From Weissella confusa (GTDB taxonomy: Bacteria; Bacillota; Bacilli; Lactobacillales; Lactobacillaceae), in the NCBI RefSeq assembly GCF_004766315.1, contig NZ_PVSN01000003.1, forward strand, positions 1 through 64,000: 64,000 nt of DNA. Direction: 5' to 3'. The notes beneath the pieces were generated by a model. That model was not told the DNA's origin. It did not search any database and saw only the letters and a list, made by a program, of their open reading frames with translations. The translations under genes and the position numbers were made by a program. This document shows, piece after piece, positions 1 through 64,000 of the stretch (position 1 is its first letter; each line of letters begins with the position of its first letter).

Positions 1-158
1 GGACAATCAACACCTTTCGAGACCGTTTGTTAAAAATCGGGGGACGTGTCACTAAGCACGCCCGCAAGGTGATCTTGACGTTAGATAGCCGCATCCAAGA
101 ACAATTCGATGGTCTGTTCTGGCGAGCGTGGGAACGACTAAATGCTTTGTGGCAATAA
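1..158 (+). mobile_element. IS1380-type transposase, C-terminal end (partial)
   Basis: The reading frame enters from the left edge (frame starting at base 3) and ends at TAA 156-158. It gives about 51 residues including RDRLLKIGGRVTKHARK and a final FWRAWERLNAL. From memory this resembles the C-terminus of IS1380-family DDE transposases, where an arginine/lysine-rich 'RLxKIGxxVxKxARK' segment precedes the end. The catalytic part lies outside the window, so the family call rests on this tail only. The element could be intact upstream. Confidence 0.6.
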
Positions 159-712
159 AACAACGAAGTAGATTTTCAAAAAAATAGCAAAATCTGGCTG
201 GTTTTAGTGTGCCCATTTTTCTCAAAAAACGCCCAATCGAAAAAAACACCCTGAAACCGTGCCAAGGTACTGGCAGTTTCAAGGTGATTTATCGTATTTT
301 ACTGATTTAGCTGTGGTTAAAAATTTAGTGCATGAATAATCCGGGTTTTATTGTTAAAAAAAACAAAAAAATAACAAGCAAACCTCACGGGGAGCCGTTA
401 TTATAAATAGCGTAATAGAAATGATGTGCAAGAGAAAAGGGACGCTATATTATCTTTGCCAGTTGTTCAAGCGTGCTCTTCTGCGGGAGCCAAACTTGTA
501 ACCGAACAATTAAAGTCAGTGACTTTTTGGGGTTTGTTCAAATTCAAGTGAATGACAATGGTGCCTATCTGCGAAGGCGATAATTGTGTGATCACAAGTG
601 AATCTTCACAGATGATTTTGTTACGGGAAATATTTTCAAATATTTCTACTCACTCAATACTCTCTCTAAAAAATAAAAACCAGGATGTCTGCGCATCCTG
701 GTTTTTATTTTC
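159..712. other. Non-coding stretch: presumed right end of the IS, then no recognisable gene
   Basis: About 190 bases separate the transposase stop from CATGAATAATCCGGG at 331-345, which could be the right terminal inverted repeat of the element (it ends in CCGGG). The left end is not in the window, so this is unproven. From about 346 to 670 I see no gene with a ribosome binding site. The longest frame there (552-773) runs through a terminator and antisense into the next gene, so I do not accept it. Confidence 0.4.
675..706 (-). terminator. Rho-independent terminator of the TIM-like gene
   Basis: ACCAGGATG and CATCCTGGT form a 9-bp stem. T-rich tracts lie on both sides, so it can act in both directions. 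It sits just downstream of the minus-strand stop at 713. Confidence 0.8.
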
Positions 713-1402
713 TTATCGGCTGAGGTTGTTTAGCACATCCAACACGGGTTGGAATGCTTCGAGTGTGTGGTAACGATCACCAATTAGGACACCGTCATAA
801 CCGATGGCACTAGCGATTGGTGAACCAACTTCATCCATGTGACCACCCAGAATCAATTGGTAATCAATGGCTGGGTAATTGCTCTTCATGAAAGCACGAA
901 TGGTGTTGTGGACATCGCGAATTTCATCAATTGAATAAAGGGCGCGGCCCATTTCGGTAGAAGCCAATGATTCATACGCGATGATGATTGGCTTCGTAAT
1001 CTTTTGATCCAAAAGCAAAATATCTAGTTCTTCAGTGACCATTTCCAAATTACTGTATTGGCCGACTGAAATGATTGGCTTAATATCATTTTCCAAGGCG
1101 TTTTCGAGACGCTTGCGAACGATTAGCAAGCCTTCGTTAAGTGACTTACGACGCTCCAAGTGACCGATGAAACTCGTCGTGATACCAAGTGAACGCAAGA
1201 CACTAGGCGAAATTTCCCCCACAGTACGCTCTTTAATCGTCAAATTTTGACTAATGACTTCGAACTTATCGTGGTCATTATCAACAGGTAGCGTTGGCGC
1301 GATTTTTAAGTCAACTTGAACTTCGGCATTATCCAAATCGCTTAGAAATTGCTTTTGAAGTTCAAAATCCACTAAGTTTTTAAAATTTAGAACAGCTAAC
1401 AT
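713..1402 (-). CDS. Triosephosphate isomerase-like protein (divergent TIM paralogue)
   Basis: This 229-residue protein has a triosephosphate isomerase fold signature. NFKN near the N-terminus stands where TIM has NWKMN. GHLERR matches the GHSERR segment with the electrophilic His, AYES holds the catalytic Glu, and LGGHM then GVLIGD match the phosphate-binding loops. The loop-6 region after AYE (SLASTEMG instead of PIWAIGTG) and the CVGE motif (SVGQ) deviate, so it may not be the glycolytic enzyme. The start at 1402 is chosen for its strong upstream GGGGAGGA; a longer frame to 1468 lacks a site. A terminator follows. It is probably a paralogue of the housekeeping tpiA. Confidence 0.75.
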   Translation of the reverse strand: MLAVLNFKNLVDFELQKQFLSDLDNAEVQVDLKIAPTLPVDNDHDKFEVISQNLTIKERTVGEISPSVLRSLGITTSFIGHLERRKSLNEGLLIVRKRLENALENDIKPIISVGQYSNLEMVTEELDILLLDQKITKPIIIAYESLASTEMGRALYSIDEIRDVHNTIRAFMKSNYPAIDYQLILGGHMDEVGSPIASAIGYDGVLIGDRYHTLEAFQPVLDVLNNLSR

Positions 1403-1564
1403 TGATTTATCCTCCCCAAAAGGTAACGTTGTTATACTTTTCGATTGATTACTTACAGTATACCCCATATTTCTGATGAAAGAATGGCTGATAATCGAAT
1501 AATGGAAACTGAGTCATGAAAAAGCCACGAAAACATGGTTTAATTTAATTCTGGGGGGAAGGTC

Positions 1565-2161
1565 ATGAAGGTACATCACGTAAAATGGATTTTAAAGGGC
1601 CTGTCAGTTATTGGTATCTTACTAACAATTTGGGCGATTTTTAAACTTTATCAGATGGGCGCTTTTAGTAATTCAAAAGTCTTAATTGAATTGCTAAAAG
1701 GATACGGAATTTTAGCGCCAATTGTTTTTATTTTGATTCAGATTATCCAAGTGGTCATTCCAGTGTTACCAGGTGGTGTATCGTTAGCTGCCGGTGTGTT
1801 GATGTTCGGCCCTTGGTGGGGATTCTTGTACAATTATATTGGTATTGTATTGGGGTCTTTGGCACTGTTTGCCTTGGGAAGGCGCTTTGGACACCGCATC
1901 ATTGATATTTTTGTCAGTGAGGCAACCTTGGACAAATACATGCATCGATTGGATTCGAAAGGCTGGCATATTACGTTTGCGCTGCTTATTTTCGCGCCAG
2001 TCGCACCGGACGATGCGTTGGTTCTTTTGACTAGTTTGACGAAAATGACTTGGCGAGAATTCACATTGATCATTTTGCTCGGAAAGCCACTTTCAATACT
2101 TGCGTATAGTTTGGGGATGCTTTACGGTGCTGATTGGCTAATGAATTTTGTTGGCAAGTAG
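1565..2161 (+). CDS. TVP38/TMEM64 family (VTT domain) membrane protein
   Basis: This is a 198-residue polytopic membrane protein with a first hydrophobic segment at about residues 9-30. The conserved VTT/SNARE-associated core is at about 60-110 (VIPVLPGGVSLAAG and FGPWWGFLYNYIG, then LGRRFG), followed by APVAPDD and further membrane segments. The family belongs to the DedA superfamily, implicated in phospholipid scrambling and membrane homeostasis; the substrate is unknown. GGGGGGAAGG lies just before the ATG. It is a single gene, divergent from the TIM-like gene. Confidence 0.85.
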   Translation: MKVHHVKWILKGLSVIGILLTIWAIFKLYQMGAFSNSKVLIELLKGYGILAPIVFILIQIIQVVIPVLPGGVSLAAGVLMFGPWWGFLYNYIGIVLGSLALFALGRRFGHRIIDIFVSEATLDKYMHRLDSKGWHITFALLIFAPVAPDDALVLLTSLTKMTWREFTLIILLGKPLSILAYSLGMLYGADWLMNFVGK

Positions 2162-2412
2162 CGTATTTGAGACATAATAATTGTAAAGATTATTACGGCG
2201 TTATTCCTAACTTTTTATGCGTTAGTTACAAGTGAAGTTCGGTAATGACCGGATATTAATAAACAGACATTTGTCCTTGTACGACTTTAAACAATTAACC
2301 CCGCGAAACCTATGTTTCGCGGGGTTTTATGTTACATTTCAATGTTTGCTAAATCGTTAAGATTTCTTGATAATAGATAAGTTGAGTTTTTCTATTTGGA
2401 GGAGATGACATC
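2162..2412 (+). other. Intergenic: terminator and upstream region of the small membrane protein
   Basis: A strong terminator (ACCCCGCGAAAC, loop, TTTCGCGGGG, T tract) lies at 2298-2328. It is followed by an AT-rich stretch leading to GGAGGAG before the ATG at 2413. The terminator sits about 140 bases past the TVP38 stop, so the transcript may carry a long 3' end. I see no gene in between. Confidence 0.5.
2298..2328 (+). terminator. Rho-independent terminator
   Basis: A GC-rich perfect stem (CCCCGCGAAA / TTTCGCGGGG) is followed by TTTT. Confidence 0.85.
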
Positions 2413-2598
2413 ATGTCACATCACACACAAGCTGACCGTCAATTAACGGCGGGGAGCTTGGCAGTTGCTATGGTTCCTGCGATGGTAATTTCCGCAGGCC
2501 TAACAGCACTTATGGCAGCGAAAGCATATGAAATGATTCGGCTAGCAAATGCGAACGGAAAAGTATTAGAAGAGAAAGCGAAGCAAGCAAATGATTAA
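2413..2598 (+). CDS. Small single-pass membrane protein, unknown function
   Basis: This 61-residue protein has one hydrophobic segment at about residues 15-37, then a charged helical tail (VLEEKAKQAND). An excellent ribosome binding site (GGAGGAG, 10 bases before ATG) argues it is real. Its 3' end overlaps the next gene by 8 bases, so the two are likely translationally coupled and may work together. I do not recognise a family; an accessory subunit of the downstream transporter is an inference from the overlap. Confidence 0.7.
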   Translation: MSHHTQADRQLTAGSLAVAMVPAMVISAGLTALMAAKAYEMIRLANANGKVLEEKAKQAND

Positions 2599-3688
2599 GC
2601 GTGTATTTACGTATCTAAAAGATGACGTCATGTTCACGGTTAGTATGTTGCTTGCTGTTGGGACGTCTTTCTTTGTAACACCTGATTTCGGGGCTGTTAA
2701 TTGGCATACTATTTTCAGTTTGATGTCGATGATGATTTGGGTTGGCTTTTTGGAACGAGCAGGCGTGTTGCATGCTGTCTCAGTTTGGTTGGTCAGCCGT
2801 AGTCACCATGCGCGAACGCTGATGACTTCTGTCACATTCCTATCGTTCTTCGGAGCGATGTTCCTATCAAACGATATTGCCATTTTGACGTTGATGCCAA
2901 TCTATCTACGATTGGCCAAGGATCTGTCGGTTCGATTGAAGATCATCGGGTCAACGTTGGTTATTATGGCGGCCAATTCAGGGGCTATCTTATTCCCGTT
3001 TGGTAAGTCACAAAACTTGTACATGTACGGGTTCTATCACGTTAGCGTGGGCCAATTCTTCAAGTGGTCAGTGTCATTGACGTTGGCTTCATTGGTTTTG
3101 ATGTTCATCATTACGCGATTCGTACGTGCGACGCCGTTGGAAATTAAGTTGAAGCCAGCTGATAAGCTAAATCATGGCTCACTTGTATTTTTGGCGATTA
3201 CCGGTCTTATCTTGGTTGCAACAATCTTCGGCTGGACGCCATTTAACGTTGTTGTGCCATTGATTCTGGTTGCGTTTTTCATTTACAACCGCTCAATGTT
3301 CAAGATGGTCGACTTTGGCTTGCTAGTCACGTTCTTTTTCTTCTTCATTGCGACGAATAATTTGGCGCACATTGAAGTTATCCGTGAATTGGTCAGCTCA
3401 TTGTTTGACACCAAGTCACACGTCCTATTCGGAACGTTCTTCTTGAGTCAATTCATCTCAAACGTGCCATCAACGATTTTGATTTCAACATTCACCGATC
3501 ATGCGCGTGAATTGTTTATTGGATCAAACATCGGTGGATTGGGAACGGTTGTTGCTTCAATGGCCAACTTGATTGGATTCCGTGTGTTCCGTCAAATTGA
3601 ACCAGACTCATCTAAGTCATTCATGAAGTTGTTCATGGTTGTGAACTTCGTCATGGCAGCAATTTTGCTGGTGATTTTTGGAATTTAA
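2591..3688 (+). CDS. SLC13/ArsB-like anion permease family protein
   Basis: This 365-residue protein has about ten hydrophobic segments and the ion-transporter superfamily layout. A re-entrant-like stretch (FFGAMFLSNDIAILTLMP) and MAANSGAILFPFGKSQN in the first half are mirrored by SQFISNVPSTILISTF in the second. SNDIA/SNVPS pairs are typical of ArsB/NhaD/CitMHS-type transporters of anions or dicarboxylates. It starts inside the preceding small gene. It is shorter than typical SLC13 members (about 450 residues), as many Lactobacillales versions are. The substrate cannot be told from sequence. Confidence 0.8.
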   Translation: MIKRVFTYLKDDVMFTVSMLLAVGTSFFVTPDFGAVNWHTIFSLMSMMIWVGFLERAGVLHAVSVWLVSRSHHARTLMTSVTFLSFFGAMFLSNDIAILTLMPIYLRLAKDLSVRLKIIGSTLVIMAANSGAILFPFGKSQNLYMYGFYHVSVGQFFKWSVSLTLASLVLMFIITRFVRATPLEIKLKPADKLNHGSLVFLAITGLILVATIFGWTPFNVVVPLILVAFFIYNRSMFKMVDFGLLVTFFFFFIATNNLAHIEVIRELVSSLFDTKSHVLFGTFFLSQFISNVPSTILISTFTDHARELFIGSNIGGLGTVVASMANLIGFRVFRQIEPDSSKSFMKLFMVVNFVMAAILLVIFGI

Positions 3689-3693
3689 TAATT

Positions 3694-3735
3694 AAAACGG
3701 CTGTTGCTCATATTTTTAGAGCAACAGCCGTTTTT
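3694..3735. terminator. Bidirectional terminator
   Basis: AAAACGGCTGTTGCTC pairs with GAGCAACAGCCGTTTT, with A and T tracts on the two sides. It serves the converging permease and PEBP genes. Confidence 0.9.
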
Positions 3736-3737
3736 CG

Positions 3738-4241
3738 TTATTCGCTTCGAGCTGGCAATTCGACGCTGGCTTCTGCCAAAACGTGGCCGACTAGGTCTTT
3801 ACGGAGTTCGTTAAAGAAATAGCCGGGCGTCAAATCTAGCGTTGTATCAACGGCGTAAACCGTTAATGTGTAATCGTGTGTTTGATCAGGTGGCATTGGA
3901 CCAATGTATGATTGTGTAATTTCAGGCTTACTGTGCTTGAAAATACTGTACATTGAGTTCGTACCAGGGACAAATGGCGCGTCAGATGTCGCTAGGTTTT
4001 CTGGTACACCACCCACAGGGAGATTTGCGACTGTCCAGTGAATCCATGGGAAGCCCCCAACTGGGATTGCGTCATAATCAATGAACGCAATCGCGAGTGT
4101 TTCAGTACCGGCTGGCACGTCGCTAACGGCGATCGGGAAATTAACAACGGGATTATCTTCTAAACGATATTCCGCTGGTGCAAACTTGGCATACTTATCA
4201 GGCAACAAGCCTTGATTATCAAGCGTTACGGATACTTTCAT
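3738..4241 (-). CDS. YbhB/YbcL family Raf kinase inhibitor-like (PEBP) protein
   Basis: This 167-residue cytosolic protein matches the bacterial phosphatidylethanolamine-binding protein family. FIDYDAIP corresponds to the DPDAP ligand-pocket motif, FPWIHWTVANLP follows, and YIGPMPPDQTHDY is the Y-GP-PP-G-H-Y signature. Bacterial members are small ligand-binding proteins without known enzymatic activity. The length is normal for the family. The start has GGAGGA nine bases upstream. It is monocistronic, with a shared terminator. Confidence 0.9.
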   Translation of the reverse strand: MKVSVTLDNQGLLPDKYAKFAPAEYRLEDNPVVNFPIAVSDVPAGTETLAIAFIDYDAIPVGGFPWIHWTVANLPVGGVPENLATSDAPFVPGTNSMYSIFKHSKPEITQSYIGPMPPDQTHDYTLTVYAVDTTLDLTPGYFFNELRKDLVGHVLAEASVELPARSE

Positions 4242-4298
4242 AATGTGTTCCTCCAGATGCTTTTGGTGTCAGTTTACCACAGCTGCCAAACAAAAGTG

Positions 4299-4327
4299 TT
4301 GACGGAAAAATGGCAATCATGTATTCT
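4299..4327 (+). promoter_or_regulatory. Promoter of the riboswitch-controlled transcript
   Basis: TTGACG at 4299-4304 and TATTCT at 4322-4327 are separated by 17 bases. Transcription would start about 20 bases before the riboswitch aptamer. Confidence 0.7.
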
Positions 4328-4349
4328 AAAGCCACATACGAATACGATA

Positions 4350-4480
4350 ACCTATCAAGAGTTCGGCGAGTGATACCACACGATGACCCGACAGCAACCT
4401 ACAGCAATGCAAGGTGCTCCACTGGTAACGGATAGGTGCTAATGATAACGGCACCTACTGGTTTTGTAGGTGTCGTTTTT
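4350..4480 (+). ncRNA. SAM-I (S-box) riboswitch with terminator
   Basis: The layout matches the S-box class. P1 arms ACCTATC (4350-4356) and GATAGGT (4431-4437) enclose AAGAG, GGCGAG, GATGACCCGACAGCAACCT and AGGTGCT in the consensus order. A terminator hairpin (GGCACCTAC / GTAGGTGTC then T5) follows at 4448-4480. TAGGTGC at 4433-4439 can pair either in P1 or with GCACCTA of the terminator. This gives the usual off-switch, in which SAM binding frees the terminator. The GAG-T-GA deviates from GAGGGA. It controls the downstream unknown gene and perhaps the isochorismatase relative. Confidence 0.75.
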
Positions 4481-4514
4481 GCTATGCAAAAATATTTTTA
4501 GGATGGTACTCGTA

Positions 4515-4952
4515 ATGGGTGTGATTGATGTAGAGAAGATTCAGAAGACGTCAACGTTAGGATTGATGATGGCGGTCAGCAGTTCGCGGGGGCACCACCC
4601 TGCTGCTGGTGCTTACGGCGCAATGGCCAACAATCTCAAAATTGGCCAATTGTGGAATCGTGCGCAGCAGAATGATGCTTTAGCACGCAAATTTGTGGAT
4701 GAAAATCCAGAAATTTTCAGTTCCAAGGCATCAAAGGAACCAGCCAAAACGGCAGTTCAAGAAGCGGCTGAGTCATTGGTTGAGATTGAGGAACGTATCG
4801 TTGAACAACAAGAATCACTTGATTATCGTCGTCGCTTCTTGTTGGGGTTGTTCAGTGAGGAAGAACTTGCTGAGGCAGAAAAAACGGCGCGTCGCCGGGC
4901 ACATTTAAATGATGTTTCACGTGGAACGGAATATCGAAAGTTGCCGGACTAA
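4515..4952 (+). CDS. Unknown protein under SAM riboswitch control
   Basis: This 145-residue soluble, charged protein is of no family I recognise. The N-terminal third is Ala/Gly/Ser-rich (SSSRGHHPAAGAYGAMANN). The middle is a likely long helix or coiled coil (about residues 75-110, rich in E, Q and A) and the end is basic (KTARRRAHLNDVSRG). The ATG at 4515 follows AGGATGG. An in-frame ATG at 4503 is also possible, but the frame start at 4470 lies inside the riboswitch terminator and is excluded. Riboswitch control suggests a link to methionine/SAM or sulfur metabolism; this is inference. A near-parS 16-mer lies at 4913-4928 in its 3' end. Confidence 0.65.
   Translation: MGVIDVEKIQKTSTLGLMMAVSSSRGHHPAAGAYGAMANNLKIGQLWNRAQQNDALARKFVDENPEIFSSKASKEPAKTAVQEAAESLVEIEERIVEQQESLDYRRRFLLGLFSEEELAEAEKTARRRAHLNDVSRGTEYRKLPD
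4913..4928. promoter_or_regulatory. Weak parS-like site (inside a gene)
   Basis: TGTTTCACGTGGAACG differs from the consensus TGTTTCACGTGNAACA only at the last base. It lies in the coding region of the unknown protein, so it may be chance or a weaker ParB site. Confidence 0.4.
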
Positions 4953-5008
4953 ATCAAACTGGTGTAAGCTTAGTTCACTAATACGAAAGCATGAGATGAG
5001 GTTTTGAG

Positions 5009-5599
5009 ATGGACTTGGCACTTGATTTGGCACGCACAGCTCTGGCTGTGATTGATGTGCAAGACGGCATTGCATTTGCAGGCGTAGCGACGCCTAATAC
5101 GCCGGAACAATTGGTGGCACACAACAACGAGTTGGCGGCAGCTTTGAAGAATACGGCAGCTCAAATTGTGCTGGTACGTGTTAAGAATGATGGCGCAGAA
5201 GGATTTAATCCTGTAACCGATTCACCATACACACCAGCGCAACCATTGTCAGCTGAGGCAACCCACTTGTCATTGGATATTGCGGCTGACGAAACAGCTG
5301 AGAATGTGATTGTTGTGAGCAAGCACAACTGGGGTGCATTTTATGGCACTGACTTGGATGTGCAATTGCGTCGCCGTGGCATCGACACGATTATTTTGAC
5401 GGGTATTGCGACATCAATTGGCGTTGATACAACAGCCCGTGAAGCAGCCCAACGTGGCTACAACCTCGTGTTTGTGCCAGAAGCTATGACGGATCGCACG
5501 GAGCAAGGTCACAACGCTTCAGTAGAGGTGATTTTCCCACGCTTAGGGAAAATTCGTACGGTCGCAGAAGTGAAGACGGCAATTGCTGAAGCAAAATAG
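5009..5599 (+). CDS. Isochorismatase-family protein lacking the catalytic cysteine (YecD-like)
   Basis: This 196-residue protein has the cysteine-hydrolase fold. ALAVIDVQDG carries the catalytic Asp, VVSKHNWGAFYGTDLD the Lys region, and GIATSIGVDTTAREAAQRGYN the nucleophile elbow. Where active hydrolases have Cys (…xxCVxxTAR) this protein has Gly (SIGVDTTAR), as recalled for E. coli YecD. It therefore cannot use the usual thiol mechanism, and its activity is unknown. It lies 56 bases downstream of the riboswitch-controlled gene with no terminator between, so it is probably co-transcribed. A terminator follows. Confidence 0.85.
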   Translation: MDLALDLARTALAVIDVQDGIAFAGVATPNTPEQLVAHNNELAAALKNTAAQIVLVRVKNDGAEGFNPVTDSPYTPAQPLSAEATHLSLDIAADETAENVIVVSKHNWGAFYGTDLDVQLRRRGIDTIILTGIATSIGVDTTAREAAQRGYNLVFVPEAMTDRTEQGHNASVEVIFPRLGKIRTVAEVKTAIAEAK

Positions 5600-5605
5600 A
5601 TGGAG

Positions 5606-5639
5606 AGCCTGGAATTAAGTTTCAGGCTTTTCTGTTTTT
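5606..5639 (+). terminator. Rho-independent terminator
   Basis: AGCCTGGAA and TTTCAGGCT form the stem, followed by TTTTCTGTTTTT. It ends the riboswitch transcript. Confidence 0.75.
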
Positions 5640-5716
5640 CGGACTAGTGTCTGGCTAATCTGGGCAAATGGCGTTAATATGGCAACAATAACAAAAAGTA
5701 AGGAATGGTGAGAGAC

Positions 5717-6631
5717 GTGATTGAATTTCGCAATATCTCGAAAATTTATCAAGGTAAGCCAGCGGTCTCGAACCTAACGTTGGATATTGCTGACGGTGAA
5801 TTATTTGTCTTAGTTGGCCCAAGTGGTAGTGGGAAAACCACGTCAATGAAGATGATTAACCGATTGGTTGAGCCGACTGACGGGGATACGTATGTACGTG
5901 GTAAGCGTGCGATTGATTACGACTTGGTTGAACTACGTCGTGGGATTGGCTATGTGCTCCAAAATTCGGCTTTGTTCCCGAATATGACGATTTTTCAAAA
6001 TGCCGGTATTCAGTTGGAAGCAGCTGGCGTACCGCTAGAACAACGCCAACAACGCGTATACGAATTGTTGAATCGAGTCGGGTTGCCAGCAGAACAATAT
6101 GCGAACCGCATGCCAAACGAGCTTTCAGGCGGTGAACAGCAACGTGTTGGGATTGTCCGTGCATTGGCGTCAAAGCCAGACATCATTTTGATGGATGAGC
6201 CGTTTAGTGCTTTGGATCCATTGTCACGTCGTTCTCTACAAGATTTGGTGTTGGAATTGCACGCAGATTTGCACACCACCATTCTCTTTGTGACGCACGA
6301 TATGAGTGAAGCGACGCGCCTAGGAAACCGCATTGGTGTGATGTATGATGGCGTTTTGCAACAAGTTGGCACACCAACGGAAGTCACGACGCACCCAGCA
6401 AATGAGCTGGTCGAAGCAATGTTTAGCGAGCGTCCAGCAACCATGATTCAAGCCATTTTGGATGCTGGTTTTGGTGAACCAATCACGCAATTAGGTGACG
6501 AGCCACAGCTACAAGCAACCGATTATTTGGCTGAATTATCTAAGCAATTGGTTAACCATTCAGCTGTGGTCATCAACGGGACGACCAAGTTGACGGTGCA
6601 AGATTTGTTGCAGTATTTGGCTGCGTTTTAG
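5717..6631 (+). CDS. opuCA: Osmolyte (glycine betaine/carnitine/choline) ABC transporter ATPase
   Basis: This 304-residue ABC ATPase has Walker A GPSGSGKTT, Q-loop VLQNSALFPNMT, signature LSGGEQQR, Walker B IILMDEPFSALD and switch His (VTHDM). The spacing and the C-terminal extension are typical of OpuCA/ProV-type proteins, though no full CBS pair is obvious. The GTG start at 5717 gives the classical N-terminus MIEFRNISKIY and has GGTGA just upstream. An ATG at 5705 in the same frame is less likely. It pairs with the permease/binding-protein gene that follows 18 bases later. Confidence 0.9.
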   Translation: MIEFRNISKIYQGKPAVSNLTLDIADGELFVLVGPSGSGKTTSMKMINRLVEPTDGDTYVRGKRAIDYDLVELRRGIGYVLQNSALFPNMTIFQNAGIQLEAAGVPLEQRQQRVYELLNRVGLPAEQYANRMPNELSGGEQQRVGIVRALASKPDIILMDEPFSALDPLSRRSLQDLVLELHADLHTTILFVTHDMSEATRLGNRIGVMYDGVLQQVGTPTEVTTHPANELVEAMFSERPATMIQAILDAGFGEPITQLGDEPQLQATDYLAELSKQLVNHSAVVINGTTKLTVQDLLQYLAAF

Positions 6632-6649
6632 AGAAAGTAGAGTGTGGGG

Positions 6650-8173
6650 ATGTTAGCAGATATGTTACACATGCTGACAACATAATCTGGCGATATATTG
6701 ACGGCGCTGCGTGAACACGTACTGCTTTCTTTGCTAGCGATTGTGATTGCAGCAATCATTGCCCTGCCACTGGCTATCGGTTTGATGAATCATCGCCGTG
6801 CTGGTGAGTGGGTGCTCCAAATTGTCGGGGTCATTCAAACGATTCCGAGTTTGGCAATTCTAGGGGCGTTAATTCCGTTTGTGGGTATCGGTACTGTGCC
6901 GTCAGTTATTGCGTTGGTGTTGTATGCGATTATGCCAATTTTTCAAAACGCGTATGCCGGTTTGACAGGGATTGATCCAACATTATTGGAAGCAGCTGAT
7001 GCGTTTGGACTATCTAAGCGATTTAAGCTGTTCCGCGTTCAGTTGCCACTAGCGATGCCAATGATTATGACAGGGTTACGCATTGCGATGGTAATGATTA
7101 TCGGAACCGCAACCTTGGCGGCGTTGATTGGTGGCGGTGGTTTGGGAACCTTCATCATGTTGGGAATTCAAACTAATAACAATGCTGAATTGTTGTTGGG
7201 AGCCATCCTGTCAGCTTTGTTAGCGTTGGTATTCTCTTGGGGTATTAAGCTACTAAGCAAGCTCTCAATCAAGCGGATGGGGATTGTCTTGGCCAGTTTG
7301 ATTGTGATTTTTGGCGGAGTCGCCGGTTATCGTGCGATTGTCCAACCGGCCGGTACAATTACGATTGCTGGAAAATTGGGTGGTGAGCCTGAAATCCTGA
7401 TTAACATGTACAAGGATTTGATTCAGGAAGATCATCCACGGTTGAAGGTGCAACTAAAGCCTAATTTTGGTGGGACAACCTTCTTGTATAAGGCGTTGAA
7501 GAGTGGTCAGGTTGATATTTATCCTGAGTTTACCGGAACGGTTTTGCAATCATTGGTTAAGACAGATGGTCATATTCCACATGACCCCGTCACGGCTTAT
7601 GAGCGTGGCAAGAAGTTGTTGAAGCAACAGGATAACTTGGATTATTTGCAACCGATGAAGTATCAAAACACGTACGCTTTGGCGGTCCGTAAGGCGGATG
7701 CTAAGAAGTACGATTTGAAAACGACGTCTGATTTGAAGAAGGTTGATGCCCAATTTGCAGCTGGGTTCGACCCAGATTTCGCCAAGTTGTCAGATGGTTA
7801 TCCTGGTTTGCAAAAGGCGTACGACTTGAACTTCAGTAAGGTCGTCACGATGGAATCAAGTTTGCGTTATGAGGCGGTTGCCAATAAGCAAGTTGATGTA
7901 ACGGATGCTTATACGACTGATCCGCAATTGAAGCAGGATGATTTGGTGTCGTTGAAAGACGATAAGCAATTCTTCCCACCTTACCAAGGTGCACCGTTGG
8001 TTAACGATGCGACATTGCAGAAGTATCCAAGCATTAAGAAGAGCTTGAATAAGCTGGCTGGTAAAATTTCAGAAGATGATATGATCCAAATGAATTATGA
8101 AGTGACGGTTCAGCATAAAAAGGCTGGGGATGTTGCTCGTGATTATTTGAAGCAGCATGGCTTGATAGATTAA
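6650..8173 (+). pseudogene. opuCB: OpuC-type permease fused to substrate-binding domain, with an early in-frame stop
   Basis: Read through, this is about 507 residues. The N-terminal permease (residues 15-210) has ABC membrane motifs TIPSLAILG and EAADAFGLSKRFKLFRVQLPLAMP. It is followed by a QAT-type extracellular osmolyte-binding domain starting near ITIAGKLGGEPEIL. The natural start is ATG 6650, giving MLADMLHMLTT, but codon 12 is TAA (6683-6685) where CAA (Gln, TQSGDIL) would be expected. Translation could restart at TTG 6698, which has no ribosome binding site and would drop only 16 residues. Either the transporter is inactivated or it is expressed weakly. Fused permease/binding proteins are normal in this family. 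Confidence 0.85.
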
Positions 8174-8179
8174 ATTTGT

Positions 8180-8197
8180 AAGGCAATTGCCTTTTTT
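8180..8197 (+). terminator. Short rho-independent terminator
   Basis: AAGGCAATTGCCTT palindrome followed by TTTT, ending the opuC operon. Confidence 0.65.
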
Positions 8198-8299
8198 GTA
8201 TGGGGGTCGAGTTCAGTAGTTTATAAAACAAAAAAATTTTAAGATATGGTATTCTGTGGCCGTAAGTAAGATTTTAAGTGCGATTTATGGGGGAAAAGT

Positions 8300-9196
8300 A
8301 TGGAAGAAACATTAGAAAAACAACTTGAAAAAGTTATTGAAAGAACTAATCGACCAACGAATATTCTGTTTGTGGGGGCAACAGGATCTGGAAAGAGTTC
8401 TACAATTAACGCACTTTTCAATAATGAAAAAGCAAAGGTCGGTTTTGGTGCTGATCCTGAAACTAAGGATATTCAACAATATGAACTAGGGCATAATCTT
8501 ACGCTGTGGGATTCACCTGGATTCGGAGATAGTAAGGAAAATGACAGACAGTATGCCCAACAAGTCATGACACTACTGCAAAAGAAAGACGCCGATGGTA
8601 AGGCGCTCATTGATTTGGTAGTTGTGATTGCAGATAACGGTTCGCGAGACTTAGGCACTGTGTACCAATTAATTAGTAATGTCATTATTAACAATTTGGC
8701 AGAAGAAGATAAGAACCGTGTTGTTGTGGCATTGAATAAGACTGACCTGTTGGCTGGAGGAAATTATTGGAACAAAGAGACTAACCGACCAGAACCTAAG
8801 TTAGAACTAAAAATTATAGAAAAGGAAGAGTCAGTTCGTAATCGTATTTATGCAGATACTAAAATTAATCCAACAGTATTGTCGTACACAGCTGGCTATT
8901 CAGATGAAGATACACAGCAAAAGCCATGGCAACTTATCAGATTATTAAGCAGTATTCTGGCGGCTGTTCCTGTAGCAAAACGACTAACCGTTGCCAAGAC
9001 GGCAAATCCTGATGCAGAAATGTGGAAGAATGACGAAAATTACGATGAGTATACTGAAGAAGCTGATGACTTATTGTGGGAGACAATTAAAGATCTTGTA
9101 GAAAAGGCAAAGGAATTGATACCTTTTGCAAAGCCGATTATAGAAATCGGTAAAAAGGTATTTCAAATTTTCCCCAAGTTTATGCCTTGGCTGTAA
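8300..9196 (+). CDS. Predicted GTPase of the YfjP/YeeP (COG3596-like) type, copy 1
   Basis: This 298-residue protein has a complete G domain: P-loop GATGSGKS at about 26-33, WDSPGFGDS (G3) at 70-78 and NKTD (G4) at 146-149. An about 100-residue helical C-terminus ends in a hydrophobic stretch (IIEIGKKVFQIFPKFMPWL) that could touch membrane. The family resembles prophage-encoded GTPases of unknown role. Codon use is richer in AAA/ATA than in the flanking genes, suggesting transfer. It is the first of three tandem paralogues; copy 3 is very similar over its whole length. The start has GGGGGAAAAG upstream. Confidence 0.8.
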   Translation: MEETLEKQLEKVIERTNRPTNILFVGATGSGKSSTINALFNNEKAKVGFGADPETKDIQQYELGHNLTLWDSPGFGDSKENDRQYAQQVMTLLQKKDADGKALIDLVVVIADNGSRDLGTVYQLISNVIINNLAEEDKNRVVVALNKTDLLAGGNYWNKETNRPEPKLELKIIEKEESVRNRIYADTKINPTVLSYTAGYSDEDTQQKPWQLIRLLSSILAAVPVAKRLTVAKTANPDAEMWKNDENYDEYTEEADDLLWETIKDLVEKAKELIPFAKPIIEIGKKVFQIFPKFMPWL

Positions 9197-9205
9197 AGCC
9201 ATTTT

Positions 9206-9850
9206 ATGGTCAATAGCATGATGAAAATACCTGAAAAGTTAAAATACACACCATTAGACATTGTGTTCATTGGACCATCTGGCACTGGAAAATCAAGTGC
9301 GATTAACAGGCTACTTGGGCAAAATGTCGCAAGTGTCGGTGATATTGATCCAGAAACTAGTAGCATACAGTCATATAACTTAACGGATAACGTGCGAATC
9401 TGAGACACTCCGGGTTATGGCGATAGTGTTCAAAATGATGAGATGTACTTTGAATCGTTAGAGCAATTGTTAAATCGCCAATATCACACGCTCGGAGGAG
9501 AACGCTCTGTTATTTATTTGGTGGACCTTGTGGTGTTAATTATCGATGCGCCAAGTAGAGACATTGGTACTGTGACTGGCATTTTAGATAGGTTAAAGTC
9601 TATCGGATTTTCGGCAAATCGCATTATTTTAGTAGCAAATCGTTTCGACCTAATTCAGTCGAAAAAAGAAAAGCTTCCCGGAGCAATGCGTAAAAGAGGA
9701 AATGTATTGAGGAAAAGGATTCAAGAAGAAACAGGTTATGATCTAAATCGTCCGATATTTATCTCTTCAAATACAACTGAGGGTATAGATCAATTACTTG
9801 AGGAAATTTTTAGCAAAGCTAGTTTGGGAAATAGGAAGCGATATTTGTAG
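9206..9850 (+). pseudogene. Predicted GTPase, copy 2, broken by a stop in the G3 motif
   Basis: The frame encodes a shorter (214-residue) GTPase: P-loop GPSGTGKSS, then a TGA at 9401-9403 exactly where the paralogues have the Trp of WDSPG. It continues in the same frame with DTPGYGDS, an NRFD (G4-like) motif and a typical ending. A single TGG-to-TGA change explains it. Without read-through both halves are non-functional, since no good start follows the stop. It lies 9 bases after copy 1. It is less similar to copies 1 and 3 than they are to each other. Confidence 0.8.
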
Positions 9851-9894
9851 TTAGAAATTTGATGGATTTATTAGTTAATGGGAAGGATGGAAAT

Positions 9895-10794
9895 ATGGGA
9901 GATAATTTAGATAGTCAATTGATGGATGTCATTAGGCGAACAGATAGGCCAACAAACATTTTATTTGTTGGCGCAACTGGATCTGGGAAAAGCTCTACAA
10001 TAAATGCACTGTTCAATAGCGAAAAGGCGAAAATTGGATTTGGAGCTGACCCAGAAACAAAAAACATAGCAAAATATGAATTGGGTGAAAACGTTACACT
10101 TTGGGACTCTCCGGGACTGGGTGACAGTAAAGAAAATGACAAAGAGTATTCAAAGAATATCGCGAGCCTTCTACAAAGAATGGATGATAATGGCAATACG
10201 TTAATTGATTTGGTTGTTGTGATAGCAGACAATAGCTCTCGAAACCTGGGGACTGTGTATCAACTGATTAGTAATGTTATCGTCCCAAATTTGGCCGAAG
10301 CAGATAAAAATCGCATAGTAATTGCACTGAATAAGACGGATTTGCTTGCAGGTGGTATGTATTGGAATCGTGAGGATAATCGCCCGGAACCAAAGCTGGA
10401 ACCTAAGATTGTGGAGAAAGAAGAATCTGTTAGAAATCGTGTATACAACGATACTAAAGTTAATCCGAAAGTAATATCATATGCATCGGGTTTCTCAGAT
10501 GAGGAAATTTCACCGCAACCATGGCAGTTAATTAGATTACTGAGTGAGATAATTGCAGCCGTACCACCAATTAAGCGAATTACGGTTATGAATATGGTTA
10601 ATCAGGATTCTACGGTATGGGAAAACGATGAAAATTATGATCACTATAAGACAACCGTCAAGAATAATTTGGCAGATTCTATCGTGGAAATTGCAGAGTC
10701 TGTTGGAGAGAAAGTTCCGATTTTAAAGCCTTTAACGACTGGCGTGAAGGTGGTTACTAGGTTGGTTGAAGGGTTCTTTGACTTTTTCTTCTAG
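9895..10794 (+). CDS. Predicted GTPase of the YfjP/YeeP type, copy 3
   Basis: This 299-residue near-duplicate of copy 1 has P-loop GATGSGKS, WDSPGLGDS and NKTD, followed by the conserved block RPEPKLEPKIVEKEESVRNR. The C-terminus ends in a hydrophobic patch (VEGFFDFFF). The start at 9895 aligns with copy 1 (MGDNLDSQL against MEETLEKQL) and has GGGAAGGATGG upstream. The longer frame from 9859 is unsupported. No terminator is visible afterwards; the Met T-box promoter follows within 60 bases. Confidence 0.8.
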   Translation: MGDNLDSQLMDVIRRTDRPTNILFVGATGSGKSSTINALFNSEKAKIGFGADPETKNIAKYELGENVTLWDSPGLGDSKENDKEYSKNIASLLQRMDDNGNTLIDLVVVIADNSSRNLGTVYQLISNVIVPNLAEADKNRIVIALNKTDLLAGGMYWNREDNRPEPKLEPKIVEKEESVRNRVYNDTKVNPKVISYASGFSDEEISPQPWQLIRLLSEIIAAVPPIKRITVMNMVNQDSTVWENDENYDHYKTTVKNNLADSIVEIAESVGEKVPILKPLTTGVKVVTRLVEGFFDFFF

Positions 10795-10850
10795 AATGTC
10801 GGATGACATAGAGTAAGTGGTTCTATATTAGAAAAAGATTATAAAAGTTG

Positions 10851-10879
10851 TTGACAAATTAAAAGTATGAGCATACCAT
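10851..10879 (+). promoter_or_regulatory. Promoter of the T-box transcript
   Basis: TTGACA (10851-10856) and TACCAT (10874-10879) with a 17-base spacer, just upstream of the T-box leader. Confidence 0.75.
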
Positions 10880-10887
10880 AATCAACA

Positions 10888-11188
10888 TCAACGAAGACGA
10901 GATGTAGTAGCGGTTGAAAAATCTGCAGAGAGCTAGCGTTTGGTGAAAGCTAGTGATTGGCAAATCGTGAAAATGGTCTCTGAGTTAGTGTGTGACTGCG
11001 ATCAGGTTCTGTAAGTGGTTACCGGGTGCGCCCGTTATAGCGCCAACGTATTTCCGGCGGCTGTCGACTAGTCCAGCTTGAAGGCGTACGTGTAAGCTTA
11101 TTCGGGTGACTGAATAAGAAAACTGGGTGGTAACACGAGTCATTTCGTCCCGGGGATTGTGTCATAAGACACGGTCCCCGGGTTTTTG
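10888..11188 (+). ncRNA. T-box leader, probably methionine-specific
   Basis: The conserved T-box AACTGGGTGGTAACACG lies at 11121-11137, followed by CGTCCC and a strong terminator (CCGGGGA…TCCCCGG, then T5) at 11150-11187. Stem I carries GCAGAGAG, GGTGAAAGC and a specifier region GTGAAAATGGTCTC. There ATG at 10973-10975 is the likely specifier codon. Uncharged tRNA-Met would therefore allow read-through into the MetQ-like gene. Met T-boxes on methionine transport genes are known in Lactobacillales. Confidence 0.9.
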
Positions 11189-11257
11189 TTTATTCGGCCA
11201 AATAAACAGCCATCAAAGATAGGTTAATGAATTGGGTTTAAACGGAGAGTGGAAATT

Positions 11258-12151
11258 ATGAGCAAGAAGATTATTACAAGTGCAGTTTTGGCATTGGCAG
11301 TGGCCGGCGCAGTTATCCCAGCAACATCAGTTGTGGCATCAGCAAAGGAATTGAAGACGGTGAAGGTGGGAATCAATTCACCATCTAAGACAGATCAAGC
11401 CGTTTGGAACATCGTTAAGAAGAATGGTGAGAAGCGCGGTATCAAGATTAAGTTGATTACCTTTACGGATTTCAACCAACCGAACGCGGCATTGAAGCAA
11501 GGTAATATTGATGCAAACTCCTTCCAACACTACGCCTTCTTGTCAGATTGGAATAAGGCGCACAAGGCAGATTTGCAACCAGTTGGTGAGACGGTTTTGG
11601 GACCTGGTCGCTTGTACTCAGATAAGTACAAGTCAGTGAAGGACATTCCAGACGGTGGGACGATTGCAGTTGCTAACGATCCAACTAACGAAGCGCGTGC
11701 CTTGTTCTTGTTGCAAGCAGCTGGCTTGATTAAGATTAAGGCAGGTGTCACAAGCCCAACTGTTCGTGACATCGTTTCAAGTTCTAAGAATTTGCACGTG
11801 AAGGAATTGGCAGCGGATCAAACGTTGGCTAGCTTGAATTCAGTTGATGCCGCCGTTATTTCAGCTACGTTCGTTGAAGCAGCTGGTCGCAACCCAAACT
11901 CAGCTATCTACGTTTGGAACGCAAACAACAAGCAATCACACCAATGGGTGAACATTATTGCAGCGCGTCATGGCGATGCTAAGAAGTGGTATATTAAGGC
12001 TTTGGTAAAGTCATACCAAACGAAGGAAGTTGGACAATACATCAACGACCACAACAACGGTACGGAAATCGCAGCTTGGAAGGGTGCCCCTAAGGCTACG
12101 GTTGTGACGGCCGATACGGCTAGCGATGCGTCATCTGCATCATCAAACTAA
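11258..12151 (+). CDS. metQ: MetQ/NlpA-family methionine-binding protein of an ABC importer
   Basis: This 297-residue exported protein has a signal peptide at residues 1-30 with an Ala-X-Ala-type end (VVASAKEL). The NLPA/MetQ fold is seen in VKVGINSPSKTDQAVW, FQHYAFLSDWNKAHKADLQPVG, GGTIAVANDPTNEARALFLLQAAGLI and the D-AVIS hinge. The Met T-box upstream supports methionine as ligand. There is no lipobox cysteine, which is unusual for this family in Gram-positives. No metN or metI is adjacent; a peptidase follows. The ATG at 11258 has GGAGAG eight bases upstream. Confidence 0.88.
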   Translation: MSKKIITSAVLALAVAGAVIPATSVVASAKELKTVKVGINSPSKTDQAVWNIVKKNGEKRGIKIKLITFTDFNQPNAALKQGNIDANSFQHYAFLSDWNKAHKADLQPVGETVLGPGRLYSDKYKSVKDIPDGGTIAVANDPTNEARALFLLQAAGLIKIKAGVTSPTVRDIVSSSKNLHVKELAADQTLASLNSVDAAVISATFVEAAGRNPNSAIYVWNANNKQSHQWVNIIAARHGDAKKWYIKALVKSYQTKEVGQYINDHNNGTEIAAWKGAPKATVVTADTASDASSASSN

Positions 12152-12173
12152 TCAAAAAATCGAGGGGATTTGA

Positions 12174-14045
12174 ATGGCAACAGCACTAGGAAACATCAGG
12201 GGAATCGCACGTCCAACGATTGTTGGTCAAACGCTATATGCGACGGAAAGTGTCGCGGACGAAATTGGGAATCGTTATCAAACGAATTTGGTGGTTGTGA
12301 ACGAGACGGATACGACCACGTTGGTGAATGACGTAACCGATTTGCAAGGAACGACACAGGCTATTTTCTATCAGCATGATGAGCAACTATACCGCCGTTC
12401 TGTTGCTGGCGAAACGGTGCAATTAACGCATCAAAGTGATTCCATCACGAGTTTTGTGCCAACACCTGATGGGGCGGGTGTTGTGTTTGCTGTTCAAGTT
12501 GAAACACAAGCATCGTTTAATGCCGTCAGTGAGCGACCAACGGTGCGATATTATACGAAGCGTCATTATAAAGATGACGGCGTGGGCTTTATCGATGAGC
12601 AACGTCGCTTTGAGATTTATCAAGCCACGGCTTCTGGGGTGACACGTTTATTGGGTGAGTTCTCGTTGCCGGTTAAGGTTGCAGATGCGACTGATACGCA
12701 GGCGGTCATTATTGTGCAAACGAACGACGAGGACGCGCACGAATATCGTTCAGAATTACGCACGATTGATTTTGAAACTAAGACGCAAACCACAGTGGCC
12801 ACGAATTTGGCACAGATTTATGAAGCGACAATTGCACCAGATGCAACGCAAATTTTGGCTCTTGGCAACGATGATCAATATCCTAATCGACGCGCAGTGA
12901 GCCTACATTATTATGATGGTCATCAAACACGATTGGTTTTTGATGACGAAGAATTGTTGGCAGAACCCAATTCTGATGTCATCGTGCAGGGGCAAGGACG
13001 CCATGTGCGTTGGTTGGATTCAGAAACGTACATCTTTGAAACTGGCTATCGCGGACACACGCGTCTGTATCAAGGAACGGTAGCTGGTGAAATTACGCGA
13101 CTACTTGATGAGCAACAACTGCTAACTGATTTTGTGATTGCTGATCGTGAATTGTTCATTGCGCAACAAGATACGCGTCACCCAAGCCGTTTGATTACAG
13201 TCGATTTAGACACGCATGAACAAACGGTGCGTTATGATGCTAATCCGACGTTGTCGTTTACGGCAGCTGAAAAATTCACGTTTGCTAGTGAAGACGGTTC
13301 GGATGTGGATGGGTGGTTCTTGCCAGCGCATTCAGAGGAGCCAGCACCAGTTGTGCTATATGTTCACGGTGGCCCTCATGGTGCTTATGGGGATGCGTTC
13401 TTCTGGGAATTCCAACGCTTTGCGGAAGCGGGATACAACGTTGTCTTTACGAATCCGCATGGTTCAACGACATACAGCCAAGCGTTTATCAATGCAGTAG
13501 TAAACCATTATGGTGAACAAGATTATCGCGATGTATTAGCGGGCTTAGATAGGGCTATTGAACGCTATGCGGATAAGATTGATGCGACCCGAAAAATCAT
13601 TATTGGTGGGTCGTATGGTGGTTTTATGACGACTTGGGCAATTGGTCATACTGATCGATTCCAAGCGGCCGTTTCACAACGACCAGTAACAGAGTGGCTA
13701 CATCTAACAGGTGCCAGTGACATTGGGTATAACTTCGTTGCTGACGAAATGGGCGCAACGCCATATACGGAAGCTGGCCGAGCAGAATTGATTAAGCGCT
13801 CGCCAATTACGTACGCTGGAGCAGTTAAAACACCACTACTAATGATGCATGGTGAATATGATTTACGGACACCAATTGCGCAAACGGAAATGTATTTCAC
13901 GGCGGTGAAGACGTTGACGGATACGCCGGTTGAAATGGTACGTTTCCCACAATCATGGCACGGTGTATCTCGTAACGGCTTACCGAACTTACGCGATGCG
14001 CGACTGACTGTCATGTTTGAATGGTTAAATAAGACGCTTAAATAA
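12174..14045 (+). CDS. S9-family serine peptidase (prolyl oligopeptidase/acylaminoacyl peptidase type)
   Basis: This 623-residue cytosolic protein has an N-terminal beta-propeller-like region (about 1-370) and a C-terminal alpha/beta-hydrolase domain. The hydrolase domain has VLYVHGGPHGAYG, nucleophile Ser480 in GGSYGGF, Asp563 in EYDLRTP and His596 in SWHGVSRNG. It would release amino acids or dipeptides from small peptides. It lies 22 bases after metQ with no terminator, so it is likely under the same Met T-box and may supply methionine from peptides (inference). The start has GAGGGG upstream. Confidence 0.9.
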   Translation: MATALGNIRGIARPTIVGQTLYATESVADEIGNRYQTNLVVVNETDTTTLVNDVTDLQGTTQAIFYQHDEQLYRRSVAGETVQLTHQSDSITSFVPTPDGAGVVFAVQVETQASFNAVSERPTVRYYTKRHYKDDGVGFIDEQRRFEIYQATASGVTRLLGEFSLPVKVADATDTQAVIIVQTNDEDAHEYRSELRTIDFETKTQTTVATNLAQIYEATIAPDATQILALGNDDQYPNRRAVSLHYYDGHQTRLVFDDEELLAEPNSDVIVQGQGRHVRWLDSETYIFETGYRGHTRLYQGTVAGEITRLLDEQQLLTDFVIADRELFIAQQDTRHPSRLITVDLDTHEQTVRYDANPTLSFTAAEKFTFASEDGSDVDGWFLPAHSEEPAPVVLYVHGGPHGAYGDAFFWEFQRFAEAGYNVVFTNPHGSTTYSQAFINAVVNHYGEQDYRDVLAGLDRAIERYADKIDATRKIIIGGSYGGFMTTWAIGHTDRFQAAVSQRPVTEWLHLTGASDIGYNFVADEMGATPYTEAGRAELIKRSPITYAGAVKTPLLMMHGEYDLRTPIAQTEMYFTAVKTLTDTPVEMVRFPQSWHGVSRNGLPNLRDARLTVMFEWLNKTLK

Positions 14046-14050
14046 TGAAA

Positions 14051-14093
14051 AAATCAGCCATCTCTCAACTTGCGTTGGGGGATGGCTGATTTG
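14051..14093 (+). terminator. Rho-independent terminator
   Basis: AAATCAGCCATC pairs with GATGGCTGATTT. It ends the metQ-peptidase transcript; the T tract is short. Confidence 0.7.
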
Positions 14094-14120
14094 CTATATG
14101 TATGTCAATTTAGGTGCCAA

Positions 14121-14136
14121 TGTTTCACGTGGAACA
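14121..14136. promoter_or_regulatory. parS site (ParB/Spo0J binding)
   Basis: TGTTTCACGTGGAACA reads on the other strand as TGTTCCACGTGAAACA, an exact match to the consensus TGTTNCACGTGAAACA. It is intergenic. Confidence 0.8.
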
Positions 14137-14162
14137 TTGGCGAATATGTATCGTTTTAAAAC

Positions 14163-14180
14163 GGCAGGTGATTTTACCAT
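14163..14180 (+). repeat. Inverted repeat, left copy
   Basis: GGCAGGTGATTTTACCAT is matched in inverted orientation, 17 of 18 bases, at 14636-14653. The pair brackets the small minus-strand gene at 14224-14496. Confidence 0.6.
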
Positions 14181-14223
14181 ATGTTTGGGGAAAGTGGTCA
14201 AGTTTGACCGCTTCCGTGAATCT

Positions 14224-14496
14224 TTAAGCGAGTTGAGGTGTGATTGTATTGTTGATCCAATCAGTTAGTTCATCAATACCAGTGCCCTTGTGAGAAACTG
14301 GATGGCTGAACCCCTCATTAATGAAATGCCAACTTGCAGTTTGACCATCATTCCCATAGGAAACGAAGTGGATCTTCAGCGAACCGTTTTCCCAGTTGCG
14401 AATGAGTGCCGGGCTGGCTTGCGCACCTTGGTAAAAGGTGAAGCCGTTAGCTGCAGCAAAGTCAGCGACAAGTTGTGTGTAAATATTTTCGTTCAT
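14224..14496 (-). CDS. Small protein of unknown function
   Basis: This 90-residue soluble protein starts MNENIYTQLVADFAAANGF, with several aromatic residues (WENGSLKIHFVSYG, SWHFINEGF). I recognise no family. The start at 14496 has AAGGAG upstream; the longer frame to 14529 has none. It stands alone on the minus strand, flanked by the 18-bp inverted repeats and by a parS site downstream. Confidence 0.6.
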   Translation of the reverse strand: MNENIYTQLVADFAAANGFTFYQGAQASPALIRNWENGSLKIHFVSYGNDGQTASWHFINEGFSHPVSHKGTGIDELTDWINNTITPQLA

Positions 14497-14635
14497 CAGT
14501 ATGCTCCTTGATTTGTGTAATCTGTTCACGACAACATTGGTAATATTCAGTTGTAAATGTCTCTCCTTCCGTTGGTATATCTATCATTATAATGACGAAA
14601 AAAAATAAATGGTAGTCTAGTAATTATTGGGTTTC

Positions 14636-14653
14636 ATGCTAAAATCACCTGCC
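14636..14653 (-). repeat. Inverted repeat, right copy
   Basis: ATGCTAAAATCACCTGCC is the inverted partner of 14163-14180 with one mismatch. Confidence 0.6.
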
Positions 14654-14668
14654 AAAATGAATCAGTAG

Positions 14669-14702
14669 AGCCAAACGATTTGAAAGTCGTTTGGCTTTTT
14701 TG
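14669..14702 (+). terminator. Rho-independent terminator without an obvious gene
   Basis: AGCCAAACGA and TCGTTTGGCT form a perfect stem with a T6 tract. No coding region precedes it on the plus strand. Confidence 0.8.
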
Positions 14703-14707
14703 ATTAA

Positions 14708-14740
14708 ACGACAAATAATGTCGCGCGCAATTCCTATACT
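14708..14740 (+). promoter_or_regulatory. Palindromic promoter, copy 1 of 3
   Basis: The palindrome CGACAAATAATGTCG (14709-14723) precedes TATACT (14735-14740). Counted from ACGACA to the -10 box there are 21 bases, identical to copies 2 and 3. There is no good -35 at 17 bases, so a regulator or special sigma factor is likely to bind the palindrome. Confidence 0.65.
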
Positions 14741-14770
14741 TGTGTCATCAAGTAAGACGAGGTGATTGAA

Positions 14771-15238
14771 ATGATGTATCGAAAAGGCGATTTTGTTGCG
14801 AATTTGGTGGCGCAAAATTTTCATGGTGAAGCGCTGGACGTATCAGATATGGCGATGTTTTTGAGTGATGCGATTAAAACCGCAAATACGTTACTGGGGT
14901 CAAATCATGAACAAACACTGGCGGGATTAGATATTGCGCTGGTCGGATCAGAAAAGGGGTTCTTGCAGTGGTACGCGGATGCCTTGACTGCAGCTGGTGC
15001 AAATGTTCGTTTGGTTGACGATGCTGACACGGCGTTGTTTGAGACGGATACGGCATTTATGGCAGGTGACATGGCCACGCTAACGGTTGTGCCGTATTTG
15101 TTTAGTGGCGACGAAACATTCAAACGTGCCCAACTCTGGCGTAATCAAGGCGACATCATGGTCACGATGTATCAAACGCCAATTAGTGTGTTGTTGGATA
15201 TCGAAACATGGTGGACAAATCAACATAACGACAAATAA
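14771..15238 (+). CDS. Unknown protein under the palindromic promoter
   Basis: This 155-residue soluble, acidic protein is of unknown family. The centre (GLDIALVGSEKGFLQWYADALTAAGANVRLVDD) looks like one beta-alpha-beta Rossmann-type unit, and FMAGDMATLTVVPYLFSGDE follows. ATG at 14771 has GAGGTG seven bases upstream; a GTG at 14762 is possible. Its stop codon lies inside the palindrome of the next promoter. Confidence 0.6.
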   Translation: MMYRKGDFVANLVAQNFHGEALDVSDMAMFLSDAIKTANTLLGSNHEQTLAGLDIALVGSEKGFLQWYADALTAAGANVRLVDDADTALFETDTAFMAGDMATLTVVPYLFSGDETFKRAQLWRNQGDIMVTMYQTPISVLLDIETWWTNQHNDK

Positions 15239-15260
15239 TGTCGCGAACGTTTCGTAATAT
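15228..15260 (+). promoter_or_regulatory. Palindromic promoter, copy 2 of 3
   Basis: CGACAAATAATGTCG (15229-15243) with -10 TAATAT (15255-15260), again 21 bases after ACGACA. It overlaps the end of the preceding gene. Confidence 0.65.
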
Positions 15261-15291
15261 GAGGTCATACAAGAAGAAAGAGGTCTGATAA

Positions 15292-15708
15292 ATGGCAAAG
15301 AATAATGAAATTGAAAAGCTGGTTAAGCTTGGCGAATATGAAGCGGAGTCGTTGACGCCACTTGGTGGATGGCACTTGTTTGGTAACGCTGAAACGCTAG
15401 CATTGCGTAAGCTGCCTATGTTTAATGAGTTGATTGCTGAAGACACACCAACGATTCAGCAACTAAGTGAGCAAAAGGAGGCTAGAATTTTCAGTGCTCG
15501 TGAGAAGGCAATTCGTAAGGTGGTTGGGGATGTGCCGCTCAATGTGCTTGATCGCTTGGTACGGATTGAAGAACTTGTGAGTCGTGAGTTTGAGTTGCGT
15601 AATCAATATATCGAAGCACGCGATGATTATGAAGATGACGAAGACATCCAAGAAATCTTGGAAAAACTGGCAAGTGTCATGAAGCAACGAATGGAATTGA
15701 CGATTTAA
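15292..15708 (+). CDS. Unknown, mostly helical protein
   Basis: This 138-residue charged protein is of no family I know. The first 55 residues include LTPLGGWHLFGNAETLALRKLPMFNE. The rest is predicted helical, with heptad-like charge patterns (about 60-135, many E, R, K, D), suggesting a coiled coil. The ribosome binding site is AGAAAGAGGT. It belongs to the palindrome-controlled set, and a terminator follows. Confidence 0.6.
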   Translation: MAKNNEIEKLVKLGEYEAESLTPLGGWHLFGNAETLALRKLPMFNELIAEDTPTIQQLSEQKEARIFSAREKAIRKVVGDVPLNVLDRLVRIEELVSREFELRNQYIEARDDYEDDEDIQEILEKLASVMKQRMELTI

Positions 15709-15720
15709 CGAATCAGTGAA

Positions 15721-15750
15721 AAACGCCCGTCAGTTAAATGACGGGCGTTT
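15721..15750. terminator. Bidirectional terminator
   Basis: AAACGCCCGTCA pairs with TGACGGGCGTTT between converging genes. Confidence 0.85.
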
Positions 15751-15752
15751 CG

Positions 15753-16721
15753 TTAGGCATTGTATTGATTGAGCATTTGGTTGATTTCAGCAATGAGCGA
15801 TTCACGCAATGAGATTGGTGAAATCACCGTGACGCGAGCTCCTTGGCCCAGTGCCCACATCTTGAAACCGGAATCGGTAACGGCGGGGATGGTAATGCGC
15901 GTTGGCATGCTATCAGTGCCCTTGCGCTTGATTTTGGCATTGGGGAACTTGTCTAAAGCAGCTGAGACTAATCCGGTGTAGTCGAATTCGACTTGGATGG
16001 TACGACCAATTTGCATCAAGTTATTCGTTTGACGAATCTTTCCTTCTTCCAAACGTTGGTTGTAAGGATACTTGATATGGCGACTTTCTGCTTTGATTTC
16101 GGTGAAACGATCCAGACGATAATACGCATCGCGTTCGGCATGGTTTTCAGTAGCTTGGAAGTGAATGATTACGTAGAAGTAGTATGAATCGAACAGCAAA
16201 CCGGTTGGTAAGCCGAATAGGTGTCGTTCCTCATCTTTTGCATTGGTATAGGTAAAAGCGACGGACTGTTGAGCTTGAATCCAGCCACTAATATCCCAAA
16301 TGAGATTGATTAAATCTTTTTGGTGAGTGACTGGCGTATACGCAAGTTGTTCATTTCGTAGCGTAACGCGGATTTGCTCGGCTTCCTCAGAACTCATCAT
16401 GTCAAGAATGCTTTTGATGAGACGCGTCATTTCACTTTCATTGAATGCGCGACTAGCTAGAACTAGCTTTGCAAGCGTTAGGGCAGCTGCGCTGTCGAAA
16501 GTGTTTTTGCTGGTAAGCAAAATATTTTGAATGGTACCATTTGTATGCAGTTCGGCGGGATAGTTCTCAGTTTGAATGGCTTCTCGAATGGCACTGATAT
16601 CTCGTTGTACTGAACGGATATCAACGTTATGTTCTAGTGCCCAAGATTTTTCGCTAACTGCACCTCCAGAAAGGAGACGCAGAGCGAGATGAAGAGGGCG
16701 GTCAATGTTTGATTTGCTCAT
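15753..16721 (-). CDS. WYL-domain transcriptional regulator
   Basis: This 322-residue protein has an N-terminal winged-helix DNA-binding region (about 1-60, SVQRDISAIREAI resembling the DeoR/HTH_11 recognition helix). The central WYL domain is at about 150-230, and a C-terminal WCX-like region (ITIPAVTDSGFKMWALGQGARV) follows. WYL proteins sense nucleic-acid or nucleotide ligands and often control defence genes. It is divergent from the HNH-like gene and shares a 243-base control region with it, so that gene and the two after it are its likely targets. Confidence 0.88.
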   Translation of the reverse strand: MSKSNIDRPLHLALRLLSGGAVSEKSWALEHNVDIRSVQRDISAIREAIQTENYPAELHTNGTIQNILLTSKNTFDSAAALTLAKLVLASRAFNESEMTRLIKSILDMMSSEEAEQIRVTLRNEQLAYTPVTHQKDLINLIWDISGWIQAQQSVAFTYTNAKDEERHLFGLPTGLLFDSYYFYVIIHFQATENHAERDAYYRLDRFTEIKAESRHIKYPYNQRLEEGKIRQTNNLMQIGRTIQVEFDYTGLVSAALDKFPNAKIKRKGTDSMPTRITIPAVTDSGFKMWALGQGARVTVISPISLRESLIAEINQMLNQYNA

Positions 16722-16964
16722 TATATTTGCATCCTTTTTATAGTAGTTGTTTTTGTATAATCAGCGCTATTTAGGACAAGGTTAGCCACATGTACGGCAC
16801 TGTTGGTGTAAAAAATCATATCAGTATTAACTGTATAATAATATATTGGGTTTGTAACGAAACAAGCGGTTAAATAGTTAGAAATTAAAAATACAAGGGC
16901 AGATATTTTAGGGCGGTTCTTGTATTTAAAATGGGTATCAAGATGAGTGTTAGGAGTAGATAAT
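16722..16964. promoter_or_regulatory. Divergent control region of the WYL regulator and the island operon
   Basis: This AT-rich region contains an inverted repeat AAATACAAG (16889-16897) / CTTGTATTT (16919-16927) just upstream of the plus-strand gene, which could be an operator or RNA hairpin. AGGAG at 16952 is the ribosome binding site for ATG 16965. I could not assign the promoters with confidence. Confidence 0.5.
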
Positions 16965-18632
16965 ATGGCTGAAATTTCTGATTTACTTTCTATGAGTCAA
17001 ATGGAGAGTTACGGTTCGCATAAATTAAAAATTGAGGGATTGGCTGAAGCAGTCAAAGGACAGATTCAGGCTAATTTGATTTCACAATTTGGCTTGGGAC
17101 AACTATTCGATTCTTTCCAAGACGGCGGTGGTGTAGACACAATTCATAATGTTCGGAATGATGTTTTTTCATCTGATGAAGTTAAAAATAAGATTCATTC
17201 TGAGACATCTGGTTATAACAAAGATGAGGCAGCAAAGTACAGAGGACAAAGCAAGCGATATCAAAAAATACAAGGTCAGCAAAAAGAAATGCAACATACA
17301 GGAAACCTGTATGATCCTAATACGGGTAAGAAGATTGCACGAAATGAAAAGACTGACTTGGATCATACAATTTCTTTGAAAGAAATATATGAAGATCCTG
17401 GACGTGTTTTGGCGGGGTATTCGGTTGATGAAGCTGCTAATTCAAAAGATAACTTGAAGCTAACTAATAGCAATATTAACCATTCAATGAGGGATGATAA
17501 CAAGACGGATTATGCAAACGACTTGGAGAGGAAGCGATCAATTTGGCGCGCTGAATTGAAAAAGGTTAAAGAAAATCCAAATCTAACGGATGAACAGAAA
17601 CGTACGAAAACACGCAATATCAATAACAGATTGAAGGCAAGTGCAGAGGACATTAAGAATTCTGACAAGGCTTCACGTAAAAGCCAAGAAGCAATGTATA
17701 ACAAGACGTATTACACAAGTGATGCATTTTTGAAAAATGTTGCGACAAATTCAGCAAAGCAAGCCGGAAATCAAGGCTTGAAGTCTGCAATCGGTGCAGT
17801 TGTTTATCAGGCATCGGATATTTTGTTTGATGCGATTATTCCGGTTTTGAAGAACTGGAAAAGCTATGGGTCAATGTCTGCTCGCATACAAGACTTCAAG
17901 GTGCGTATTAAGGATGGTCTAGCTAATCTAAAGGAACGATTGGCTCAGGTTAAGGATGCTGCACTTGCTGGCTTGGGTGGTGGATTTATCTCGGCGCTAG
18001 TTAATACAGCTATTAATACGTTCTTGACTACAACAAAAAATATCGCACGTTTGTTGAATGATGTTGCTAGGTCTTTGTGGCAAGCCATTAAGATTTTGAC
18101 TAGCAAGGATAAGTCCATTCCATTCTCACAGAAATTAAAAGAAGCGATTAAGTTGGTCACTACTGCAGTTATCGCAACTGGTGGAGTCATTCTTGGAGAA
18201 GCAATCAAAGTTTCATTACAAGGAACCCCATTTGCTCCAGTTGCGGATGTGGTTTCTACTGCGGTTGCAGCTATTCTTACGGGATTGGTTACGGCATTGG
18301 TGCTATTCGTTTTTGATAATTTTGGTGAAATTATGGCTCAATTCAAGCAAGTTTTTAGAACTATGGTTGATGGCATTAAGCTCGACGTCAAAGTAATTGA
18401 GCGTAATTATAATGCAGCTATCAAACGAATTGATGATATCTACAAAGAAATCTTAGAAGACATTTATCAACAATATGCGGAACTAAATCGATTGGCTGAT
18501 TTAGCGTTTGATTTTAATTTGCCAGGTGCAGAACAATTTAAGGCAAGTCAACAGTTTGCAGAAGCGGTGGGTGTTGATCCAAATAAAATTTTGAGAACGA
18601 CAGACGACATTCGCAATTATTTTAATTATTAA
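16965..18632 (+). CDS. Large protein with HNH-like nuclease motif and hydrophobic C-terminal half
   Basis: This is a 555-residue protein. At about residues 125-185 the sequence TDLDHTISLKEI, then NSKDNLKLTNSNINHSM and DDNKTDYAN, resembles an HNH/endonuclease VII-like metal site (Asp-His, then Asn/His). Two or three hydrophobic segments follow at about 335-455 (LGGGFISALVNTAINTFL, VTTAVIATGGVILGEAI, AAILTGLVTALVLFVF), and a coiled-coil-like tail is at about 465-520. It could be a membrane-linked nuclease effector. No exact family is recalled. It is the first gene after the divergent WYL regulator, and codon use is AAA/GAA-rich. Confidence 0.6.
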   Translation: MAEISDLLSMSQMESYGSHKLKIEGLAEAVKGQIQANLISQFGLGQLFDSFQDGGGVDTIHNVRNDVFSSDEVKNKIHSETSGYNKDEAAKYRGQSKRYQKIQGQQKEMQHTGNLYDPNTGKKIARNEKTDLDHTISLKEIYEDPGRVLAGYSVDEAANSKDNLKLTNSNINHSMRDDNKTDYANDLERKRSIWRAELKKVKENPNLTDEQKRTKTRNINNRLKASAEDIKNSDKASRKSQEAMYNKTYYTSDAFLKNVATNSAKQAGNQGLKSAIGAVVYQASDILFDAIIPVLKNWKSYGSMSARIQDFKVRIKDGLANLKERLAQVKDAALAGLGGGFISALVNTAINTFLTTTKNIARLLNDVARSLWQAIKILTSKDKSIPFSQKLKEAIKLVTTAVIATGGVILGEAIKVSLQGTPFAPVADVVSTAVAAILTGLVTALVLFVFDNFGEIMAQFKQVFRTMVDGIKLDVKVIERNYNAAIKRIDDIYKEILEDIYQQYAELNRLADLAFDFNLPGAEQFKASQQFAEAVGVDPNKILRTTDDIRNYFNY

Positions 18633-18650
18633 AGAGTAGGTGAATAAGGT

Positions 18651-19844
18651 ATGGGATTTGATCCATTTAATAACAAAGCAAAAGAAAAAGCACAGTATGC
18701 TTTAGAAACAGCTGTTGAAAATCACGAAAAGCAATCAGAAAAATTAACAAATGCGTTTATAGTTTTGCAGGATAATCGACAACGTTTGGCAGATAAATTA
18801 AGGGAAGTCGAGAACGCTATTAACCGTTTTAAAAACACACCAGATAGTTACCAAAAAGATGTTCAAAAGTTGAGTGTAAGTATTCAACATTATGAAAAGT
18901 TGCTCAATGAAGCTCAGGAAGAATCTGCAAATATTGCACGTGGTGCTGGCGCCGGCGCGGTTGCTGGTGTAGCAGCAGGCGGGACAGTTGCGACGTTTGG
19001 TGGAGCTGGACTCACTGCGGTGGCCATGTCTCTCGGGACGGCAAGTACGGGTACTGCTGTTGGTGCTCTCTCAGGAGCCGCAGCTACAAATGCAGCATTG
19101 GCTTGGCTTGGTGGTGGAACTCTGGCAGCTGGTGGGTCCGGTATAGCAGGTGGCGAAGCCCTGTTGGCACTGACGGGCCCTATTGGTTGGGGAATTGGTG
19201 GCGCCATCATGCTAGGAAGTGGGCTTTGGGCGCGAGGAAAGAATGCGCATGCAGCGGAAGATATGCGCGCAGACGCCGTGAAAGTTCGCGCCGGAACAGA
19301 CGCAATTAGAGCATTGATACAGGAAATAAAGTCACACCAAGAATTGATGATTAAAGTAATTGAAGGTTTACATGCAGGAATTTTATATGTCGCAAATTTC
19401 CCTGGCAATTTTAACAGTCTTAGTGAAACGCAAGCACAAAGCTTGGGTTCATTTCGAAATTTGGCACTTGCGGGAGAGGCGGTGCTTAATGCTAAGCTTG
19501 GGGGAAATCAAAAATTTGAGATGAATATGCATGACTATCATAAAATTGATGCTTTAAGTCAAGATATGGCAAAGTCAGTTAAAAATGATATTCAGGCATC
19601 GTTGAATTATGATGAATTTGTTCAAGCTAAGGTTTCGAGTGTGCGGTTTGTAGAAGATGGTTTGGAAGTTGATTTACAAGATTTAACTTATGGTTCAGGA
19701 GCCAAATTAGAAAGCCTGCAGGCGTTTTCTGATGCTGATAATTTTAGTTTGTTGCATGATGTACAGTTCCATGATGACCTAATCAAAGTATCATTTACAA
19801 AACATAATGGCGAAATCTATATCAGTAGGGTTGAACGTGTCTGA
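18651..19844 (+). CDS. Glycine-zipper, pore-like membrane protein, copy 1
   Basis: This is a 397-residue protein. Residues 1-90 form an amphipathic helical/coiled-coil region. Residues 95-195 are extremely Gly/Ala-rich and hydrophobic (GAGAGAVAGVAAGGTV, AWLGGGTLAAGGSGIAGG, LTGPIGWGIGGAIMLGSG), typical of glycine-zipper hairpins that insert in membranes. A further helical segment (215-290) and a mixed C-terminal domain follow. I recall no named family. It lies 18 bases after the HNH-like gene and 49 bases before its paralogue; all three appear to form one operon. Confidence 0.65.
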   Translation: MGFDPFNNKAKEKAQYALETAVENHEKQSEKLTNAFIVLQDNRQRLADKLREVENAINRFKNTPDSYQKDVQKLSVSIQHYEKLLNEAQEESANIARGAGAGAVAGVAAGGTVATFGGAGLTAVAMSLGTASTGTAVGALSGAAATNAALAWLGGGTLAAGGSGIAGGEALLALTGPIGWGIGGAIMLGSGLWARGKNAHAAEDMRADAVKVRAGTDAIRALIQEIKSHQELMIKVIEGLHAGILYVANFPGNFNSLSETQAQSLGSFRNLALAGEAVLNAKLGGNQKFEMNMHDYHKIDALSQDMAKSVKNDIQASLNYDEFVQAKVSSVRFVEDGLEVDLQDLTYGSGAKLESLQAFSDADNFSLLHDVQFHDDLIKVSFTKHNGEIYISRVERV

Positions 19845-19893
19845 GCAAAAGTATGTTTAACAATTTAAAGTGGGAAATGAGTAGGTGAAATAT

Positions 19894-21060
19894 ATGGGAT
19901 TTGATCCATTAAATAAAAAGGCAAAAGAACAAGCGCAGTTTGCATTAGAAGCTGCTTATAATAATCATAAAAAACAAGCCGAAAACTTAACGCAGCTGTT
20001 TGTTATTTTGCAAGAGAATCGACAAGGATTGGCAAATAAGTTAAAAGAAGCTGAACGTGTTATTAATCGATTCAAAAATACGCCGGAACATCTGCAAAAG
20101 AATGTTGAAACTCTGGGTGTAAATCTCCAGAAGTATGACACGCTACTTGAAGCGGCCAAGCAGGAGTCGGCCAACATTTCTCGTGGTGCGGGAGCAGGGG
20201 CTATGGCAGGAGTTGCTGCCGGTAGTACTGTAGCTTCGTTTGGTGGATCGGCGTTGACGGCGGTAGCTATGTCGCTAGGAACAGCAAGTACGGGTACTGC
20301 GATTGGCGCCTTATCAGGAGCCGCTGCAACTAATGCGGCGCTGGCGTGGCTTGGCGGAGGAGCAGTTGCTGCTGGTGGAGCAGGAATTGCAGGCGGTGAA
20401 GCTTTGTTAGGATTAACAGGCCCTATTGGTTGGGGAATTGGTGGCATTATAGTTGCCGGAACGGGACTTTGGGCTAGAGGAAAAAACGCAGAAGCTGCAG
20501 CAGACATGCGTTCAAATGCTGTGAAAATTCATGCAAGTGTAGATGCAATTAAGGCGTTGATTGCGGAAGTCGAATCGCATAGACAGTTAACGATTAAAAT
20601 GGCTAATGGGCTGAAATCGGGGATTGCTAGGATGAACAACCTGCCAAATGATTTTAATCAATTCACTGATAAGCAAGTAAAAGAGATTGGTGCTTTTGTG
20701 AATTCTGCGTTTTCGGCCGAGGCTGTATTGAATGCGAAGCTTGGATCGAACCAAAAGTTTATTGTAAAAAATAGTCATCCAAAGGTAAGTAGCAGAAGTT
20801 TAAGCCCTGACAGTATTAAGTTCAGGGCATACATGGACTATATTACGTTGTCTAATAACAACGCGAATGTTGTTGAAATGTATTTTACTGATGTACACTT
20901 TGATAAAGGTGGAATTATAGATGGTGCCGATGGACTTGCAGATGTCGACATGTTTGAAGAACTTCGAGATCGACAAATGGCGTCAGCTGACTCTAAGTTT
21001 ACAGGGGTAAAAACTAAAAAGAACGGGCAAATTATATTTACTGACGTGCGTCCAATTTAA
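19894..21060 (+). CDS. Glycine-zipper, pore-like membrane protein, copy 2
   Basis: This 388-residue tandem paralogue of the preceding gene is closely similar over the first 230 residues, with the same GFDP-N-KAKE start, RFKNTPE, Gly/Ala block and LTGPIGWGIGG. The C-terminal 130 residues are quite different. This pattern suggests a shared membrane module with diversified C-terminal recognition or regulatory domains. The start at 19894 aligns with copy 1 and has AGGTG upstream; the GTG at 19885 is less likely. A terminator follows. Confidence 0.65.
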   Translation: MGFDPLNKKAKEQAQFALEAAYNNHKKQAENLTQLFVILQENRQGLANKLKEAERVINRFKNTPEHLQKNVETLGVNLQKYDTLLEAAKQESANISRGAGAGAMAGVAAGSTVASFGGSALTAVAMSLGTASTGTAIGALSGAAATNAALAWLGGGAVAAGGAGIAGGEALLGLTGPIGWGIGGIIVAGTGLWARGKNAEAAADMRSNAVKIHASVDAIKALIAEVESHRQLTIKMANGLKSGIARMNNLPNDFNQFTDKQVKEIGAFVNSAFSAEAVLNAKLGSNQKFIVKNSHPKVSSRSLSPDSIKFRAYMDYITLSNNNANVVEMYFTDVHFDKGGIIDGADGLADVDMFEELRDRQMASADSKFTGVKTKKNGQIIFTDVRPI

Positions 21061-21071
21061 GGTGACGAATT

Positions 21072-21108
21072 AATAACGATGGTTCGAAGGAACTATCGTT
21101 ATTTTTTG
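21072..21108 (+). terminator. Rho-independent terminator of the island operon
   Basis: AATAACGAT…ATCGTTATT with an inner GGTTC/GAACT arm and a T6 tract. Confidence 0.8.
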
Positions 21109-21111
21109 TTT

Positions 21112-21144
21112 ACGACAAATTATGTCGCGTCATCTCGGTATCAT
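21112..21144 (+). promoter_or_regulatory. Palindromic promoter, copy 3 of 3
   Basis: CGACAAATTATGTCG (21113-21127) with TATCAT (21139-21144), again 21 bases after ACGACA. It drives the membrane-protein/YoeB-like set. Confidence 0.65.
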
Positions 21145-21181
21145 AAGCATATCAAATGAGATATGACGGAGGATTAATGAG

Positions 21182-21448
21182 ATGACAAAACAAGAATATA
21201 ACGTACGCTGGTTGCAACTTTCAGTCACGATGATATTGCGTGAGTTGGTGGTTATTTATGGGACAACGTTTTTGATGTTGTTAATGTCGCGTTTACTGGG
21301 ACTGCAACTAGGACTGGTGCTTCGAGTCGTTGTATCATTCGCTCGAGAGATATTTATGGTGTGAGGTATCGCAGTAGGAATGGCAGTGCTACGACGATTT
21401 CAGTATCACGTGAATATGTTGCGCTACGAAGCGAATATGCGAAAGTGA
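21182..21448 (+). pseudogene. Small membrane protein interrupted by TGA
   Basis: The frame from ATG 21182 (good GGAGG upstream) gives 60 residues with a hydrophobic middle, then TGA at 21362-21364. It continues in frame with GIAVGMAVLRRFQYHVNML up to TGA at 21446-21448, six bases before the next gene. A TGG-to-TGA change would join them into an 88-residue two-pass membrane protein. It may still make the 60-residue product. Function unknown. Confidence 0.55.
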
Positions 21449-21454
21449 GGCGCC

Positions 21455-21727
21455 ATGATGTACACAATTAAACTTGGAACCACATTGGCCAAGAAGTCTT
21501 TGAAGCAACTACAAAAATCAGGTTTCTCAGAGAAGTTAAATAGTGTTTTGGCAAACATACAGCAAGATCCTACAGAACACGCTGAGAAGTTGGTAGTGTT
21601 CGCGGGTCGTAAAAACAAGGTGTTTTCACGCCGTTTGAACGTGCAACACCGTGTTGTTTATCAAGTATTCCCAGCTGAACGAATCGTAGAAGTTTTGTCC
21701 GTCTGGGGACACTACGTTGGCGCATAA
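21455..21727 (+). CDS. YoeB/RelE-superfamily toxin-like protein
   Basis: This is a 90-residue basic protein. The C-terminal part FSRRLNVQHRVVYQVFPAERIVEVLSVWGHY matches the YoeB pattern (SRRIN-HR-VY-V…I-S--GHY), including the His and terminal Tyr used for ribosome-dependent mRNA cleavage. The expected YefM antitoxin is not adjacent; both neighbours are small membrane proteins. It may be controlled by the palindromic promoter regulator, or be an orphan whose antitoxin lies elsewhere. Confidence 0.75.
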   Translation: MMYTIKLGTTLAKKSLKQLQKSGFSEKLNSVLANIQQDPTEHAEKLVVFAGRKNKVFSRRLNVQHRVVYQVFPAERIVEVLSVWGHYVGA

Positions 21728-21739
21728 GGAGCGGTGAAG

Positions 21740-21985
21740 ATGGTTAAAAATGTGAATTGGCAAGATAAAGTTGTTTTCTATCAAAAGGCGAGTGTAGCAA
21801 TTTTGATAGATGTCCTATTTGCCACATATATCTGGCGGCATGTACGAGAAGCAATGTTGTCGAATCAACCACATGAAATAAAGAGTTTATTGTTGGGGAT
21901 GGCATTTATGTTTGTGATATTCATGTCGTTCGGTGCAATTTTTGAAGCTCATGACACGATGATGAAGTCGGAAAACGATGATTAA
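21740..21985 (+). CDS. Small two-pass membrane protein
   Basis: This 81-residue protein has two hydrophobic segments (about 19-36 and 51-70) and a charged tail. AAGGAG upstream favours ATG 21740 over GTG 21734. It is the last gene of the palindrome-controlled set with the YoeB-like gene. Unknown function. Confidence 0.6.
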   Translation: MVKNVNWQDKVVFYQKASVAILIDVLFATYIWRHVREAMLSNQPHEIKSLLLGMAFMFVIFMSFGAIFEAHDTMMKSENDD

Positions 21986-21987
21986 CA

Positions 21988-22003
21988 TGTTCCATGTGAA
22001 ACA
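21988..22003. promoter_or_regulatory. parS-like site
   Basis: TGTTCCATGTGAAACA has one mismatch to TGTTNCACGTGAAACA. It is intergenic, right after a stop codon. Confidence 0.6.
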
Positions 22004-22005
22004 AT

Positions 22006-22037
22006 AAAACCGCGTTGGATGTTCCAACGCGGTTTTT
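22006..22037. terminator. Bidirectional terminator
   Basis: AAAACCGCGTTGGA pairs with TCCAACGCGGTTTT between converging genes. Confidence 0.9.
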
Positions 22038-22038
22038 G

Positions 22039-22548
22039 TTACTTATCATTCTTGTCGATTTCAGTTTTACGATCCAACTGGCTCAACATGATGCGGGTAC
22101 CAAGGTTTTGGATACCATCAAGCTTCAAGTTATCACGGATACCATCGTTCATCTTATCTAGCATGGCTGCGAGTTGTGTCCATTCTTCAGGGCATAGGTA
22201 GTCGAGATACTCAGGTATGTAAAATAAGCTCTTCTCGGCTTCGTGGCGACCTTTATCAGTGAGCTGAATTAATTGAATACGACCATCAGTTGGGGACTTT
22301 GTCTTAGTGACGAAATCTTTTTTAACTAGCTTAGCGACGAATTCAGCTGTTGATTGCACACTCATATCCAAACGCTCAGCGAGTTCCTTTTGGGAAATAT
22401 TATCACCTTCACTCAACGCAACCAAGACTTTATTTTGCCCACGGAAAACGGGTGAGTGACGTTCAACTTGTTCATCAGCCAAGTGCTGAAGTGATGTAAA
22501 TTCAAATAGTTTTGCTGCTAATTGGTGTTTTTCGATCAAATCAGCCAT
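22039..22548 (-). CDS. MarR-family transcriptional regulator
   Basis: This 169-residue protein has a MarR winged helix (ISQKELAERLDMSVQSTAEFVAKLVKKDFVTKTKSPTDGR is the recognition helix and wing). Dimerisation helices lie at both ends. It is divergent from the DrrAB-type exporter, and repeated TCAGGGTACCTGA elements lie between them, so it very probably represses the exporter and itself. The inducer is unknown. Confidence 0.88.
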   Translation of the reverse strand: MADLIEKHQLAAKLFEFTSLQHLADEQVERHSPVFRGQNKVLVALSEGDNISQKELAERLDMSVQSTAEFVAKLVKKDFVTKTKSPTDGRIQLIQLTDKGRHEAEKSLFYIPEYLDYLCPEEWTQLAAMLDKMNDGIRDNLKLDGIQNLGTRIMLSQLDRKTEIDKNDK

Positions 22549-22622
22549 GTGTATTTCCGTCCTTAAATTTTTCTACTAATGCCAGTATAACAGGGTTCGT
22601 GACGAATATGAACTAAAATACA

Positions 22623-22694
22623 CAGGGTACCTGAACAAAATCGTTGACATATTAATCAGGGCACCTTATTATTATTTTCGTCAGGTACCCTGAT
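22623..22694. promoter_or_regulatory. Exporter promoter with three operator repeats
   Basis: TTGACA (22644-22649) and TATTAT (22667-22672) with a 17-base spacer drive the ABC genes. CAGGGTACCTGA (22623-22634), TCAGGGCACCT (22656-22666) and TCAGGTACCCTGA (22681-22693) are variants of one near-palindrome flanking and overlapping the promoter. They are the probable MarR operators. Confidence 0.7.
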
Positions 22695-22724
22695 GATTAA
22701 TTTTGAAAACAAGAAGGCAATATC

Positions 22725-23660
22725 ATGAGTGAAGAGTATGCAGTTGAAATTGAAGGATTGACTAAGACGTTTGGCACCCAAACGGCGGTTGATAACGTGT
22801 CATTTAACATCAAGCGTGGTGAGGTGTTCGGTTTGCTTGCACCAAACGGTGCCGGTAAGACAACCACGTTGCGCATGATGACGACGTTGCTAAAGCCAAC
22901 GTCAGGAACGATTCAAATTTTTGGACACGATGTTAAGAAGGAACCTAAAGTGGTTCGTTCATTGTTTGGCTTGACTGGTCAATACGCATCGGTTGATGAG
23001 GATATTTCTGCTCGTGAAAACTTGATGATTTTCTCACGCTTGAATGGACTGTCACGACGCGAAGCCAAGGAACGTACGGAAGAATTATTGAACGAGTTTT
23101 CATTGGTAGCATCAGCTGATAAGGCGATTTCGAATTTCCCAGGTGGTATGCGTCGCCGTTTGGATTTGGCGGTTAGCTTGATTTCACGACCAGCGCTCAT
23201 TTTCTTGGACGAACCAACAACGGGTCTTGATCCACGAACTCGTACGCAAATGTGGGATACCATTCGTGAGTTGGTCGCAGAAGGCTCAACAATCGTCCTA
23301 ACGACTCAATACTTGGAAGAGGCTGATGAATTAGCTGATCGCATCGCGTTGATTGATCACGGGAAGTTGGTCAGTCTTGGCACGCCAGCCGAGTTAAAGG
23401 CCCAAGTTGGGGGCGCAAAGCTACGTTTGGAAATGACGGATGCACAACAAGCCGATCAGGCAAAGCAAATCGTAGCTGATGCGTTGCATGAAGAAGTAAA
23501 GGTAGCGAATAACACTGTCACAGCGCCACTACACGATACAAATCAGGTTGCGGGTATCTTGAGCCGATTAACTGTAGCGGGGCTCACAATGACGAATATG
23601 GCCGTTGAACAACCATCTATGGATGATGTGTTCTTTGCTTTGACGGTTGGAAAGAATTAA
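22725..23660 (+). CDS. DrrA-type multidrug ABC exporter ATPase
   Basis: This 311-residue ABC ATPase of the daunorubicin-resistance type has Walker A APNGAGKTT, signature FPGGMRRRLDLA, Walker B LIFLDEPTTGLD and switch LTTQYLEEADEL. The C-terminal 90 residues carry the DrrA-specific domain (VEQPSMDDVFFALTV). It pairs with the permease gene 23 bases downstream and is controlled by the divergent MarR regulator. It is predicted to export hydrophobic drugs or lipids. Confidence 0.9.
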   Translation: MSEEYAVEIEGLTKTFGTQTAVDNVSFNIKRGEVFGLLAPNGAGKTTTLRMMTTLLKPTSGTIQIFGHDVKKEPKVVRSLFGLTGQYASVDEDISARENLMIFSRLNGLSRREAKERTEELLNEFSLVASADKAISNFPGGMRRRLDLAVSLISRPALIFLDEPTTGLDPRTRTQMWDTIRELVAEGSTIVLTTQYLEEADELADRIALIDHGKLVSLGTPAELKAQVGGAKLRLEMTDAQQADQAKQIVADALHEEVKVANNTVTAPLHDTNQVAGILSRLTVAGLTMTNMAVEQPSMDDVFFALTVGKN

Positions 23661-23683
23661 GGGAAATTAAGAAGGTTAGAATC

Positions 23684-24463
23684 ATGATGGATGTACAAGC
23701 ACACAAGACAAATATTATTGCAAACACGGCCACGATGGCATACCGTAATTTGCTAAAGACGTTACACAACCCAGACAAGTTTTTGGATGTGATTGTGCAA
23801 CCTGTGATGTTCATGTTGATGTTTGGTTACCTATTTGGTGGGGCGATTGCCGGTAACGTGCACGCTTATTTGCCAACGATTGTGCCAGGAATTCTCATGC
23901 AAGCATTGATTTCAGCAGCATCAGGTTCTGGTACCCAAATTAGTGACGACATGAATTCAGGTATTTATGATCGTTTGAAGTCATTGCCAATCGCCCACAT
24001 CGCACCATTGGCCGGGCAACTATTCGCAGATATTTTGCGTTTGTTTATCGCTGCAATCGCGTCATTGACGACGGGATTTCTAATGGGATGGCGTCCAGCC
24101 GCTGGCTTTGGTTGGGTAGTTGTCGTTGTGTTGCTAGATGTGTTCTTGGGATGGGCCTTGAGTTGGGTATTCGCTTTGTACGGTATGGTTGCCAAGAGTT
24201 CAACGATGGTCGAAAGTGTCTCATTGATTACGATGCTTTTGCTAACGTTCCTATCAAGTGCGTTCGTACCCGTTAAGACGTTGCCACATGTTATGCAAAT
24301 TTTGGTAAACATAAACCCGGTAACATATGTCATTAAGGCATCACGTGTCATGTTAAACCAAGGCGTTTGGTCAAACCAAGCCTGGATTGTATTAGGCGCT
24401 GGTGTATTGGTGGTTGCAATCTTTGCACCACTAACCGTGTTGGTTTATAACCGTAAGAATTAA
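23684..24463 (+). CDS. DrrB-type ABC-2 exporter permease
   Basis: This 259-residue protein has six hydrophobic segments and ABC-2 motifs (NPDKFLDVIVQPVMFMLMFGYLFGGAI, VPGILMQALISAASGSG, LKSLPIAHIAPLAGQL). The ATG pair at 23684 and 23687 follows AAGGTTAG. It forms the membrane half of the MarR-controlled exporter. Confidence 0.9.
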   Translation: MMDVQAHKTNIIANTATMAYRNLLKTLHNPDKFLDVIVQPVMFMLMFGYLFGGAIAGNVHAYLPTIVPGILMQALISAASGSGTQISDDMNSGIYDRLKSLPIAHIAPLAGQLFADILRLFIAAIASLTTGFLMGWRPAAGFGWVVVVVLLDVFLGWALSWVFALYGMVAKSSTMVESVSLITMLLLTFLSSAFVPVKTLPHVMQILVNINPVTYVIKASRVMLNQGVWSNQAWIVLGAGVLVVAIFAPLTVLVYNRKN

Positions 24464-24468
24464 TAATT

Positions 24469-24511
24469 AAAAGCCCTGCATCAAGGTCGTTTTCCTTGAT
24501 GCAGGGCTTTG
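24469..24511. terminator. Bidirectional terminator
   Basis: AAAAGCCCTGCATCAAGG pairs with CCTTGATGCAGGGCTTT between the exporter and guaA. Confidence 0.9.
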
Positions 24512-24526
24512 CTGTTTATTTAAGGA

Positions 24527-26080
24527 TTATTCCCACTCAACAGTTGCAGGTGGCTTGGCCGTGATGTCGTAGACGACGCGGTTGATGTGGTCGACTTCGT
24601 TTACGATGCGACGAGAAATCTCTTCCAAGATGTCCCATGGCAACTTTGCGAAGTCAGCCGTCATACCGTCGACTGACGTAATGGCACGGATGGCGATAGT
24701 GTAGTCGTACGTACGACCGTCTCCCATGACGCCGACTGAACGAACGGCAGTCAATACCGTGAAGTATTGCCAAACTTCTCCGTCTAGGCCGTGCTTGGCG
24801 ATTTCTTCACGCAAAATAGCGTCAGATTCGCGCACGATTTCAAGCTTGTCTTTAGTGACATCACCCAAAATACGGATTCCAAGACCAGGGCCAGGGAATG
24901 GTTGGCGCCAAACAAGTTCGTGTGGCATACCCAACTTTTCACCCAAAGCACGCACTTCATCCTTGAAGAGCGTGTTCAAAGGCTCAATCAATTGGAATTG
25001 CATGTCTTCAGGCAGTCCGCCAACGTTGTGGTGTGACTTAATTGTTTGCGCAGTATCAGTTCCTGACTCGATAACGTCGGTGTACAACGTTCCTTGGGCC
25101 AAGAAGTCGATACCATCAAGCTTTGCAGCTTCTTCGTCAAAGACGCGGATGAATTCGTTTCCGATAATCTTACGCTTTTGCTCAGGGTCAGTAACACCGG
25201 CAAGCTTTGATAGGAAACGTTCTTGGACGTCAACCTTGATGATGTTCAAACCGAACTTACCACCAAGTGATGCCATCACTTCATCAGCTTCATTCTTACG
25301 TAGCAAACCGTGATCAACGAAGATTGATGTCAATTGGTCACCGATGGCGCGTTGCAACAACACACCAACGACTGATGAATCAACACCACCAGAAAGTCCC
25401 AACAAGACCTTCTTGTCGCCGACCGTTTCGCGGATTTGCTTGATTTGTTCGTCGATGAAGTCATCCATTGACCAGTTACGCTCAGCGCGAACGGCCTTGT
25501 CGACGAAGTTTTCCAAGATTTGCATCCCGTATTCAGTGTGTTGCACTTCAGCGTGGAATTGCACACCGTAGAAGTTGTGGTATGTGTCTTCCATTGCAGC
25601 GATCGGCGTGCTTTCTGACGTTGCAACCGCCTTGAAACCGTCGGGAACTTGTTCAACATAGTCTCCGTGTGACATCAAAACAGTTTGCTTCTCAGGGGTG
25701 TTACCGAACAATAGAGCGCTATCATCTGTCACATCCATTTCAGTTTCGCCGTATTCAGCTGAATCGTTAGCTGGTGCAACTTTTCCCCCTGGCAAAACGT
25801 GCGCCATGAGTTGCATACCGTAGCAGACACCCAAAATAGGAATGTTCAAGTTGAACACCTCTGGGTCAATTGTGAAGGCGCCGTCTTCGTAAACCGAGTT
25901 TGGTCCGCCAGAGAAAATAAGTCCCTTAGGATTTAGTTCCTTAATCTCGGCTGCCGTCAAAGTGTGTGGCTTTAGTTCTGAGTACACACCCAATTCGCGA
26001 ATACGTCGTGAAATGAGCTGGTTGTACTGTGATCCAAAGTCCAAAACAAGAATACTGTCGTGTGCTTGTGTGTTTCCCAT
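24527..26080 (-). CDS. guaA: GMP synthase (glutamine-hydrolysing)
   Basis: This is a 517-residue cytosolic enzyme converting XMP to GMP with glutamine and ATP. The N-terminal class I amidotransferase has nucleophile Cys in GVCYGMQ and HAE. The ATP-pyrophosphatase domain has the P-loop LSGGVDSSV. The C-terminal dimerisation domain ends in PPATVEWE. The length is normal. The start at 26080 ([19 protein letters not shown]) has GGGGGA upstream; the longer frame to 26170 is not supported. It is divergent from a BMP-type nucleoside-binding protein. Confidence 0.97.
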
Positions 26081-26440
26081 GATGTCCCCCATTAATAAGT
26101 TGTTTCTAATTATACGTACTTGTCGATATTTATCAATGATAACTTTTTGGAATGTTCGTAATTTGCTCACATATTACAATGTTCTCATAATTATAGTTGC
26201 TAAAAATAAGTTATTGACGAAAAATACTTATTTTAAAGGGTTCATACGTTGATAATCAGGTTAATCGTTTTTAATAATTCAAAACCGATGATTTTTGTAA
26301 TGACTTAGCCCTTGCATTATCTTAAATACACCTTTATAGTGGTAAAAATTAAATTTTTATATGGACTCTGAGTTGGCCAGTTTTGGCCGGCAAAACGAGT
26401 GGTCGGGTCGAGGGATTTTATACTTGGAGGTATTAGGAAA
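26081..26440. other. Divergent control region of guaA and the BMP protein
   Basis: The region is AT-rich. A clear plus-strand promoter TTGCAT (26312-26317) / TATAGT (26335-26340) with 17 bases between serves the BMP gene and leaves a leader of about 95 bases containing GGCCAGTTTTGGCC. I looked for a purine riboswitch and found no matching core. The guaA promoter was not assigned. Confidence 0.55.
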
Positions 26441-27520
26441 ATGGTTTCACGTCGTAACTTAATTATTGGTGGAGTGGCACTTGTCGCAGTTGCAGGAATT
26501 GCATACGCAGCAACGTCAGGAAGCAATGGTGGTTCAAGCGATAAGTTCACTGCAGCGGTTGTTTCAGACACGAACGGTGTTAACGACAAGGGCTTCAACC
26601 AAAGCGCTTGGGAAGGTTTGGAGAAGTGGGGTAAGGAAAATGGCTTGGAAAAGGGCCAAAACGGATACAACTACTTCCAACCTAAGACAGTTGCGGATTA
26701 CAACACGCAATTGACGCAAGCTGCAACGGCTAAGTACAACGTTGTCGCAGCAATTGGAAACACGTTTAAGGACTCAGTTCAAACTGTTTCAAAGAAGTAC
26801 CCAGACACGAAGTTTGTGTTGGTTGACGAAATTGCTGGATCAAAGTACAAGAACGTTGCGTCAGTAATGTTCCGTTCAGAGCAATCATCATACTTGGTTG
26901 GTGTGGCTGCAGCTACGAAGGCTAAGACGATGGGCGATGACACGGTTGGCTTCGTTGGTGGTATGAAGAACCCAGTTATCGAGGCGTTCTTGGCTGGTTA
27001 CCAAGCCGGCGTGAAGTCAGTTGACCCTAATATCAAGGTAGATGCAACGTATGCTGGTACGTTCTCAGACCCTGCCAAGGGACAAACGATTGCGAAGGCT
27101 AAGATTGCACAAGGTGAGCACATCATCTTCCAAGCCGCTGGTGGGGTTGGAAACGGTGTCTTCCAAGCTGCGAAGGATCAAGACGCAACGTTGACTGCCG
27201 ACTCTAAGGATAAGGTATGGGTTATCGGTGTCGACATGGATCAAACTGACATGGGTGCCTACAAGACAAAGGATGGCAAGGCTGATAACTTGACGTTGAC
27301 ATCATCATTGACTGGAATCGGTCGTGGTGTGCAATTGGTTACTGAAGCTGCCCAAAAGGACAAGTTCCCTGGTGGTAAGACGGTCTACTACGGTTTGAAG
27401 GAAAAGGGTGTTGGTGTCACAACTAACAACTTGAACGCAGACGAGAAGAAGGCTGTTGAAGATGCAAAGGCAAAGATTATTGCTGGCGACATCAAGGTTC
27501 CAGACACACCTGAAAACTAA
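26441..27520 (+). CDS. BMP-family (Med/BmpA) nucleoside-binding protein of an ABC importer
   Basis: This 359-residue exported protein has an N-terminal hydrophobic segment at residues 6-24, then the basic membrane protein fold: AVVSDTNGVNDKGFNQSAWEG, VVAAIGNTF, FVGGMKNPVIEAFLAGYQAG, IIFQAAGGVGNGVFQAA and IGVDMDQ. BMP proteins in Gram-positives bind purine nucleosides, which fits its position next to guaA. No lipobox cysteine follows the hydrophobic segment, so it may be anchored by the uncleaved segment. GGAGG lies ten bases before ATG 26441. No permease genes are adjacent. Confidence 0.88.
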   Translation: MVSRRNLIIGGVALVAVAGIAYAATSGSNGGSSDKFTAAVVSDTNGVNDKGFNQSAWEGLEKWGKENGLEKGQNGYNYFQPKTVADYNTQLTQAATAKYNVVAAIGNTFKDSVQTVSKKYPDTKFVLVDEIAGSKYKNVASVMFRSEQSSYLVGVAAATKAKTMGDDTVGFVGGMKNPVIEAFLAGYQAGVKSVDPNIKVDATYAGTFSDPAKGQTIAKAKIAQGEHIIFQAAGGVGNGVFQAAKDQDATLTADSKDKVWVIGVDMDQTDMGAYKTKDGKADNLTLTSSLTGIGRGVQLVTEAAQKDKFPGGKTVYYGLKEKGVGVTTNNLNADEKKAVEDAKAKIIAGDIKVPDTPEN

Positions 27521-27531
27521 TTAATATAAAC

Positions 27532-27567
27532 AAAAACCGCGATGAATTTAGGTTCATCGCGGTTTTT
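27532..27567. terminator. Bidirectional terminator
   Basis: AAAAACCGCGATGAA pairs with TTCATCGCGGTTTTTT, abutting the stop of the minus-strand transglycosylase. Confidence 0.88.
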
Positions 27568-28337
27568 TAGCGTGGAATTAAACCAGCTGTTACGCTGGTT
27601 GCCTTCGCATCTTCGTATTCATGGTGATTAATTTTGTCATTATCTAGCATCGCGGCCAGCACGATGTTGCGGCGCTTTTCGACCAATTCAGGATTGCTGT
27701 ACAAGTCGAAATTGGATGGACTCTGACCCAAACCAGCGATGATGGCCGTTTGTGACAACGTCAATTGAGATAAAGGCTTACCAAAATAGTAGTAGGCAAT
27801 CGTTTGCGCACCGTATTGGTAGTGGCCTTCATAAATTTTATTGACATAGTATTCCAAAATTTGTGCTTTAGAATGCGTTTTGTTCAACTGAAGCGCTAGA
27901 TAAATCTCTTGAATTTTGCGGGTTGGTGTTTGATCCGCCTTGCTAGTTGAGAAAACGGTCAACTTAACAAGTTGTTGGGTGATTGACGAACCACCAAGGT
28001 CAACGCCATCGCCAAAGCGGGCCTTGATGTTTGAAACAACCAAGTTGAATACCCCACCTAGGCTGACACCGTTGTTCGTTTCGAACGTACGATCTTCGGT
28101 TGAAATCAACGCATTACGATAATCGTCCGGAATGTTGTCATAGGTGACATAAACTTGATTGTCACCGGGACTGGGATTCGCCTTGAGGGCTGATTCCGTA
28201 ATGGTTGGTGCTTGATGAATGGCGTAACCAATGTAGGCCCCACCCGCTAATAGCATGATGACAATGATGGTTGCCGGCCATTTCAGCACTTTTTTAACTG
28301 GATTGTGTCGTTGTCGACGTGTTTTGCGACTCGCCAT
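27567..28337 (-). CDS. Monofunctional peptidoglycan glycosyltransferase (GT51)
   Basis: This 256-residue protein has one N-terminal membrane anchor (about 20-40) and a GT51 domain. STEDRTFETNNGVSLGGV carries the catalytic Glu, GGSSITQQLVKL follows, then RKIQEIYLALQLNKTHSKAQILEYYVNKIYEG and YYFGKPLSQLTLSQTAIIAGL. There is no transpeptidase domain, so it polymerises lipid II only. The start at 28337 has GGAGG upstream; the longer frame is rejected. Confidence 0.9.
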   Translation of the reverse strand: MASRKTRRQRHNPVKKVLKWPATIIVIMLLAGGAYIGYAIHQAPTITESALKANPSPGDNQVYVTYDNIPDDYRNALISTEDRTFETNNGVSLGGVFNLVVSNIKARFGDGVDLGGSSITQQLVKLTVFSTSKADQTPTRKIQEIYLALQLNKTHSKAQILEYYVNKIYEGHYQYGAQTIAYYYFGKPLSQLTLSQTAIIAGLGQSPSNFDLYSNPELVEKRRNIVLAAMLDNDKINHHEYEDAKATSVTAGLIPR

Positions 28338-28407
28338 CGGCAAATCCTCCGTAAGCATTATTTCTGATAGCATACGGGGAATTTCTTTTAAAAGCAACGC
28401 TGAACTG

Positions 28408-28788
28408 TTAGTGACTTGGCGTCAGTGTGACGGTTAGGTGGTTGTCAGAATCGACGAAAGCGTCATAAGCAGCCGTGCCGTTATCACCAAGGAAGTGTTG
28501 GTTGTGGTTATCCTTAGCTTCCAAAAAAGCGCCGATAAATGAAGGGTGCATCCAGTGCATACCGAACTCGAATCCTTGGAATGTGCCAGGGTAGCGACGA
28601 TCATTAGCGTCAGCATCAAAACGAATTTCAGTAACACCGTCTGCGGTATTCGTGATGTTCATTTGAAGTCCATCTTCATTGATGACTTCGGTAGTTCCAA
28701 CTGGTAATGATGCAGGAATGGGGTACGTGATGGTACTCGTGTTGTTATATGCAGATGCAAGTGTTTCATATTGTCCTAAAGTCATCAT
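28408..28788 (-). CDS. Small protein of unknown function
   Basis: This 126-residue soluble, acidic protein starts MMTLGQYETLASAYNN and contains TEIRFDADANDRRYPGTFQGFEFGMHWMHPSF and HLTVTLTP, suggesting a beta-rich fold. No family recognised. AAGGAGG precedes the two possible ATGs (28788 and 28785). The frame continuing to 29001 runs antisense into the next gene and is not used. Confidence 0.6.
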   Translation of the reverse strand: MMTLGQYETLASAYNNTSTITYPIPASLPVGTTEVINEDGLQMNITNTADGVTEIRFDADANDRRYPGTFQGFEFGMHWMHPSFIGAFLEAKDNHNQHFLGDNGTAAYDAFVDSDNHLTVTLTPSH

Positions 28789-28897
28789 GATGGTGGCCTC
28801 CTTTGTTTTGTTGCCATCATTATCGTTCGTCCTTAACAACTTGTAAATGAAAAAGGCACGAAATTTAGGTAGACTGGGCCTTAGGGGGGATTGAACA

Positions 28898-30174
28898 ATG
28901 AAAAAATTCAAAAAAGGTATTGGATTCCCGAGTGTTGTACTGCTAGGTATTAACGGTGTCATCGGTGGTGGGCTGTTTTTGCTACCGAGTACGATGTACA
29001 AGCAGGGTGGCCAATATGTCTTATTGGCAATTGCTTTAGCCGGTATTTCAGCGACGCTAATCGCGATGCATTATGCCGTCATGTCATCGCGAATTGATGA
29101 AGACGGCGGTGCGTGGGTGTACACCAAGCGCGCCTTTGGGCATTACCCAGGATTTTTGGTGGGCTGGTTTGGCTGGCTATTTGGGGTAATTACCATCAGT
29201 GCTGAAACGGCGGCCTTTTTAAAAACGTTAACAGGACTGGTACCAGCGGTTGGGACGCCGTTAGTCTACAATAGTTTGGCTATCGGCATTATGTTGCTGC
29301 TGGGAATCATGAATTACTTCGGTACAGGTATTGCGAGTCGCATAGATGATGCATCCAGTTTGATAAAAATCGGGGTCATTTTGGCCGTGTTCATTGCAAC
29401 GGTTGTGTGGTTGCTGCTGGGAGCACGTCGCAATTCTCAATCGCACAAGCGAAACCGGTGCATGATTTCTCAGGTGCTTTTGGAAATGCCTTCTATATGT
29501 TTACTGGTTTCTCGCTGATTCCAATCGCAGCCAAAGAGATGAAGAACCCTGGCAAAATGTTGCCACGTGCGATTTTGACGGTGATGTTAGCCACGACAGC
29601 GATTTTCGTCTTGATGCAAGTCGTCGCAATGACAGTTTTGGGTGATCATTTGGCTGGTTCATCTTTGCCAGTCGCGGACATTTTTAATGTTATTTTGGGC
29701 CGTGTTGGCCGGACGATTATCATCACGGGGATGATGTTGTCGATTATCGGTGTTGCGATTGCGACATCATTTAACTCACCAATTGAATTGGCCTCGATGG
29801 CCCGTGAACGTGGGTTCCTGCCACGTGAATTCTCACGTTTGAATCGCTACGGTGCACCAGTTGGCGCCATCTTGCTAACAATCGCCATCTCAGGTGGTTT
29901 GATTTTGAGCGGTAGTTATCTATTTTTGATCAAGCTGATTGTGCTGAGCGACTTTGTGCAATACTTGGGAACGATTTTCTCATCGATTAAGCTTCGCGGT
30001 GATACGACATTGCCAACTGGCTACAAGCTACCAGGCGGTAAATGGATGACTTATCTGACCATTGTGGTGGTCGCATATTTGTTTACAACCTTTGCGTTTA
30101 CGACAGTTTTGGTCGGCATTGGCTTTGCGATATTAGGAACGATTATTTACAGTGTGGAACAACGACGCCACTAA
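28898..30174 (+). pseudogene. APC-family amino acid permease, frameshifted
   Basis: The first part (28898 to about 29425) has APC motifs GINGVIGGGLFLLPS and DEDGGAWVYTKRAFG. Near GTGTGGTTGCTGCTGG (about 29405-29425) the frame changes. The rest continues in another frame with STSQFSIAQAKPVHDFSGAFGNAFYMFTGF and NPGKMLPRAIL to the stop at 30174. The joined length, about 425 residues and 11-12 membrane segments, is normal for the family. One small insertion or deletion explains it, real or assembly-derived. Substrate unknown. Confidence 0.85.
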
Positions 30175-30180
30175 AACGAC

Positions 30181-30222
30181 GATCACTTATGACCAAAAAA
30201 TTTGGTTGTGAGTGATTTTTTT
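30181..30222 (+). terminator. Rho-independent terminator
   Basis: ATCACTTATGACCAAA pairs with TTTGGTTGTGAGTGAT, followed by T7. Confidence 0.8.
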
Positions 30223-30385
30223 AATGCCTGCAAAATAACTTTCTAAAGTTTCCTAGTCAATTCTTATGGTAGTTAAAAATGGTTTAAGGGCGAGGTTTTG
30301 TAACGTGTTGTGAATAATGCACCGGTATCATAGAGAGTGGATATTTTGTAGGATTGTAGGCCTCTACGAATATAGGAGACATTAA

Positions 30386-31384
30386 ATGATTAATAAACAA
30401 ATTTTGACAGCAATGACAACTGCAGGAGTCGCAACGGTTGCCGTTGGTGTGAACGCATCAGCTGATACATACACGGTTAAGGCTGGTGATACGTTGACGA
30501 GCATTGCCAATGCAATGGGAACGACGGTTGAAAAGATTGCTAGTGATAACAACATTGAAGACGCAAACTTCATTTTGACGGGTGTGTCATTGACGGTTAA
30601 CGGTGATGGAACGGTTACGCCGGTGCAAGCCGATGCAGATGCGACGGCAACGACGACCGCTGCCCCAGTTGGCGTAAATGGTTCATACACGGTGAAGAAT
30701 GGTGATACGCTTTTCGCCATTGCCCAAGCAAACAACATGACGTTGGCTGATTTGTTGGCAATTAACGGTTTGACGGCGAATGACACGATTTTTATCGGTC
30801 AAACGATCAATTTGGTTGCCCAAGCTGCGCCGGTTGCACCAGTTGTTGAAAGTGCTGCGCCAGTTGTGACGTCAGAGGCGCCAGTGGTATCTGAAGCACC
30901 TGTTGTTTCAGAAGCTCCAGCAGCCTCAGAGGCACCGGTAGCATCAGATGTATCAGAAGTTGCTCCGGTTGCCGAAGAAGCGTCAGAGGCGCCAGTCGTG
31001 GCAGATCCAGCGTCAAACTACGTCGGCGCACCAACGCAAGCTGATTCATTCACGCAAACGACGGACTCAGGTGTTACGACTGCTTACCAAACGGCTGAAG
31101 TAGCGGCTGAAACGCCAGCGCCAGCAGCGACTGGTTCAGTTTATGATCAATTTATTGCAGCCGGTGGAACGGATGCTTTGTGGTCAAACATCGTGATGCC
31201 TGAATCAGGTGGGAACCCAGATATCGTTTCACCAAACGGTTACCGTGGTTTGGGTCAAACCAAGCAATCATGGGGAACTGGTTCAGTTTCAGAACAAACA
31301 GCCGGTATGGTTAACTACGCTGTGACACGTTACGGATCAATCGATAACGCCGTGTCATTCCGTGTTGCTAACGGTTGGTGGTAA
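30386..31384 (+). CDS. LysM-domain cell-wall protein with Apf-like lysozyme-fold C-terminus
   Basis: This 332-residue secreted protein has a signal peptide at residues 1-26. Two LysM repeats (about 28-72 and 99-143, each starting YTVKxGDTL) bind peptidoglycan. A Ser/Ala/Pro/Glu-rich linker with repeated SEAPVV units (about 150-210) follows. The C-terminal domain is IVMPESGGNPDIVSPNGYRGLGQTKQSWG…FRVANGWW, resembling aggregation-promoting-factor/transglycosylase-like proteins of lactobacilli; it has the Glu-Ser-Gly-Gly segment. It likely hydrolyses or decorates the wall. GGAG lies upstream and a terminator downstream. Confidence 0.9.
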   Translation: MINKQILTAMTTAGVATVAVGVNASADTYTVKAGDTLTSIANAMGTTVEKIASDNNIEDANFILTGVSLTVNGDGTVTPVQADADATATTTAAPVGVNGSYTVKNGDTLFAIAQANNMTLADLLAINGLTANDTIFIGQTINLVAQAAPVAPVVESAAPVVTSEAPVVSEAPVVSEAPAASEAPVASDVSEVAPVAEEASEAPVVADPASNYVGAPTQADSFTQTTDSGVTTAYQTAEVAAETPAPAATGSVYDQFIAAGGTDALWSNIVMPESGGNPDIVSPNGYRGLGQTKQSWGTGSVSEQTAGMVNYAVTRYGSIDNAVSFRVANGWW

Positions 31385-31400
31385 TATAAAATCTCATTTA

Positions 31401-31428
31401 GGGACTCGTATTTTTGCGGGTCCCTTTT
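31401..31428 (+). terminator. Rho-independent terminator
   Basis: GGGACTCG and CGGGTCCC form the stem, followed by TTTT. Confidence 0.75.
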
Positions 31429-31511
31429 CTAATTATTTCACAAGCTGGAACTCAGCAATTTACTTTCTAGAAGCGTACTATATCTATGACTTTTAGAGAG
31501 GTAAGCTGAAT

Positions 31512-31832
31512 ATGGAATCTTATGAATTGCAGCAAAACACTTATGCGGTAGAAGAGCAAAATCGTCTTTTGGCACAGCAGGCGGCAGAACTAGCAACTCA
31601 AAATGAATTGAGTCATAAGGAATTCGAACTTCGTCGCCAAGTGATGATGATTGAGCATCCAGAATTGCGCCCAATTATTGAGCAACAAATGCGTGAAGAA
31701 GCCGAACGGGCTCGTGAGCAAGAAGCTCGTCGTAAGCGACATGATTTTATTGGTAGTTTGGTCGGTGTCGTTATTCTAGGATTGATGATTGGATACGGCC
31801 TGCCTTGGTTGTTGAACAGCGGCTTAATTTAA
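31512..31832 (+). CDS. Coiled-coil protein with C-terminal membrane anchor
   Basis: This 106-residue protein is Gln/Glu/Arg-rich over residues 1-78 (coiled coil likely), followed by one hydrophobic segment at about 81-102 (GSLVGVVILGLMIGYGLPWLL). It would be tail-anchored with its coiled coil in the cytosol. No family recognised. GAGAGGT lies upstream and a terminator follows. Confidence 0.65.
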   Translation: MESYELQQNTYAVEEQNRLLAQQAAELATQNELSHKEFELRRQVMMIEHPELRPIIEQQMREEAERAREQEARRKRHDFIGSLVGVVILGLMIGYGLPWLLNSGLI

Positions 31833-31837
31833 AAACG

Positions 31838-31874
31838 AATGACCGATTAGTCGCGAAGGACTGACCGGTCATTT
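31838..31874 (+). terminator. Rho-independent terminator
   Basis: AATGACCG…CGGTCATT with inner AGTCGCGAAGGACT arms and a T tract. Confidence 0.75.
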
Positions 31875-31942
31875 TCACTTCCTACATGTTAGAATAGAAC
31901 TATCTTATAGAAAGAGTAGACGGTAAGTCTTTGTAGAACGAA

Positions 31943-33424
31943 ATGGCTGAAGAAAAGAAGCGTCGTCCTTACCAAGGTAAGGGTGGCAACAATCAAAATC
32001 GCGGCAAGTTTGTTCCACGTGGAACACGTGGACCTCGTCGTGATAATCGCAACCAACAAAACGTCGAAGTTAACGTTGGTGACAAGCTGTTGATTACCAT
32101 CAAACGATTGGGAATCAACGGTGAAGGAATTGGTTACTATAAGCGTAAGATTACGTTTATTCCAGGAGCACTTCCTGATGAAGTTGTTGATGTTGTTGTA
32201 ACGAACGTCACAGACAAGTTCATCGAAGCGCGTGTTCGTAAGATTAAGCAACGCTCACCAAAGCGTGTTGATCCAGTTGATAACCAAGAAGTTGGTGGCT
32301 TTGAATTGGAGCACTTGTCTTACGATGGCCAACTAGAATTTAAGCAAGATGTGATTCGCCAGGCCTTGGAAAAGTACAAGCCTGAAGGATATGAAAAGTT
32401 TGATTTGCGCCCAACGATTGGTACGGAAAACCCAGACGGTTACCGTAACAAGGCGCAATTCCCGGTTCGTGAAGTTGATGGTAAGTTGGCCGTGGGAATG
32501 TACAAGCGTAATTCTCACGACTTGGTTGATTTGCCAAAGGCTTCAACGCAACACCCAGCAACATTGAAGGTAGTGCGTAAGGTGCGTGATATTTTGGCTG
32601 ATATGGACATGCCAATTTACAACGAGCGCAAGAACTCAGGAATCGTTAAGACGTTGATTGCCCGCGTGTCAGAAACGACAGGTGATGTGCAATTGACGAT
32701 TGTTACGAACGGCAAGTACTTGCCTAGTGCTGATGAATTGATTGCACGTATCAACAAGGAATTGCCTGAAGTTGTTTCTGTTCACCAGAACATCAACTCA
32801 GACAAAACGTCACTTGTTTGGGGTGAAGATACCAAGTTGTTGTGGGGTAGTGAGTACATTACGGAAACGATTAACGGTAAGACGTTCAAGTTGTCACCAC
32901 GTGCATTCTTGCAATTGAACCCACGCCAAACGCAACGTTTGTACAACGAGGCTATCTCAGCGCTTGATTTGACGCAAGCCGATAAGTTGATTGACGCCTA
33001 CTCAGGAGTTGGAACCATCGGTATTTCATTGGCTGATCATGCTGGTGAGGTGCGCGGTATGGATACGGTTCCTGAAGCCATTGATGACGCTAATGAAAAT
33101 GCGGCTGATAACGGTGTTAAGAATGCTGCCTACTACACAGGTGCAGCTGAAGATTTGATTCCACGCTGGGCAAACGAAGGCTGGGTGGCCGACGCTTTGG
33201 TTGTTGATCCGCCACGTACTGGTTTGGATGAAGAATTGCGTTGGACGATTTTGGAAACACAACCAGATAAGTTTGTGTATGTGTCATGTAATGCATCAAC
33301 GTTGGCCCGTGATTTGGTCGACTTGACGCGTGTTTATGATGTTGAATACATCCAATCAATTGATATGTTCCCACAAACTGCTCGTTGGGAAGGTATTGTT
33401 AAGTTTACGAAGAAGAGCAAGTAA
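31943..33424 (+). CDS. rlmD: 23S rRNA (uracil-5-)-methyltransferase, RlmD/RlmCD-type
   Basis: This is a 493-residue SAM-dependent RNA methyltransferase. A basic Asn/Arg/Gly-rich tail (1-40) is followed by a TRAM domain (about 45-105, ITIKRLGINGEGIGYYKRK). Then come SVHQNINSDKTSLVWG, motif I DAYSGVGTIGISLA, DPPRTGLDEE and catalytic Cys in VYVSCNASTLARDL. The TrmA/RlmC/RlmD class forms m5U in rRNA. The basic tail is longer than usual. A parS-like 16-mer lies in the tail-coding part. A terminator follows. Confidence 0.9.
   Translation: MAEEKKRRPYQGKGGNNQNRGKFVPRGTRGPRRDNRNQQNVEVNVGDKLLITIKRLGINGEGIGYYKRKITFIPGALPDEVVDVVVTNVTDKFIEARVRKIKQRSPKRVDPVDNQEVGGFELEHLSYDGQLEFKQDVIRQALEKYKPEGYEKFDLRPTIGTENPDGYRNKAQFPVREVDGKLAVGMYKRNSHDLVDLPKASTQHPATLKVVRKVRDILADMDMPIYNERKNSGIVKTLIARVSETTGDVQLTIVTNGKYLPSADELIARINKELPEVVSVHQNINSDKTSLVWGEDTKLLWGSEYITETINGKTFKLSPRAFLQLNPRQTQRLYNEAISALDLTQADKLIDAYSGVGTIGISLADHAGEVRGMDTVPEAIDDANENAADNGVKNAAYYTGAAEDLIPRWANEGWVADALVVDPPRTGLDEELRWTILETQPDKFVYVSCNASTLARDLVDLTRVYDVEYIQSIDMFPQTARWEGIVKFTKKSK
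32011..32026. promoter_or_regulatory. parS-like palindrome inside the methyltransferase gene
   Basis: TGTTCCACGTGGAACA is perfectly palindromic, with one mismatch to the parS consensus. Confidence 0.55.
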
Positions 33425-33429
33425 GATAG

Positions 33430-33462
33430 AGGACGCGCAAATTAATTGCGCGTCCTTTTTCA
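33430..33462 (+). terminator. Rho-independent terminator
   Basis: AGGACGCGCAA pairs with TTGCGCGTCCT, followed by TTTT. Confidence 0.88.
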
Positions 33463-33550
33463 GTTGGGGAGAACTGTTTTTCACGGGTTGAAGCGATACA
33501 ATAAAAGGTAACAGGGAAAATGAGCACGACAACTAAGGGGTGGTAAGAAA

Positions 33551-36043
33551 ATGACATTTTCGATTGAAGTCCGGGGTACAAAAACTAATAATCTGAAAAA
33601 TATTGATGTGGATATTCCGCTTGGACAAATGACTGGAATTACTGGGCGCAGTGGTTCTGGAAAGAGTTCGCTGGCGATGGGGACGCTATACGGTGAGGGG
33701 ATGCGTCGCTATTTGAATGCGTTGTCGACCTATACGCGACGCCGAATTACACAGGCGAATCGCGCTGACGTGACAAGTATTCATCATTTGCCATCAGCTT
33801 TGGCACTGCGGCAACGTCCACAGGTGCCAGACGTACGTTCAACGGTTGGGACGATGACTGAGAGTTTAAACGTGTTACGCTTGATGTTTTCTCGTTTAGG
33901 GTCGATGGTGTGTCCAAATGGGCATCGCATTGGGCCAACCTTGGCCGTTGCAATGGATGTTGATATGACGGGGATGGATTGCCCGATTTGTGGTGTGCAT
34001 TTCATGCCATATGGCGCCGAAGATTTCGCTTTTAACTCGGCTGGAGCGTGCCCAACTTGCCAAGGAACGGGTGAGGTGCAAACCATTAATCCAGCGTTAC
34101 TGATTAATGAAAAGTTAACCATTCGCGATGGGGCGGTGAATTCATGGCGTACACCTGGTCGCACGTTTATGCCATTGGTGGCTGAATCAGCGGGCATTAA
34201 TATTGATATCCCGTATGAAGATTTCCCAGATGACCAAAAGGATTTGGTTTTGCATGGTGACCGTGATGAATATGAAATTAATATTCCAAGTAAGAGCGGT
34301 AAAGTCTTTCACATGGATCATGCGGTGTTTGAAAATGCGACGAACGCCATTGAGGACAGCATGAAAATCAGTAAAAATGAGCGCACTATCAAACGTTTGA
34401 ATCAGTTTTACACTTTCCAAACTAGCCCAACGTGTCATGGGTCGCATTTTAACCCGAAGTTGCTAACGCAGTTACTACGAGACAAGAACATCGCGGAGCT
34501 GTCAGAGTACACCATCGAAGAACTGACGGTATTTATTGCCGAATTGCCTGCGACATTGCCCGACGAGATGCAAAAGATGGGAAAAAAGCTTGTTGATGAG
34601 TTTTTGGAACTATTAGATGCACCAATTAAGCTTGGTTTGGATTATCTTACGTTGGCCCGTGCCGGAAGTACACTTTCGACGGGTGAGCTACAGCGTATTC
34701 AACTTGGACGTACGATTCGCAATGAAACGACTGGTGTATTGTATGTGCTAGACGAGCCGACGGTTGGATTGCACCCAGCCAACGTCGCAGGTCTATTAAC
34801 GATTTTCAAAACGCTCTTAGAACAAGGTAATACGTTGGTCGTGGTTGATCACGATATGAGCGTCATCGGGGCAAGTGACCATATTATTGAAATTGGCCCT
34901 GGTTCGGGTGATTACGGTGGGACGGTGACGTTTACCGGAAGTGCGCGTGAGGCAAAGGCATCTAACGCATTGGTAGCCCCTTATCTAAACGGGACGGCTG
35001 ACATTCAGACCAGAACATTGGCGCCACGGGAGTCACTGTTTGATGATGGTAGCATCGACATCGCGGTGACTGCCAAGAATAATTTGCATGACGTTAGGAC
35101 ACAGATCCCTAAGAACCGATTGACGAGTGTCACGGGGATGAGTGGTGCCGGTAAGACAACGTTGATTCTCGATTTGTTGGTGCCAGGTATTCTAGCGCAA
35201 AACGAACAACAGCCACTACCTGATGGTGTAGCGTCACTCGATGCGGCAGGTGTTGCAAATGTGGTGATGGTTGATTCAGTGCCGGTTGGTAAGAATGCAC
35301 GCTCAACGGTTGCGACGTACACTAACATTTTGGATAATTTGCGCAAGTTGTTTGCTAGCTTGCCGGATGCTAAAGAACATGGCTTCACTGCGAGTGATTT
35401 CTCATACAATGCAGCTGGTGCATGTCCAACTTGTGGGGGTGTCGGGCACATTACGCTCGATGTGCAATATCTACCAGACGTGATACAAGTCTGCCCAACC
35501 TGCCAAGGCTCACGTTATCGTGCTGAGGTACTGGATGTAAAATGGCATGATCGATCAATCGCAGATTTGTTGGCGTTGTCTGTCACGGATGCACTTGAAG
35601 TGTTCAAGGATGAAAAGAAGATTCTAAAGACGCTCGAAACGTTGCAAGAATTGGGCTTGGATTATCTGATTTTGGGTGAAAGTACGCCTGAATTATCAGG
35701 TGGTGAGGCACAACGCCTAAAGTTGGTGTCACAAATTCACCAAAAGCAGGGTGCTAGCTTGTTTATCTTTGACGAACCGTCAGTTGGATTGCACCCGCTG
35801 GACATCGAGAACTTGCTTCACGTGTTTGATTTGTTGCTGAAGCAAGGGGCAACAATCATTACCATCGAACACGATTTGGAAGTGATGGCTAACTCAGATT
35901 GGTTAATTGATTTGGGACCAGGTGGTGGTACGCACGGTGGCCAAATTGTTGGTACTGGAACACCAGCTGAACTGGCTGCGATACCAGAAAGCGTCACAGG
36001 TCAGTATTTAAAGGATTATTTGGCGCAATATCAACACGCATAA
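33551..36043 (+). CDS. UvrA paralogue (short, UvrA2/drug-resistance type)
   Basis: This 830-residue ABC ATPase has two UvrA-type cassettes: Walker A GRSGSGKSS and GMSGAGKTT, signatures LSTGELQRIQLG and LSGGEAQRLKLV, and Walker B LYVLDEPTVGLHP and FIFDEPSVGLHP. Zinc-finger pairs (CPICG, CPTCQ, CPTCGG, CPTCQ) are present. It is about 110 residues shorter than housekeeping UvrA (about 940), mainly in the UvrB-binding insertion, so it probably does not act in canonical repair. Such paralogues are linked to resistance to DNA-binding drugs. It is monocistronic, with GGGGTGG upstream. Confidence 0.9.
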   Translation: MTFSIEVRGTKTNNLKNIDVDIPLGQMTGITGRSGSGKSSLAMGTLYGEGMRRYLNALSTYTRRRITQANRADVTSIHHLPSALALRQRPQVPDVRSTVGTMTESLNVLRLMFSRLGSMVCPNGHRIGPTLAVAMDVDMTGMDCPICGVHFMPYGAEDFAFNSAGACPTCQGTGEVQTINPALLINEKLTIRDGAVNSWRTPGRTFMPLVAESAGINIDIPYEDFPDDQKDLVLHGDRDEYEINIPSKSGKVFHMDHAVFENATNAIEDSMKISKNERTIKRLNQFYTFQTSPTCHGSHFNPKLLTQLLRDKNIAELSEYTIEELTVFIAELPATLPDEMQKMGKKLVDEFLELLDAPIKLGLDYLTLARAGSTLSTGELQRIQLGRTIRNETTGVLYVLDEPTVGLHPANVAGLLTIFKTLLEQGNTLVVVDHDMSVIGASDHIIEIGPGSGDYGGTVTFTGSAREAKASNALVAPYLNGTADIQTRTLAPRESLFDDGSIDIAVTAKNNLHDVRTQIPKNRLTSVTGMSGAGKTTLILDLLVPGILAQNEQQPLPDGVASLDAAGVANVVMVDSVPVGKNARSTVATYTNILDNLRKLFASLPDAKEHGFTASDFSYNAAGACPTCGGVGHITLDVQYLPDVIQVCPTCQGSRYRAEVLDVKWHDRSIADLLALSVTDALEVFKDEKKILKTLETLQELGLDYLILGESTPELSGGEAQRLKLVSQIHQKQGASLFIFDEPSVGLHPLDIENLLHVFDLLLKQGATIITIEHDLEVMANSDWLIDLGPGGGTHGGQIVGTGTPAELAAIPESVTGQYLKDYLAQYQHA

Positions 36044-36050
36044 TACTGTG

Positions 36051-36080
36051 GTCGTTAGTTTGGGACTGACGACCTTTTTT
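36051..36080 (+). terminator. Rho-independent terminator
   Basis: GGTCGTTAG and CTGACGACC (with a wobble) form the stem, followed by T6. Confidence 0.75.
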
Positions 36081-36156
36081 GATAATCATCAAAATAAATT
36101 AACAAGTTATTGATAAGCTACAATCTGATATATTAGTCGTAAATAGGAGGTGCAAG

Positions 36157-37887
36157 ATGCGTTCATGGCGATCGCTTGTGTTGCCTGGTGGCGTGCTGTT
36201 ACTGGCATCAGTTGTGCTGGTTTTACCGCAGCTGATATCGAATATGCCGATTATTGGCATCGATGCGCTTTTCCACTTTAATCGGGTCTATGATATTGCG
36301 GAACAAATTAAACACGGGCAGTTTAACTACTTCATGTCAGAATATGGCTATCAACATTCCGGACGAATTGTCACGCCGTTATATGGACCGTGGCTATCGT
36401 ATTTACTGGGGTTTGTCCTCATGCTAATACCAAACTGGTTTTGGTTTGAAATTGTAACTGACATTGCTATCTTGCTAGTTGCTGGTGTGGGGATTTATCG
36501 ACTAGGCCGTTATTTGAAATCTAGTCGATATGCCAGTTTAGTGAGTGCGGTTATCTATATGGCGTTACCGTTAACGACAACTTGGCAAACGAGCCAATCA
36601 TTTACTGGCATCGGCGCTGCGCTACTGCCGTATGTGGTGTATTACGGCATTGCAATGGCTAAACAGCCGACAACTTTTTCTTGGGTTGGTCTGGCGATAT
36701 CGTTGGCGGTACTGACGCAAGCCCATTTATTCACGGCATTATTAGGTGTCTTGGTATTAGGCATTTTATTTGTGGTGACGGTGATTGGTAAAAACAAGGC
36801 AACGATTATTGCTTTGATACAACGGTTGCTAAAAGCGGTTGTCTTATACGGGTTGCTAGTCGCTAATGTTTTAGTTGGTATGGCCGACGTGATGGGAAGC
36901 AATCAGATTCTAACGCCATATACGCCGCTTAATATTAGCCGTGAGGGAATGCGGATCACATTGTCGCAATCACCAACGCTCCGGAATTATAGTTGGCTTG
37001 GCGTTATAGCGGTGATTGTCTTGATCGTTGCCGTGTTAGTTTATCGGAAGCTGGCCCGTGAATACCGCTTCTTATTTTGGCTGGCAGTTGTCTTTTTCAG
37101 TCTGTCATTAACGGTATTCCCGTGGGATGCGATTCAGCAAATTGAACCAACCATTGTTGATACGATGCAATTTCCATTACGGTTGTCAGTGGTCAGCAAC
37201 ATTGCTTTGGTGTTGTTGTTGCCACGAATCCTGATGATGCCGGATGTGAAAAGACAGCTAAATCGTCGGTTGCGATTGGTGATTGTTATGATAGCCGTCG
37301 TGGTGCCGGTGGCGATTTCGACAAGTATTTTGGCGAAGAGTACTCATCGCTTGCATACGGATGAGCTGGTCCACGTCACGAAGCACATGGTATTTAACGA
37401 TAAAAAATCTAAAGCTGAAATTGCACGGGATTGGCGCTACGGTGATGTACAGGTTGCACTAGCAGATGTACAAAAAGCGACCCCTGATTATTTGGTGAAT
37501 AATGGCTTGCAACCAGGTGATAACAGTTATGACATGTATATGCGCGAGGTTATTCAGAACCCACTAAAAGCGCAGGTGACACAAGGTAATAATGCACTCA
37601 CGTATCGTTGGCATAGTGGAAATGAACAGCAGACAACAGTGCCAGTTGCTGTCTATGCGCATTCAAAGGTGATGTTGAACGGCCAGCAGGTGACGAACCC
37701 GCAAACGACACGTATTGGGACGTTACAGGTTCGACCACGGGTTGGTCAGAATAACGTGACGATTTCGTATGACGTGTCACCAGTTATTAAAATAATCGTT
37801 TTAGGCAACGCTGTACTTTGGGCGGGCCTCGTCATTTTCATGACTGGTAAAACAATTTGGCGTAACGGCTATCAGATTAAGGTCTGA
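36157..37887 (+). CDS. GT-C-like membrane protein (PTPS_related/YfhO-like)
   Basis: This 576-residue protein has about ten membrane segments over residues 8-400 and an extracytoplasmic C-terminal domain (about 405-550), with a final membrane segment. After the first segment comes GIDALFHFNRVYDIAEQI, a D-x-x-H layout typical of polytopic GT-C glycosyltransferase-like proteins. These include YfhO and the '6-pyruvoyl-tetrahydropterin synthase-related' membrane domain. A role in wall or lipid glycosylation is possible. A GGAGG site precedes ATG 36157. Its 3' end forms half of a terminator hairpin. Confidence 0.7.
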   Translation: MRSWRSLVLPGGVLLLASVVLVLPQLISNMPIIGIDALFHFNRVYDIAEQIKHGQFNYFMSEYGYQHSGRIVTPLYGPWLSYLLGFVLMLIPNWFWFEIVTDIAILLVAGVGIYRLGRYLKSSRYASLVSAVIYMALPLTTTWQTSQSFTGIGAALLPYVVYYGIAMAKQPTTFSWVGLAISLAVLTQAHLFTALLGVLVLGILFVVTVIGKNKATIIALIQRLLKAVVLYGLLVANVLVGMADVMGSNQILTPYTPLNISREGMRITLSQSPTLRNYSWLGVIAVIVLIVAVLVYRKLAREYRFLFWLAVVFFSLSLTVFPWDAIQQIEPTIVDTMQFPLRLSVVSNIALVLLLPRILMMPDVKRQLNRRLRLVIVMIAVVVPVAISTSILAKSTHRLHTDELVHVTKHMVFNDKKSKAEIARDWRYGDVQVALADVQKATPDYLVNNGLQPGDNSYDMYMREVIQNPLKAQVTQGNNALTYRWHSGNEQQTTVPVAVYAHSKVMLNGQQVTNPQTTRIGTLQVRPRVGQNNVTISYDVSPVIKIIVLGNAVLWAGLVIFMTGKTIWRNGYQIKV

Positions 37888-37898
37888 TGGCCGTTTTT
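37865..37898 (+). terminator. Terminator overlapping the 3' end of the GT-C-like gene
   Basis: ACGGCTATCAGA and TCTGATGGCCGT form a stem that includes the stop codon, followed by T5. Confidence 0.75.
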
Positions 37899-37952
37899 CG
37901 CGTGGTATACTTAGTGATAAGTTTCTATTTTTAACGTAAGGGAAGTGTTTGT

Positions 37953-38835
37953 GTGAGTAAGCAGTGGTATGTGGGGATGGCTGCTGGTGGTGCCTTGTTC
38001 TGGGGTATCAATGGTATCTTGTCGAATATGTTATTCGATCGGATTGCGATTTCCCCAGATTGGTTAACGACCGCTCGTTTGTTAATCTCAGGTGTCGCGT
38101 TGCTGTTGTATTCGTTGATTCGCCGGCAAAATATTTTTTGCGATTTGGCGTCAACCGAAGAACGCCGTCTTGTTAGTATCGTTTGGGTTGGTTGGGGTGT
38201 ATTTTGCCCAGTCTAATTTTGTGCGAACGTTGTACTACGGTAACGCAGCGGTTGCGACGGTGTTGCAGTATATGGCGCCAGCTTTGATTGTTATTTTTTT
38301 GGCGCTATTTCGTCGCAGGTGGCCACAACGACAAGAATTAATCGCAGTAATTCTGTCATTAGTGGGGATTGTGTTGTTGGTAACCAATGGTAATCTGGCG
38401 CAATTGCAAATCTCTGAGAAGACATTATTCTTTGGAATTTTGTCAGCGTTGGGATTGGTCGCCTACACGTTGATACCGGGATCTTTGTTGGCTGAAAACG
38501 ATGCTATCGTTGTTGTTGGTTGGGGGATGTTTATGGGTGGTTTGGCCGCTAATTTTGTGGCGCCCCTTTATCACCCGGCTTATCATTTTGATATGCTCGA
38601 CTTGATATTGCTGTTCTTTATTGTGGTGTTTGGGTCGATTGTTGCGTTTGTCTGGTATATTGCGAGTTTGCGTAAGGTGGCCCCAGAAACAGTGGGGATG
38701 CTTGGCATGTTAGAGCCATTAAGTGCGACTGTCTTATCAGCGCTCGTGTTGGGAGTGTCATTCCATGCCTTCCAAGTAGTTGGGATTGTCATGACACTCG
38801 GTGCGATTTTGATTATGAATGTCGCTAAGAAGTGA
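37953..38835 (+). pseudogene. EamA/DMT-family transporter, frameshifted
   Basis: GTG 37953 opens MSKQWYVGMAAGGALFWGINGILSNMLFD, a DMT-type start. Near 38165-38180 (CGCCGTCTTGTTAG) the frame breaks. The downstream frame carries on with LVSFGLVGVYFAQSNFVRTLYYGNAAVATVLQYMAPALIV and the C-terminal EamA repeat (MLGMLEPLSATVLSALVLG) to 38835. The combined length of about 294 residues and ten segments is normal. A one-base change explains it. Substrate unknown. Confidence 0.85.
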
Positions 38836-38836
38836 C

Positions 38837-38876
38837 GAAATGCTTGTGGAGTTAATGCTCTGCAAGCGTTTTTTTG
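38837..38876 (+). terminator. Rho-independent terminator
   Basis: AATGCTTGTGGAG…CTCTGCAAGCGTT, imperfect stem with a T7 tract. Confidence 0.7.
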
Positions 38877-38987
38877 TCTGTACAGCAATGTTTCTTCATG
38901 TTTTTAGAATACAAATCGAGTAGACTGAAGGGTAACAAGTGACGTTTTTAAAATGACAGTGACGTAATTAGTAGTGGGGGTAATGAA

Positions 38988-40118
38988 ATGACTGTTTTAA
39001 CATTTACAACAAGTAATCTTCAGGGGCGTTTGCCGGAAGCCCGAGAGATGGACGTACCATATAGTGATGCGCTTTTTAACAATAATCCGGCTGAGTACCA
39101 ACATGATTTGGCGCGAGTTAGTGCTGTGATGGATGGGTCAACGTACACGCGTGATAGCCAAGTGGCCGGACCAGGTTATACAACTGAAAATTTGCGTGCC
39201 TTGGGCTTTAAGACAGAGTCACACGGCTATCATGTGCTTGATGATCCGAATAATGTCGCTTTCACGCTAGGTTATAAGCGTGTTGGCGCCAATAATTTGT
39301 TTGCGGTGATTATCCGTGGGACGCCACAAAACGCGGAATGGTCGGGCGATTTCATGATTGGTGACGAAGATGCACCAGGAATGGATAACATGATTTATAT
39401 CGGCCAAAAGATTGCAGCGCAGTTGCATGATTATGTGATGCAATTCGACAACGTTGGTCAGGAAAATATCTTCTGGGTAACCGGGCATTCTCGTGGCGGT
39501 AGTGCGACAGAAGTGCTGGGAAAGTTGTTGATCGATGCTGGGGAGGAACACGTTTTTGCCTATGCATTTGCGCCAACGACAACGTACAAGACGGTTGCTA
39601 ACGTTGATTATGCGGTGAAGTATGATGCAGTGCATGCCATTATCAATCCGCTAGATGTTGCCCCAACATTTCCATTGGTCCAGTGGGGCTTCACACACAT
39701 TGGTCAGCAACATATGCTGCCAGTATCAGCATTGTCTGAAGTTGCCAAGGAATATGAGCGCATTAATGGGGTGCCATTTAAGGGCGATGCCCAGCAAGAT
39801 GCGGACATGTTGGAACGTGGTTTGCAACTATACTATGCGTTGGCATCAAGTGTGCATGACTTTTACCATGCGACGACACCTTGGTGGGACGGACAAACGA
39901 TGACGCCATATCAATGGGTGCAGGATATGATGATGGCACCACAAGGGCTGGAAATCCCTGAGCGAACGGCGAATGTGATGGCATATGCAAAGACACATCC
40001 GGTGTATGCAAAGTTGTTCGAGCATATGGCGAATGGTGGCATGGCATCATATGAGCACACGATCACCACATATATCAGTTTCATGGCTGTCTTACCAGAT
40101 GATTGGGTTAAGTCATGA
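38988..40118 (+). CDS. Mbeg1-like/lipase-3-type alpha/beta hydrolase
   Basis: This is a 376-residue soluble protein. The nucleophile elbow FWVTGHSRGGSATEVLGK (GHSRGG) is followed by FAYAFAPTTTY, as in Mbeg1-like (DUF2974) and class-3-lipase-like hydrolases. A candidate Asp lies in IINPLDVAPTFP. The natural substrate is unknown. Its stop overlaps the start of the DedA-like gene by four bases, so the two are translationally coupled. Confidence 0.8.
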   Translation: MTVLTFTTSNLQGRLPEAREMDVPYSDALFNNNPAEYQHDLARVSAVMDGSTYTRDSQVAGPGYTTENLRALGFKTESHGYHVLDDPNNVAFTLGYKRVGANNLFAVIIRGTPQNAEWSGDFMIGDEDAPGMDNMIYIGQKIAAQLHDYVMQFDNVGQENIFWVTGHSRGGSATEVLGKLLIDAGEEHVFAYAFAPTTTYKTVANVDYAVKYDAVHAIINPLDVAPTFPLVQWGFTHIGQQHMLPVSALSEVAKEYERINGVPFKGDAQQDADMLERGLQLYYALASSVHDFYHATTPWWDGQTMTPYQWVQDMMMAPQGLEIPERTANVMAYAKTHPVYAKLFEHMANGGMASYEHTITTYISFMAVLPDDWVKS

Positions 40119-40735
40119 TTGAATTAGCAGATGTTATTTCGGTTATCCAAAATCCGATTGTTTTTATCCGACCGATAATGGACAATCCGTGGCTGGTGTA
40201 TCCAGTACTTTGGGCGATTGTGGCACTAGAAAGTTATTTCGTTCTCTTCGCGTGGATGCCGGCGGAAACAACTATGTTTCTGGCCGGTAGTTTAGCGGCC
40301 CATCCAGATATCCCAATCGAGCTGTGGTTGCTATGGATTGACTATTTGCCAATGGTGTATCTTGGCTGGCAGGCGAAGTATAAGCGTGGTCGCAAGCACA
40401 AAATTAAGAATGCCCGCATGGACGATACAGTCGCGTTCTTTAACAGTCATGCATCCCTAGCGATGCTATTTGGCCGGTATATTCCAGTGCTGGGTATTTT
40501 TATTCCAATTATCGCCGGTGAAAGTCAGTGTGCAGCTGACCGTTTTAAAAACCAGAATATGGCGGGGACTTTAATTTGGGTGCTTGGATCAACCGTAATT
40601 GGCTTCTTTTTGGGATCGGTGCCGTTTTTCCAACAACATTTTTCAATCTTGATTGTCGGTATCATTATTGTGCCGGCTGGCCTTTACTACCTCGTTAACT
40701 TTGTGAATAGCTTTTTCCAGCATATGCGTGGATAA
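40115..40735 (+). CDS. DedA-family membrane protein
   Basis: This is a 206-residue membrane protein. ESYFVLFAWMPAETTMFLAGSLAA corresponds to the DedA 'E…PLPGE…LAG' stretch and MLFGRYIPVLGIFIPIIAGES to the 'R(F/Y)IPG-R…AG' stretch. The glycine-rich GD…Y-GR segment in between is replaced by a basic loop (YKRGRKHKIKNARM). DedA proteins act in lipid-carrier recycling and membrane homeostasis. It is coupled by ATGA overlap to the hydrolase. Confidence 0.8.
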   Translation: MIELADVISVIQNPIVFIRPIMDNPWLVYPVLWAIVALESYFVLFAWMPAETTMFLAGSLAAHPDIPIELWLLWIDYLPMVYLGWQAKYKRGRKHKIKNARMDDTVAFFNSHASLAMLFGRYIPVLGIFIPIIAGESQCAADRFKNQNMAGTLIWVLGSTVIGFFLGSVPFFQQHFSILIVGIIIVPAGLYYLVNFVNSFFQHMRG

Positions 40736-40792
40736 CGTGTTGCATTATCTCCTTAACGTGGAATAATGGGTGGTGAAAAGAGGGCGAATCAT

Positions 40793-41284
40793 ATGGCAGA
40801 GAAAAATTACATCGCACGTATGCGCGAAAAAGTTGGTCATGAAGGCATGATTTTTAACACGGTATTCGGTGTGTTATGGCAGGCGGATCGTTCAGCAATC
40901 TTATTAGAGAAACGTTCTGATATTCAAAAAGGCTGGGGCTTTCCAGGTGGCTATATTGAATACGGTGAAACGCCACAGGAAGCGATTGTACGCGAATTCA
41001 AAGAAGAAACGGGGCTTGATGTGCGTGTGAAGCGTTTGCTCGGTGTATCGTCTGAAATCGTCACTGAGAACCGCTGGGGTGATGCGCAAGAAACGATTGC
41101 AATGGGTTTTGAAGTTGAAGCGGTTGGTGGCAAGCTGCGTGAAGATGGTGAGGAAACATTGGTTGTTTCATACGTACCGGTGAGCCCTGAACCCGAGATG
41201 TTTGTGCCCCAGGCGCAAAAGACAGTTCACCAAGTAATTAATGATAATGAAGCTTCCGAGGTTGTTTGGCTACGTGAAGATTAA
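40793..41284 (+). CDS. NUDIX hydrolase
   Basis: This 163-residue cytosolic protein has a complete Nudix box GGYIEYGETPQEAIVREF-KEETG (G-x5-E-x7-REF-x-EE-x-G) at about residues 46-68, preceded by KGWGFPGG. It would hydrolyse nucleoside diphosphate-linked compounds; the specificity is unclear. ATG 40793 follows AGAGGG; an upstream ATG at 40766 is in frame but poorly supported. A terminator follows. Confidence 0.88.
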   Translation: MAEKNYIARMREKVGHEGMIFNTVFGVLWQADRSAILLEKRSDIQKGWGFPGGYIEYGETPQEAIVREFKEETGLDVRVKRLLGVSSEIVTENRWGDAQETIAMGFEVEAVGGKLREDGEETLVVSYVPVSPEPEMFVPQAQKTVHQVINDNEASEVVWLRED

Positions 41285-41286
41285 GC

Positions 41287-41319
41287 GAAGGTCGCACTCA
41301 AATGGGTGCGACCTTTTTA
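41287..41319 (+). terminator. Rho-independent terminator
   Basis: AAGGTCGCACTC and GGGTGCGACCTT form the stem, followed by TTTT. Confidence 0.85.
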
Positions 41320-41330
41320 ATGTCAAAATT

Positions 41331-41423
41331 AATTAATTAGTTAGTTTGTGTTGACTTAACCTAACTAACGGTTTATACTTCTTTTTCGTTAGGTTGGTTG
41401 TTGTAAACCTAACTAATTAACTA
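41331..41423 (+). promoter_or_regulatory. Promoter and operators of the MarR-ABC exporter unit
   Basis: TTGACT (41351-41356) and TATACT (41374-41379) with a 17-base spacer. AATTAATTAGTTAG before it, CCTAACTAAC within the spacer, GTTAGGTTGG and AACCTAACTAATTAAC after it are repeats of one motif (TTAGGTT/AACCTAA with AATTA extensions) in both orientations. They are the likely MarR autoregulatory operators. Confidence 0.7.
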
Positions 41424-41446
41424 ATGACATTTGAGGTAAAAATAAA

Positions 41447-42040
41447 ATGTCAGATGAAACACAAGATTTGATGGAATCGTTCAGCCGTTTGATGCACTCG
41501 CGCTTCTTTATGGCAGCGATGTCAATGAACATGCGTACTAAGCGCGGTAGTGATAAGGAATTGGGTCGTGGTCGTTTGCGCTTGTTGGCTTTGTTGAACA
41601 AGGAAGATGGCTTAACGAATGCGGAGATCGCAGAAAAGTTGGATATTCGTCCTAGCTCAGTGAGCGCGCAAGTGACGAGCTTGGTGGAGACGGGGATGAT
41701 TGAACGTCGTGCTTCTGAGAATGATGGCCGTGTTTCACTTATTTTCATTACAGATGCCGGTAAGGAGACGCTGGCTGGTTTGCATAACGGTAATGACGAA
41801 ATGAGTGAACGTGCTTTATCAGTGCTAACTCAAGCCGAGCAGGCACAGTTGAAGGACATGTTGCGTCGCATCGCAGCCAATACTGAGGACATTGAAATGG
41901 ATCCTGAGATGCTCCGCGATGCGTTTGGACCATTCGCTGAGCGTTTCCAAAACATGGATTTCACTGACCGCCGTGAAATGCGCAAGGAGATGCACAAGAT
42001 GCACCACGACTTGCACAAGGGCTTCAAGGGTTGGTTCTAA
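41447..42040 (+). CDS. MarR-family transcriptional regulator
   Basis: This 197-residue protein has a winged helix at about 45-110 (LTNAEIAEKLDIRPSSVSAQVTSLVETGMIERRASENDGR) and a long C-terminal helical, Met/His/Lys-rich tail (MRKEMHKMHHDLHKG) that could bind metal. Repeated TTAGGTT motifs surround its promoter. It is followed 32 bases later by an ABC exporter gene in the same operon, a common resistance arrangement. Confidence 0.88.
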   Translation: MSDETQDLMESFSRLMHSRFFMAAMSMNMRTKRGSDKELGRGRLRLLALLNKEDGLTNAEIAEKLDIRPSSVSAQVTSLVETGMIERRASENDGRVSLIFITDAGKETLAGLHNGNDEMSERALSVLTQAEQAQLKDMLRRIAANTEDIEMDPEMLRDAFGPFAERFQNMDFTDRREMRKEMHKMHHDLHKGFKGWF

Positions 42041-42072
42041 CCGATAAGAGATAAGAGATAAGAGGCAGAGAG

Positions 42073-43839
42073 ATGGATCGTGGACAAAACGTTGAAACGG
42101 AAGCATTTCAACGACCAGAAAAGTTTGATATGAAGGCATTTATGCGTTTGATTCGTCAAACAAAACCAGCCTATTGGCAACTAGGACTGGGCCTAGGATT
42201 AGGCGTGATTGCGACGGGCATTCAGTTGGCCGTGCCACATTTTGCGGGTGATTTGATTAACGGGTTTGGTAAGTCGATTGATAAAACATTGCTCGTCAGT
42301 GTGATTGGTATGTTTATCTTGAGCGCGGTAATTAGCGCCTTATCAGGAACTGTTTTGGGAATCTTTGGCGAAAACGTGGTTAGTCGTTTGCGTAATACCT
42401 TGTGGGACAAACTAATTCGTTTGCGCGTCACCTATTTTGATGAAACCAAAGCGGGCGAAATGACGTCGCGTTTGATTAATGATTCAACGCAAATTAAAGA
42501 CTTATTGGCAAACTCATTCCCTCGTATGATTACGTCTTTGCTAACAGTGGTGGGTGCGTTGACGCTGATGGTCTTGAAGGACTGGCGCATGACGGAGATT
42601 ATGGCATTGGCAATTCCGTTGGTGATGTTGGTGATGTTGCCAGTGATGCGCCAATCACACAAGGTTGGTCGTGATCGTCAAAATTCATTAGCTGACTTTA
42701 ATGGCGCAGCCGGTGAGACGCTAAGCGAAATTCGTTTGGTGAAGTCATCTAACGCGGAACCGTTTGAAACGGAAAAGGGCCACACAACGATCCAATCTTT
42801 GTACAAGATTGGCTTGCGTGAAGCCGTGTATGATTCCGTGGCCGGTCCATTGATGACGGCGGTTATGATGGGATTATTTGTTGGTGTATTGGCCTATGGT
42901 GCTCACCGTGTGTCACAAGGCACGATGACGATGGGAACGATGTTCTCATTCTTGATGTACCTATTCCAATTGCTGGGCCCATCAGCAACGCTGGGTCAAT
43001 TCTTCTCAGATTTGGCTAAGGCCAGTGGTTCGACAGAACGTGTTCAAGCCTTGTTGGCAGAGCCTGAAGAAGATTTGACGTCTGGTGTCGACGTTGATGT
43101 TGAAGGACAAACGTTGGCGATGAACCATGTTGATTTTGCCTATGATGACAGCAAGAACATCTTGAGCGACGTATCGTTTGAGGCTCAACCAAATACAGTT
43201 GTAGCGTTTGCTGGACCTTCAGGTGGTGGTAAGTCAACCATCTTTAGTTTGCTTGAGCGTTACTACATGCCAACGGCTGGTGAAATCATGATTGGTAGTC
43301 ATGATGTGGCGGATGTGAATTTGGCTAATTGGCGTGAACAAATTGGGTTCGTTAGCCAGGATTCAGCGATTATGGCTGGAACCATCCGCCATAATTTGAC
43401 GTATGGTCTAACGGGTGATTACTCAGATGATGATTTGTGGCGTGTGTTGGGACTAGCATTTGCTGAAAAGTTCGTGCGTGACATGCCAGCTGGCCTGGAC
43501 ACTGAAGTTGGTGAACGTGGTGTTAAGGTGTCTGGTGGACAACGTCAACGTTTGGCAATCGCGCGTGCGTTCTTGCGTAATCCAAAGATTTTGATGTTGG
43601 ATGAAGCGACGGCAAGTTTGGATTCAGAATCTGAAGCAATGGTGCAAAAGGCTTTGGAATCTTTGATGAAGGGTCGCACGACGTTGGTGATTGCACACCG
43701 TTTGAGCACAATTGTAGATGCCGACAAGATTTACTTTATCGAACATGGGACGGTAAGTGGCGCTGGTACGCACAAGGAATTTGTTGCCAACCACGACTTG
43801 TATCGTGAGTACGTTGATACACAATTCAATCAAGATTAA
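42073..43839 (+). CDS. ABC multidrug exporter (LmrA/BmrA-type half transporter)
   Basis: This 588-residue protein has an N-terminal ABC type-1 membrane domain (six helices, about 35-320) and a C-terminal ATPase: Walker A GPSGGGKST, Q-loop GFVSQDSAIMAGTI, signature VSGGQRQRLAIA, Walker B ILMLDEATASLD and H-loop IAHRLST. It forms a homodimer that exports hydrophobic compounds. It is co-transcribed with the MarR gene upstream. Confidence 0.92.
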   Translation: MDRGQNVETEAFQRPEKFDMKAFMRLIRQTKPAYWQLGLGLGLGVIATGIQLAVPHFAGDLINGFGKSIDKTLLVSVIGMFILSAVISALSGTVLGIFGENVVSRLRNTLWDKLIRLRVTYFDETKAGEMTSRLINDSTQIKDLLANSFPRMITSLLTVVGALTLMVLKDWRMTEIMALAIPLVMLVMLPVMRQSHKVGRDRQNSLADFNGAAGETLSEIRLVKSSNAEPFETEKGHTTIQSLYKIGLREAVYDSVAGPLMTAVMMGLFVGVLAYGAHRVSQGTMTMGTMFSFLMYLFQLLGPSATLGQFFSDLAKASGSTERVQALLAEPEEDLTSGVDVDVEGQTLAMNHVDFAYDDSKNILSDVSFEAQPNTVVAFAGPSGGGKSTIFSLLERYYMPTAGEIMIGSHDVADVNLANWREQIGFVSQDSAIMAGTIRHNLTYGLTGDYSDDDLWRVLGLAFAEKFVRDMPAGLDTEVGERGVKVSGGQRQRLAIARAFLRNPKILMLDEATASLDSESEAMVQKALESLMKGRTTLVIAHRLSTIVDADKIYFIEHGTVSGAGTHKEFVANHDLYREYVDTQFNQD

Positions 43840-43852
43840 TATGATTTTGCAG

Positions 43853-43880
43853 GCGGGTGTAGATGATTACACTCACTTTT
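43853..43880 (+). terminator. Rho-independent terminator
   Basis: GGGTGTA and TACACTC (one wobble) with a T5 tract, after the exporter. Confidence 0.6.
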
Positions 43881-43896
43881 TGTTTCATGTGGAACA
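43881..43896. promoter_or_regulatory. parS-like site
   Basis: TGTTTCATGTGGAACA has one mismatch to the consensus read on the opposite strand. It is intergenic. Confidence 0.6.
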
Positions 43897-44017
43897 AAAT
43901 TAGTTAACTTAGGTATCTTTTATTGTGGACGACTTTTTCCTTTCGCTCTTGAATAAAAGTAAGTAACGGTTATAATAAATACTCGTGTGAGATTTATATT
44001 TGTGAGAGGTTTGAATA

Positions 44018-44221
44018 ATGCAAGAGATGAAGTATGTGATGTCAGCAAAGGCGTCAGCTATTGCCGCTATCGTAACGATTGCTGTGTTTGCAGCATTGAT
44101 GTTGCTATTTAGCGCTGAGGGCAACGCCTCAACGTGGGAAGTTGAGTTAGATGTTGTTCTAGCCGTTGTTGCTTTGTTGGCCGTAGGCGTCGGTACAGTC
44201 GCTTTTGGTTTTAAGAAGTAA
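44018..44221 (+). CDS. Small two-pass membrane protein
   Basis: This 67-residue protein has hydrophobic segments at about 11-32 and 44-63, separated by a short polar loop (SAEGNASTWEVE). GAGAGG lies upstream. No family recognised; it stands alone. Confidence 0.6.
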   Translation: MQEMKYVMSAKASAIAAIVTIAVFAALMLLFSAEGNASTWEVELDVVLAVVALLAVGVGTVAFGFKK

Positions 44222-44305
44222 TCATATATCAATATCGTTGGGTGGTTGGTGAGAGAACCACCTGACGAGCAAGAAATCATTCAATTGAATCATTCCTTAC
44301 AGACA

Positions 44306-44342
44306 AAAACGCCCCTAACTTTTCAGTTAGGGGCGTTTTGTT
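44306..44342. terminator. Terminator after the aldo/keto reductase (bidirectional)
   Basis: AACGCCCCTAACT pairs with AGTTAGGGGCGTT, with T/A tracts. Confidence 0.85.
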
Positions 44343-44350
44343 ATGCATAA

Positions 44351-45208
44351 TTAGAAGTTTGTCTTGTCAGCGTCGTTGTGCGTACCAGCAACACCTTCAA
44401 GCTTGTCCAACGTTGCCATGTCTTCAGCAGACAACTCAAAGTCAAAGAGTTGACCGTTTTCAACGATACGCTCCTTGTGCGTTGACTTTGGCAATGGCAA
44501 GAAGCCGTGTTGCAATGACCAGCGCAATGCAACTTGGGCAACTGACTTGTTGTACTTGTCGGCAACTTCTTGAATTGCAGCGACCGTCAACATCTTACCC
44601 GTTCCCAATGGTGAGTAAGCTTCAGTCAAAACGTTGTGGTCGTTGTTGAAGGCAACGATTTCGGCTTCCATGTCAGAAGGGTTAACGAACAATTGGTTAA
44701 CCATAGGCGTAACCTTAGCCGTCTTCAACAATTCTTCGAAGTGGTGTACTTGGAAGTTTGAGATACCGATTGCACGGACCTTACCAGCCTCGTAGGCTTC
44801 TTCCATCGCACGCCAAGTCTCAGCATTAGCTTCGGCCCAGTTTTCGCGGTTAGCCTTTGGGTTTGGCCAGTGGATCAAGTACAAGTCCAAGTACTCCAAG
44901 TCCAAGCGCTTCAACGTGTCTTCCAAAGCTTGCTTAGCTGACTCGTATCCGTGCATGTCGTTCCACAACTTTGACGTTACGAAGATATCTTCGCGGGCAA
45001 TGCCTGAATCCTTCAAAGCACGTCCGATTGATTCTTCGTTACCGTAAGCAGCGGCCGTATCGATGTGACGGTAGCCGGCAGCCAAAGCATCCAACGTGCT
45101 TTGGTAGGCCACATCACCATCAGGCGTTTGCCAAGTTCCGAATCCCACAACGGGGATCTTAACACCGTTTGAAAGCGTGTAAGTATCAGTCAATGATGAA
45201 ATAGTCAT
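44351..45208 (-). CDS. Aldo/keto reductase
   Basis: This is a 285-residue NADPH-dependent oxidoreductase. The catalytic tetrad positions are Asp in DTAAAYGNEE, Tyr in AYGNE, Lys in VTSKLWN and His in LIHWPNP. GISNFQVHHFEELL and the C-terminal LPKSTHKERIVEN (cofactor phosphate) are present. It is typical of the diketo-gluconate/glyoxal reductase group. TAGGAG lies upstream. It is divergent from a TetR regulator 170 bases away. Confidence 0.93.
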   Translation of the reverse strand: MTISSLTDTYTLSNGVKIPVVGFGTWQTPDGDVAYQSTLDALAAGYRHIDTAAAYGNEESIGRALKDSGIAREDIFVTSKLWNDMHGYESAKQALEDTLKRLDLEYLDLYLIHWPNPKANRENWAEANAETWRAMEEAYEAGKVRAIGISNFQVHHFEELLKTAKVTPMVNQLFVNPSDMEAEIVAFNNDHNVLTEAYSPLGTGKMLTVAAIQEVADKYNKSVAQVALRWSLQHGFLPLPKSTHKERIVENGQLFDFELSAEDMATLDKLEGVAGTHNDADKTNF

Positions 45209-45379
45209 TAAATTTCACACTCCTATTAAATTGATTAGGTGCATCGACGTGTAACGTTACTAAATAAAAATAAGTTACACAACTACTCCTTAATGATAAC
45301 AAAAATATTGAGAAGTTTAAAAAATTAGGCACTTTTTTAAGGTTCGGCTATAATAAACAACAGAACGGAGGTGAACGCC

Positions 45380-45964
45380 ATGGCGAAAGTGACGACAGAG
45401 TCCATTTTTGATGCCGCACGAGCAGTTCTCGACGAAAAGGGTTTTGAAAAGTCACGATTAGCTGACGTTGCCCGAAAGTTGGATATTACGCCGGCGGCTT
45501 TGTACAAGCATTTTGCGAATAAAGAGGCGCTTTTTGAAGCGATGAATACGGCTTGGCTGGAGCAAGTTGATGGTCCGGTTTGGGAAGCGAATGTTCGCGC
45601 ACCTGAAGAAGAGCGTGTCACAGCCTTGCACGATTGGTTGTGGTTGTTGGCATCACGTCGACGCGAAGGATTTAGCCGTGAGCCTGAGATGATGGCTTTT
45701 TACGAAGAACAATTGGCTAACCGAGATGTGTTGCTTGATCCACGTTTGCAGGATTTTGCGCTGGCCGTGGAAAACATCATGGCCTGGGATACATTCCGTA
45801 ATCAGCGTGGCATGACTATCATGCAGACATTTACATATTTCTATCACCCATTTTTTGCAGACAAGTGGGATGATAATTTGTTTAAAACATTGTTCGAAAC
45901 AACGTGGCAAGAAATCTTGCCAGTTGTGGAGCAAGGAATTGTCTTAAATGAAGAAGAAAATTGA
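45380..45964 (+). CDS. TetR-family transcriptional regulator
   Basis: This 194-residue protein has an N-terminal HTH (SRLADVARKLDITPAALYKHFANKEALFEAM) and a TetR-type ligand domain of unknown inducer. ATG 45380 has GGAGGTGA upstream; GTG 45371 is less likely. It may regulate the divergent aldo/keto reductase or the FetAB exporter downstream. Confidence 0.9.
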   Translation: MAKVTTESIFDAARAVLDEKGFEKSRLADVARKLDITPAALYKHFANKEALFEAMNTAWLEQVDGPVWEANVRAPEEERVTALHDWLWLLASRRREGFSREPEMMAFYEEQLANRDVLLDPRLQDFALAVENIMAWDTFRNQRGMTIMQTFTYFYHPFFADKWDDNLFKTLFETTWQEILPVVEQGIVLNEEEN

Positions 45965-45966
45965 TT

Positions 45967-46003
45967 AAAAAGCGTTGGTGCCAGGTGCATCGGCGCTTTT
46001 TGG
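45967..46003 (+). terminator. Rho-independent terminator
   Basis: AAAAAGCG…CGCTTTTT with an inner GGTGCC/GGTGCATC region. Confidence 0.6.
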
Positions 46004-46040
46004 TTTACAATGTCATTAGGTTTAATGTGGGGGGATAGTC

Positions 46041-46691
46041 ATGACAACGTTAGAATTGAAACATGTTAATTATCTGGTAGATGGCCGGACGATTTTGAAA
46101 GACTTAAATTTGAAGCTTTCATCTGGTGATTGGGTGACGGTAGTGGGGCCGTCAGGAACAGGTAAAAGTACACTATTGAAGATTATCGCTGGGCTGCAAG
46201 ATGCCACTGATGGTGAGGTCGTGTTGGATGATACCAGTACGACAACTATGCCAATCGGAACGGTGCGCCAACAAATTTCATACGCGACGCAATCGGCCCA
46301 ACTATTTGGTGAGACGGTGCGTGATAATTTAGATTTTCCGTTTTTGGTGCGCCAAGAAACGGTGAATGAAGCCACCCAACGTGATGGTTTGGTGAAGATG
46401 GGCTTGCCTGAGTCTTATCTTGATAAGGCAGTTTCAGAATTGTCAGGTGGTGAACGCCAACGTATTGGTGTGCTGCGCAATTTGCTATTTCCACCAAAGG
46501 TTTTGTTATTAGATGAAATTTCAACTGGTTTGGATAGTGAAACGAAGCAAGCAATTTGGCAAGCTATTCACGCTTTACATGACCGCGAGCATAACATTGT
46601 CTTGTCAGTCACGCACGATGAGCAAGAAATCGCTGAAGCACAAACTGTGTTGACGTTGCACGAGGGTGAGGGGGTGTTGACGCATGAATAG
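46041..46691 (+). CDS. fetA: FetA-type ABC ATPase (iron export)
   Basis: This 216-residue ATPase has Walker A GPSGTGKST, Q-loop ISYATQSAQLFGETV, signature LSGGERQRIG, Walker B VLLLDEISTGLD and SVTHD. Its partner FetB-type permease overlaps it by 8 bases, the diagnostic pair of the FetAB (YbbL/YbbM) system that exports iron and supports oxidative stress resistance in E. coli. Confidence 0.85.
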   Translation: MTTLELKHVNYLVDGRTILKDLNLKLSSGDWVTVVGPSGTGKSTLLKIIAGLQDATDGEVVLDDTSTTTMPIGTVRQQISYATQSAQLFGETVRDNLDFPFLVRQETVNEATQRDGLVKMGLPESYLDKAVSELSGGERQRIGVLRNLLFPPKVLLLDEISTGLDSETKQAIWQAIHALHDREHNIVLSVTHDEQEIAEAQTVLTLHEGEGVLTHE

Positions 46692-47460
46692 TCAAATTAA
46701 TGTTAGCAACTGGTCGCTCGCCCTTGCGTTTGTGTTAGTTGTTATCTCATCGGGGATTAGTTATCGTCAGAAATTAGGACTCGAAAAGGATACGATTATT
46801 TCGGTTGCCCGCGCGATTATCCAACTGATTATTGTTGGGTACCTATTGAAGTTTATCTTCAACTTGGATAACTGGTTGGTCACAATTGTGATGCAACTAT
46901 TCATTGTTTATAATGCTGCCCGCAATGGAAAGAAGCGTAGCCAAGGGATTCCTGGTGCGTTCTATATCTCTTGGTGGGGCTTGCTCCTATCAACGACAGT
47001 GACAATGAGTATCTTGGTTTTGACGGGCGTTCTGAAATTCGAACCTTATCAAATGATTCCAGTCACAGGTATGGTTGCCGGAAACTCAATGACGGCGGTC
47101 GGACTGGTTTATCGTAGTTTGAATCAACAATTCCGTGATCAACAAGGTCAAGTCTTTGAGCGTTTGGCCTTGGGTGGTTCGCCTAAGCTTGCTGCTAATA
47201 GCATTGTGCATGAGGCTATCCGTACTGGTATGCAACCAACAATTGATACGGTGCGTACGTATGGTTTGGTGTCATTGCCAGGTATGATGTCTGGTTTGAT
47301 TATGGCGGGTGTTGATCCAATTCACGCCATTAAGTATCAAATCATGGTTGTGTTCATGTTGCTTTCAGCGACCGGTATTTCATCCGTTTTTGCTAGTTTC
47401 ATGGCCTACCGCAAGTTCTTTAATGAACGTTGGCAACTACAATTGCCAGTTAAGAAGTAA
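46684..47460 (+). CDS. fetB: FetB-type membrane component (iron export)
   Basis: This 258-residue membrane protein has about seven hydrophobic segments and the UPF0014/FetB signatures IPVTGMVAGNSMTAVGLVYRSL, EAIRTGMQPTIDTVRTYGLVSLPGMMSGLIMAGVDP and IKYQIMVVFMLLSATGIS. It overlaps the ATPase gene. A terminator and a parS site follow. Confidence 0.9.
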   Translation: MNSQINVSNWSLALAFVLVVISSGISYRQKLGLEKDTIISVARAIIQLIIVGYLLKFIFNLDNWLVTIVMQLFIVYNAARNGKKRSQGIPGAFYISWWGLLLSTTVTMSILVLTGVLKFEPYQMIPVTGMVAGNSMTAVGLVYRSLNQQFRDQQGQVFERLALGGSPKLAANSIVHEAIRTGMQPTIDTVRTYGLVSLPGMMSGLIMAGVDPIHAIKYQIMVVFMLLSATGISSVFASFMAYRKFFNERWQLQLPVKK

Positions 47461-47461
47461 C

Positions 47462-47496
47462 AAAAAGCCTTCGAGAAATTTTTCTCGAAGGCTTTT
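47462..47496. terminator. Bidirectional terminator
   Basis: AAAAAGCCTTCGAGAAA pairs with TTTCTCGAAGGCTTTTT. Confidence 0.88.
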
Positions 47497-47512
47497 TGTT
47501 TCACGTGAAACA
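47497..47512. promoter_or_regulatory. parS site, exact consensus
   Basis: TGTTTCACGTGAAACA, the full palindromic consensus, lies between converging genes. Confidence 0.88.
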
Positions 47513-47517
47513 CGTGA

Positions 47518-48258
47518 TTAATCTTCAAATTTGAATGCGTTTAGGAAGTGCTTGATACGGTCAGTTGGCTCACTGAAGAACTCAGCTGGTGTACCATCAA
47601 ACACAATTTCACCATCTTCCAAGAACAACATGCGATCGGCTGCTTCACGTGCGAATTCCATGTTGTGTGTCACGATAATCATTGATTGGTCATCCTTTGC
47701 CAAACCATTCAAGACACGCAAAACTTGTGCTTCCAATTCAGGGTCCAAGGCAGAGGTTGGCTCATCAAGCAAAAGATAATCAGGTGACATCGCCAAAGCA
47801 CGGGCGATAGCAACACGTTGCGTTTGACCACCAGATAGTTGGTAAGGGTAACGATCAGCCGTGTTATCCAAATTAACAGCTTGTAGCAACTCGTGCGCCT
47901 TTGCGATTGCCTCGGCCTTGTTTTGCTTCAAGACGTGCACGGGCGCCTCAATAATGTTACCTAAGATTGTTAGGTGATCAAACATACGTGGTTGTTGGAA
48001 AACCATACCAGTCTTGCGACGAACCCAAAGCAACGTCTCAGTTGTGATTGGTTGGCTCAAATCAATCGTACGATCATCCAACGTGTACAAACCTGAATCG
48101 GGGTGCTCTAGCAGGTTAAGTGAGCGAAGCAACGTTGACTTACCTGAACCAGAAGGTCCGACAATAACCGTCGCTTCATGTGGATTGAACGTCACGTTGA
48201 TATCTTTTAGCGCATGGTGTTCAGCGTATTGCTTATCAATGTGTTCTAACTTCAACAT
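47518..48258 (-). CDS. Amino acid ABC transporter ATPase (GlnQ/TcyC-type)
   Basis: This 246-residue polar-amino-acid ATPase has Walker A GPSGSGKSTLLR, Q-loop GMVFQQPRMFDHLTILGN, signature LSGGQTQRVAIA, Walker B YLLLDEPTSALDPE and VTHNMEFA. It is co-transcribed with the permease gene upstream (6-base gap) and belongs to the attenuator-controlled operon. The substrate is probably cystine or another polar amino acid (see leader peptide). Confidence 0.9.
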   Translation of the reverse strand: MLKLEHIDKQYAEHHALKDINVTFNPHEATVIVGPSGSGKSTLLRSLNLLEHPDSGLYTLDDRTIDLSQPITTETLLWVRRKTGMVFQQPRMFDHLTILGNIIEAPVHVLKQNKAEAIAKAHELLQAVNLDNTADRYPYQLSGGQTQRVAIARALAMSPDYLLLDEPTSALDPELEAQVLRVLNGLAKDDQSMIIVTHNMEFAREAADRMLFLEDGEIVFDGTPAEFFSEPTDRIKHFLNAFKFED

Positions 48259-48264
48259 AATTAA

Positions 48265-48966
48265 TTACCCTTGTACCTTTACGAAACGATCAGCCCATCG
48301 TTGGATGTAGCGTTGTGGAATAGACAAAATTGAGACGAATAGTGCGTAAATTGCAGCGACTAGCAAGTACATTTGCAATGGTTCGAAGTTGGCAGCGGCC
48401 AATTGTTGTGAGAGGTAGAACATCTCGACAATCGTGACAACAGATGCCAATGACGTATCCTTAACCAAAGAAATGAATGAGTTTGCCAACGTTGGAATTG
48501 AAATACGAGCAGCTTGTGGCAGGATGATGCGCAAGAAAATTTGTGAATCAGTCATACCAAGCGCTGCACCAGCTTCGCGTTGTGTATCAGGAATTGATGA
48601 AATAGCGGCGCGGATTGCTTCTGAGGCGTATGCGGCCGTGTTCAATGACAATACCCAGATGGCAGCGGCCCATCCAGAAGGAGATAGCCAGCTAATACCC
48701 AGCTTAGGCAATCCATAGAAGACCACGAACAATTGGACCAACATTGGTGTTGAACGGAACAACCAAACGTAGAACCAAAGGATGAACTTCAAAATGCGCC
48801 AACCAATTGACTTGATACCGGTTGCGTGCGGTACGTATGAACGGAGCATCGCAACAATTGCCGCGATGATAACGGCGATGACAAATGAGATAAGTGCTAG
48901 AGGCACAGTGTACTTGATACCCGCCATAATCAATTGTGGGGCATACTTGGCAATAAATTCAAACAT
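48265..48966 (-). CDS. Amino acid ABC transporter permease (His/Glu/Gln/Arg family)
   Basis: This 233-residue membrane protein has the HEQRO-type signature (RSTPMLVQLFVVFYGLP; EAIRAAISSIPDTQREAGAALGMTDSQIFLRIILPQA). It is the first structural gene of a two-gene operon whose leader carries a small peptide and an attenuator. AAAGGGA lies upstream. No binding protein is in the operon; two candidates lie on the other strand. Confidence 0.9.
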   Translation of the reverse strand: MFEFIAKYAPQLIMAGIKYTVPLALISFVIAVIIAAIVAMLRSYVPHATGIKSIGWRILKFILWFYVWLFRSTPMLVQLFVVFYGLPKLGISWLSPSGWAAAIWVLSLNTAAYASEAIRAAISSIPDTQREAGAALGMTDSQIFLRIILPQAARISIPTLANSFISLVKDTSLASVVTIVEMFYLSQQLAAANFEPLQMYLLVAAIYALFVSILSIPQRYIQRWADRFVKVQG

Positions 48967-48993
48967 GAAGATTCCCTTTCTGAGGATGAGCGC

Positions 48994-49050
48994 AAAAAAG
49001 AGCGCGCCGACAGTTTCTGTGTGACACAGGAAAGGCCTAGCGCGCTCTTC
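48994..49050 (-). terminator. Attenuator terminator of the amino acid transporter operon
   Basis: In transcript sense GAAGAGCGCGC … GGCGCGCTCTTTTTT, enclosing a smaller hairpin (CTGTGTCACACAG). It lies between the leader peptide and the permease start. The 5' arm continues as CGCGCTAGGC, which can instead pair with GCCTAGCGCG inside the leader peptide coding region (plus-strand positions 49102-49111). Antiterminator and terminator are therefore mutually exclusive. Confidence 0.8.
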
Positions 49051-49088
49051 TTAACGGTTCATCGGAATGATAAGTTCACCAAAACGAC

Positions 49089-49151
49089 CTACCGCGAGTA
49101 ACGCGCTAGGCTGATGCAAGCAACATTAATTTGTGTGTTGATCGTCATCAT
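49089..49151 (-). CDS. Leader peptide of the amino acid transporter operon
   Basis: This is a 20-residue peptide, MMTINTQINVACISLARYSR, with a good upstream GGAAGGAAAG and stop TAG at 49089-49091. Codons 12-19 (Cys-Ile-Ser-Leu-Ala-Arg-Tyr-Ser) overlap the segment that can pair with the attenuator. Ribosome stalling there, for example at the single Cys codon, would decide termination. Classical leader peptides contain the amino acid they sense; here Cys, Arg or Tyr are candidates. It is too short for standard gene finders. Confidence 0.7.
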   Translation of the reverse strand: MMTINTQINVACISLARYSR

Positions 49152-49197
49152 GGTTAACTTTCCTTCCGTCTTTTTTAATTAGTCTTTGTTGTGTTTC

Positions 49198-49226
49198 ATT
49201 TTAGAGACATCACTGACTAAATGCAA
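49198..49226 (-). promoter_or_regulatory. Promoter of the attenuated operon
   Basis: On the minus strand TTGCAT (49226-49221), a 17-base spacer and TAAAAT (49203-49198). The leader peptide starts about 45 bases downstream. Confidence 0.6.
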
Positions 49227-49281
49227 GCGTTTTAGGATAAGAAATTCTCGGCGCTGAATTAAATAAACATTAAAAAGGTAT

Positions 49282-49311
49282 TTGACAACCATGGCAAAGT
49301 GGGTTTATGCT
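49282..49311 (+). promoter_or_regulatory. Promoter of the binding-protein gene
   Basis: TTGACA (49282-49287) and TATGCT (49306-49311) with 18 bases between, divergent from the operon promoter. Confidence 0.65.
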
Positions 49312-49346
49312 ATGCAACATACTTTTTGAAAGGGCGTAAGATAATT

Positions 49347-50163
49347 ATGCAAAAGCACAGCTTTAACGGGATTAAGCTAGTCGCAGCGGTATTTGCCGCA
49401 GGAACATTGTTGAGCGCCGGGGTGTGTAACCGCTAATGCGGATTCTACTAAGAACCTCGGCCTCCTTCACAAGGATCAACTGACTGTTGGTTTGGAAGGT
49501 ACGTATGCACCATATTCATACCGTACTGATTCAGGTAAGCTAACGGGAATTGATGTGGATATGGCCAAGGAAATTGGTAAGAAGATGGGAGTTAAGGTCG
49601 CCTTCGTACCAACAAAGTGGGATTCACTGGTTGCAGGTCTACAAGACCACAAATACGATATCATTTTGAATGATATGGGTGTGACGCCAGCACGTATGAA
49701 GGTGTTCCGTTATGGTTCGGAATACATTTATACTGGGGGAGTTGTCGTTACGAAGAAGGATTCAGGTATCAAGCAAGTTACTGATATCAAGGGCAAGAAG
49801 ACTGCTCAATCAGCAATTGGTAACTATGTGAAGTACGCCGAGAAGCTAGGATCTACAAATGTTGCTGTACCAGGATTTGCTGAAGCGATTGCCACGGTTG
49901 AAAACGGGCATGCAGACGCAACTTTGAATGATGCAGTAGCCTGGGGAGTTTACAAGAAGGCGCACCCTGATACGGATTTGATTGCCATCCCTTCACCATC
50001 AAAGTACATGCCTGCAACTGGGGCTGCACCTATGATGAACAAGAAGTCTGTTGCCCTTGATAAGGCAGTTACGAAGGCTGAGCACGAGCTTCGTAAGGAA
50101 GGCATGATGAAGAAGATTTCAGAAAAGTATTTGGATGCTGATTACAGTAATCCAATTAAGTAA
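49347..50163 (+). pseudogene. Amino acid ABC transporter substrate-binding protein, frameshifted in the signal peptide
   Basis: ATG 49347 opens a signal peptide (MQKHSFNGIKLVAAVFAAGTLLSAGV), but an extra base near 49421-49426 (GGGGTGTGTAACC) leads to TAA at 49434. The other frame continues as VTANADSTKNLG and LTVGLEGTYAPYSYRTDSGKLTGIDVDMAKEIGKKMGV to 50163, a full SBP_bac_3 protein. It is a close relative of the intact protein at 50436. Expected joined length is about 271 residues. As read, no secreted product would form. Confidence 0.85.
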
Positions 50164-50183
50164 GATTTAGCATTTGCAATTTA

Positions 50184-50229
50184 GGGATCGTTTTGGTTAT
50201 TATTTGAAAGTAACCGAAATGATTCCTTT
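50184..50229 (+). terminator. Rho-independent terminator
   Basis: GGATCGTTTTGGTTA and TAACCGAAATGATTCC form a long stem with wobble pairs, followed by TTTTT. Confidence 0.7.
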
Positions 50230-50298
50230 TTCGTTTGCGCAAATAAAAAGACGCGCATATACTCACTCAACAGAATAAAAGTTGAGGAAGTTAACGAT

Positions 50299-50421
50299 AT
50301 GATTGTTTCATCAGTTAATTATCGTAAGCGCTACTGGGCAATGCGACTCAATATTGCATTTACTGTGATGTTTGTGACGTATAGTTTGGGATCAACACTA
50401 ATGATAAATACAGCTATGTAG
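50299..50421 (+). CDS. Predicted 40-residue membrane peptide
   Basis: ATG 50299 has GAGGAAG eight bases upstream. The peptide starts MIVSSVNYRKRYWAMRL and has one hydrophobic segment at about 17-38 (NIAFTVMFVTYSLGSTLMI). It ends 14 bases before the next gene. A basic N-terminus followed by one membrane pass is typical of small membrane proteins. It could be an upstream coupled ORF for the binding protein; function unknown. Confidence 0.5.
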   Translation: MIVSSVNYRKRYWAMRLNIAFTVMFVTYSLGSTLMINTAM

Positions 50422-50435
50422 GCGAGGGTATAAGA

Positions 50436-51236
50436 ATGAACAAGATTATGAAGACGTCTGTTGCATTGGTTGCAGCAGGTATGATTGGCGGTGTTGTCGC
50501 ATCAGCAACGACTGTTTCAGCAGCATCATACAAGAGTGAATTGAAGACTAAGGGTAAGTTGACCGTTGGTTTGGAAGGAACATACGCACCATTCTCATAC
50601 CGTAGCGATTCAGGTAAGTTAACTGGATTTGAAGTTGAGTTGGTTAAGGCTGTTGCTAAGAAGATGAAGTTGAAGCCAGTGTTTGTTCAAACAAAGTTCG
50701 ACTCATTGGTAGCCGGTTTGGATGCTAAGAAGTACGATGTTGTGTTTAACAACATGTCAATCACGCCAGAACGTAAGAAGGCTTACGCATTTGCGCAAGA
50801 ATACTTGTTCACTGAGTCAGTAATGATCACGAAGAAGGGTTCAAAGATTAAGGATTACAGCGATTTGAAGGGTAAGAAGGCGGCACAAACGTCATCATCT
50901 GACTTCGGTCAAGTTGCTACTAAGGCTGGGGCAACGATTGTGTCAGCACCTGGTTTTGCGGAAGCGTTGGACTTGGTTGATTCAGGTAAGGCTGACGTGA
51001 CGTTGAACTCACAAGATTCATGGGGCGTTTACAAGAAGGCCCACCCAAAGACGGATTTGCAAGCTAAGGTAACGAAGGCTTTGGGTGAGACGACTGCTGC
51101 ACCTATGCTTGATAAGAAGGATAAGAAGTTGGCCGCTGCAATTACAAAGGCAGAAAAGTCTTTGCAAAAGGATGGCACAATGAAGAAGTTGTCAGAGAAG
51201 TACTTCGGTTCTGATTTGACCACTGAGAAGAAGTAA
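50436..51236 (+). CDS. Amino acid ABC transporter substrate-binding protein (SBP_bac_3)
   Basis: This 266-residue exported protein has a signal peptide at residues 1-31 ending near ASATTVSAASY with no lipobox Cys. The binding domain has GKLTVGLEGTYAPFSYRSDSGKLTGFEVELVKAVAKK, FVQTKFDSLVAGLDAKKYDVVFNNM and APGFAEALDLVDSGKADVTLN. It is probably the working partner of the permease and ATPase at 47.5-49 kb, since the neighbouring paralogue is frameshifted. A terminator follows. Confidence 0.9.
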   Translation: MNKIMKTSVALVAAGMIGGVVASATTVSAASYKSELKTKGKLTVGLEGTYAPFSYRSDSGKLTGFEVELVKAVAKKMKLKPVFVQTKFDSLVAGLDAKKYDVVFNNMSITPERKKAYAFAQEYLFTESVMITKKGSKIKDYSDLKGKKAAQTSSSDFGQVATKAGATIVSAPGFAEALDLVDSGKADVTLNSQDSWGVYKKAHPKTDLQAKVTKALGETTAAPMLDKKDKKLAAAITKAEKSLQKDGTMKKLSEKYFGSDLTTEKK

Positions 51237-51248
51237 AACGCTATAATA

Positions 51249-51286
51249 GTCCCATGGATAACCGTTATCCATGGGACTTTTTTGAT
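51249..51286 (+). terminator. Rho-independent terminator
   Basis: AGTCCCATGGATAAC and GTTATCCATGGGACT form a perfect 15-bp stem with T6. TATAAT just before it may start the acylphosphatase transcript. Confidence 0.9.
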
Positions 51287-51298
51287 AGGGGAAAGGCT

Positions 51299-51574
51299 AT
51301 GGTAGAAGCAAAAAGCATCGTTGTGACAGGGCGTGTTCAAGGGGTTGGTTTTCGCTATTTTACGAAAATTTTGGCCGATCGTTTGGGTGTTACAGGTGTG
51401 GTTTGGAATGCCTCAGATGGCTCTGTTCGAATCGAAGCGCAGGGTGATGAGGTGGCGATGAAGGACTTCGTGAATGGGGTGAGTGTGTCGCCATCACCGT
51501 ATGGTCGGGTTGATTCGGTTACGTCTGAGGCGATTGATGTGTCGCCAGAACGACGTATTTTTAAGGCAATTTAG
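51299..51574 (+). CDS. acyP: Acylphosphatase
   Basis: This 91-residue enzyme hydrolyses acylphosphates. The phosphate loop GRVQGVGFRYFT contains the catalytic Arg, and VVWNASDGSVRIEAQG contains the catalytic Asn. The length is standard. ATG 51299 has GGGGAAAGG upstream; the earlier frame start (51254) lies in the preceding terminator. Confidence 0.93.
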   Translation: MVEAKSIVVTGRVQGVGFRYFTKILADRLGVTGVVWNASDGSVRIEAQGDEVAMKDFVNGVSVSPSPYGRVDSVTSEAIDVSPERRIFKAI

Positions 51575-52192
51575 CGACGTATACCAATCTGCTTTTTGGG
51601 GTCTTAAATCGACCGTTGTGTTAGTTAAAATTTAGTGTTTCAGCTTGACGTTGATCCGCCGCTTTTGGGTTCGGATTGACGTCTTTTTTGTCGCTTTTCG
51701 GTGTGTGTTTGAGGTGCTGTTTTGGTTGCTTAAGGTGGTGGATTTTTGGTTGTGTTTGGCTTGCTTTTTGATGGGGATGGTTTGTGCTTTTTGTGCGACT
51801 GATCGTTTCGAATGGTGGTGATTTTTGACATTGGTTACCGTCGAAATCTGATATCGTCGTGGGCACCAATATGCAACTAAATGCATAAACTGCATACACG
51901 TTTTTGCATATAAATGCATACGGAGTAACCGTGTAAAAAGGCCGCTTTGGTCGTGTGAAAACGTGAAAATCCTTTATATTTTTAACTGAACGCCCCGTTC
52001 AACAGATGTAACGTGTAACACGTGTAAACCCTGCTTTAAACGCCTTTGTTTGGCGAAATTGTATAATACAACATAAATATTAAGGCGTGATTTCCCCTAC
52101 CCTACCCCTGTGGATAACTCGGTATTTCTTGCTTACGGCGGGTACTTCGGGTAAGCTGAATTGTCGGAAAAACTTTTTGGAGGTTTTTGAGA
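51575..52192. other. Long strand-skewed intergenic region with short repeats and a DnaA-box-like site
   Basis: Bases 51,620-51,830 are extremely G/T-rich on the plus strand, with many GGTTT/TTTTGG runs. A minus-strand frame there is just Lys/Gln/Pro/Thr-rich and lacks a ribosome binding site. ATGCA/TGCATA occurs about five times at 51,870-51,921. TGTAACGTGTAACACGTGTAA follows at about 52,005. A -10-like TATAAT lies at 52062-52067, probably for menA, and TGTGGATAA (exact DnaA box) at 52109-52117. I see no credible gene or terminator for acyP. Confidence 0.5.
52109..52117 (-). promoter_or_regulatory. DnaA-box-like 9-mer
   Basis: TGTGGATAA is the complement of the perfect DnaA box TTATCCACA. 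It is a single copy in this spacer, so binding is possible but an origin is not indicated. Confidence 0.45.
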
Positions 52193-53086
52193 ATGACTTT
52201 GAAAACATGGTTGAAATTCGTTGAAATTCAATCTTTGGTAGCGAGTGTATTGCCGTTGGTATTGGGTAACTTATACGCGGCAATTACTTATCAACATATG
52301 AATGCGGTGCTAGCGATTGTGTTTGTGATCGTTGCATTTGCCTTGCAGATGGCAGTGAATGTTTGGAACAATTTGCAGGACTTTAAGTCAGCCACAAGTG
52401 AGGAATGGAAGAACGGTGTGAACAACATTGTTGGCTCGGGTGGCATCACACCACGCCAAGGATGGACAACGTTGATTGGGTTGGTGTTGATTGTGGCAGT
52501 TGGTGGCCTTTGGTTGGTGTCACAAACGGGTATACCATTGTTGGTGATGGGGCTGATTGGTTTCGTCGTTGCATACTGGTATGCAGGTACGCCGTTGCCA
52601 TTGTCACGTACGCCTTTTGGTGAATTAGCCTCTGGTTTGACAATGGGGTATTTAATTTTCCTAAGTGCAACCTACGTGAACGTTGCGCCAACATTTACGA
52701 CTGAATTGGTGTTACACGCAATCGTTGCATCAGCTATTTCTTGGTTCGCGATCGGCGATATTATGTTGGCAAATAACATCGGTGATTACGAAGAAGACCT
52801 GGCTGAGAATCGTCACACGTTGGTTTGGTACCTTGGTAAGGAACGAGCCGTTAAGGTGTTTGGTTGGATTTATTTGGCTGGTTACATTGTTTTGATTTTG
52901 GCGGTCGTTTTGCGTATTTTGCCATGGCCGGCATTGATTACGTTGGTCTCATTCCCAATCGTTATGAAGAACACGAAAGCCTTCCAAGCGAACCCAATTA
53001 AGCCAAACTTTCCGCAAGCAATTAAGAATGCGGTGGTCATCTCATTGACTTTGGCAATCGGTTTGGTTGTTGCGCTATTCATTTAA
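52193..53086 (+). CDS. menA: 1,4-dihydroxy-2-naphthoate polyprenyltransferase (MenA-like UbiA family)
   Basis: This 297-residue membrane enzyme has about nine hydrophobic segments. First Asp-rich motif area: NVWNNLQDFKSATSEEWKNG. Second: DIMLANNIGDYEEDLAENRHTLVWYLG. It would attach an isoprenoid chain to dihydroxynaphthoate in menaquinone synthesis. The first motif is degenerate (NNLQD for N-D-x-x-D), so the substrate is less certain. ATG 52193 has GGAGG nine bases upstream; TTG 52187 is rejected. A terminator follows. Confidence 0.85.
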   Translation: MTLKTWLKFVEIQSLVASVLPLVLGNLYAAITYQHMNAVLAIVFVIVAFALQMAVNVWNNLQDFKSATSEEWKNGVNNIVGSGGITPRQGWTTLIGLVLIVAVGGLWLVSQTGIPLLVMGLIGFVVAYWYAGTPLPLSRTPFGELASGLTMGYLIFLSATYVNVAPTFTTELVLHAIVASAISWFAIGDIMLANNIGDYEEDLAENRHTLVWYLGKERAVKVFGWIYLAGYIVLILAVVLRILPWPALITLVSFPIVMKNTKAFQANPIKPNFPQAIKNAVVISLTLAIGLVVALFI

Positions 53087-53106
53087 TATTTTGAACAACG
53101 CAAAAA

Positions 53107-53146
53107 AGCTGCCCGCTCAAATTTAAGAGCGGGCAGCTTTTTTTGT
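53107..53146. terminator. Bidirectional terminator
   Basis: AAAAAAGCTGCCCGCTC pairs with GAGCGGGCAGCTTTTTT between converging menA and mprF. Confidence 0.92.
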
Positions 53147-53147
53147 G

Positions 53148-55679
53148 TTAATCCAATTCAACACCAGGGTTATCAATTAGCAACAAAGCGATCATGACGA
53201 AGATGATGTTTGAGTGGTTTGAGTAAGCAATGTAGTAAGGTTGCCAATCGCTGGCGAACTTACGCTTGTAATGACGCAAACCTTCGAACGAGTAAATCGC
53301 AGAACCAAATTGGAAAATAAGGTTGGCGATACGTTCGCGGATGAAACTGTGTTGGTACAAGCCAACGTTAGCTAGTGGCGACATGCCAAGGTTGAACGTC
53401 TGATAACCGGCATCGCGGGCATATTCGAAAGTCTTAACGAACAGCACGTCCATCGTACCGTTTGGTGATTCCTTCGTGAAACGCATGAGATCGACGGTCA
53501 TTTGATTTTCCGTGTGAGACGTAACCAAGGTTGCAAAGGCGACGATATGGCCGTCAGGGGCCTTTAAAACGCCAATGCCGTCACGCTGGAGGTAATGATC
53601 ATCGAAGAACCCCAATGAATAACCTTTTTCTTCACGACCGTTCAACCATTCGTTTGAAATGGCGCGCAACTCAGTCATTAGCGCAGGGCTGAATGGTGGT
53701 TGCAGAACTTCGTATTCAAAGCCAGCCGCGGCCGCTTGGTTGATTTCACTACGGATATTCGCAAATTTCTTACCAGCGGTCTTGAAATTCACGGTATCAA
53801 CGCGGGCTTCTTCACCGAGTTTCATGAAGTTATAACCAAACTCGTGGGCAATCATGGCGATTTGCTCTGAGACCTCATAGAAAATTGGCATATAACCCAG
53901 ACGGTCGGCTTCGGTGATAAAGGCGCTCATAGCAGCCTTGAAGTCATCGGCGTTACCAAATGGATCACTCATGACGGCGGCCTTGTTGTTGATGAGACGG
54001 AATTGAATGGCGACGGAATCTTCAGCACCTTCCTTTGGTTGGTAGTAGAAGAGACGCTTGTCGCCCAAGAAAATGAGGTTCGTGTAGTGGTTATCGCCGA
54101 TTGCGAGGACCTTTTCGACACGTTCTTCATCGAGTGCTTCACCTAATAATTCACGCTTGCCTTGCAAGTAAGCGATAAATCCTAGCGCGCCAAGGCTCAC
54201 AGCGACAATTGTTAGGAAGCCAATCACCCACCAATGGAATGATGGCAACAACAACAGCCCTGTAGAGCGGAAATGGAAGTGCGCTGACACAACTGGCAAG
54301 TTGGCCAGTCCGATCAACAGATAAGCGATAAACAAAATGCTGTAAATGGCGCCGTCGATTAAACGAGATTCCCAGCTGTACACCAGTTGCTCACGTGTCA
54401 AACGTGGCTTGATGAATAATGTGGCAAGGAATAAAGCGCCAACCAGAATAACTGGTGTGATATGACTACGTGAAATGATGACATAGACAAACGTGATTGC
54501 TAGCAAAATGAGTGTTGGCACGTAGGCGCGCTTTACTTTGCTGGCGATACCACGTCCAGCCATAATCAACATGAATCCCAAGAAAATGTTAGGGACTTGC
54601 GTTAGGAAATTGCTCGTCCAAGGACTGAAGCGTTGCAAGAATGTAATTGATTCTAGCGTGCCGGGCAGTGCGCCAACCAAAATCATGGCGATACCCATTA
54701 AGTAGAGTAAGAAAGCATCAACTTTTTGAATAACTGAGCCGGCGATTATTCTTGGGACACCGCGGAATGAGGTGTTCACATTAACCAAAGCGCCACTGAT
54801 GCCTGCAATTACGGCGATGATGCCAGGGATTGCCGTGTAGGCCAATCGGTAGAACATAATCCATAGGAATGCGACTGCTGAATCGATACCGAGATGTTGC
54901 AAACCGAAGAATATGAAGATATCGAATGTACCATAACCACCAGGCACCAACGTAATGAGGCCAATGATGCGAGCGGCAATAAATAGTGGCACGAGCTCAA
55001 GTAATGTTGTTGGAAGGTGCATCACGGCACCGAATGCTAGGAATGCAGCCGTGCTACCGAGCCATTCGAATAATGAAGCGCCGACCGTCTGAGCGAATCG
55101 ACGTTTTGTGACCGGAAACGCGAGGGTTTTCCAATTGCGAATTGTGACAGCAACCCCGATGAATGGTAGCAACATACCGATCAACAAAATAAAGGCGTAG
55201 TCAGCAACGGGCGCGTTTGGCCAGAAGATAAGTGTCGCAGCGAAGCTTAACAAGCTGGCGATACCTAGACCGAATGTGCCTTGCCACCAGTGTTGGCGGA
55301 TTGTGGCTGATTCTTGGACGGAACGGCTGTTAAACAGGCGCCCGCGCAACCAGCTCATCACGATGTCGGCAATTCCGAACGCATTGTTTAAGTTGGAGAC
55401 GGTCCAACTTTCGAACCAAAACTGGCGACCTTGTGGCGCGTTGTTGACGTCGTTATCCTGAAAAATTTTGCGTAGCACCCAGTCTGATAAGACGCCAGTG
55501 CTTGCGCCGACTAAACCGATCAAAAAGATACTGATGGTTAGGCTGAGGGGTAATTCTGCCAAAATGGCGACGATACTTTCTGGCGGAATGTGTTTGATTA
55601 ATGCTCCTAACTCGAACAATGCGACGAACGCGACCCCGATAATGAAGATTCGCCTGAAATTTAGAAAACTAGATTTCAT
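53148..55679 (-). CDS. mprF: Phosphatidylglycerol lysyltransferase (MprF)
   Basis: This 843-residue bifunctional protein has an N-terminal flippase region of about 12-14 membrane segments (residues 8-510; FGIADIVMSWLRGRLF, VPGGYGTFDIFIFFGLQ). The C-terminal cytosolic DUF2156/GNAT-like lysyltransferase (about 530-830) has GDKRLFYYQPKEGAEDSVAI, MSDPFGNADDF, FYEVSEQIAMIAHEFGYNFMKLGEEA and FNLGMSPLANVG. It adds Lys from Lys-tRNA to phosphatidylglycerol, lowering surface charge and giving resistance to cationic peptides. It lies 2 bases after the alpha/beta hydrolase gene, so the two are likely coupled. Confidence 0.95.
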   Translation of the reverse strand: MKSSFLNFRRIFIIGVAFVALFELGALIKHIPPESIVAILAELPLSLTISIFLIGLVGASTGVLSDWVLRKIFQDNDVNNAPQGRQFWFESWTVSNLNNAFGIADIVMSWLRGRLFNSRSVQESATIRQHWWQGTFGLGIASLLSFAATLIFWPNAPVADYAFILLIGMLLPFIGVAVTIRNWKTLAFPVTKRRFAQTVGASLFEWLGSTAAFLAFGAVMHLPTTLLELVPLFIAARIIGLITLVPGGYGTFDIFIFFGLQHLGIDSAVAFLWIMFYRLAYTAIPGIIAVIAGISGALVNVNTSFRGVPRIIAGSVIQKVDAFLLYLMGIAMILVGALPGTLESITFLQRFSPWTSNFLTQVPNIFLGFMLIMAGRGIASKVKRAYVPTLILLAITFVYVIISRSHITPVILVGALFLATLFIKPRLTREQLVYSWESRLIDGAIYSILFIAYLLIGLANLPVVSAHFHFRSTGLLLLPSFHWWVIGFLTIVAVSLGALGFIAYLQGKRELLGEALDEERVEKVLAIGDNHYTNLIFLGDKRLFYYQPKEGAEDSVAIQFRLINNKAAVMSDPFGNADDFKAAMSAFITEADRLGYMPIFYEVSEQIAMIAHEFGYNFMKLGEEARVDTVNFKTAGKKFANIRSEINQAAAAGFEYEVLQPPFSPALMTELRAISNEWLNGREEKGYSLGFFDDHYLQRDGIGVLKAPDGHIVAFATLVTSHTENQMTVDLMRFTKESPNGTMDVLFVKTFEYARDAGYQTFNLGMSPLANVGLYQHSFIRERIANLIFQFGSAIYSFEGLRHYKRKFASDWQPYYIAYSNHSNIIFVMIALLLIDNPGVELD

Positions 55680-55681
55680 AA

Positions 55682-56392
55682 TTAGTGCTCCTTAAGAAAT
55701 TGACGCACGATGTTTGAGAAAACCAACGGCGAAAATTGAATGAATAAATGTGTTTTGAATGGCGCGACGTATAGTGTGCCGTTGCCCAAGGCGTGTGCGA
55801 TGTTTAGGGAGTGGCGTCGCTTGATGAAGTCGAATTGACCAACTAAAACAAGCGTTGGCGCCATGACCGTCTGCAAATCGCGCTTGGAAATGCCAGGTGT
55901 TTTAAACATGAGGCTGGTTTGTTGCCAACGGGCCTCGAAGAATGGATGGAGATGTCGTAACTTGCCTAACAACCATTCAATCCAACTGGCAATCAGAACA
56001 ATTGGCTTTGTTAATCCGTTGATGGTCAGATTAGGGGCGTTCAAAACTAATGCGTGAACACGCGTCGGATTATCCAGCGTGTAACGCAATGCTAAGTTGG
56101 CGCCGTCGCTATATCCCAAGATGCTCCACGTCGAGACATTAGTTGCGATTCGCAATGCTTCCAAATCGGAGGCTAACAGCTGGTAATTGAGCTGCGACTG
56201 GGTATTCGTTGATTGCCCGTGCCCGCGCGCGTCTTGCGTAATGACATAAAAGTCATGTGCAAAGAGGGGGAGGTAGGCATTGAAGTCTTGTTGCGATCCG
56301 TTGTTACCATGTAATAACAGCAAGGCTGGTTTTGTAGGTGAGCCGTATGTTTGATAATCAATTTGGCTACCATCTTTAGTATGCAATTTCAT
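55682..56392 (-). CDS. Alpha/beta hydrolase
   Basis: This is a 236-residue soluble hydrolase. The oxyanion loop is LLLHGNNGSQQDF, followed by DARGHGQS. The nucleophile elbow LGYSDGANLALRYT has Ser in GYSDG, and VLVGQFDFI carries the candidate acid. The catalytic His is probably in FKTHLFIQ near the C-terminus. Substrate unknown. It is the first gene of a two-gene unit with mprF. Confidence 0.87.
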   Translation of the reverse strand: MKLHTKDGSQIDYQTYGSPTKPALLLLHGNNGSQQDFNAYLPLFAHDFYVITQDARGHGQSTNTQSQLNYQLLASDLEALRIATNVSTWSILGYSDGANLALRYTLDNPTRVHALVLNAPNLTINGLTKPIVLIASWIEWLLGKLRHLHPFFEARWQQTSLMFKTPGISKRDLQTVMAPTLVLVGQFDFIKRRHSLNIAHALGNGTLYVAPFKTHLFIQFSPLVFSNIVRQFLKEH

Positions 56393-56627
56393 ATAAAATG
56401 CCTCGATATGTTAATACTTATTATTTTACACAAAAAGCCTGTGGATAACTTGTGGAAAGTTTGTTCGCATGACAATTGTCACGTGCAACTGTTTGTTAGG
56501 TTAAACTTAATTAATAAGTGAAGAAAATCACAACGCCCATAAACGGGCATTTGCGGCGCGTTTTGGTATAATGAAATTCATTAGGTTGCCGACTTTTTAG
56601 TCGGCAATCGCGGGGAAACTATAAAAA
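56393..56627. other. Intergenic with DnaA-box-like site and hairpin
   Basis: TGTGGATAA (56440-56448), complement of an exact DnaA box, is followed by TGTGGAAAG, a partial second box. A strong hairpin TTGCCGACTTTTTAGTCGGCAA at about 56585-56606 precedes the next gene but lacks a T tract after it. It may be a leader structure. Confidence 0.45.
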
Positions 56628-57761
56628 ATGAAAAGAGGTAGGCGTGTGTTACAGCAATTGAGACAATCACGACTCTTGTATTGGACAGTGGAATTATTGG
56701 CTGCTGCCCTCTTGATCTTGGTTGTAACGCAGTTGAGTTTTATACTCGAACCGATTGGGAAATTTATCGGGGCAGTGTTTGTGCCGCTGATTGTATCGGG
56801 ATTCTTCTATTACTTGTTGAACCCGATTGTTGGGCTGCTTGAAAAAGTTCGTGTCGGCAAGTTTCATTTGAATCGCGTCGCATCAATCGCAATTGTGATG
56901 GTATTGCTAGTCGCTTTGATTGTTGCTGCGTTTATGGCGTTGGTGCCAGCATTGGCGACACAAGTTGGTAAGTTAGTTGATAATGCGCCGGGATTGATTA
57001 GGACATCGCAAAGTTGGATTGCGCAACTAAGCGAAACAGACTGGGTGAAAGACATTGGCGTGAATGCTAATCTGCAGGATTTACAAGCCCAAGTGAAAAA
57101 GTACGGTGAAACATTTATCTCTGGCACTGCAAGCAGTTTGAGTACGTTGATTGGGACGATTACCAGTGTAACAATCACGGCTGTTACCGTCCCGGTTATG
57201 ACGATTTATATGTTGAATGACGGACAGAAATTAGTGCCGTTCCTGCAAAAAATATTCCCAGGCCGAAATGAGGGGCGCGTCGCTGAGATTTTGGGTCGTT
57301 TAAACAAGACAATTGCGCAATATATCAGCGGACAAGCCATTGAGATGATTTTCGTTGGTGTGGCGACGACGATTGGTTACTTTATTATTGGGCAAAATTA
57401 CGCGCTACTTCTTGGTATCTTTGCTGGGCTAACGAACCTGATTCCATATGTTGGACCGTATATTGGGTTGGTGCCCGCAATCTTTGTGGCGTTCACCCAG
57501 GATATTTGGCAAGTTGTTTGGGTCATTGTGGTGGTGTTGATTGTGCAACAAATCGATAGTAACTTAATCTATCCACGCATCATGGGTGCATCGCTAAACA
57601 TTCACCCGTTGACGATCATTATCTTGCTGTTGGCGGCTGGGAACATTGCCGGTATTGCTGGTATGATTTTGGCTGTGCCATTCTATGCAGTTGTGCGAAC
57701 GGTTATTGTTTACGCTTGGCAACTATGGCAAATTGAAAAACAACAACGAACAGAAGCCTAA
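56628..57761 (+). CDS. AI-2E-family (PerM/YdiK-like) transporter
   Basis: This 377-residue membrane protein has seven to eight hydrophobic segments and the conserved AI-2E C-terminal blocks (GIFAGLTNLIPYVGPYIGLVPAIFVAF; QQIDSNLIYPRIMGASLNIHPLTIIILLLAAG). Members export AI-2 or act as Na+/H+ antiporters; the substrate is not predictable. The start is either ATG 56628 or GTG 56646. The second has AGAGGTAGG close by, so the start is uncertain. A terminator follows. Confidence 0.87.
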   Translation: MKRGRRVLQQLRQSRLLYWTVELLAAALLILVVTQLSFILEPIGKFIGAVFVPLIVSGFFYYLLNPIVGLLEKVRVGKFHLNRVASIAIVMVLLVALIVAAFMALVPALATQVGKLVDNAPGLIRTSQSWIAQLSETDWVKDIGVNANLQDLQAQVKKYGETFISGTASSLSTLIGTITSVTITAVTVPVMTIYMLNDGQKLVPFLQKIFPGRNEGRVAEILGRLNKTIAQYISGQAIEMIFVGVATTIGYFIIGQNYALLLGIFAGLTNLIPYVGPYIGLVPAIFVAFTQDIWQVVWVIVVVLIVQQIDSNLIYPRIMGASLNIHPLTIIILLLAAGNIAGIAGMILAVPFYAVVRTVIVYAWQLWQIEKQQRTEA

Positions 57762-57762
57762 A

Positions 57763-57799
57763 AAATGGCGCTACTTCTTGCGAGGTAGCGCCATTTTTC
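57763..57799. terminator. Bidirectional terminator
   Basis: AAAATGGCGCTACTTC…GAGGTAGCGCCATTTT between converging genes. Confidence 0.9.
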
Positions 57800-58134
57800 T
57801 ATTTAACGTGAGTCACGTAGTAGTCAGCCCAGATACGCATCGCTTCATGAACGTCTTGTAGTTGTTGCCCAACGTCAGTTAATGAATATTCAACGCGGGG
57901 TGGGGATTCAGGATAAACGGTGCGGGTCACAATTTTGTTTTCTTCTAGCCATTTCAAATTGCTAGTCAGCACTTTTTGCGTGATGCCCAGCTTCTTTTGC
58001 AATTCGCTAAAGCGGAGCGTCCCTTCCTCTAATAAGAGGTTAACGATGTCTGGACGCCAACGATTGCGATGGAGTTCGTTAAGGGTCACGAGCTTCTCGG
58101 CAATTTCTGGGGTCATGTCGATACTGAACGTCAT
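57799..58134 (-). CDS. HxlR-family transcriptional regulator
   Basis: This 111-residue winged-helix protein has the HxlR pattern (NRWRPDIVNLLLEEGTLRFSELQKKLGITQKVLTSNLKWLEENKIVTRTVYPESPPRVEYSLTDVGQQL). Typical HxlR proteins have a Cys near the N-terminus for redox sensing, and none is present. The start at 58134 has AGGAGA upstream. It is divergent from the SnoaL-like gene with palindromes between them, so it likely controls that gene. Confidence 0.9.
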   Translation of the reverse strand: MTFSIDMTPEIAEKLVTLNELHRNRWRPDIVNLLLEEGTLRFSELQKKLGITQKVLTSNLKWLEENKIVTRTVYPESPPRVEYSLTDVGQQLQDVHEAMRIWADYYVTHVK

Positions 58135-58179
58135 TGGGTGTCTCCTTGTTTTTTTCTGTGAAGCTAATGTATCACACAA

Positions 58180-58216
58180 TAGTTTCTTTAGGGAAACTAT
58201 GCCACTTTAAAGTGCC
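58180..58216. promoter_or_regulatory. Two adjacent palindromes, probable HxlR operators
   Basis: ATAGTTTC-TTTAGG-GAAACTAT (58180-58201) and GCCACTTTAAAGTGCC (58201-58216, one mismatch) lie between the divergent regulator and the SnoaL-like gene. Confidence 0.6.
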
Positions 58217-58298
58217 TACTTATGCAATTTATCCGCGTGCGATATATTATAGGCATAGACAAGAACGATTTTGAAAAAGTACTTGGAGGTACGAAATT

Positions 58299-59069
58299 AT
58301 GACCCATACAGATATTGCAAAAGCATTGGTTGGTACATTTGTTTCAGGTGATATCGCGGTTGCTGAAGCAAGTGCGTTGCCTACCTACAAGCAACACAAT
58401 TTGAACTTTGGGGATGGTCGTGATGCGTTTATTGGCGCAGTTAAGGGTTTGCAAGAAGCACCTGTGAAGACAACGTTGGAAACGGTTCGTTCATTTGAAG
58501 ATGGTGACTTTGCCGTTTTGCAAAACGTTGTGAACTTTGCCGGTTCAGGTGATCAAGTTGCCTTTGATGTTTTCCGCTTTGAAGGTGACAAGATTGCGGA
58601 ACACTGGGATAACGTGGCTAACGTGGTAGCACCAAACCCATCAGGTCACACGCAATTCGACGGTGAAACGGTTGTGACTGATTTGGACAAGACTGACGAC
58701 AACAAGCAATTGGTATCAGACTTCGTTCGCGACGTTTTGCGTGGTGAAAAGCCAGAGAAGCTACCAGAATACATTGCTGGTGAAGACTACATCCAACACA
58801 ATACAGACATTGCTGATGGTTTGACGGGCCTTACAACGGCCTTTGCAGCGATGGCTGAACAAGGCGTTGCCATGGTTTACGACAAGGTATTCAAGGTCTT
58901 GGGCCAAGGAAACTTTGTATTGGCGATGGGGGATGGTGAATTTGCCGGTAAGGCAGTGACATTCTACGACCTATTCCGTGTTGCTGATGGCAAGATTGCA
59001 GAACACTGGGATATCATTGAAGAAATTCCGGCCCGAGACAAGTGGGCTAACGACAACGGTAAGTTTTAA
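58299..59069 (+). CDS. Tandem SnoaL-like (NTF2-fold) protein
   Basis: This is a 256-residue cytosolic protein made of two similar SnoaL-like domains (about 3-122 and 133-256). Each has a helix start, YIQHN/YKQHN, a central beta sheet and a closing FRxxDxKIAEHWD motif (FRFEGDKIAEHWD; FRVADGKIAEHWD). Such predicted aldol-condensing/ketosteroid-isomerase-like proteins are of unclear substrate. They are often regulated by HxlR and linked to quinone or electrophile stress. GGAGG lies upstream. Confidence 0.85.
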   Translation: MTHTDIAKALVGTFVSGDIAVAEASALPTYKQHNLNFGDGRDAFIGAVKGLQEAPVKTTLETVRSFEDGDFAVLQNVVNFAGSGDQVAFDVFRFEGDKIAEHWDNVANVVAPNPSGHTQFDGETVVTDLDKTDDNKQLVSDFVRDVLRGEKPEKLPEYIAGEDYIQHNTDIADGLTGLTTAFAAMAEQGVAMVYDKVFKVLGQGNFVLAMGDGEFAGKAVTFYDLFRVADGKIAEHWDIIEEIPARDKWANDNGKF

Positions 59070-59126
59070 TTACCGTATTTTTGGATTGGATTGTATATGT
59101 TTTAAATAGACACGGTAAAATTTTTG

Positions 59127-59768
59127 TTAGAACTTGTCAGCTGCCGTGAAACGACCGTGGATGTGAGTAGGAGCTTCCAACTCATCATACAAAGCCTTGG
59201 CCAACGTACCAGTCGTAACACGTGATTCCTCACGTGCGTTAAAGATCAAAGCATCGTCTGACTTCAAGTATGTTGGTGTTGCAGGACCTGGTATAAAGGC
59301 TTGTTGTGGAGAGATTGCCATCCAGGCGAAATCATCAACCGTTTGCAAGTACTTGTATTCGTTAGCTTGCTCGATTGCTGCTTCAATCCAAGGTGCTTGT
59401 CCACGCATCAAACCTAGACGATCAGCCATAACTGATCCATCAGGCATTTGCAAAGTTGAAGAACCAACAATGAAGACGACGATAGGGGCGTCAGTGCCAG
59501 CCAATTGGTCGTGTAGATATTCGGCGAAACGAACGTGATCACTAGCGCGAGTAAAGTTCGAAGCGACGATGATAACATCAAATTGTGTTAGGTCTTCGCG
59601 CGTCAATTCGAAGTTTTGACGTTCGAAAGAAGGGATTTCATTACCAAACATACGTGTCACCTTGCCAGCTGAACGTGTGATTGCAGTAACTTGGTGCCTG
59701 CGTTGGTAACCTTCGATAACAAAGGCAGAACCGGCCATTCCGGTTGCCCCGATAATTCCAATCTTCAT
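59127..59768 (-). CDS. NAD(P)H-binding protein (NmrA/epimerase-like)
   Basis: This 213-residue Rossmann-fold protein starts MKIGIIGATGMAGSAFVIEGYQRRHQVTAITRSAGK, an extended dinucleotide-binding motif GATGMAGS. It belongs to the short NAD(P)-binding '-like' reductases of unknown substrate, some linked to redox sensing. ATG 59768 has GGAG upstream; the frame to 59828 is not needed. Confidence 0.85.
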   Translation of the reverse strand: MKIGIIGATGMAGSAFVIEGYQRRHQVTAITRSAGKVTRMFGNEIPSFERQNFELTREDLTQFDVIIVASNFTRASDHVRFAEYLHDQLAGTDAPIVVFIVGSSTLQMPDGSVMADRLGLMRGQAPWIEAAIEQANEYKYLQTVDDFAWMAISPQQAFIPGPATPTYLKSDDALIFNAREESRVTTGTLAKALYDELEAPTHIHGRFTAADKF

Positions 59769-59917
59769 GTGCATACTCCAGTCTGTTTTTTCAAGCCTTA
59801 TAATAGTCGCTTTTATAAAAGTGGACAAATAAAAAGGGTCAAAAAAGATTTTGCTGTTAAAGTCATCTCATTGATTTATAATAATTTTTAAATACTGCAG
59901 AAGAGCACGTTTGAAAT

Positions 59918-60985
59918 ATGGCAGAAAACCAGTTGGAAATTGGCAAGCTAGTTGCTGAAAATGATTTATATCACGAATTGCTGGGTGGCCGTTTTGGCAT
60001 CGAAATCGAAGAGCATCGCGTCACGGAAGAAGGACGCTTGATCCGTCGCATATATCCGGGTACGTTAGGTCCGCGAGCCACGCATCCTTATTTGCAAACG
60101 GATTATAGCGAAACCCAATCAGAAATCGTCACTGAGCCAGCGACGTCATTTGAAATGGCGCGCGACTTGTTGCTGCAATTGCAATGGGTGTTGCGTGACC
60201 ACATGGCTGACAACGAAACGATTTGGCCATTGAGTATGCCACCACGTTTGACGCCCGACGATTTGCAATGGGTCGATGAAACGTTTGATCGACCATGGAT
60301 TAGTGAGTACCGCGATTGGTTAACAGATAAATATGGCTCAACCCATGAAATCATTACTGGCCTTCACTTGAATTACTCATTGCCAGAATCGTTGTTGCAA
60401 AAGTTATTTGAGCTTAGCGATGAAACTGACTATGTGACGTACAAAAATTGCGTCTACTTCAAATTAGCGCAAGCAATTTCGGCTAATCGTTGGTTGTTTG
60501 TGTACTTGTTTGGTGCAACGCCATTTAGTTTGAATTCGACTGATTCGCGCCTGCCAGAACTCGATCATCCGGTGCGTTCTTTGCGTACGAGTCAATTTGG
60601 GTTTGCAAACGATGCAAATATCCAGGTCGACTATGCGACGAACCTGACGGATCATTTGGCACAAATTGATCAGCACATCCAGGCTGGCGATTTGTATTCA
60701 AACCACGAGTTCTATGGTACGGTCCGTTTTAAGGGACCAGAGACAAAGGAATCGATGGCCACGGAAGGTGTGCAATACCTGGAATTGCGCATTTTGGATG
60801 CCGACCCATTTGATCCAGCGGGTATTTCTGAAAACGCGTTGAACATCATTCATTTGGTAATTATTTACTTGTTGCTCCAAGATGAGATGTATTCAGCAGA
60901 TGATTTGGTGCGCGCAAACGAATTGGCAAATGAAGTGGCGTTGCAGTCGCCTACGGATAAATTGCCTAATCAAAAGAGGCGATGA
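59918..60985 (+). CDS. gshA: Glutamate-cysteine ligase, N-terminal part (split gene)
   Basis: This is a 355-residue portion of glutamate-cysteine ligase. FGIEIEEHRVTEEGRL is the first active-site strand, QTDYSETQSEIVTEPATS follows, then GLHLNYS, KNCVYFKLAQAISANRWLFVYLFGATP and QYLELRILDADPFDPAGIS. Normal enzymes are about 490-520 residues. The gene stops at TGA 60983-60985 while the next frame holds the missing C-terminus. One base lost around CAAAAGAGGCGATG (an extra G would restore …NQKEAMTLMGE) would explain it. Alternatively the two parts are made by translational coupling at ATGA. Confidence 0.85.
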   Translation: MAENQLEIGKLVAENDLYHELLGGRFGIEIEEHRVTEEGRLIRRIYPGTLGPRATHPYLQTDYSETQSEIVTEPATSFEMARDLLLQLQWVLRDHMADNETIWPLSMPPRLTPDDLQWVDETFDRPWISEYRDWLTDKYGSTHEIITGLHLNYSLPESLLQKLFELSDETDYVTYKNCVYFKLAQAISANRWLFVYLFGATPFSLNSTDSRLPELDHPVRSLRTSQFGFANDANIQVDYATNLTDHLAQIDQHIQAGDLYSNHEFYGTVRFKGPETKESMATEGVQYLELRILDADPFDPAGISENALNIIHLVIIYLLLQDEMYSADDLVRANELANEVALQSPTDKLPNQKRR

Positions 60986-61377
60986 CCTTAATGGGCGAAG
61001 TGTCAAAGTTGGCTGATCATTTTGGGATGCGCTTTAACGATGGGCTATCCTTAATTGCAGAACGTATCTTAACGCCAAGTAAGACGCCAGCTGCTAAAAT
61101 TGTGGCCCTTGCTAAGACGCCAGATGATCTCCAAGAGTGGGCGACGAACCTTGGTAATGAGCGTCGTGACTTGTTCCACGTGAAACATGATGAACAGTTT
61201 GAAGATTTGTTTGGCCGTGGCGAATTAGCCGGCGTTGTAAGGCAGGCATATGAGTTGGGCGTGCGAGTTAAAGAACGTACTCGCGATGAAGTGACGCTGT
61301 CAGTTGGTGACCACGTCGAAGTTTTGCACGAAGCCAAGGACCTGACGGAATTGTTCCCAGAAATATTGCCGGCCTAA
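60982..61377 (+). CDS. gshA: Glutamate-cysteine ligase, C-terminal part (split gene)
   Basis: This 131-residue frame starts at ATG 60982, overlapping the previous stop by four bases with AGAGG upstream. Its helical sequence (KLADHFGMRFNDGLSLIAERILTPSKTPAAKIVALA) matches what should follow the N-terminal part; together they give about 486 residues. Whether two subunits reassemble or the gene is dead is open. An exact parS (61172-61187) lies inside. Confidence 0.7.
   Translation: MTLMGEVSKLADHFGMRFNDGLSLIAERILTPSKTPAAKIVALAKTPDDLQEWATNLGNERRDLFHVKHDEQFEDLFGRGELAGVVRQAYELGVRVKERTRDEVTLSVGDHVEVLHEAKDLTELFPEILPA
61172..61187. promoter_or_regulatory. parS site, exact consensus, inside gshA
   Basis: TGTTCCACGTGAAACA matches TGTTNCACGTGAAACA exactly. 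Confidence 0.8.
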
Positions 61378-61477
61378 TTTACTGACTAAAAGGAAGTAAA
61401 GTGTTACAATAGCTTTCGTGATATCGAGAGGACGGTCGAAACATTGGGCACTCTCGTCAAAATGAAGGAGGCAACTA

Positions 61478-61888
61478 ATGGCAAAAGAACACCCTTTTGA
61501 TTTTAAGAAGTGGGACGCCTTTTTGGCAGAAATTGAAGGCAAGGAAATTCCTTGGGTAATGGGGGCTGTCGCTGACGGACACCCACAATACGACGAACGC
61601 ATGATTGAGCTTGCTAAGGCTTTTGAGTGGTCAGATTACTTTGACCGCAACTTCGATCGTACGTTGAAGCAAAAGGGCCACCAAGAGTTGCCTGAAGAAG
61701 AAGTGGATGAAATTTCACGTACTAGCTCAGACTTCCGCGACTTGCGCGCTGTGACATCTGTTGTCATTTACGGTGAGCGTCGTTTGGAAGGTATGTGGGC
61801 AGCTATGACTGAGAAGGGTATCTTGCGTCGCTTGTTGAAGCGTTTGAACGACATGACGCCAGACGACTTCCCAGGTCCAAACTACTAA
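61478..61888 (+). CDS. Small protein of unknown function (DUF6508-like)
   Basis: This 136-residue soluble protein starts MAKEHPFDFKKWDAFLAEIEG and includes DISRTSSDFRDLRAVTSVVIYGERRLEGMWAAMTEKGILRRLLKRL-like helices (actual start of that block: ISRTSSDFRDL). I recall similar hypothetical proteins of the DUF6508 type but cannot assign a role. AAGGAGG lies upstream and a terminator follows. Confidence 0.65.
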   Translation: MAKEHPFDFKKWDAFLAEIEGKEIPWVMGAVADGHPQYDERMIELAKAFEWSDYFDRNFDRTLKQKGHQELPEEEVDEISRTSSDFRDLRAVTSVVIYGERRLEGMWAAMTEKGILRRLLKRLNDMTPDDFPGPNY

Positions 61889-61897
61889 AATCAATTA

Positions 61898-61929
61898 ACG
61901 GCTAGGCTCTATTGAACCTAGCCGTTTTT
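61898..61929 (+). terminator. Rho-independent terminator
   Basis: AACGGCTAGGCTC and GAACCTAGCCGTT form the stem, followed by TTTT. Confidence 0.85.
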
Positions 61930-61974
61930 GTTTGCGAAAAAAGAAATATTAATAGCCTTACGTTGCCGAAATCT

Positions 61975-62002
61975 TGAAAAATGAGTGAATTCTTATATAC
62001 TA
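61975..62002 (+). promoter_or_regulatory. Promoter of the amino acid permease gene
   Basis: TTGAAA (61975-61980) and TATACT (61997-62002) with 16 bases between. Confidence 0.6.
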
Positions 62003-62078
62003 GAAAGAGTGTTACAACTTTGCGACAGCTCGAATGGAAAATAAAATTAAATAAAAAGTCAGAAAGAGAGTGTTAACT

Positions 62079-63422
62079 ATGACACAGCAAGAAGCTTCTA
62101 ATCAGAAGCTAGAACGTGGGCTTTCAAGTCGCCACGTTGAGATGATTGCGCTTGGTGGAACGATCGGAACTGGGCTGTTTTTGGGTGCTGGTCACTCGAT
62201 TAGTACAGCAGGGCCAGCTATTCTGCTAATCTACATCATCACCGGATTGTTCATGTTCTGGATGATGCGCGCGTTGGGAGAATTGTTGCTTACTGATCCT
62301 GATAAGCCAACTTTTGTCGGATTCGTTGAGAAGTACCTTGGCAAAAAGGCCGGCTTCGTCATCGGTTGGACGTATTGGATTGGCTGGATTACGATTGCGA
62401 TGGCTGAGTTGACGGCCGTTGGAACTTATATGAAGTTCTGGTTCCCGTCAGTTCCAGTTTGGATTTGGGAAATCATCTTCTTGGCAGCCCTTTACGGGAT
62501 TAACATCATTGCCGTTTCAGCCTTTGGTGAAACGGAATTCTGGTTCTCAATGATTAAAATCGTGGCTATCTTAGCGATGATTGTGACTGGGATTATTATG
62601 ATTGTGATGCACACGAAGACGTCTGCCGGGGTAACGAGCCTATCAAACCTATGGCAACATGGTGTTGTGGCTCACCAAGGTCATCAAATTTTGGCAGCGT
62701 TCCAAATGATCTTCTTCGCCTTTTTGGGAATTGAGTTCGTCGGTATGACGGCTGCTGAAACAAAGGATCCGTTGAAGACGATTCCGAAGTCAATTAATTC
62801 AATTATTATCCGAATCTTGATTTTCTATGTTGGTGCATTGGTTGCCATCATGAGTATTCAACCATGGACGAATTACAACGCGAATGAATCACCATTCGTG
62901 CAAGTGTTTGCCGGTATCGGTATTTCAGCTGCGGCTGGAATCATTAACTTCGTTGTGTTGACGGCCGCCGCATCATCATTGAACAGTTCATTGTTTACAA
63001 CTGGTCGTATGCTTTTCTCATTGTCTAATGGAAAGGGTTACGCTGGTAAGTTGAACCGTCGTTACATTCCACGTAACGCCATCAACATTTCAGCGATTTT
63101 GATTGCTTTGGCAGCCGTTGTGAATGTTTTGTTCCCATCAAACGCGTTTGATTTGGTGACATCAGTTGCCTCAGCTGCCTTTGTGGTTATCTACGGCGTG
63201 CTTGTGTTTGCGCACTTGCGTTACCGTCAATCAGATGACTTCAAGAACGGTGAACAACACTTCAAGATGCCAGGAGCGCCATTTACGGATTACCTAACGA
63301 TGGCTTTCCTAGCCGGTATCTTCTTGATTTTGCTATTTACGAAGTCAACGATGCCAACGACGGTCTTGGCTATTATCTGGTTTATCATCATGATTGCCCT
63401 TAGTCGCCGAGTTAAAGATTAA
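62079..63422 (+). CDS. APC-family amino acid permease (AAT/GABA permease type)
   Basis: This 447-residue protein has twelve hydrophobic segments and the amino-acid-transporter family hallmark GLSSRHVEMIALGGTIGTGLFLGAGHSI at the start. FFAFLGIEFVGMTAAETKDPLKTIPKSINSIIIRI and ASSLNSSLFTTGRMLFSLS follow. It is a proton symporter for an amino acid that cannot be named from sequence. ATG 62079 has AAAGAGAG upstream. A terminator follows. Confidence 0.92.
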   Translation: MTQQEASNQKLERGLSSRHVEMIALGGTIGTGLFLGAGHSISTAGPAILLIYIITGLFMFWMMRALGELLLTDPDKPTFVGFVEKYLGKKAGFVIGWTYWIGWITIAMAELTAVGTYMKFWFPSVPVWIWEIIFLAALYGINIIAVSAFGETEFWFSMIKIVAILAMIVTGIIMIVMHTKTSAGVTSLSNLWQHGVVAHQGHQILAAFQMIFFAFLGIEFVGMTAAETKDPLKTIPKSINSIIIRILIFYVGALVAIMSIQPWTNYNANESPFVQVFAGIGISAAAGIINFVVLTAAASSLNSSLFTTGRMLFSLSNGKGYAGKLNRRYIPRNAINISAILIALAAVVNVLFPSNAFDLVTSVASAAFVVIYGVLVFAHLRYRQSDDFKNGEQHFKMPGAPFTDYLTMAFLAGIFLILLFTKSTMPTTVLAIIWFIIMIALSRRVKD

Positions 63423-63435
63423 AATAGTGTATGAT

Positions 63436-63469
63436 AAAGGTGGATGCAGATATGCATTCACCTTTTTTA
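63436..63469 (+). terminator. Rho-independent terminator
   Basis: AAAGGTGGATGCA and TGCATTCACCTTT form the stem, followed by TTT. Confidence 0.8.
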
Positions 63470-63495
63470 TTTGTCTAGGAAAGTGAGCGAAACAC

Positions 63496-64000
63496 ATGGC
63501 AGAAAAGTTTATTGAGCGAGACTATCAAAAGGTCCCAGCCGAAACCGACTACATTAAGCAACAATGGTACGATGTGGCCTACATGGATGGTGACCGTCAC
63601 AGCATGGATATTTACCTACCGAACGATGGCCAAGGACCATTTCCGGTCATCGTCGATATCTACGGTGGTGGCTTGATTTTTGGTGACAAGAGTTCACACA
63701 AGCTAGAACCGGCTTTGCGTATGCTGGATAAGGGCTATGCTGTCGTGAGCGTGGATTACTCATTGATTCACCAAAAGGATTTCCCATTCCAAATTTACGA
63801 GATTAAGGCTGCGCTACGTTTCTTGCGTGCTCACGCTGATGAGTATCAATTGGATATGAATCGTGTGGCGTTGATGGGTGAGTCTTCAGGGGCGCACTTG
63901 GCTGTGATGACTGGTGTCTCAGCATCAGTTGATGCGTTGCAAAATCCATTTATGGGCGATAACAACAATCAACCAGAGACGGTAAATGCCATCATCGCGA
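63496..64000 (+). CDS. Alpha/beta hydrolase (esterase/lipase, BD-FAE type), 3' end missing
   Basis: The first 168 residues are present and the frame is open at the window edge. VIVDIYGGGLIFGDKSS is the oxyanion-hole segment (YGGG in place of HGGG), VVSVDYSLIHQKDFPFQIYEIKAALRFLRAHADEY is typical of the hormone-sensitive-lipase/BD-FAE group, and MGESSGAHLAVM carries the nucleophile Ser. The acid and His lie beyond the window. Confidence 0.88.
   Translation, partial: MAEKFIERDYQKVPAETDYIKQQWYDVAYMDGDRHSMDIYLPNDGQGPFPVIVDIYGGGLIFGDKSSHKLEPALRMLDKGYAVVSVDYSLIHQKDFPFQIYEIKAALRFLRAHADEYQLDMNRVALMGESSGAHLAVMTGVSASVDALQNPFMGDNNNQPETVNAIIA

Follow-up and report, generated by a model that had tools for sequence, protein, structure and literature searches.

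A predicted cysteine-sensing transcription attenuator ahead of a cystine-type ABC transporter operon in Weissella confusa

Layout of the locus

The locus lies within a 64,000-nt stretch of Weissella confusa DNA, here called the window. A promoter-like site, a short leader ORF and an intrinsic terminator lie on the minus strand, as do the downstream genes for the permease and ATP-binding subunit of an amino acid ABC transporter; genes for two cystine-type substrate-binding proteins lie on the plus strand (Table 1). A preliminary description of this DNA had proposed a full attenuation design, composed of a promoter, a 20-codon ORF with a ribosome binding site, a 10-bp complementarity between that ORF and the terminator 5′ arm, and a strong terminator ahead of the permease. 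All of these parts were found, although the −35 element is weak (3 of 6 consensus positions; spacing to the −10 element, 17). By eye, several related leaders show a comparable promoter arrangement. The terminator hairpin has a folding energy of −25.7 kcal/mol (−34.1 kcal/mol for a longer segment), and the terminator ends 27 nt upstream of the permease ATG (48966). A simple consensus scan of the window listed neither the leader promoter nor the leader terminator, because of the weak −35 element and a terminator loop longer than the scan allows. The complementarity is also real: GCCTAGCGCG (49111–49102) pairs perfectly with the terminator 5′ arm over 10 bp, and a match of at least 10 arose in 8 of 2000 dinucleotide shuffles. 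What had been overlooked is a competing hairpin, 1:2, around the stop codon, and the extent of the antiterminator, which covers ∼28 nt rather than 10.

Table 1. Features of the leader and its neighbouring genes in the W. confusa window
Feature	Position	Strand	Basis
ABC ATP-binding subunit, ArtP/TcyN-like, below cut-offs	47518..48258	-	profile match
ABC permease; best NCBIfam equivalog cystine permease (173 bits, cut-off 300)	48265..48966	-	profile match
Intrinsic terminator; U-run 48999-48994	48994..49052	-	sequence, folding energy
Antiterminator 3′ strand (region 3), including the terminator 5′ arm; partner 49111-49084	49034..49065	-	comparison
Conserved GGTCGTTTTGGTG past hairpin 1:2; its first part joins the antiterminator	49077..49089	-	alignments
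Hairpin 1:2 (GCCTAGCGCG / CGCGGTAGGT), overlaps the stop codon	49087..49111	-	93.3% of cells paired, 18 leaders
Leader ORF MMTINTQINVACISLARYSR, 20 codons, stop TAG	49089..49151	-	sequence and comparison
Cys codon TGC, codon 12, proposed control codon	49116..49118	-	alignments, Cys in 36/36 intact leaders
Shine-Dalgarno GGAAGGA of the leader ORF	49161..49167	-	sequence
Promoter-like site TTGCAT - 17 nt - TAAAAT	49198..49226	-	sequence inspection
Divergent cystine-type substrate-binding protein gene, conserved +1 frame break at 49419-49422	49347..50163	+	profile match, comparison
Second cystine-type substrate-binding protein; best NCBIfam cystine binding protein, below cut-off	50436..51236	+	profile match

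Assignment of the operon to cystine transport, also part of that description, agrees with the profile matches, in that the best equivalogs are cystine models, all scoring below their cut-offs. Neither the permease nor the binding proteins reached the equivalog cut-offs for a cystine ABC importer of the TcyABC type; the permease passed only the general domain model TIGR01726, and the best NCBIfam equivalog of the ATPase, an arginine/cystine ATPase, also stayed below its curated cut-off. For the second binding protein the best-matching solved structure is 2yln, which carries only the general name of amino acid ABC binding protein. We take cystine to be the likeliest substrate judging from these models, with methionine possible. 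Cystine may not be the only substrate, because T-boxes upstream of two orthologous operons (L134 and L151, see below) read as Met-specific.

A leader ORF with a conserved Cys codon

From the upstream regions of the permease gene we obtained 23 distinct Weissella leaders. Of these, 22 have the short, Shine-Dalgarno-led ORF expected of an attenuator, starting with ATG, holding the aligned Cys codon and predicted to be translated. The remaining one, from W. viridescens DSM 20410 (L024/L048), has a leader ORF that is out of frame with the Cys codon. The leader of W. viridescens UCO-SMC3 is intact, and the break in DSM 20410 is either a natural loss or a sequence error. Across 20 aligned leaders, no base upstream of the hairpin is invariant except the TG of the Cys codon, whose third base is C or T, as a codon-level constraint predicts.

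We tabulated 36 intact leader peptides from Weissella, Leuconostoc, Fructobacillus, Convivina and two further relatives, omitting the DSM 20410 leader and the near-duplicates L009–L011, L054 and L058; six Cys ORFs from other genera, described below, were listed in addition to these. Cys occurred in all 36, Arg in 26 and Tyr in 22; Cys is the sole residue besides the initiator that all share. Sensing of cysteine, which had been offered together with arginine or tyrosine, is thereby strongly favoured as a prediction. Most leaders have a single Cys codon. Cys is rare in the encoded proteins, at 13 of 13,813 residues in window ORFs of at least 220 codons.

Conservation of the peptide ending CISLARYSR had been named as a sign in favour of the design. 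A C-terminal pattern, CxSLxRxxR, is indeed well conserved in Weissella; of its residues, Cys alone is present in every leader of the other type. The LxR..R part of the Weissella pattern can be explained by RNA pairing, because these residues are encoded within the hairpin.

Hairpin 1:2 and the antiterminator

Hairpin 1:2 (GCCTA-CGCG ... CGCG-TAGG) begins 4 nt past the Cys codon, which places that codon just upstream of the pairing region, as had been noted, and directly before hairpin 1:2, where an attenuator has its control codon. Covariation in the hairpin is slight (1 pair), because it is nearly invariant across the 18 leaders aligned, namely the 20-leader set minus W. thailandensis and W. 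viridescens DSM 20410. The conserved GGTCGTTTTGGTG that follows may be an RNA polymerase pause site, hairpin-dependent by its look. A U-rich stretch directly 3′ of hairpin 1:2 recurs in both of the otherwise different leader types described below.

The antiterminator would form when the hairpin 1:2 strand, together with the post-stop sequence, pairs with the terminator 5′ arm, so that it and the other pairings are mutually exclusive, as in ribosome-mediated attenuators. Its duplex ranked among the best three of 300 base shuffles in 17 of 20 Weissella leaders and was weak against the 300 shuffles in the other three (G020, G002 and G024). In G002 and G024 the leader ORF ends early, within region 1. 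Compensatory double changes were found in 12 of 28 antiterminator columns among 13 of the 20 leaders (near-duplicates and the atypical G020, G002 and G024 left out), such as an exchange between A-U and G-C at position six and, in the post-stop part, C-G/G-C versus U-A/A-U; this count leans towards structure, because the partners were chosen for each species by energy.

Pairing was also compared between and within species, using 14 of the 20 leaders (near-duplicates and G020 left out). On average, a leader's own strands paired at −27.3 kcal/mol, versus −20.2 kcal/mol for cross-species combinations, and none of 20,000 permutations, uncorrected for relatedness, was as good. When the first six nucleotides were removed, as cover by a stalled ribosome, the values were −18.0 and −12.9 kcal/mol, again with 0 of 20,000 permutations as good and relatedness uncorrected. 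A leader's own pair did not exceed the cross-pair mean in MAG64 and G002 for the full strands, nor in W. oryzae (a tie) and W. muntiaci for the masked ones. The orthologue alignment that had been suggested as a check, looking for a conserved ORF and compensatory pairing, thus came out positive in most leaders and failed in G020, G002, G024 and the one frame-broken ORF.

A stricter mask, covering 13 nt from the Cys codon on as a ribosome with Cys at its A site would, was applied to 42 leaders, of which 38 were scored; G020 had no terminator, and L034, L057 and L061 were too short. The remaining antiterminator reached z ≤ −2 in 17 of the 38, and that of the window itself, at −21.9 kcal/mol, had z = −1.0. 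Single-base shuffles were used here, as in the duplex-rank test and in the test of the second leader type below. The antiterminator is therefore available under a stall at the Cys codon, and its strength alone is not above chance in GC-rich leaders like that of the window. A terminator preceded the first gene in 41 of the 42 leaders. The exception, L021 of genome G020, has a conserved leader core, and an AACGC ahead of its U-run could pair with region 2 instead.

Distribution of the leader types

A relative of the permease (E ≤ 1e-60) was found in all 28 Weissella genomes, the best being only 50–56% identical in five of them; W. confusa DSM 20196 has the same permease as the window (100% identity). 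R1, a covariance model for the leader core, gave one strong match in each of 23 of the 28 genomes, before the orthologous permease. With this single strong site per genome, we rejected a spread of the leader to other operons. Among 397 genomes of the family, R1 found no convincing site outside Weissella, the two non-Weissella matches having E values of 0.07 and 0.08.

The five remaining Weissella genomes (L030–L034) have a Shine-Dalgarno-led ORF of different sequence that also contains a Cys codon, and such an ORF was found at all 14 loci (L053–L066) from Leuconostoc, Fructobacillus, Convivina and two further relatives. In this second leader type (19 loci), which sits ahead of the binding-protein gene of the orthologous operon, the ORF has 11–28 codons, with Cys at codon 11 in 14 of 19; start positions were read off the sequences, and the ORF pattern search required Cys. 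A terminator was present in all 17 leaders examined for one, and the long pairing reached z ≤ −2 in 12 of 19. A hairpin directly past the Cys codon is present in most, as is a GGTATTTTGACG-like stretch; both are absent from the Fructobacillus loci L055, L058, L059 and L061, and from L057. The GGTATTTTGACG-like stretch was noted at L053, L054, L056, L060, L062–L066, L030 and L031, and has its counterpart in GGTCGTTTTGGTG of the window.

A model of the Leuconostoc type, R2, matched 13 places in 13 of the 397 genomes at E ≤ 2e-9, the next matches following at 5e-6; it was built on seven sequences, which match by construction if drawn. Seven of the 13 genomes belong to genus g17, five other genomes of which gave weak matches only. 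We treat the many weaker R2 matches as chance.

Orthologous operons in other genera

Among 39 genomes representing other genera, 26 had a permease match at E ≤ 1e-35. The scan for Cys ORFs took in 23 of 28 places, leaving out the five weakest (L157–L161); at L148 and L152 the region runs beyond the locus edge. An upstream ORF with Cys and a Shine-Dalgarno-like site was found at ten of the 23 loci; three belong to the groups already described, six are new, and one (L155) we judged spurious. The new ORFs, selected for Cys and the Shine-Dalgarno-like site without a chance control, carry the Cys patterns CC (L139, L140, L156), CxCxC (L144), CCC (L145) and CPC (L149). An antiterminator was recovered in L144 only; for L139, L140, L145, L149 and L156 we claim a Cys ORF with a terminator and nothing more.

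Three orthologous loci instead have a T-box upstream on the same strand. Those at L134 and L151 score above the gathering threshold and that at L150 below it, with E of 4e-14. T-box specifiers follow a GAA-N-codon convention, which agrees with the T-box that the window itself has upstream of a metQ-like gene. Read this way, the specifiers are AUG in L134 and L151 and UGC in L150, and therefore L150 looks Cys-controlled by its T-box and the other two Met-controlled. The T-box of the window (10885–11155, plus strand, 107.5 bits, AUG specifier, before a gene resembling metQ-type binding-protein genes) is the only one in its 64,000 nt. At the leader itself, the T-box model RF00230 gave no match with E values up to 10.

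Proposed mechanism and alternatives

The leader is very probably a ribosome-mediated transcription attenuator that senses the supply of cysteinyl-tRNA, usually through one Cys codon; its translation, stalling, read-through and response to cysteine we infer from the sequences compared. With enough cysteine, the ribosome would reach the stop codon and cover the hairpin region, or hairpin 1:2 would re-form after its release. The terminator 5′ arm would then be free for its 3′ arm, and transcription would end before the permease gene. If cysteinyl-tRNA were short, the ribosome would stall with the Cys codon in its A site, covering the 5′ arm of hairpin 1:2. Such a stall would free the GGTCG past the stop codon along with the hairpin loop and 3′ arm, and this freed strand would pair with the emerging terminator 5′ arm, allowing transcription of the permease and ATPase genes. 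Besides the leader comparisons, we counted in favour of a cysteine attenuator the transporter models pointing to cystine, the orthologue L150 with its Cys-read T-box, and the rarity of Cys in the long ORFs of the window. Counted against it were the one Cys codon of most leaders, versus the runs in classical attenuators, together with the strict-mask z values, those of the second leader type, the four exceptions in the own-versus-cross pairing, the weak G020, G002 and G024, the frame-broken DSM 20410, the Met-read T-boxes and the slight covariation in hairpin 1:2.

Stalling might have another cause. In an arrest-peptide switch the nascent peptide and a small ligand, such as free cysteine or an antibiotic, would halt the ribosome rather than uncharged tRNA. 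The conserved Weissella C-terminus and the single control codon of most leaders would suit such a switch, but RNA pairing can account for the C-terminal residues, which overlap the hairpin, and only the Cys and the initiator recur in every leader peptide once Leuconostoc, Fructobacillus and the five remaining Weissella are included; we consider this switch improbable. Still less credit goes to an attenuator for arginine or tyrosine, or for a general slow-down of translation. Arg codons do lie near the ORF end in Weissella, and any stall upstream of the hairpin would act similarly. Yet the downstream genes encode a cystine-type amino acid importer, and Arg is missing from 10 and Tyr from 14 of the 36 intact leaders; on this peptide content we rejected sensing of Arg or Tyr, the alternatives named in the preliminary description.

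The strongly conserved RNA core in Weissella and its switchable pairing would also fit an RNA that acts as a riboswitch or binds a protein, with the ORF there incidentally. Against this, no Rfam family matched the leader above its gathering score, which led us to reject a known Rfam riboswitch; the core is not convincingly found outside Weissella, while Shine-Dalgarno-led Cys ORFs are; and the third base of the Cys codon varies between C and T only. We rate such an RNA very improbable, on a par with the Arg, Tyr or slow-down attenuator, and retain the cysteine attenuator.

A frame break in the divergent binding-protein gene

In the divergent substrate-binding protein gene the reading frame shifts by +1 between the signal peptide and the mature protein. 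The break falls at a lipobox-like Cys, at the junction GGGG-TGTGTAA (49419–49436), which is kept in the window, in W. cibaria, in three W. confusa assemblies (L036–L038) and in G006, a genome of the same species. With W. cibaria compared to the window, dN/dS was 0.11 for the mature part, indicating purifying selection there, and 0.20 for the short signal part, on only 7 changes. The kept junction and these ratios suggest a working gene with a programmed +1 frameshift; an old pseudogene or a sequencing error would fit less well. We treat the gene as a candidate for such frameshifting.

Cysteinyl-tRNA could conceivably gate both halves of the transporter. A stall at the leader Cys codon would open the permease and ATPase genes, and reading of the divergent binding-protein gene would depend on a +1 frameshift (GGG G, then TGT) that puts the lipobox Cys codon in the A site, with T-box and leader-peptide control of the operon repeatedly swapped among Lactobacillaceae. 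We regard this combined scheme as speculative and unlikely.

Relation to known systems

Firmicutes sense amino acids mostly by T-boxes, and trp/his-type ribosome-mediated transcription attenuators occur in Proteobacteria. Polycysteine leader ORFs of Mycobacterium and other Actinobacteria are described in PMC1262725 and reportedly also by Canestrari in 2020. The Weissella leader resembles the trp/his-type attenuators, of which PMC9413887 gives a general description, in having a leader ORF with a control codon, amino acid genes downstream, and mutually exclusive 1:2, antiterminator and terminator pairings. It differs in usually having one Cys codon instead of a run of codons, in the stop codon inside hairpin 1:2, and in its place in lactic acid bacteria ahead of a transporter. 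The actinobacterial ORFs likewise place Cys codons before sulfur amino acid genes, but according to PMC1262725 they have Cys runs near the stop without a conserved terminator hairpin, whereas here there are an intrinsic terminator and an antiterminator.

Cys codons and a predicted attenuator with a terminator are also found in uORFC-8-2 before cysS in Rhodobacterales; that leader (PMC8632094) differs from ours in its tandem Cys codons, its α-proteobacterial hosts and its tRNA synthetase gene. Within Firmicutes, His leader peptides are regular leader-peptide attenuators in places of T-boxes, but they concern histidine, have His runs, and occur in Bacillales, Eubacteriales and Erysipelotrichales, according to PMC2965389 and PMC9413887. 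T-boxes, given in PMC1262725 as the main Firmicutes control for tRNA synthetase genes, would share with the leader the sensing of tRNA charging by termination control, and precede some orthologues of the operon; unlike them, the Weissella leader would sense through a translated codon. No earlier report of such a leader in Weissella or its relatives was among the literature matches listed, which in several cases were the best-ranked part of the matches.

If this reading is true, the cysteine logic has been kept, and the sequence has not, across Weissella, Leuconostoc, Fructobacillus and Convivina, which would mean fast turnover of the leader with the sensed amino acid fixed. It would also suggest that a single codon can suffice for an amino acid that proteins contain very rarely. 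The transporter would gain a probable class of substrate, and the leader would offer a simple cysteine sensor in food bacteria.
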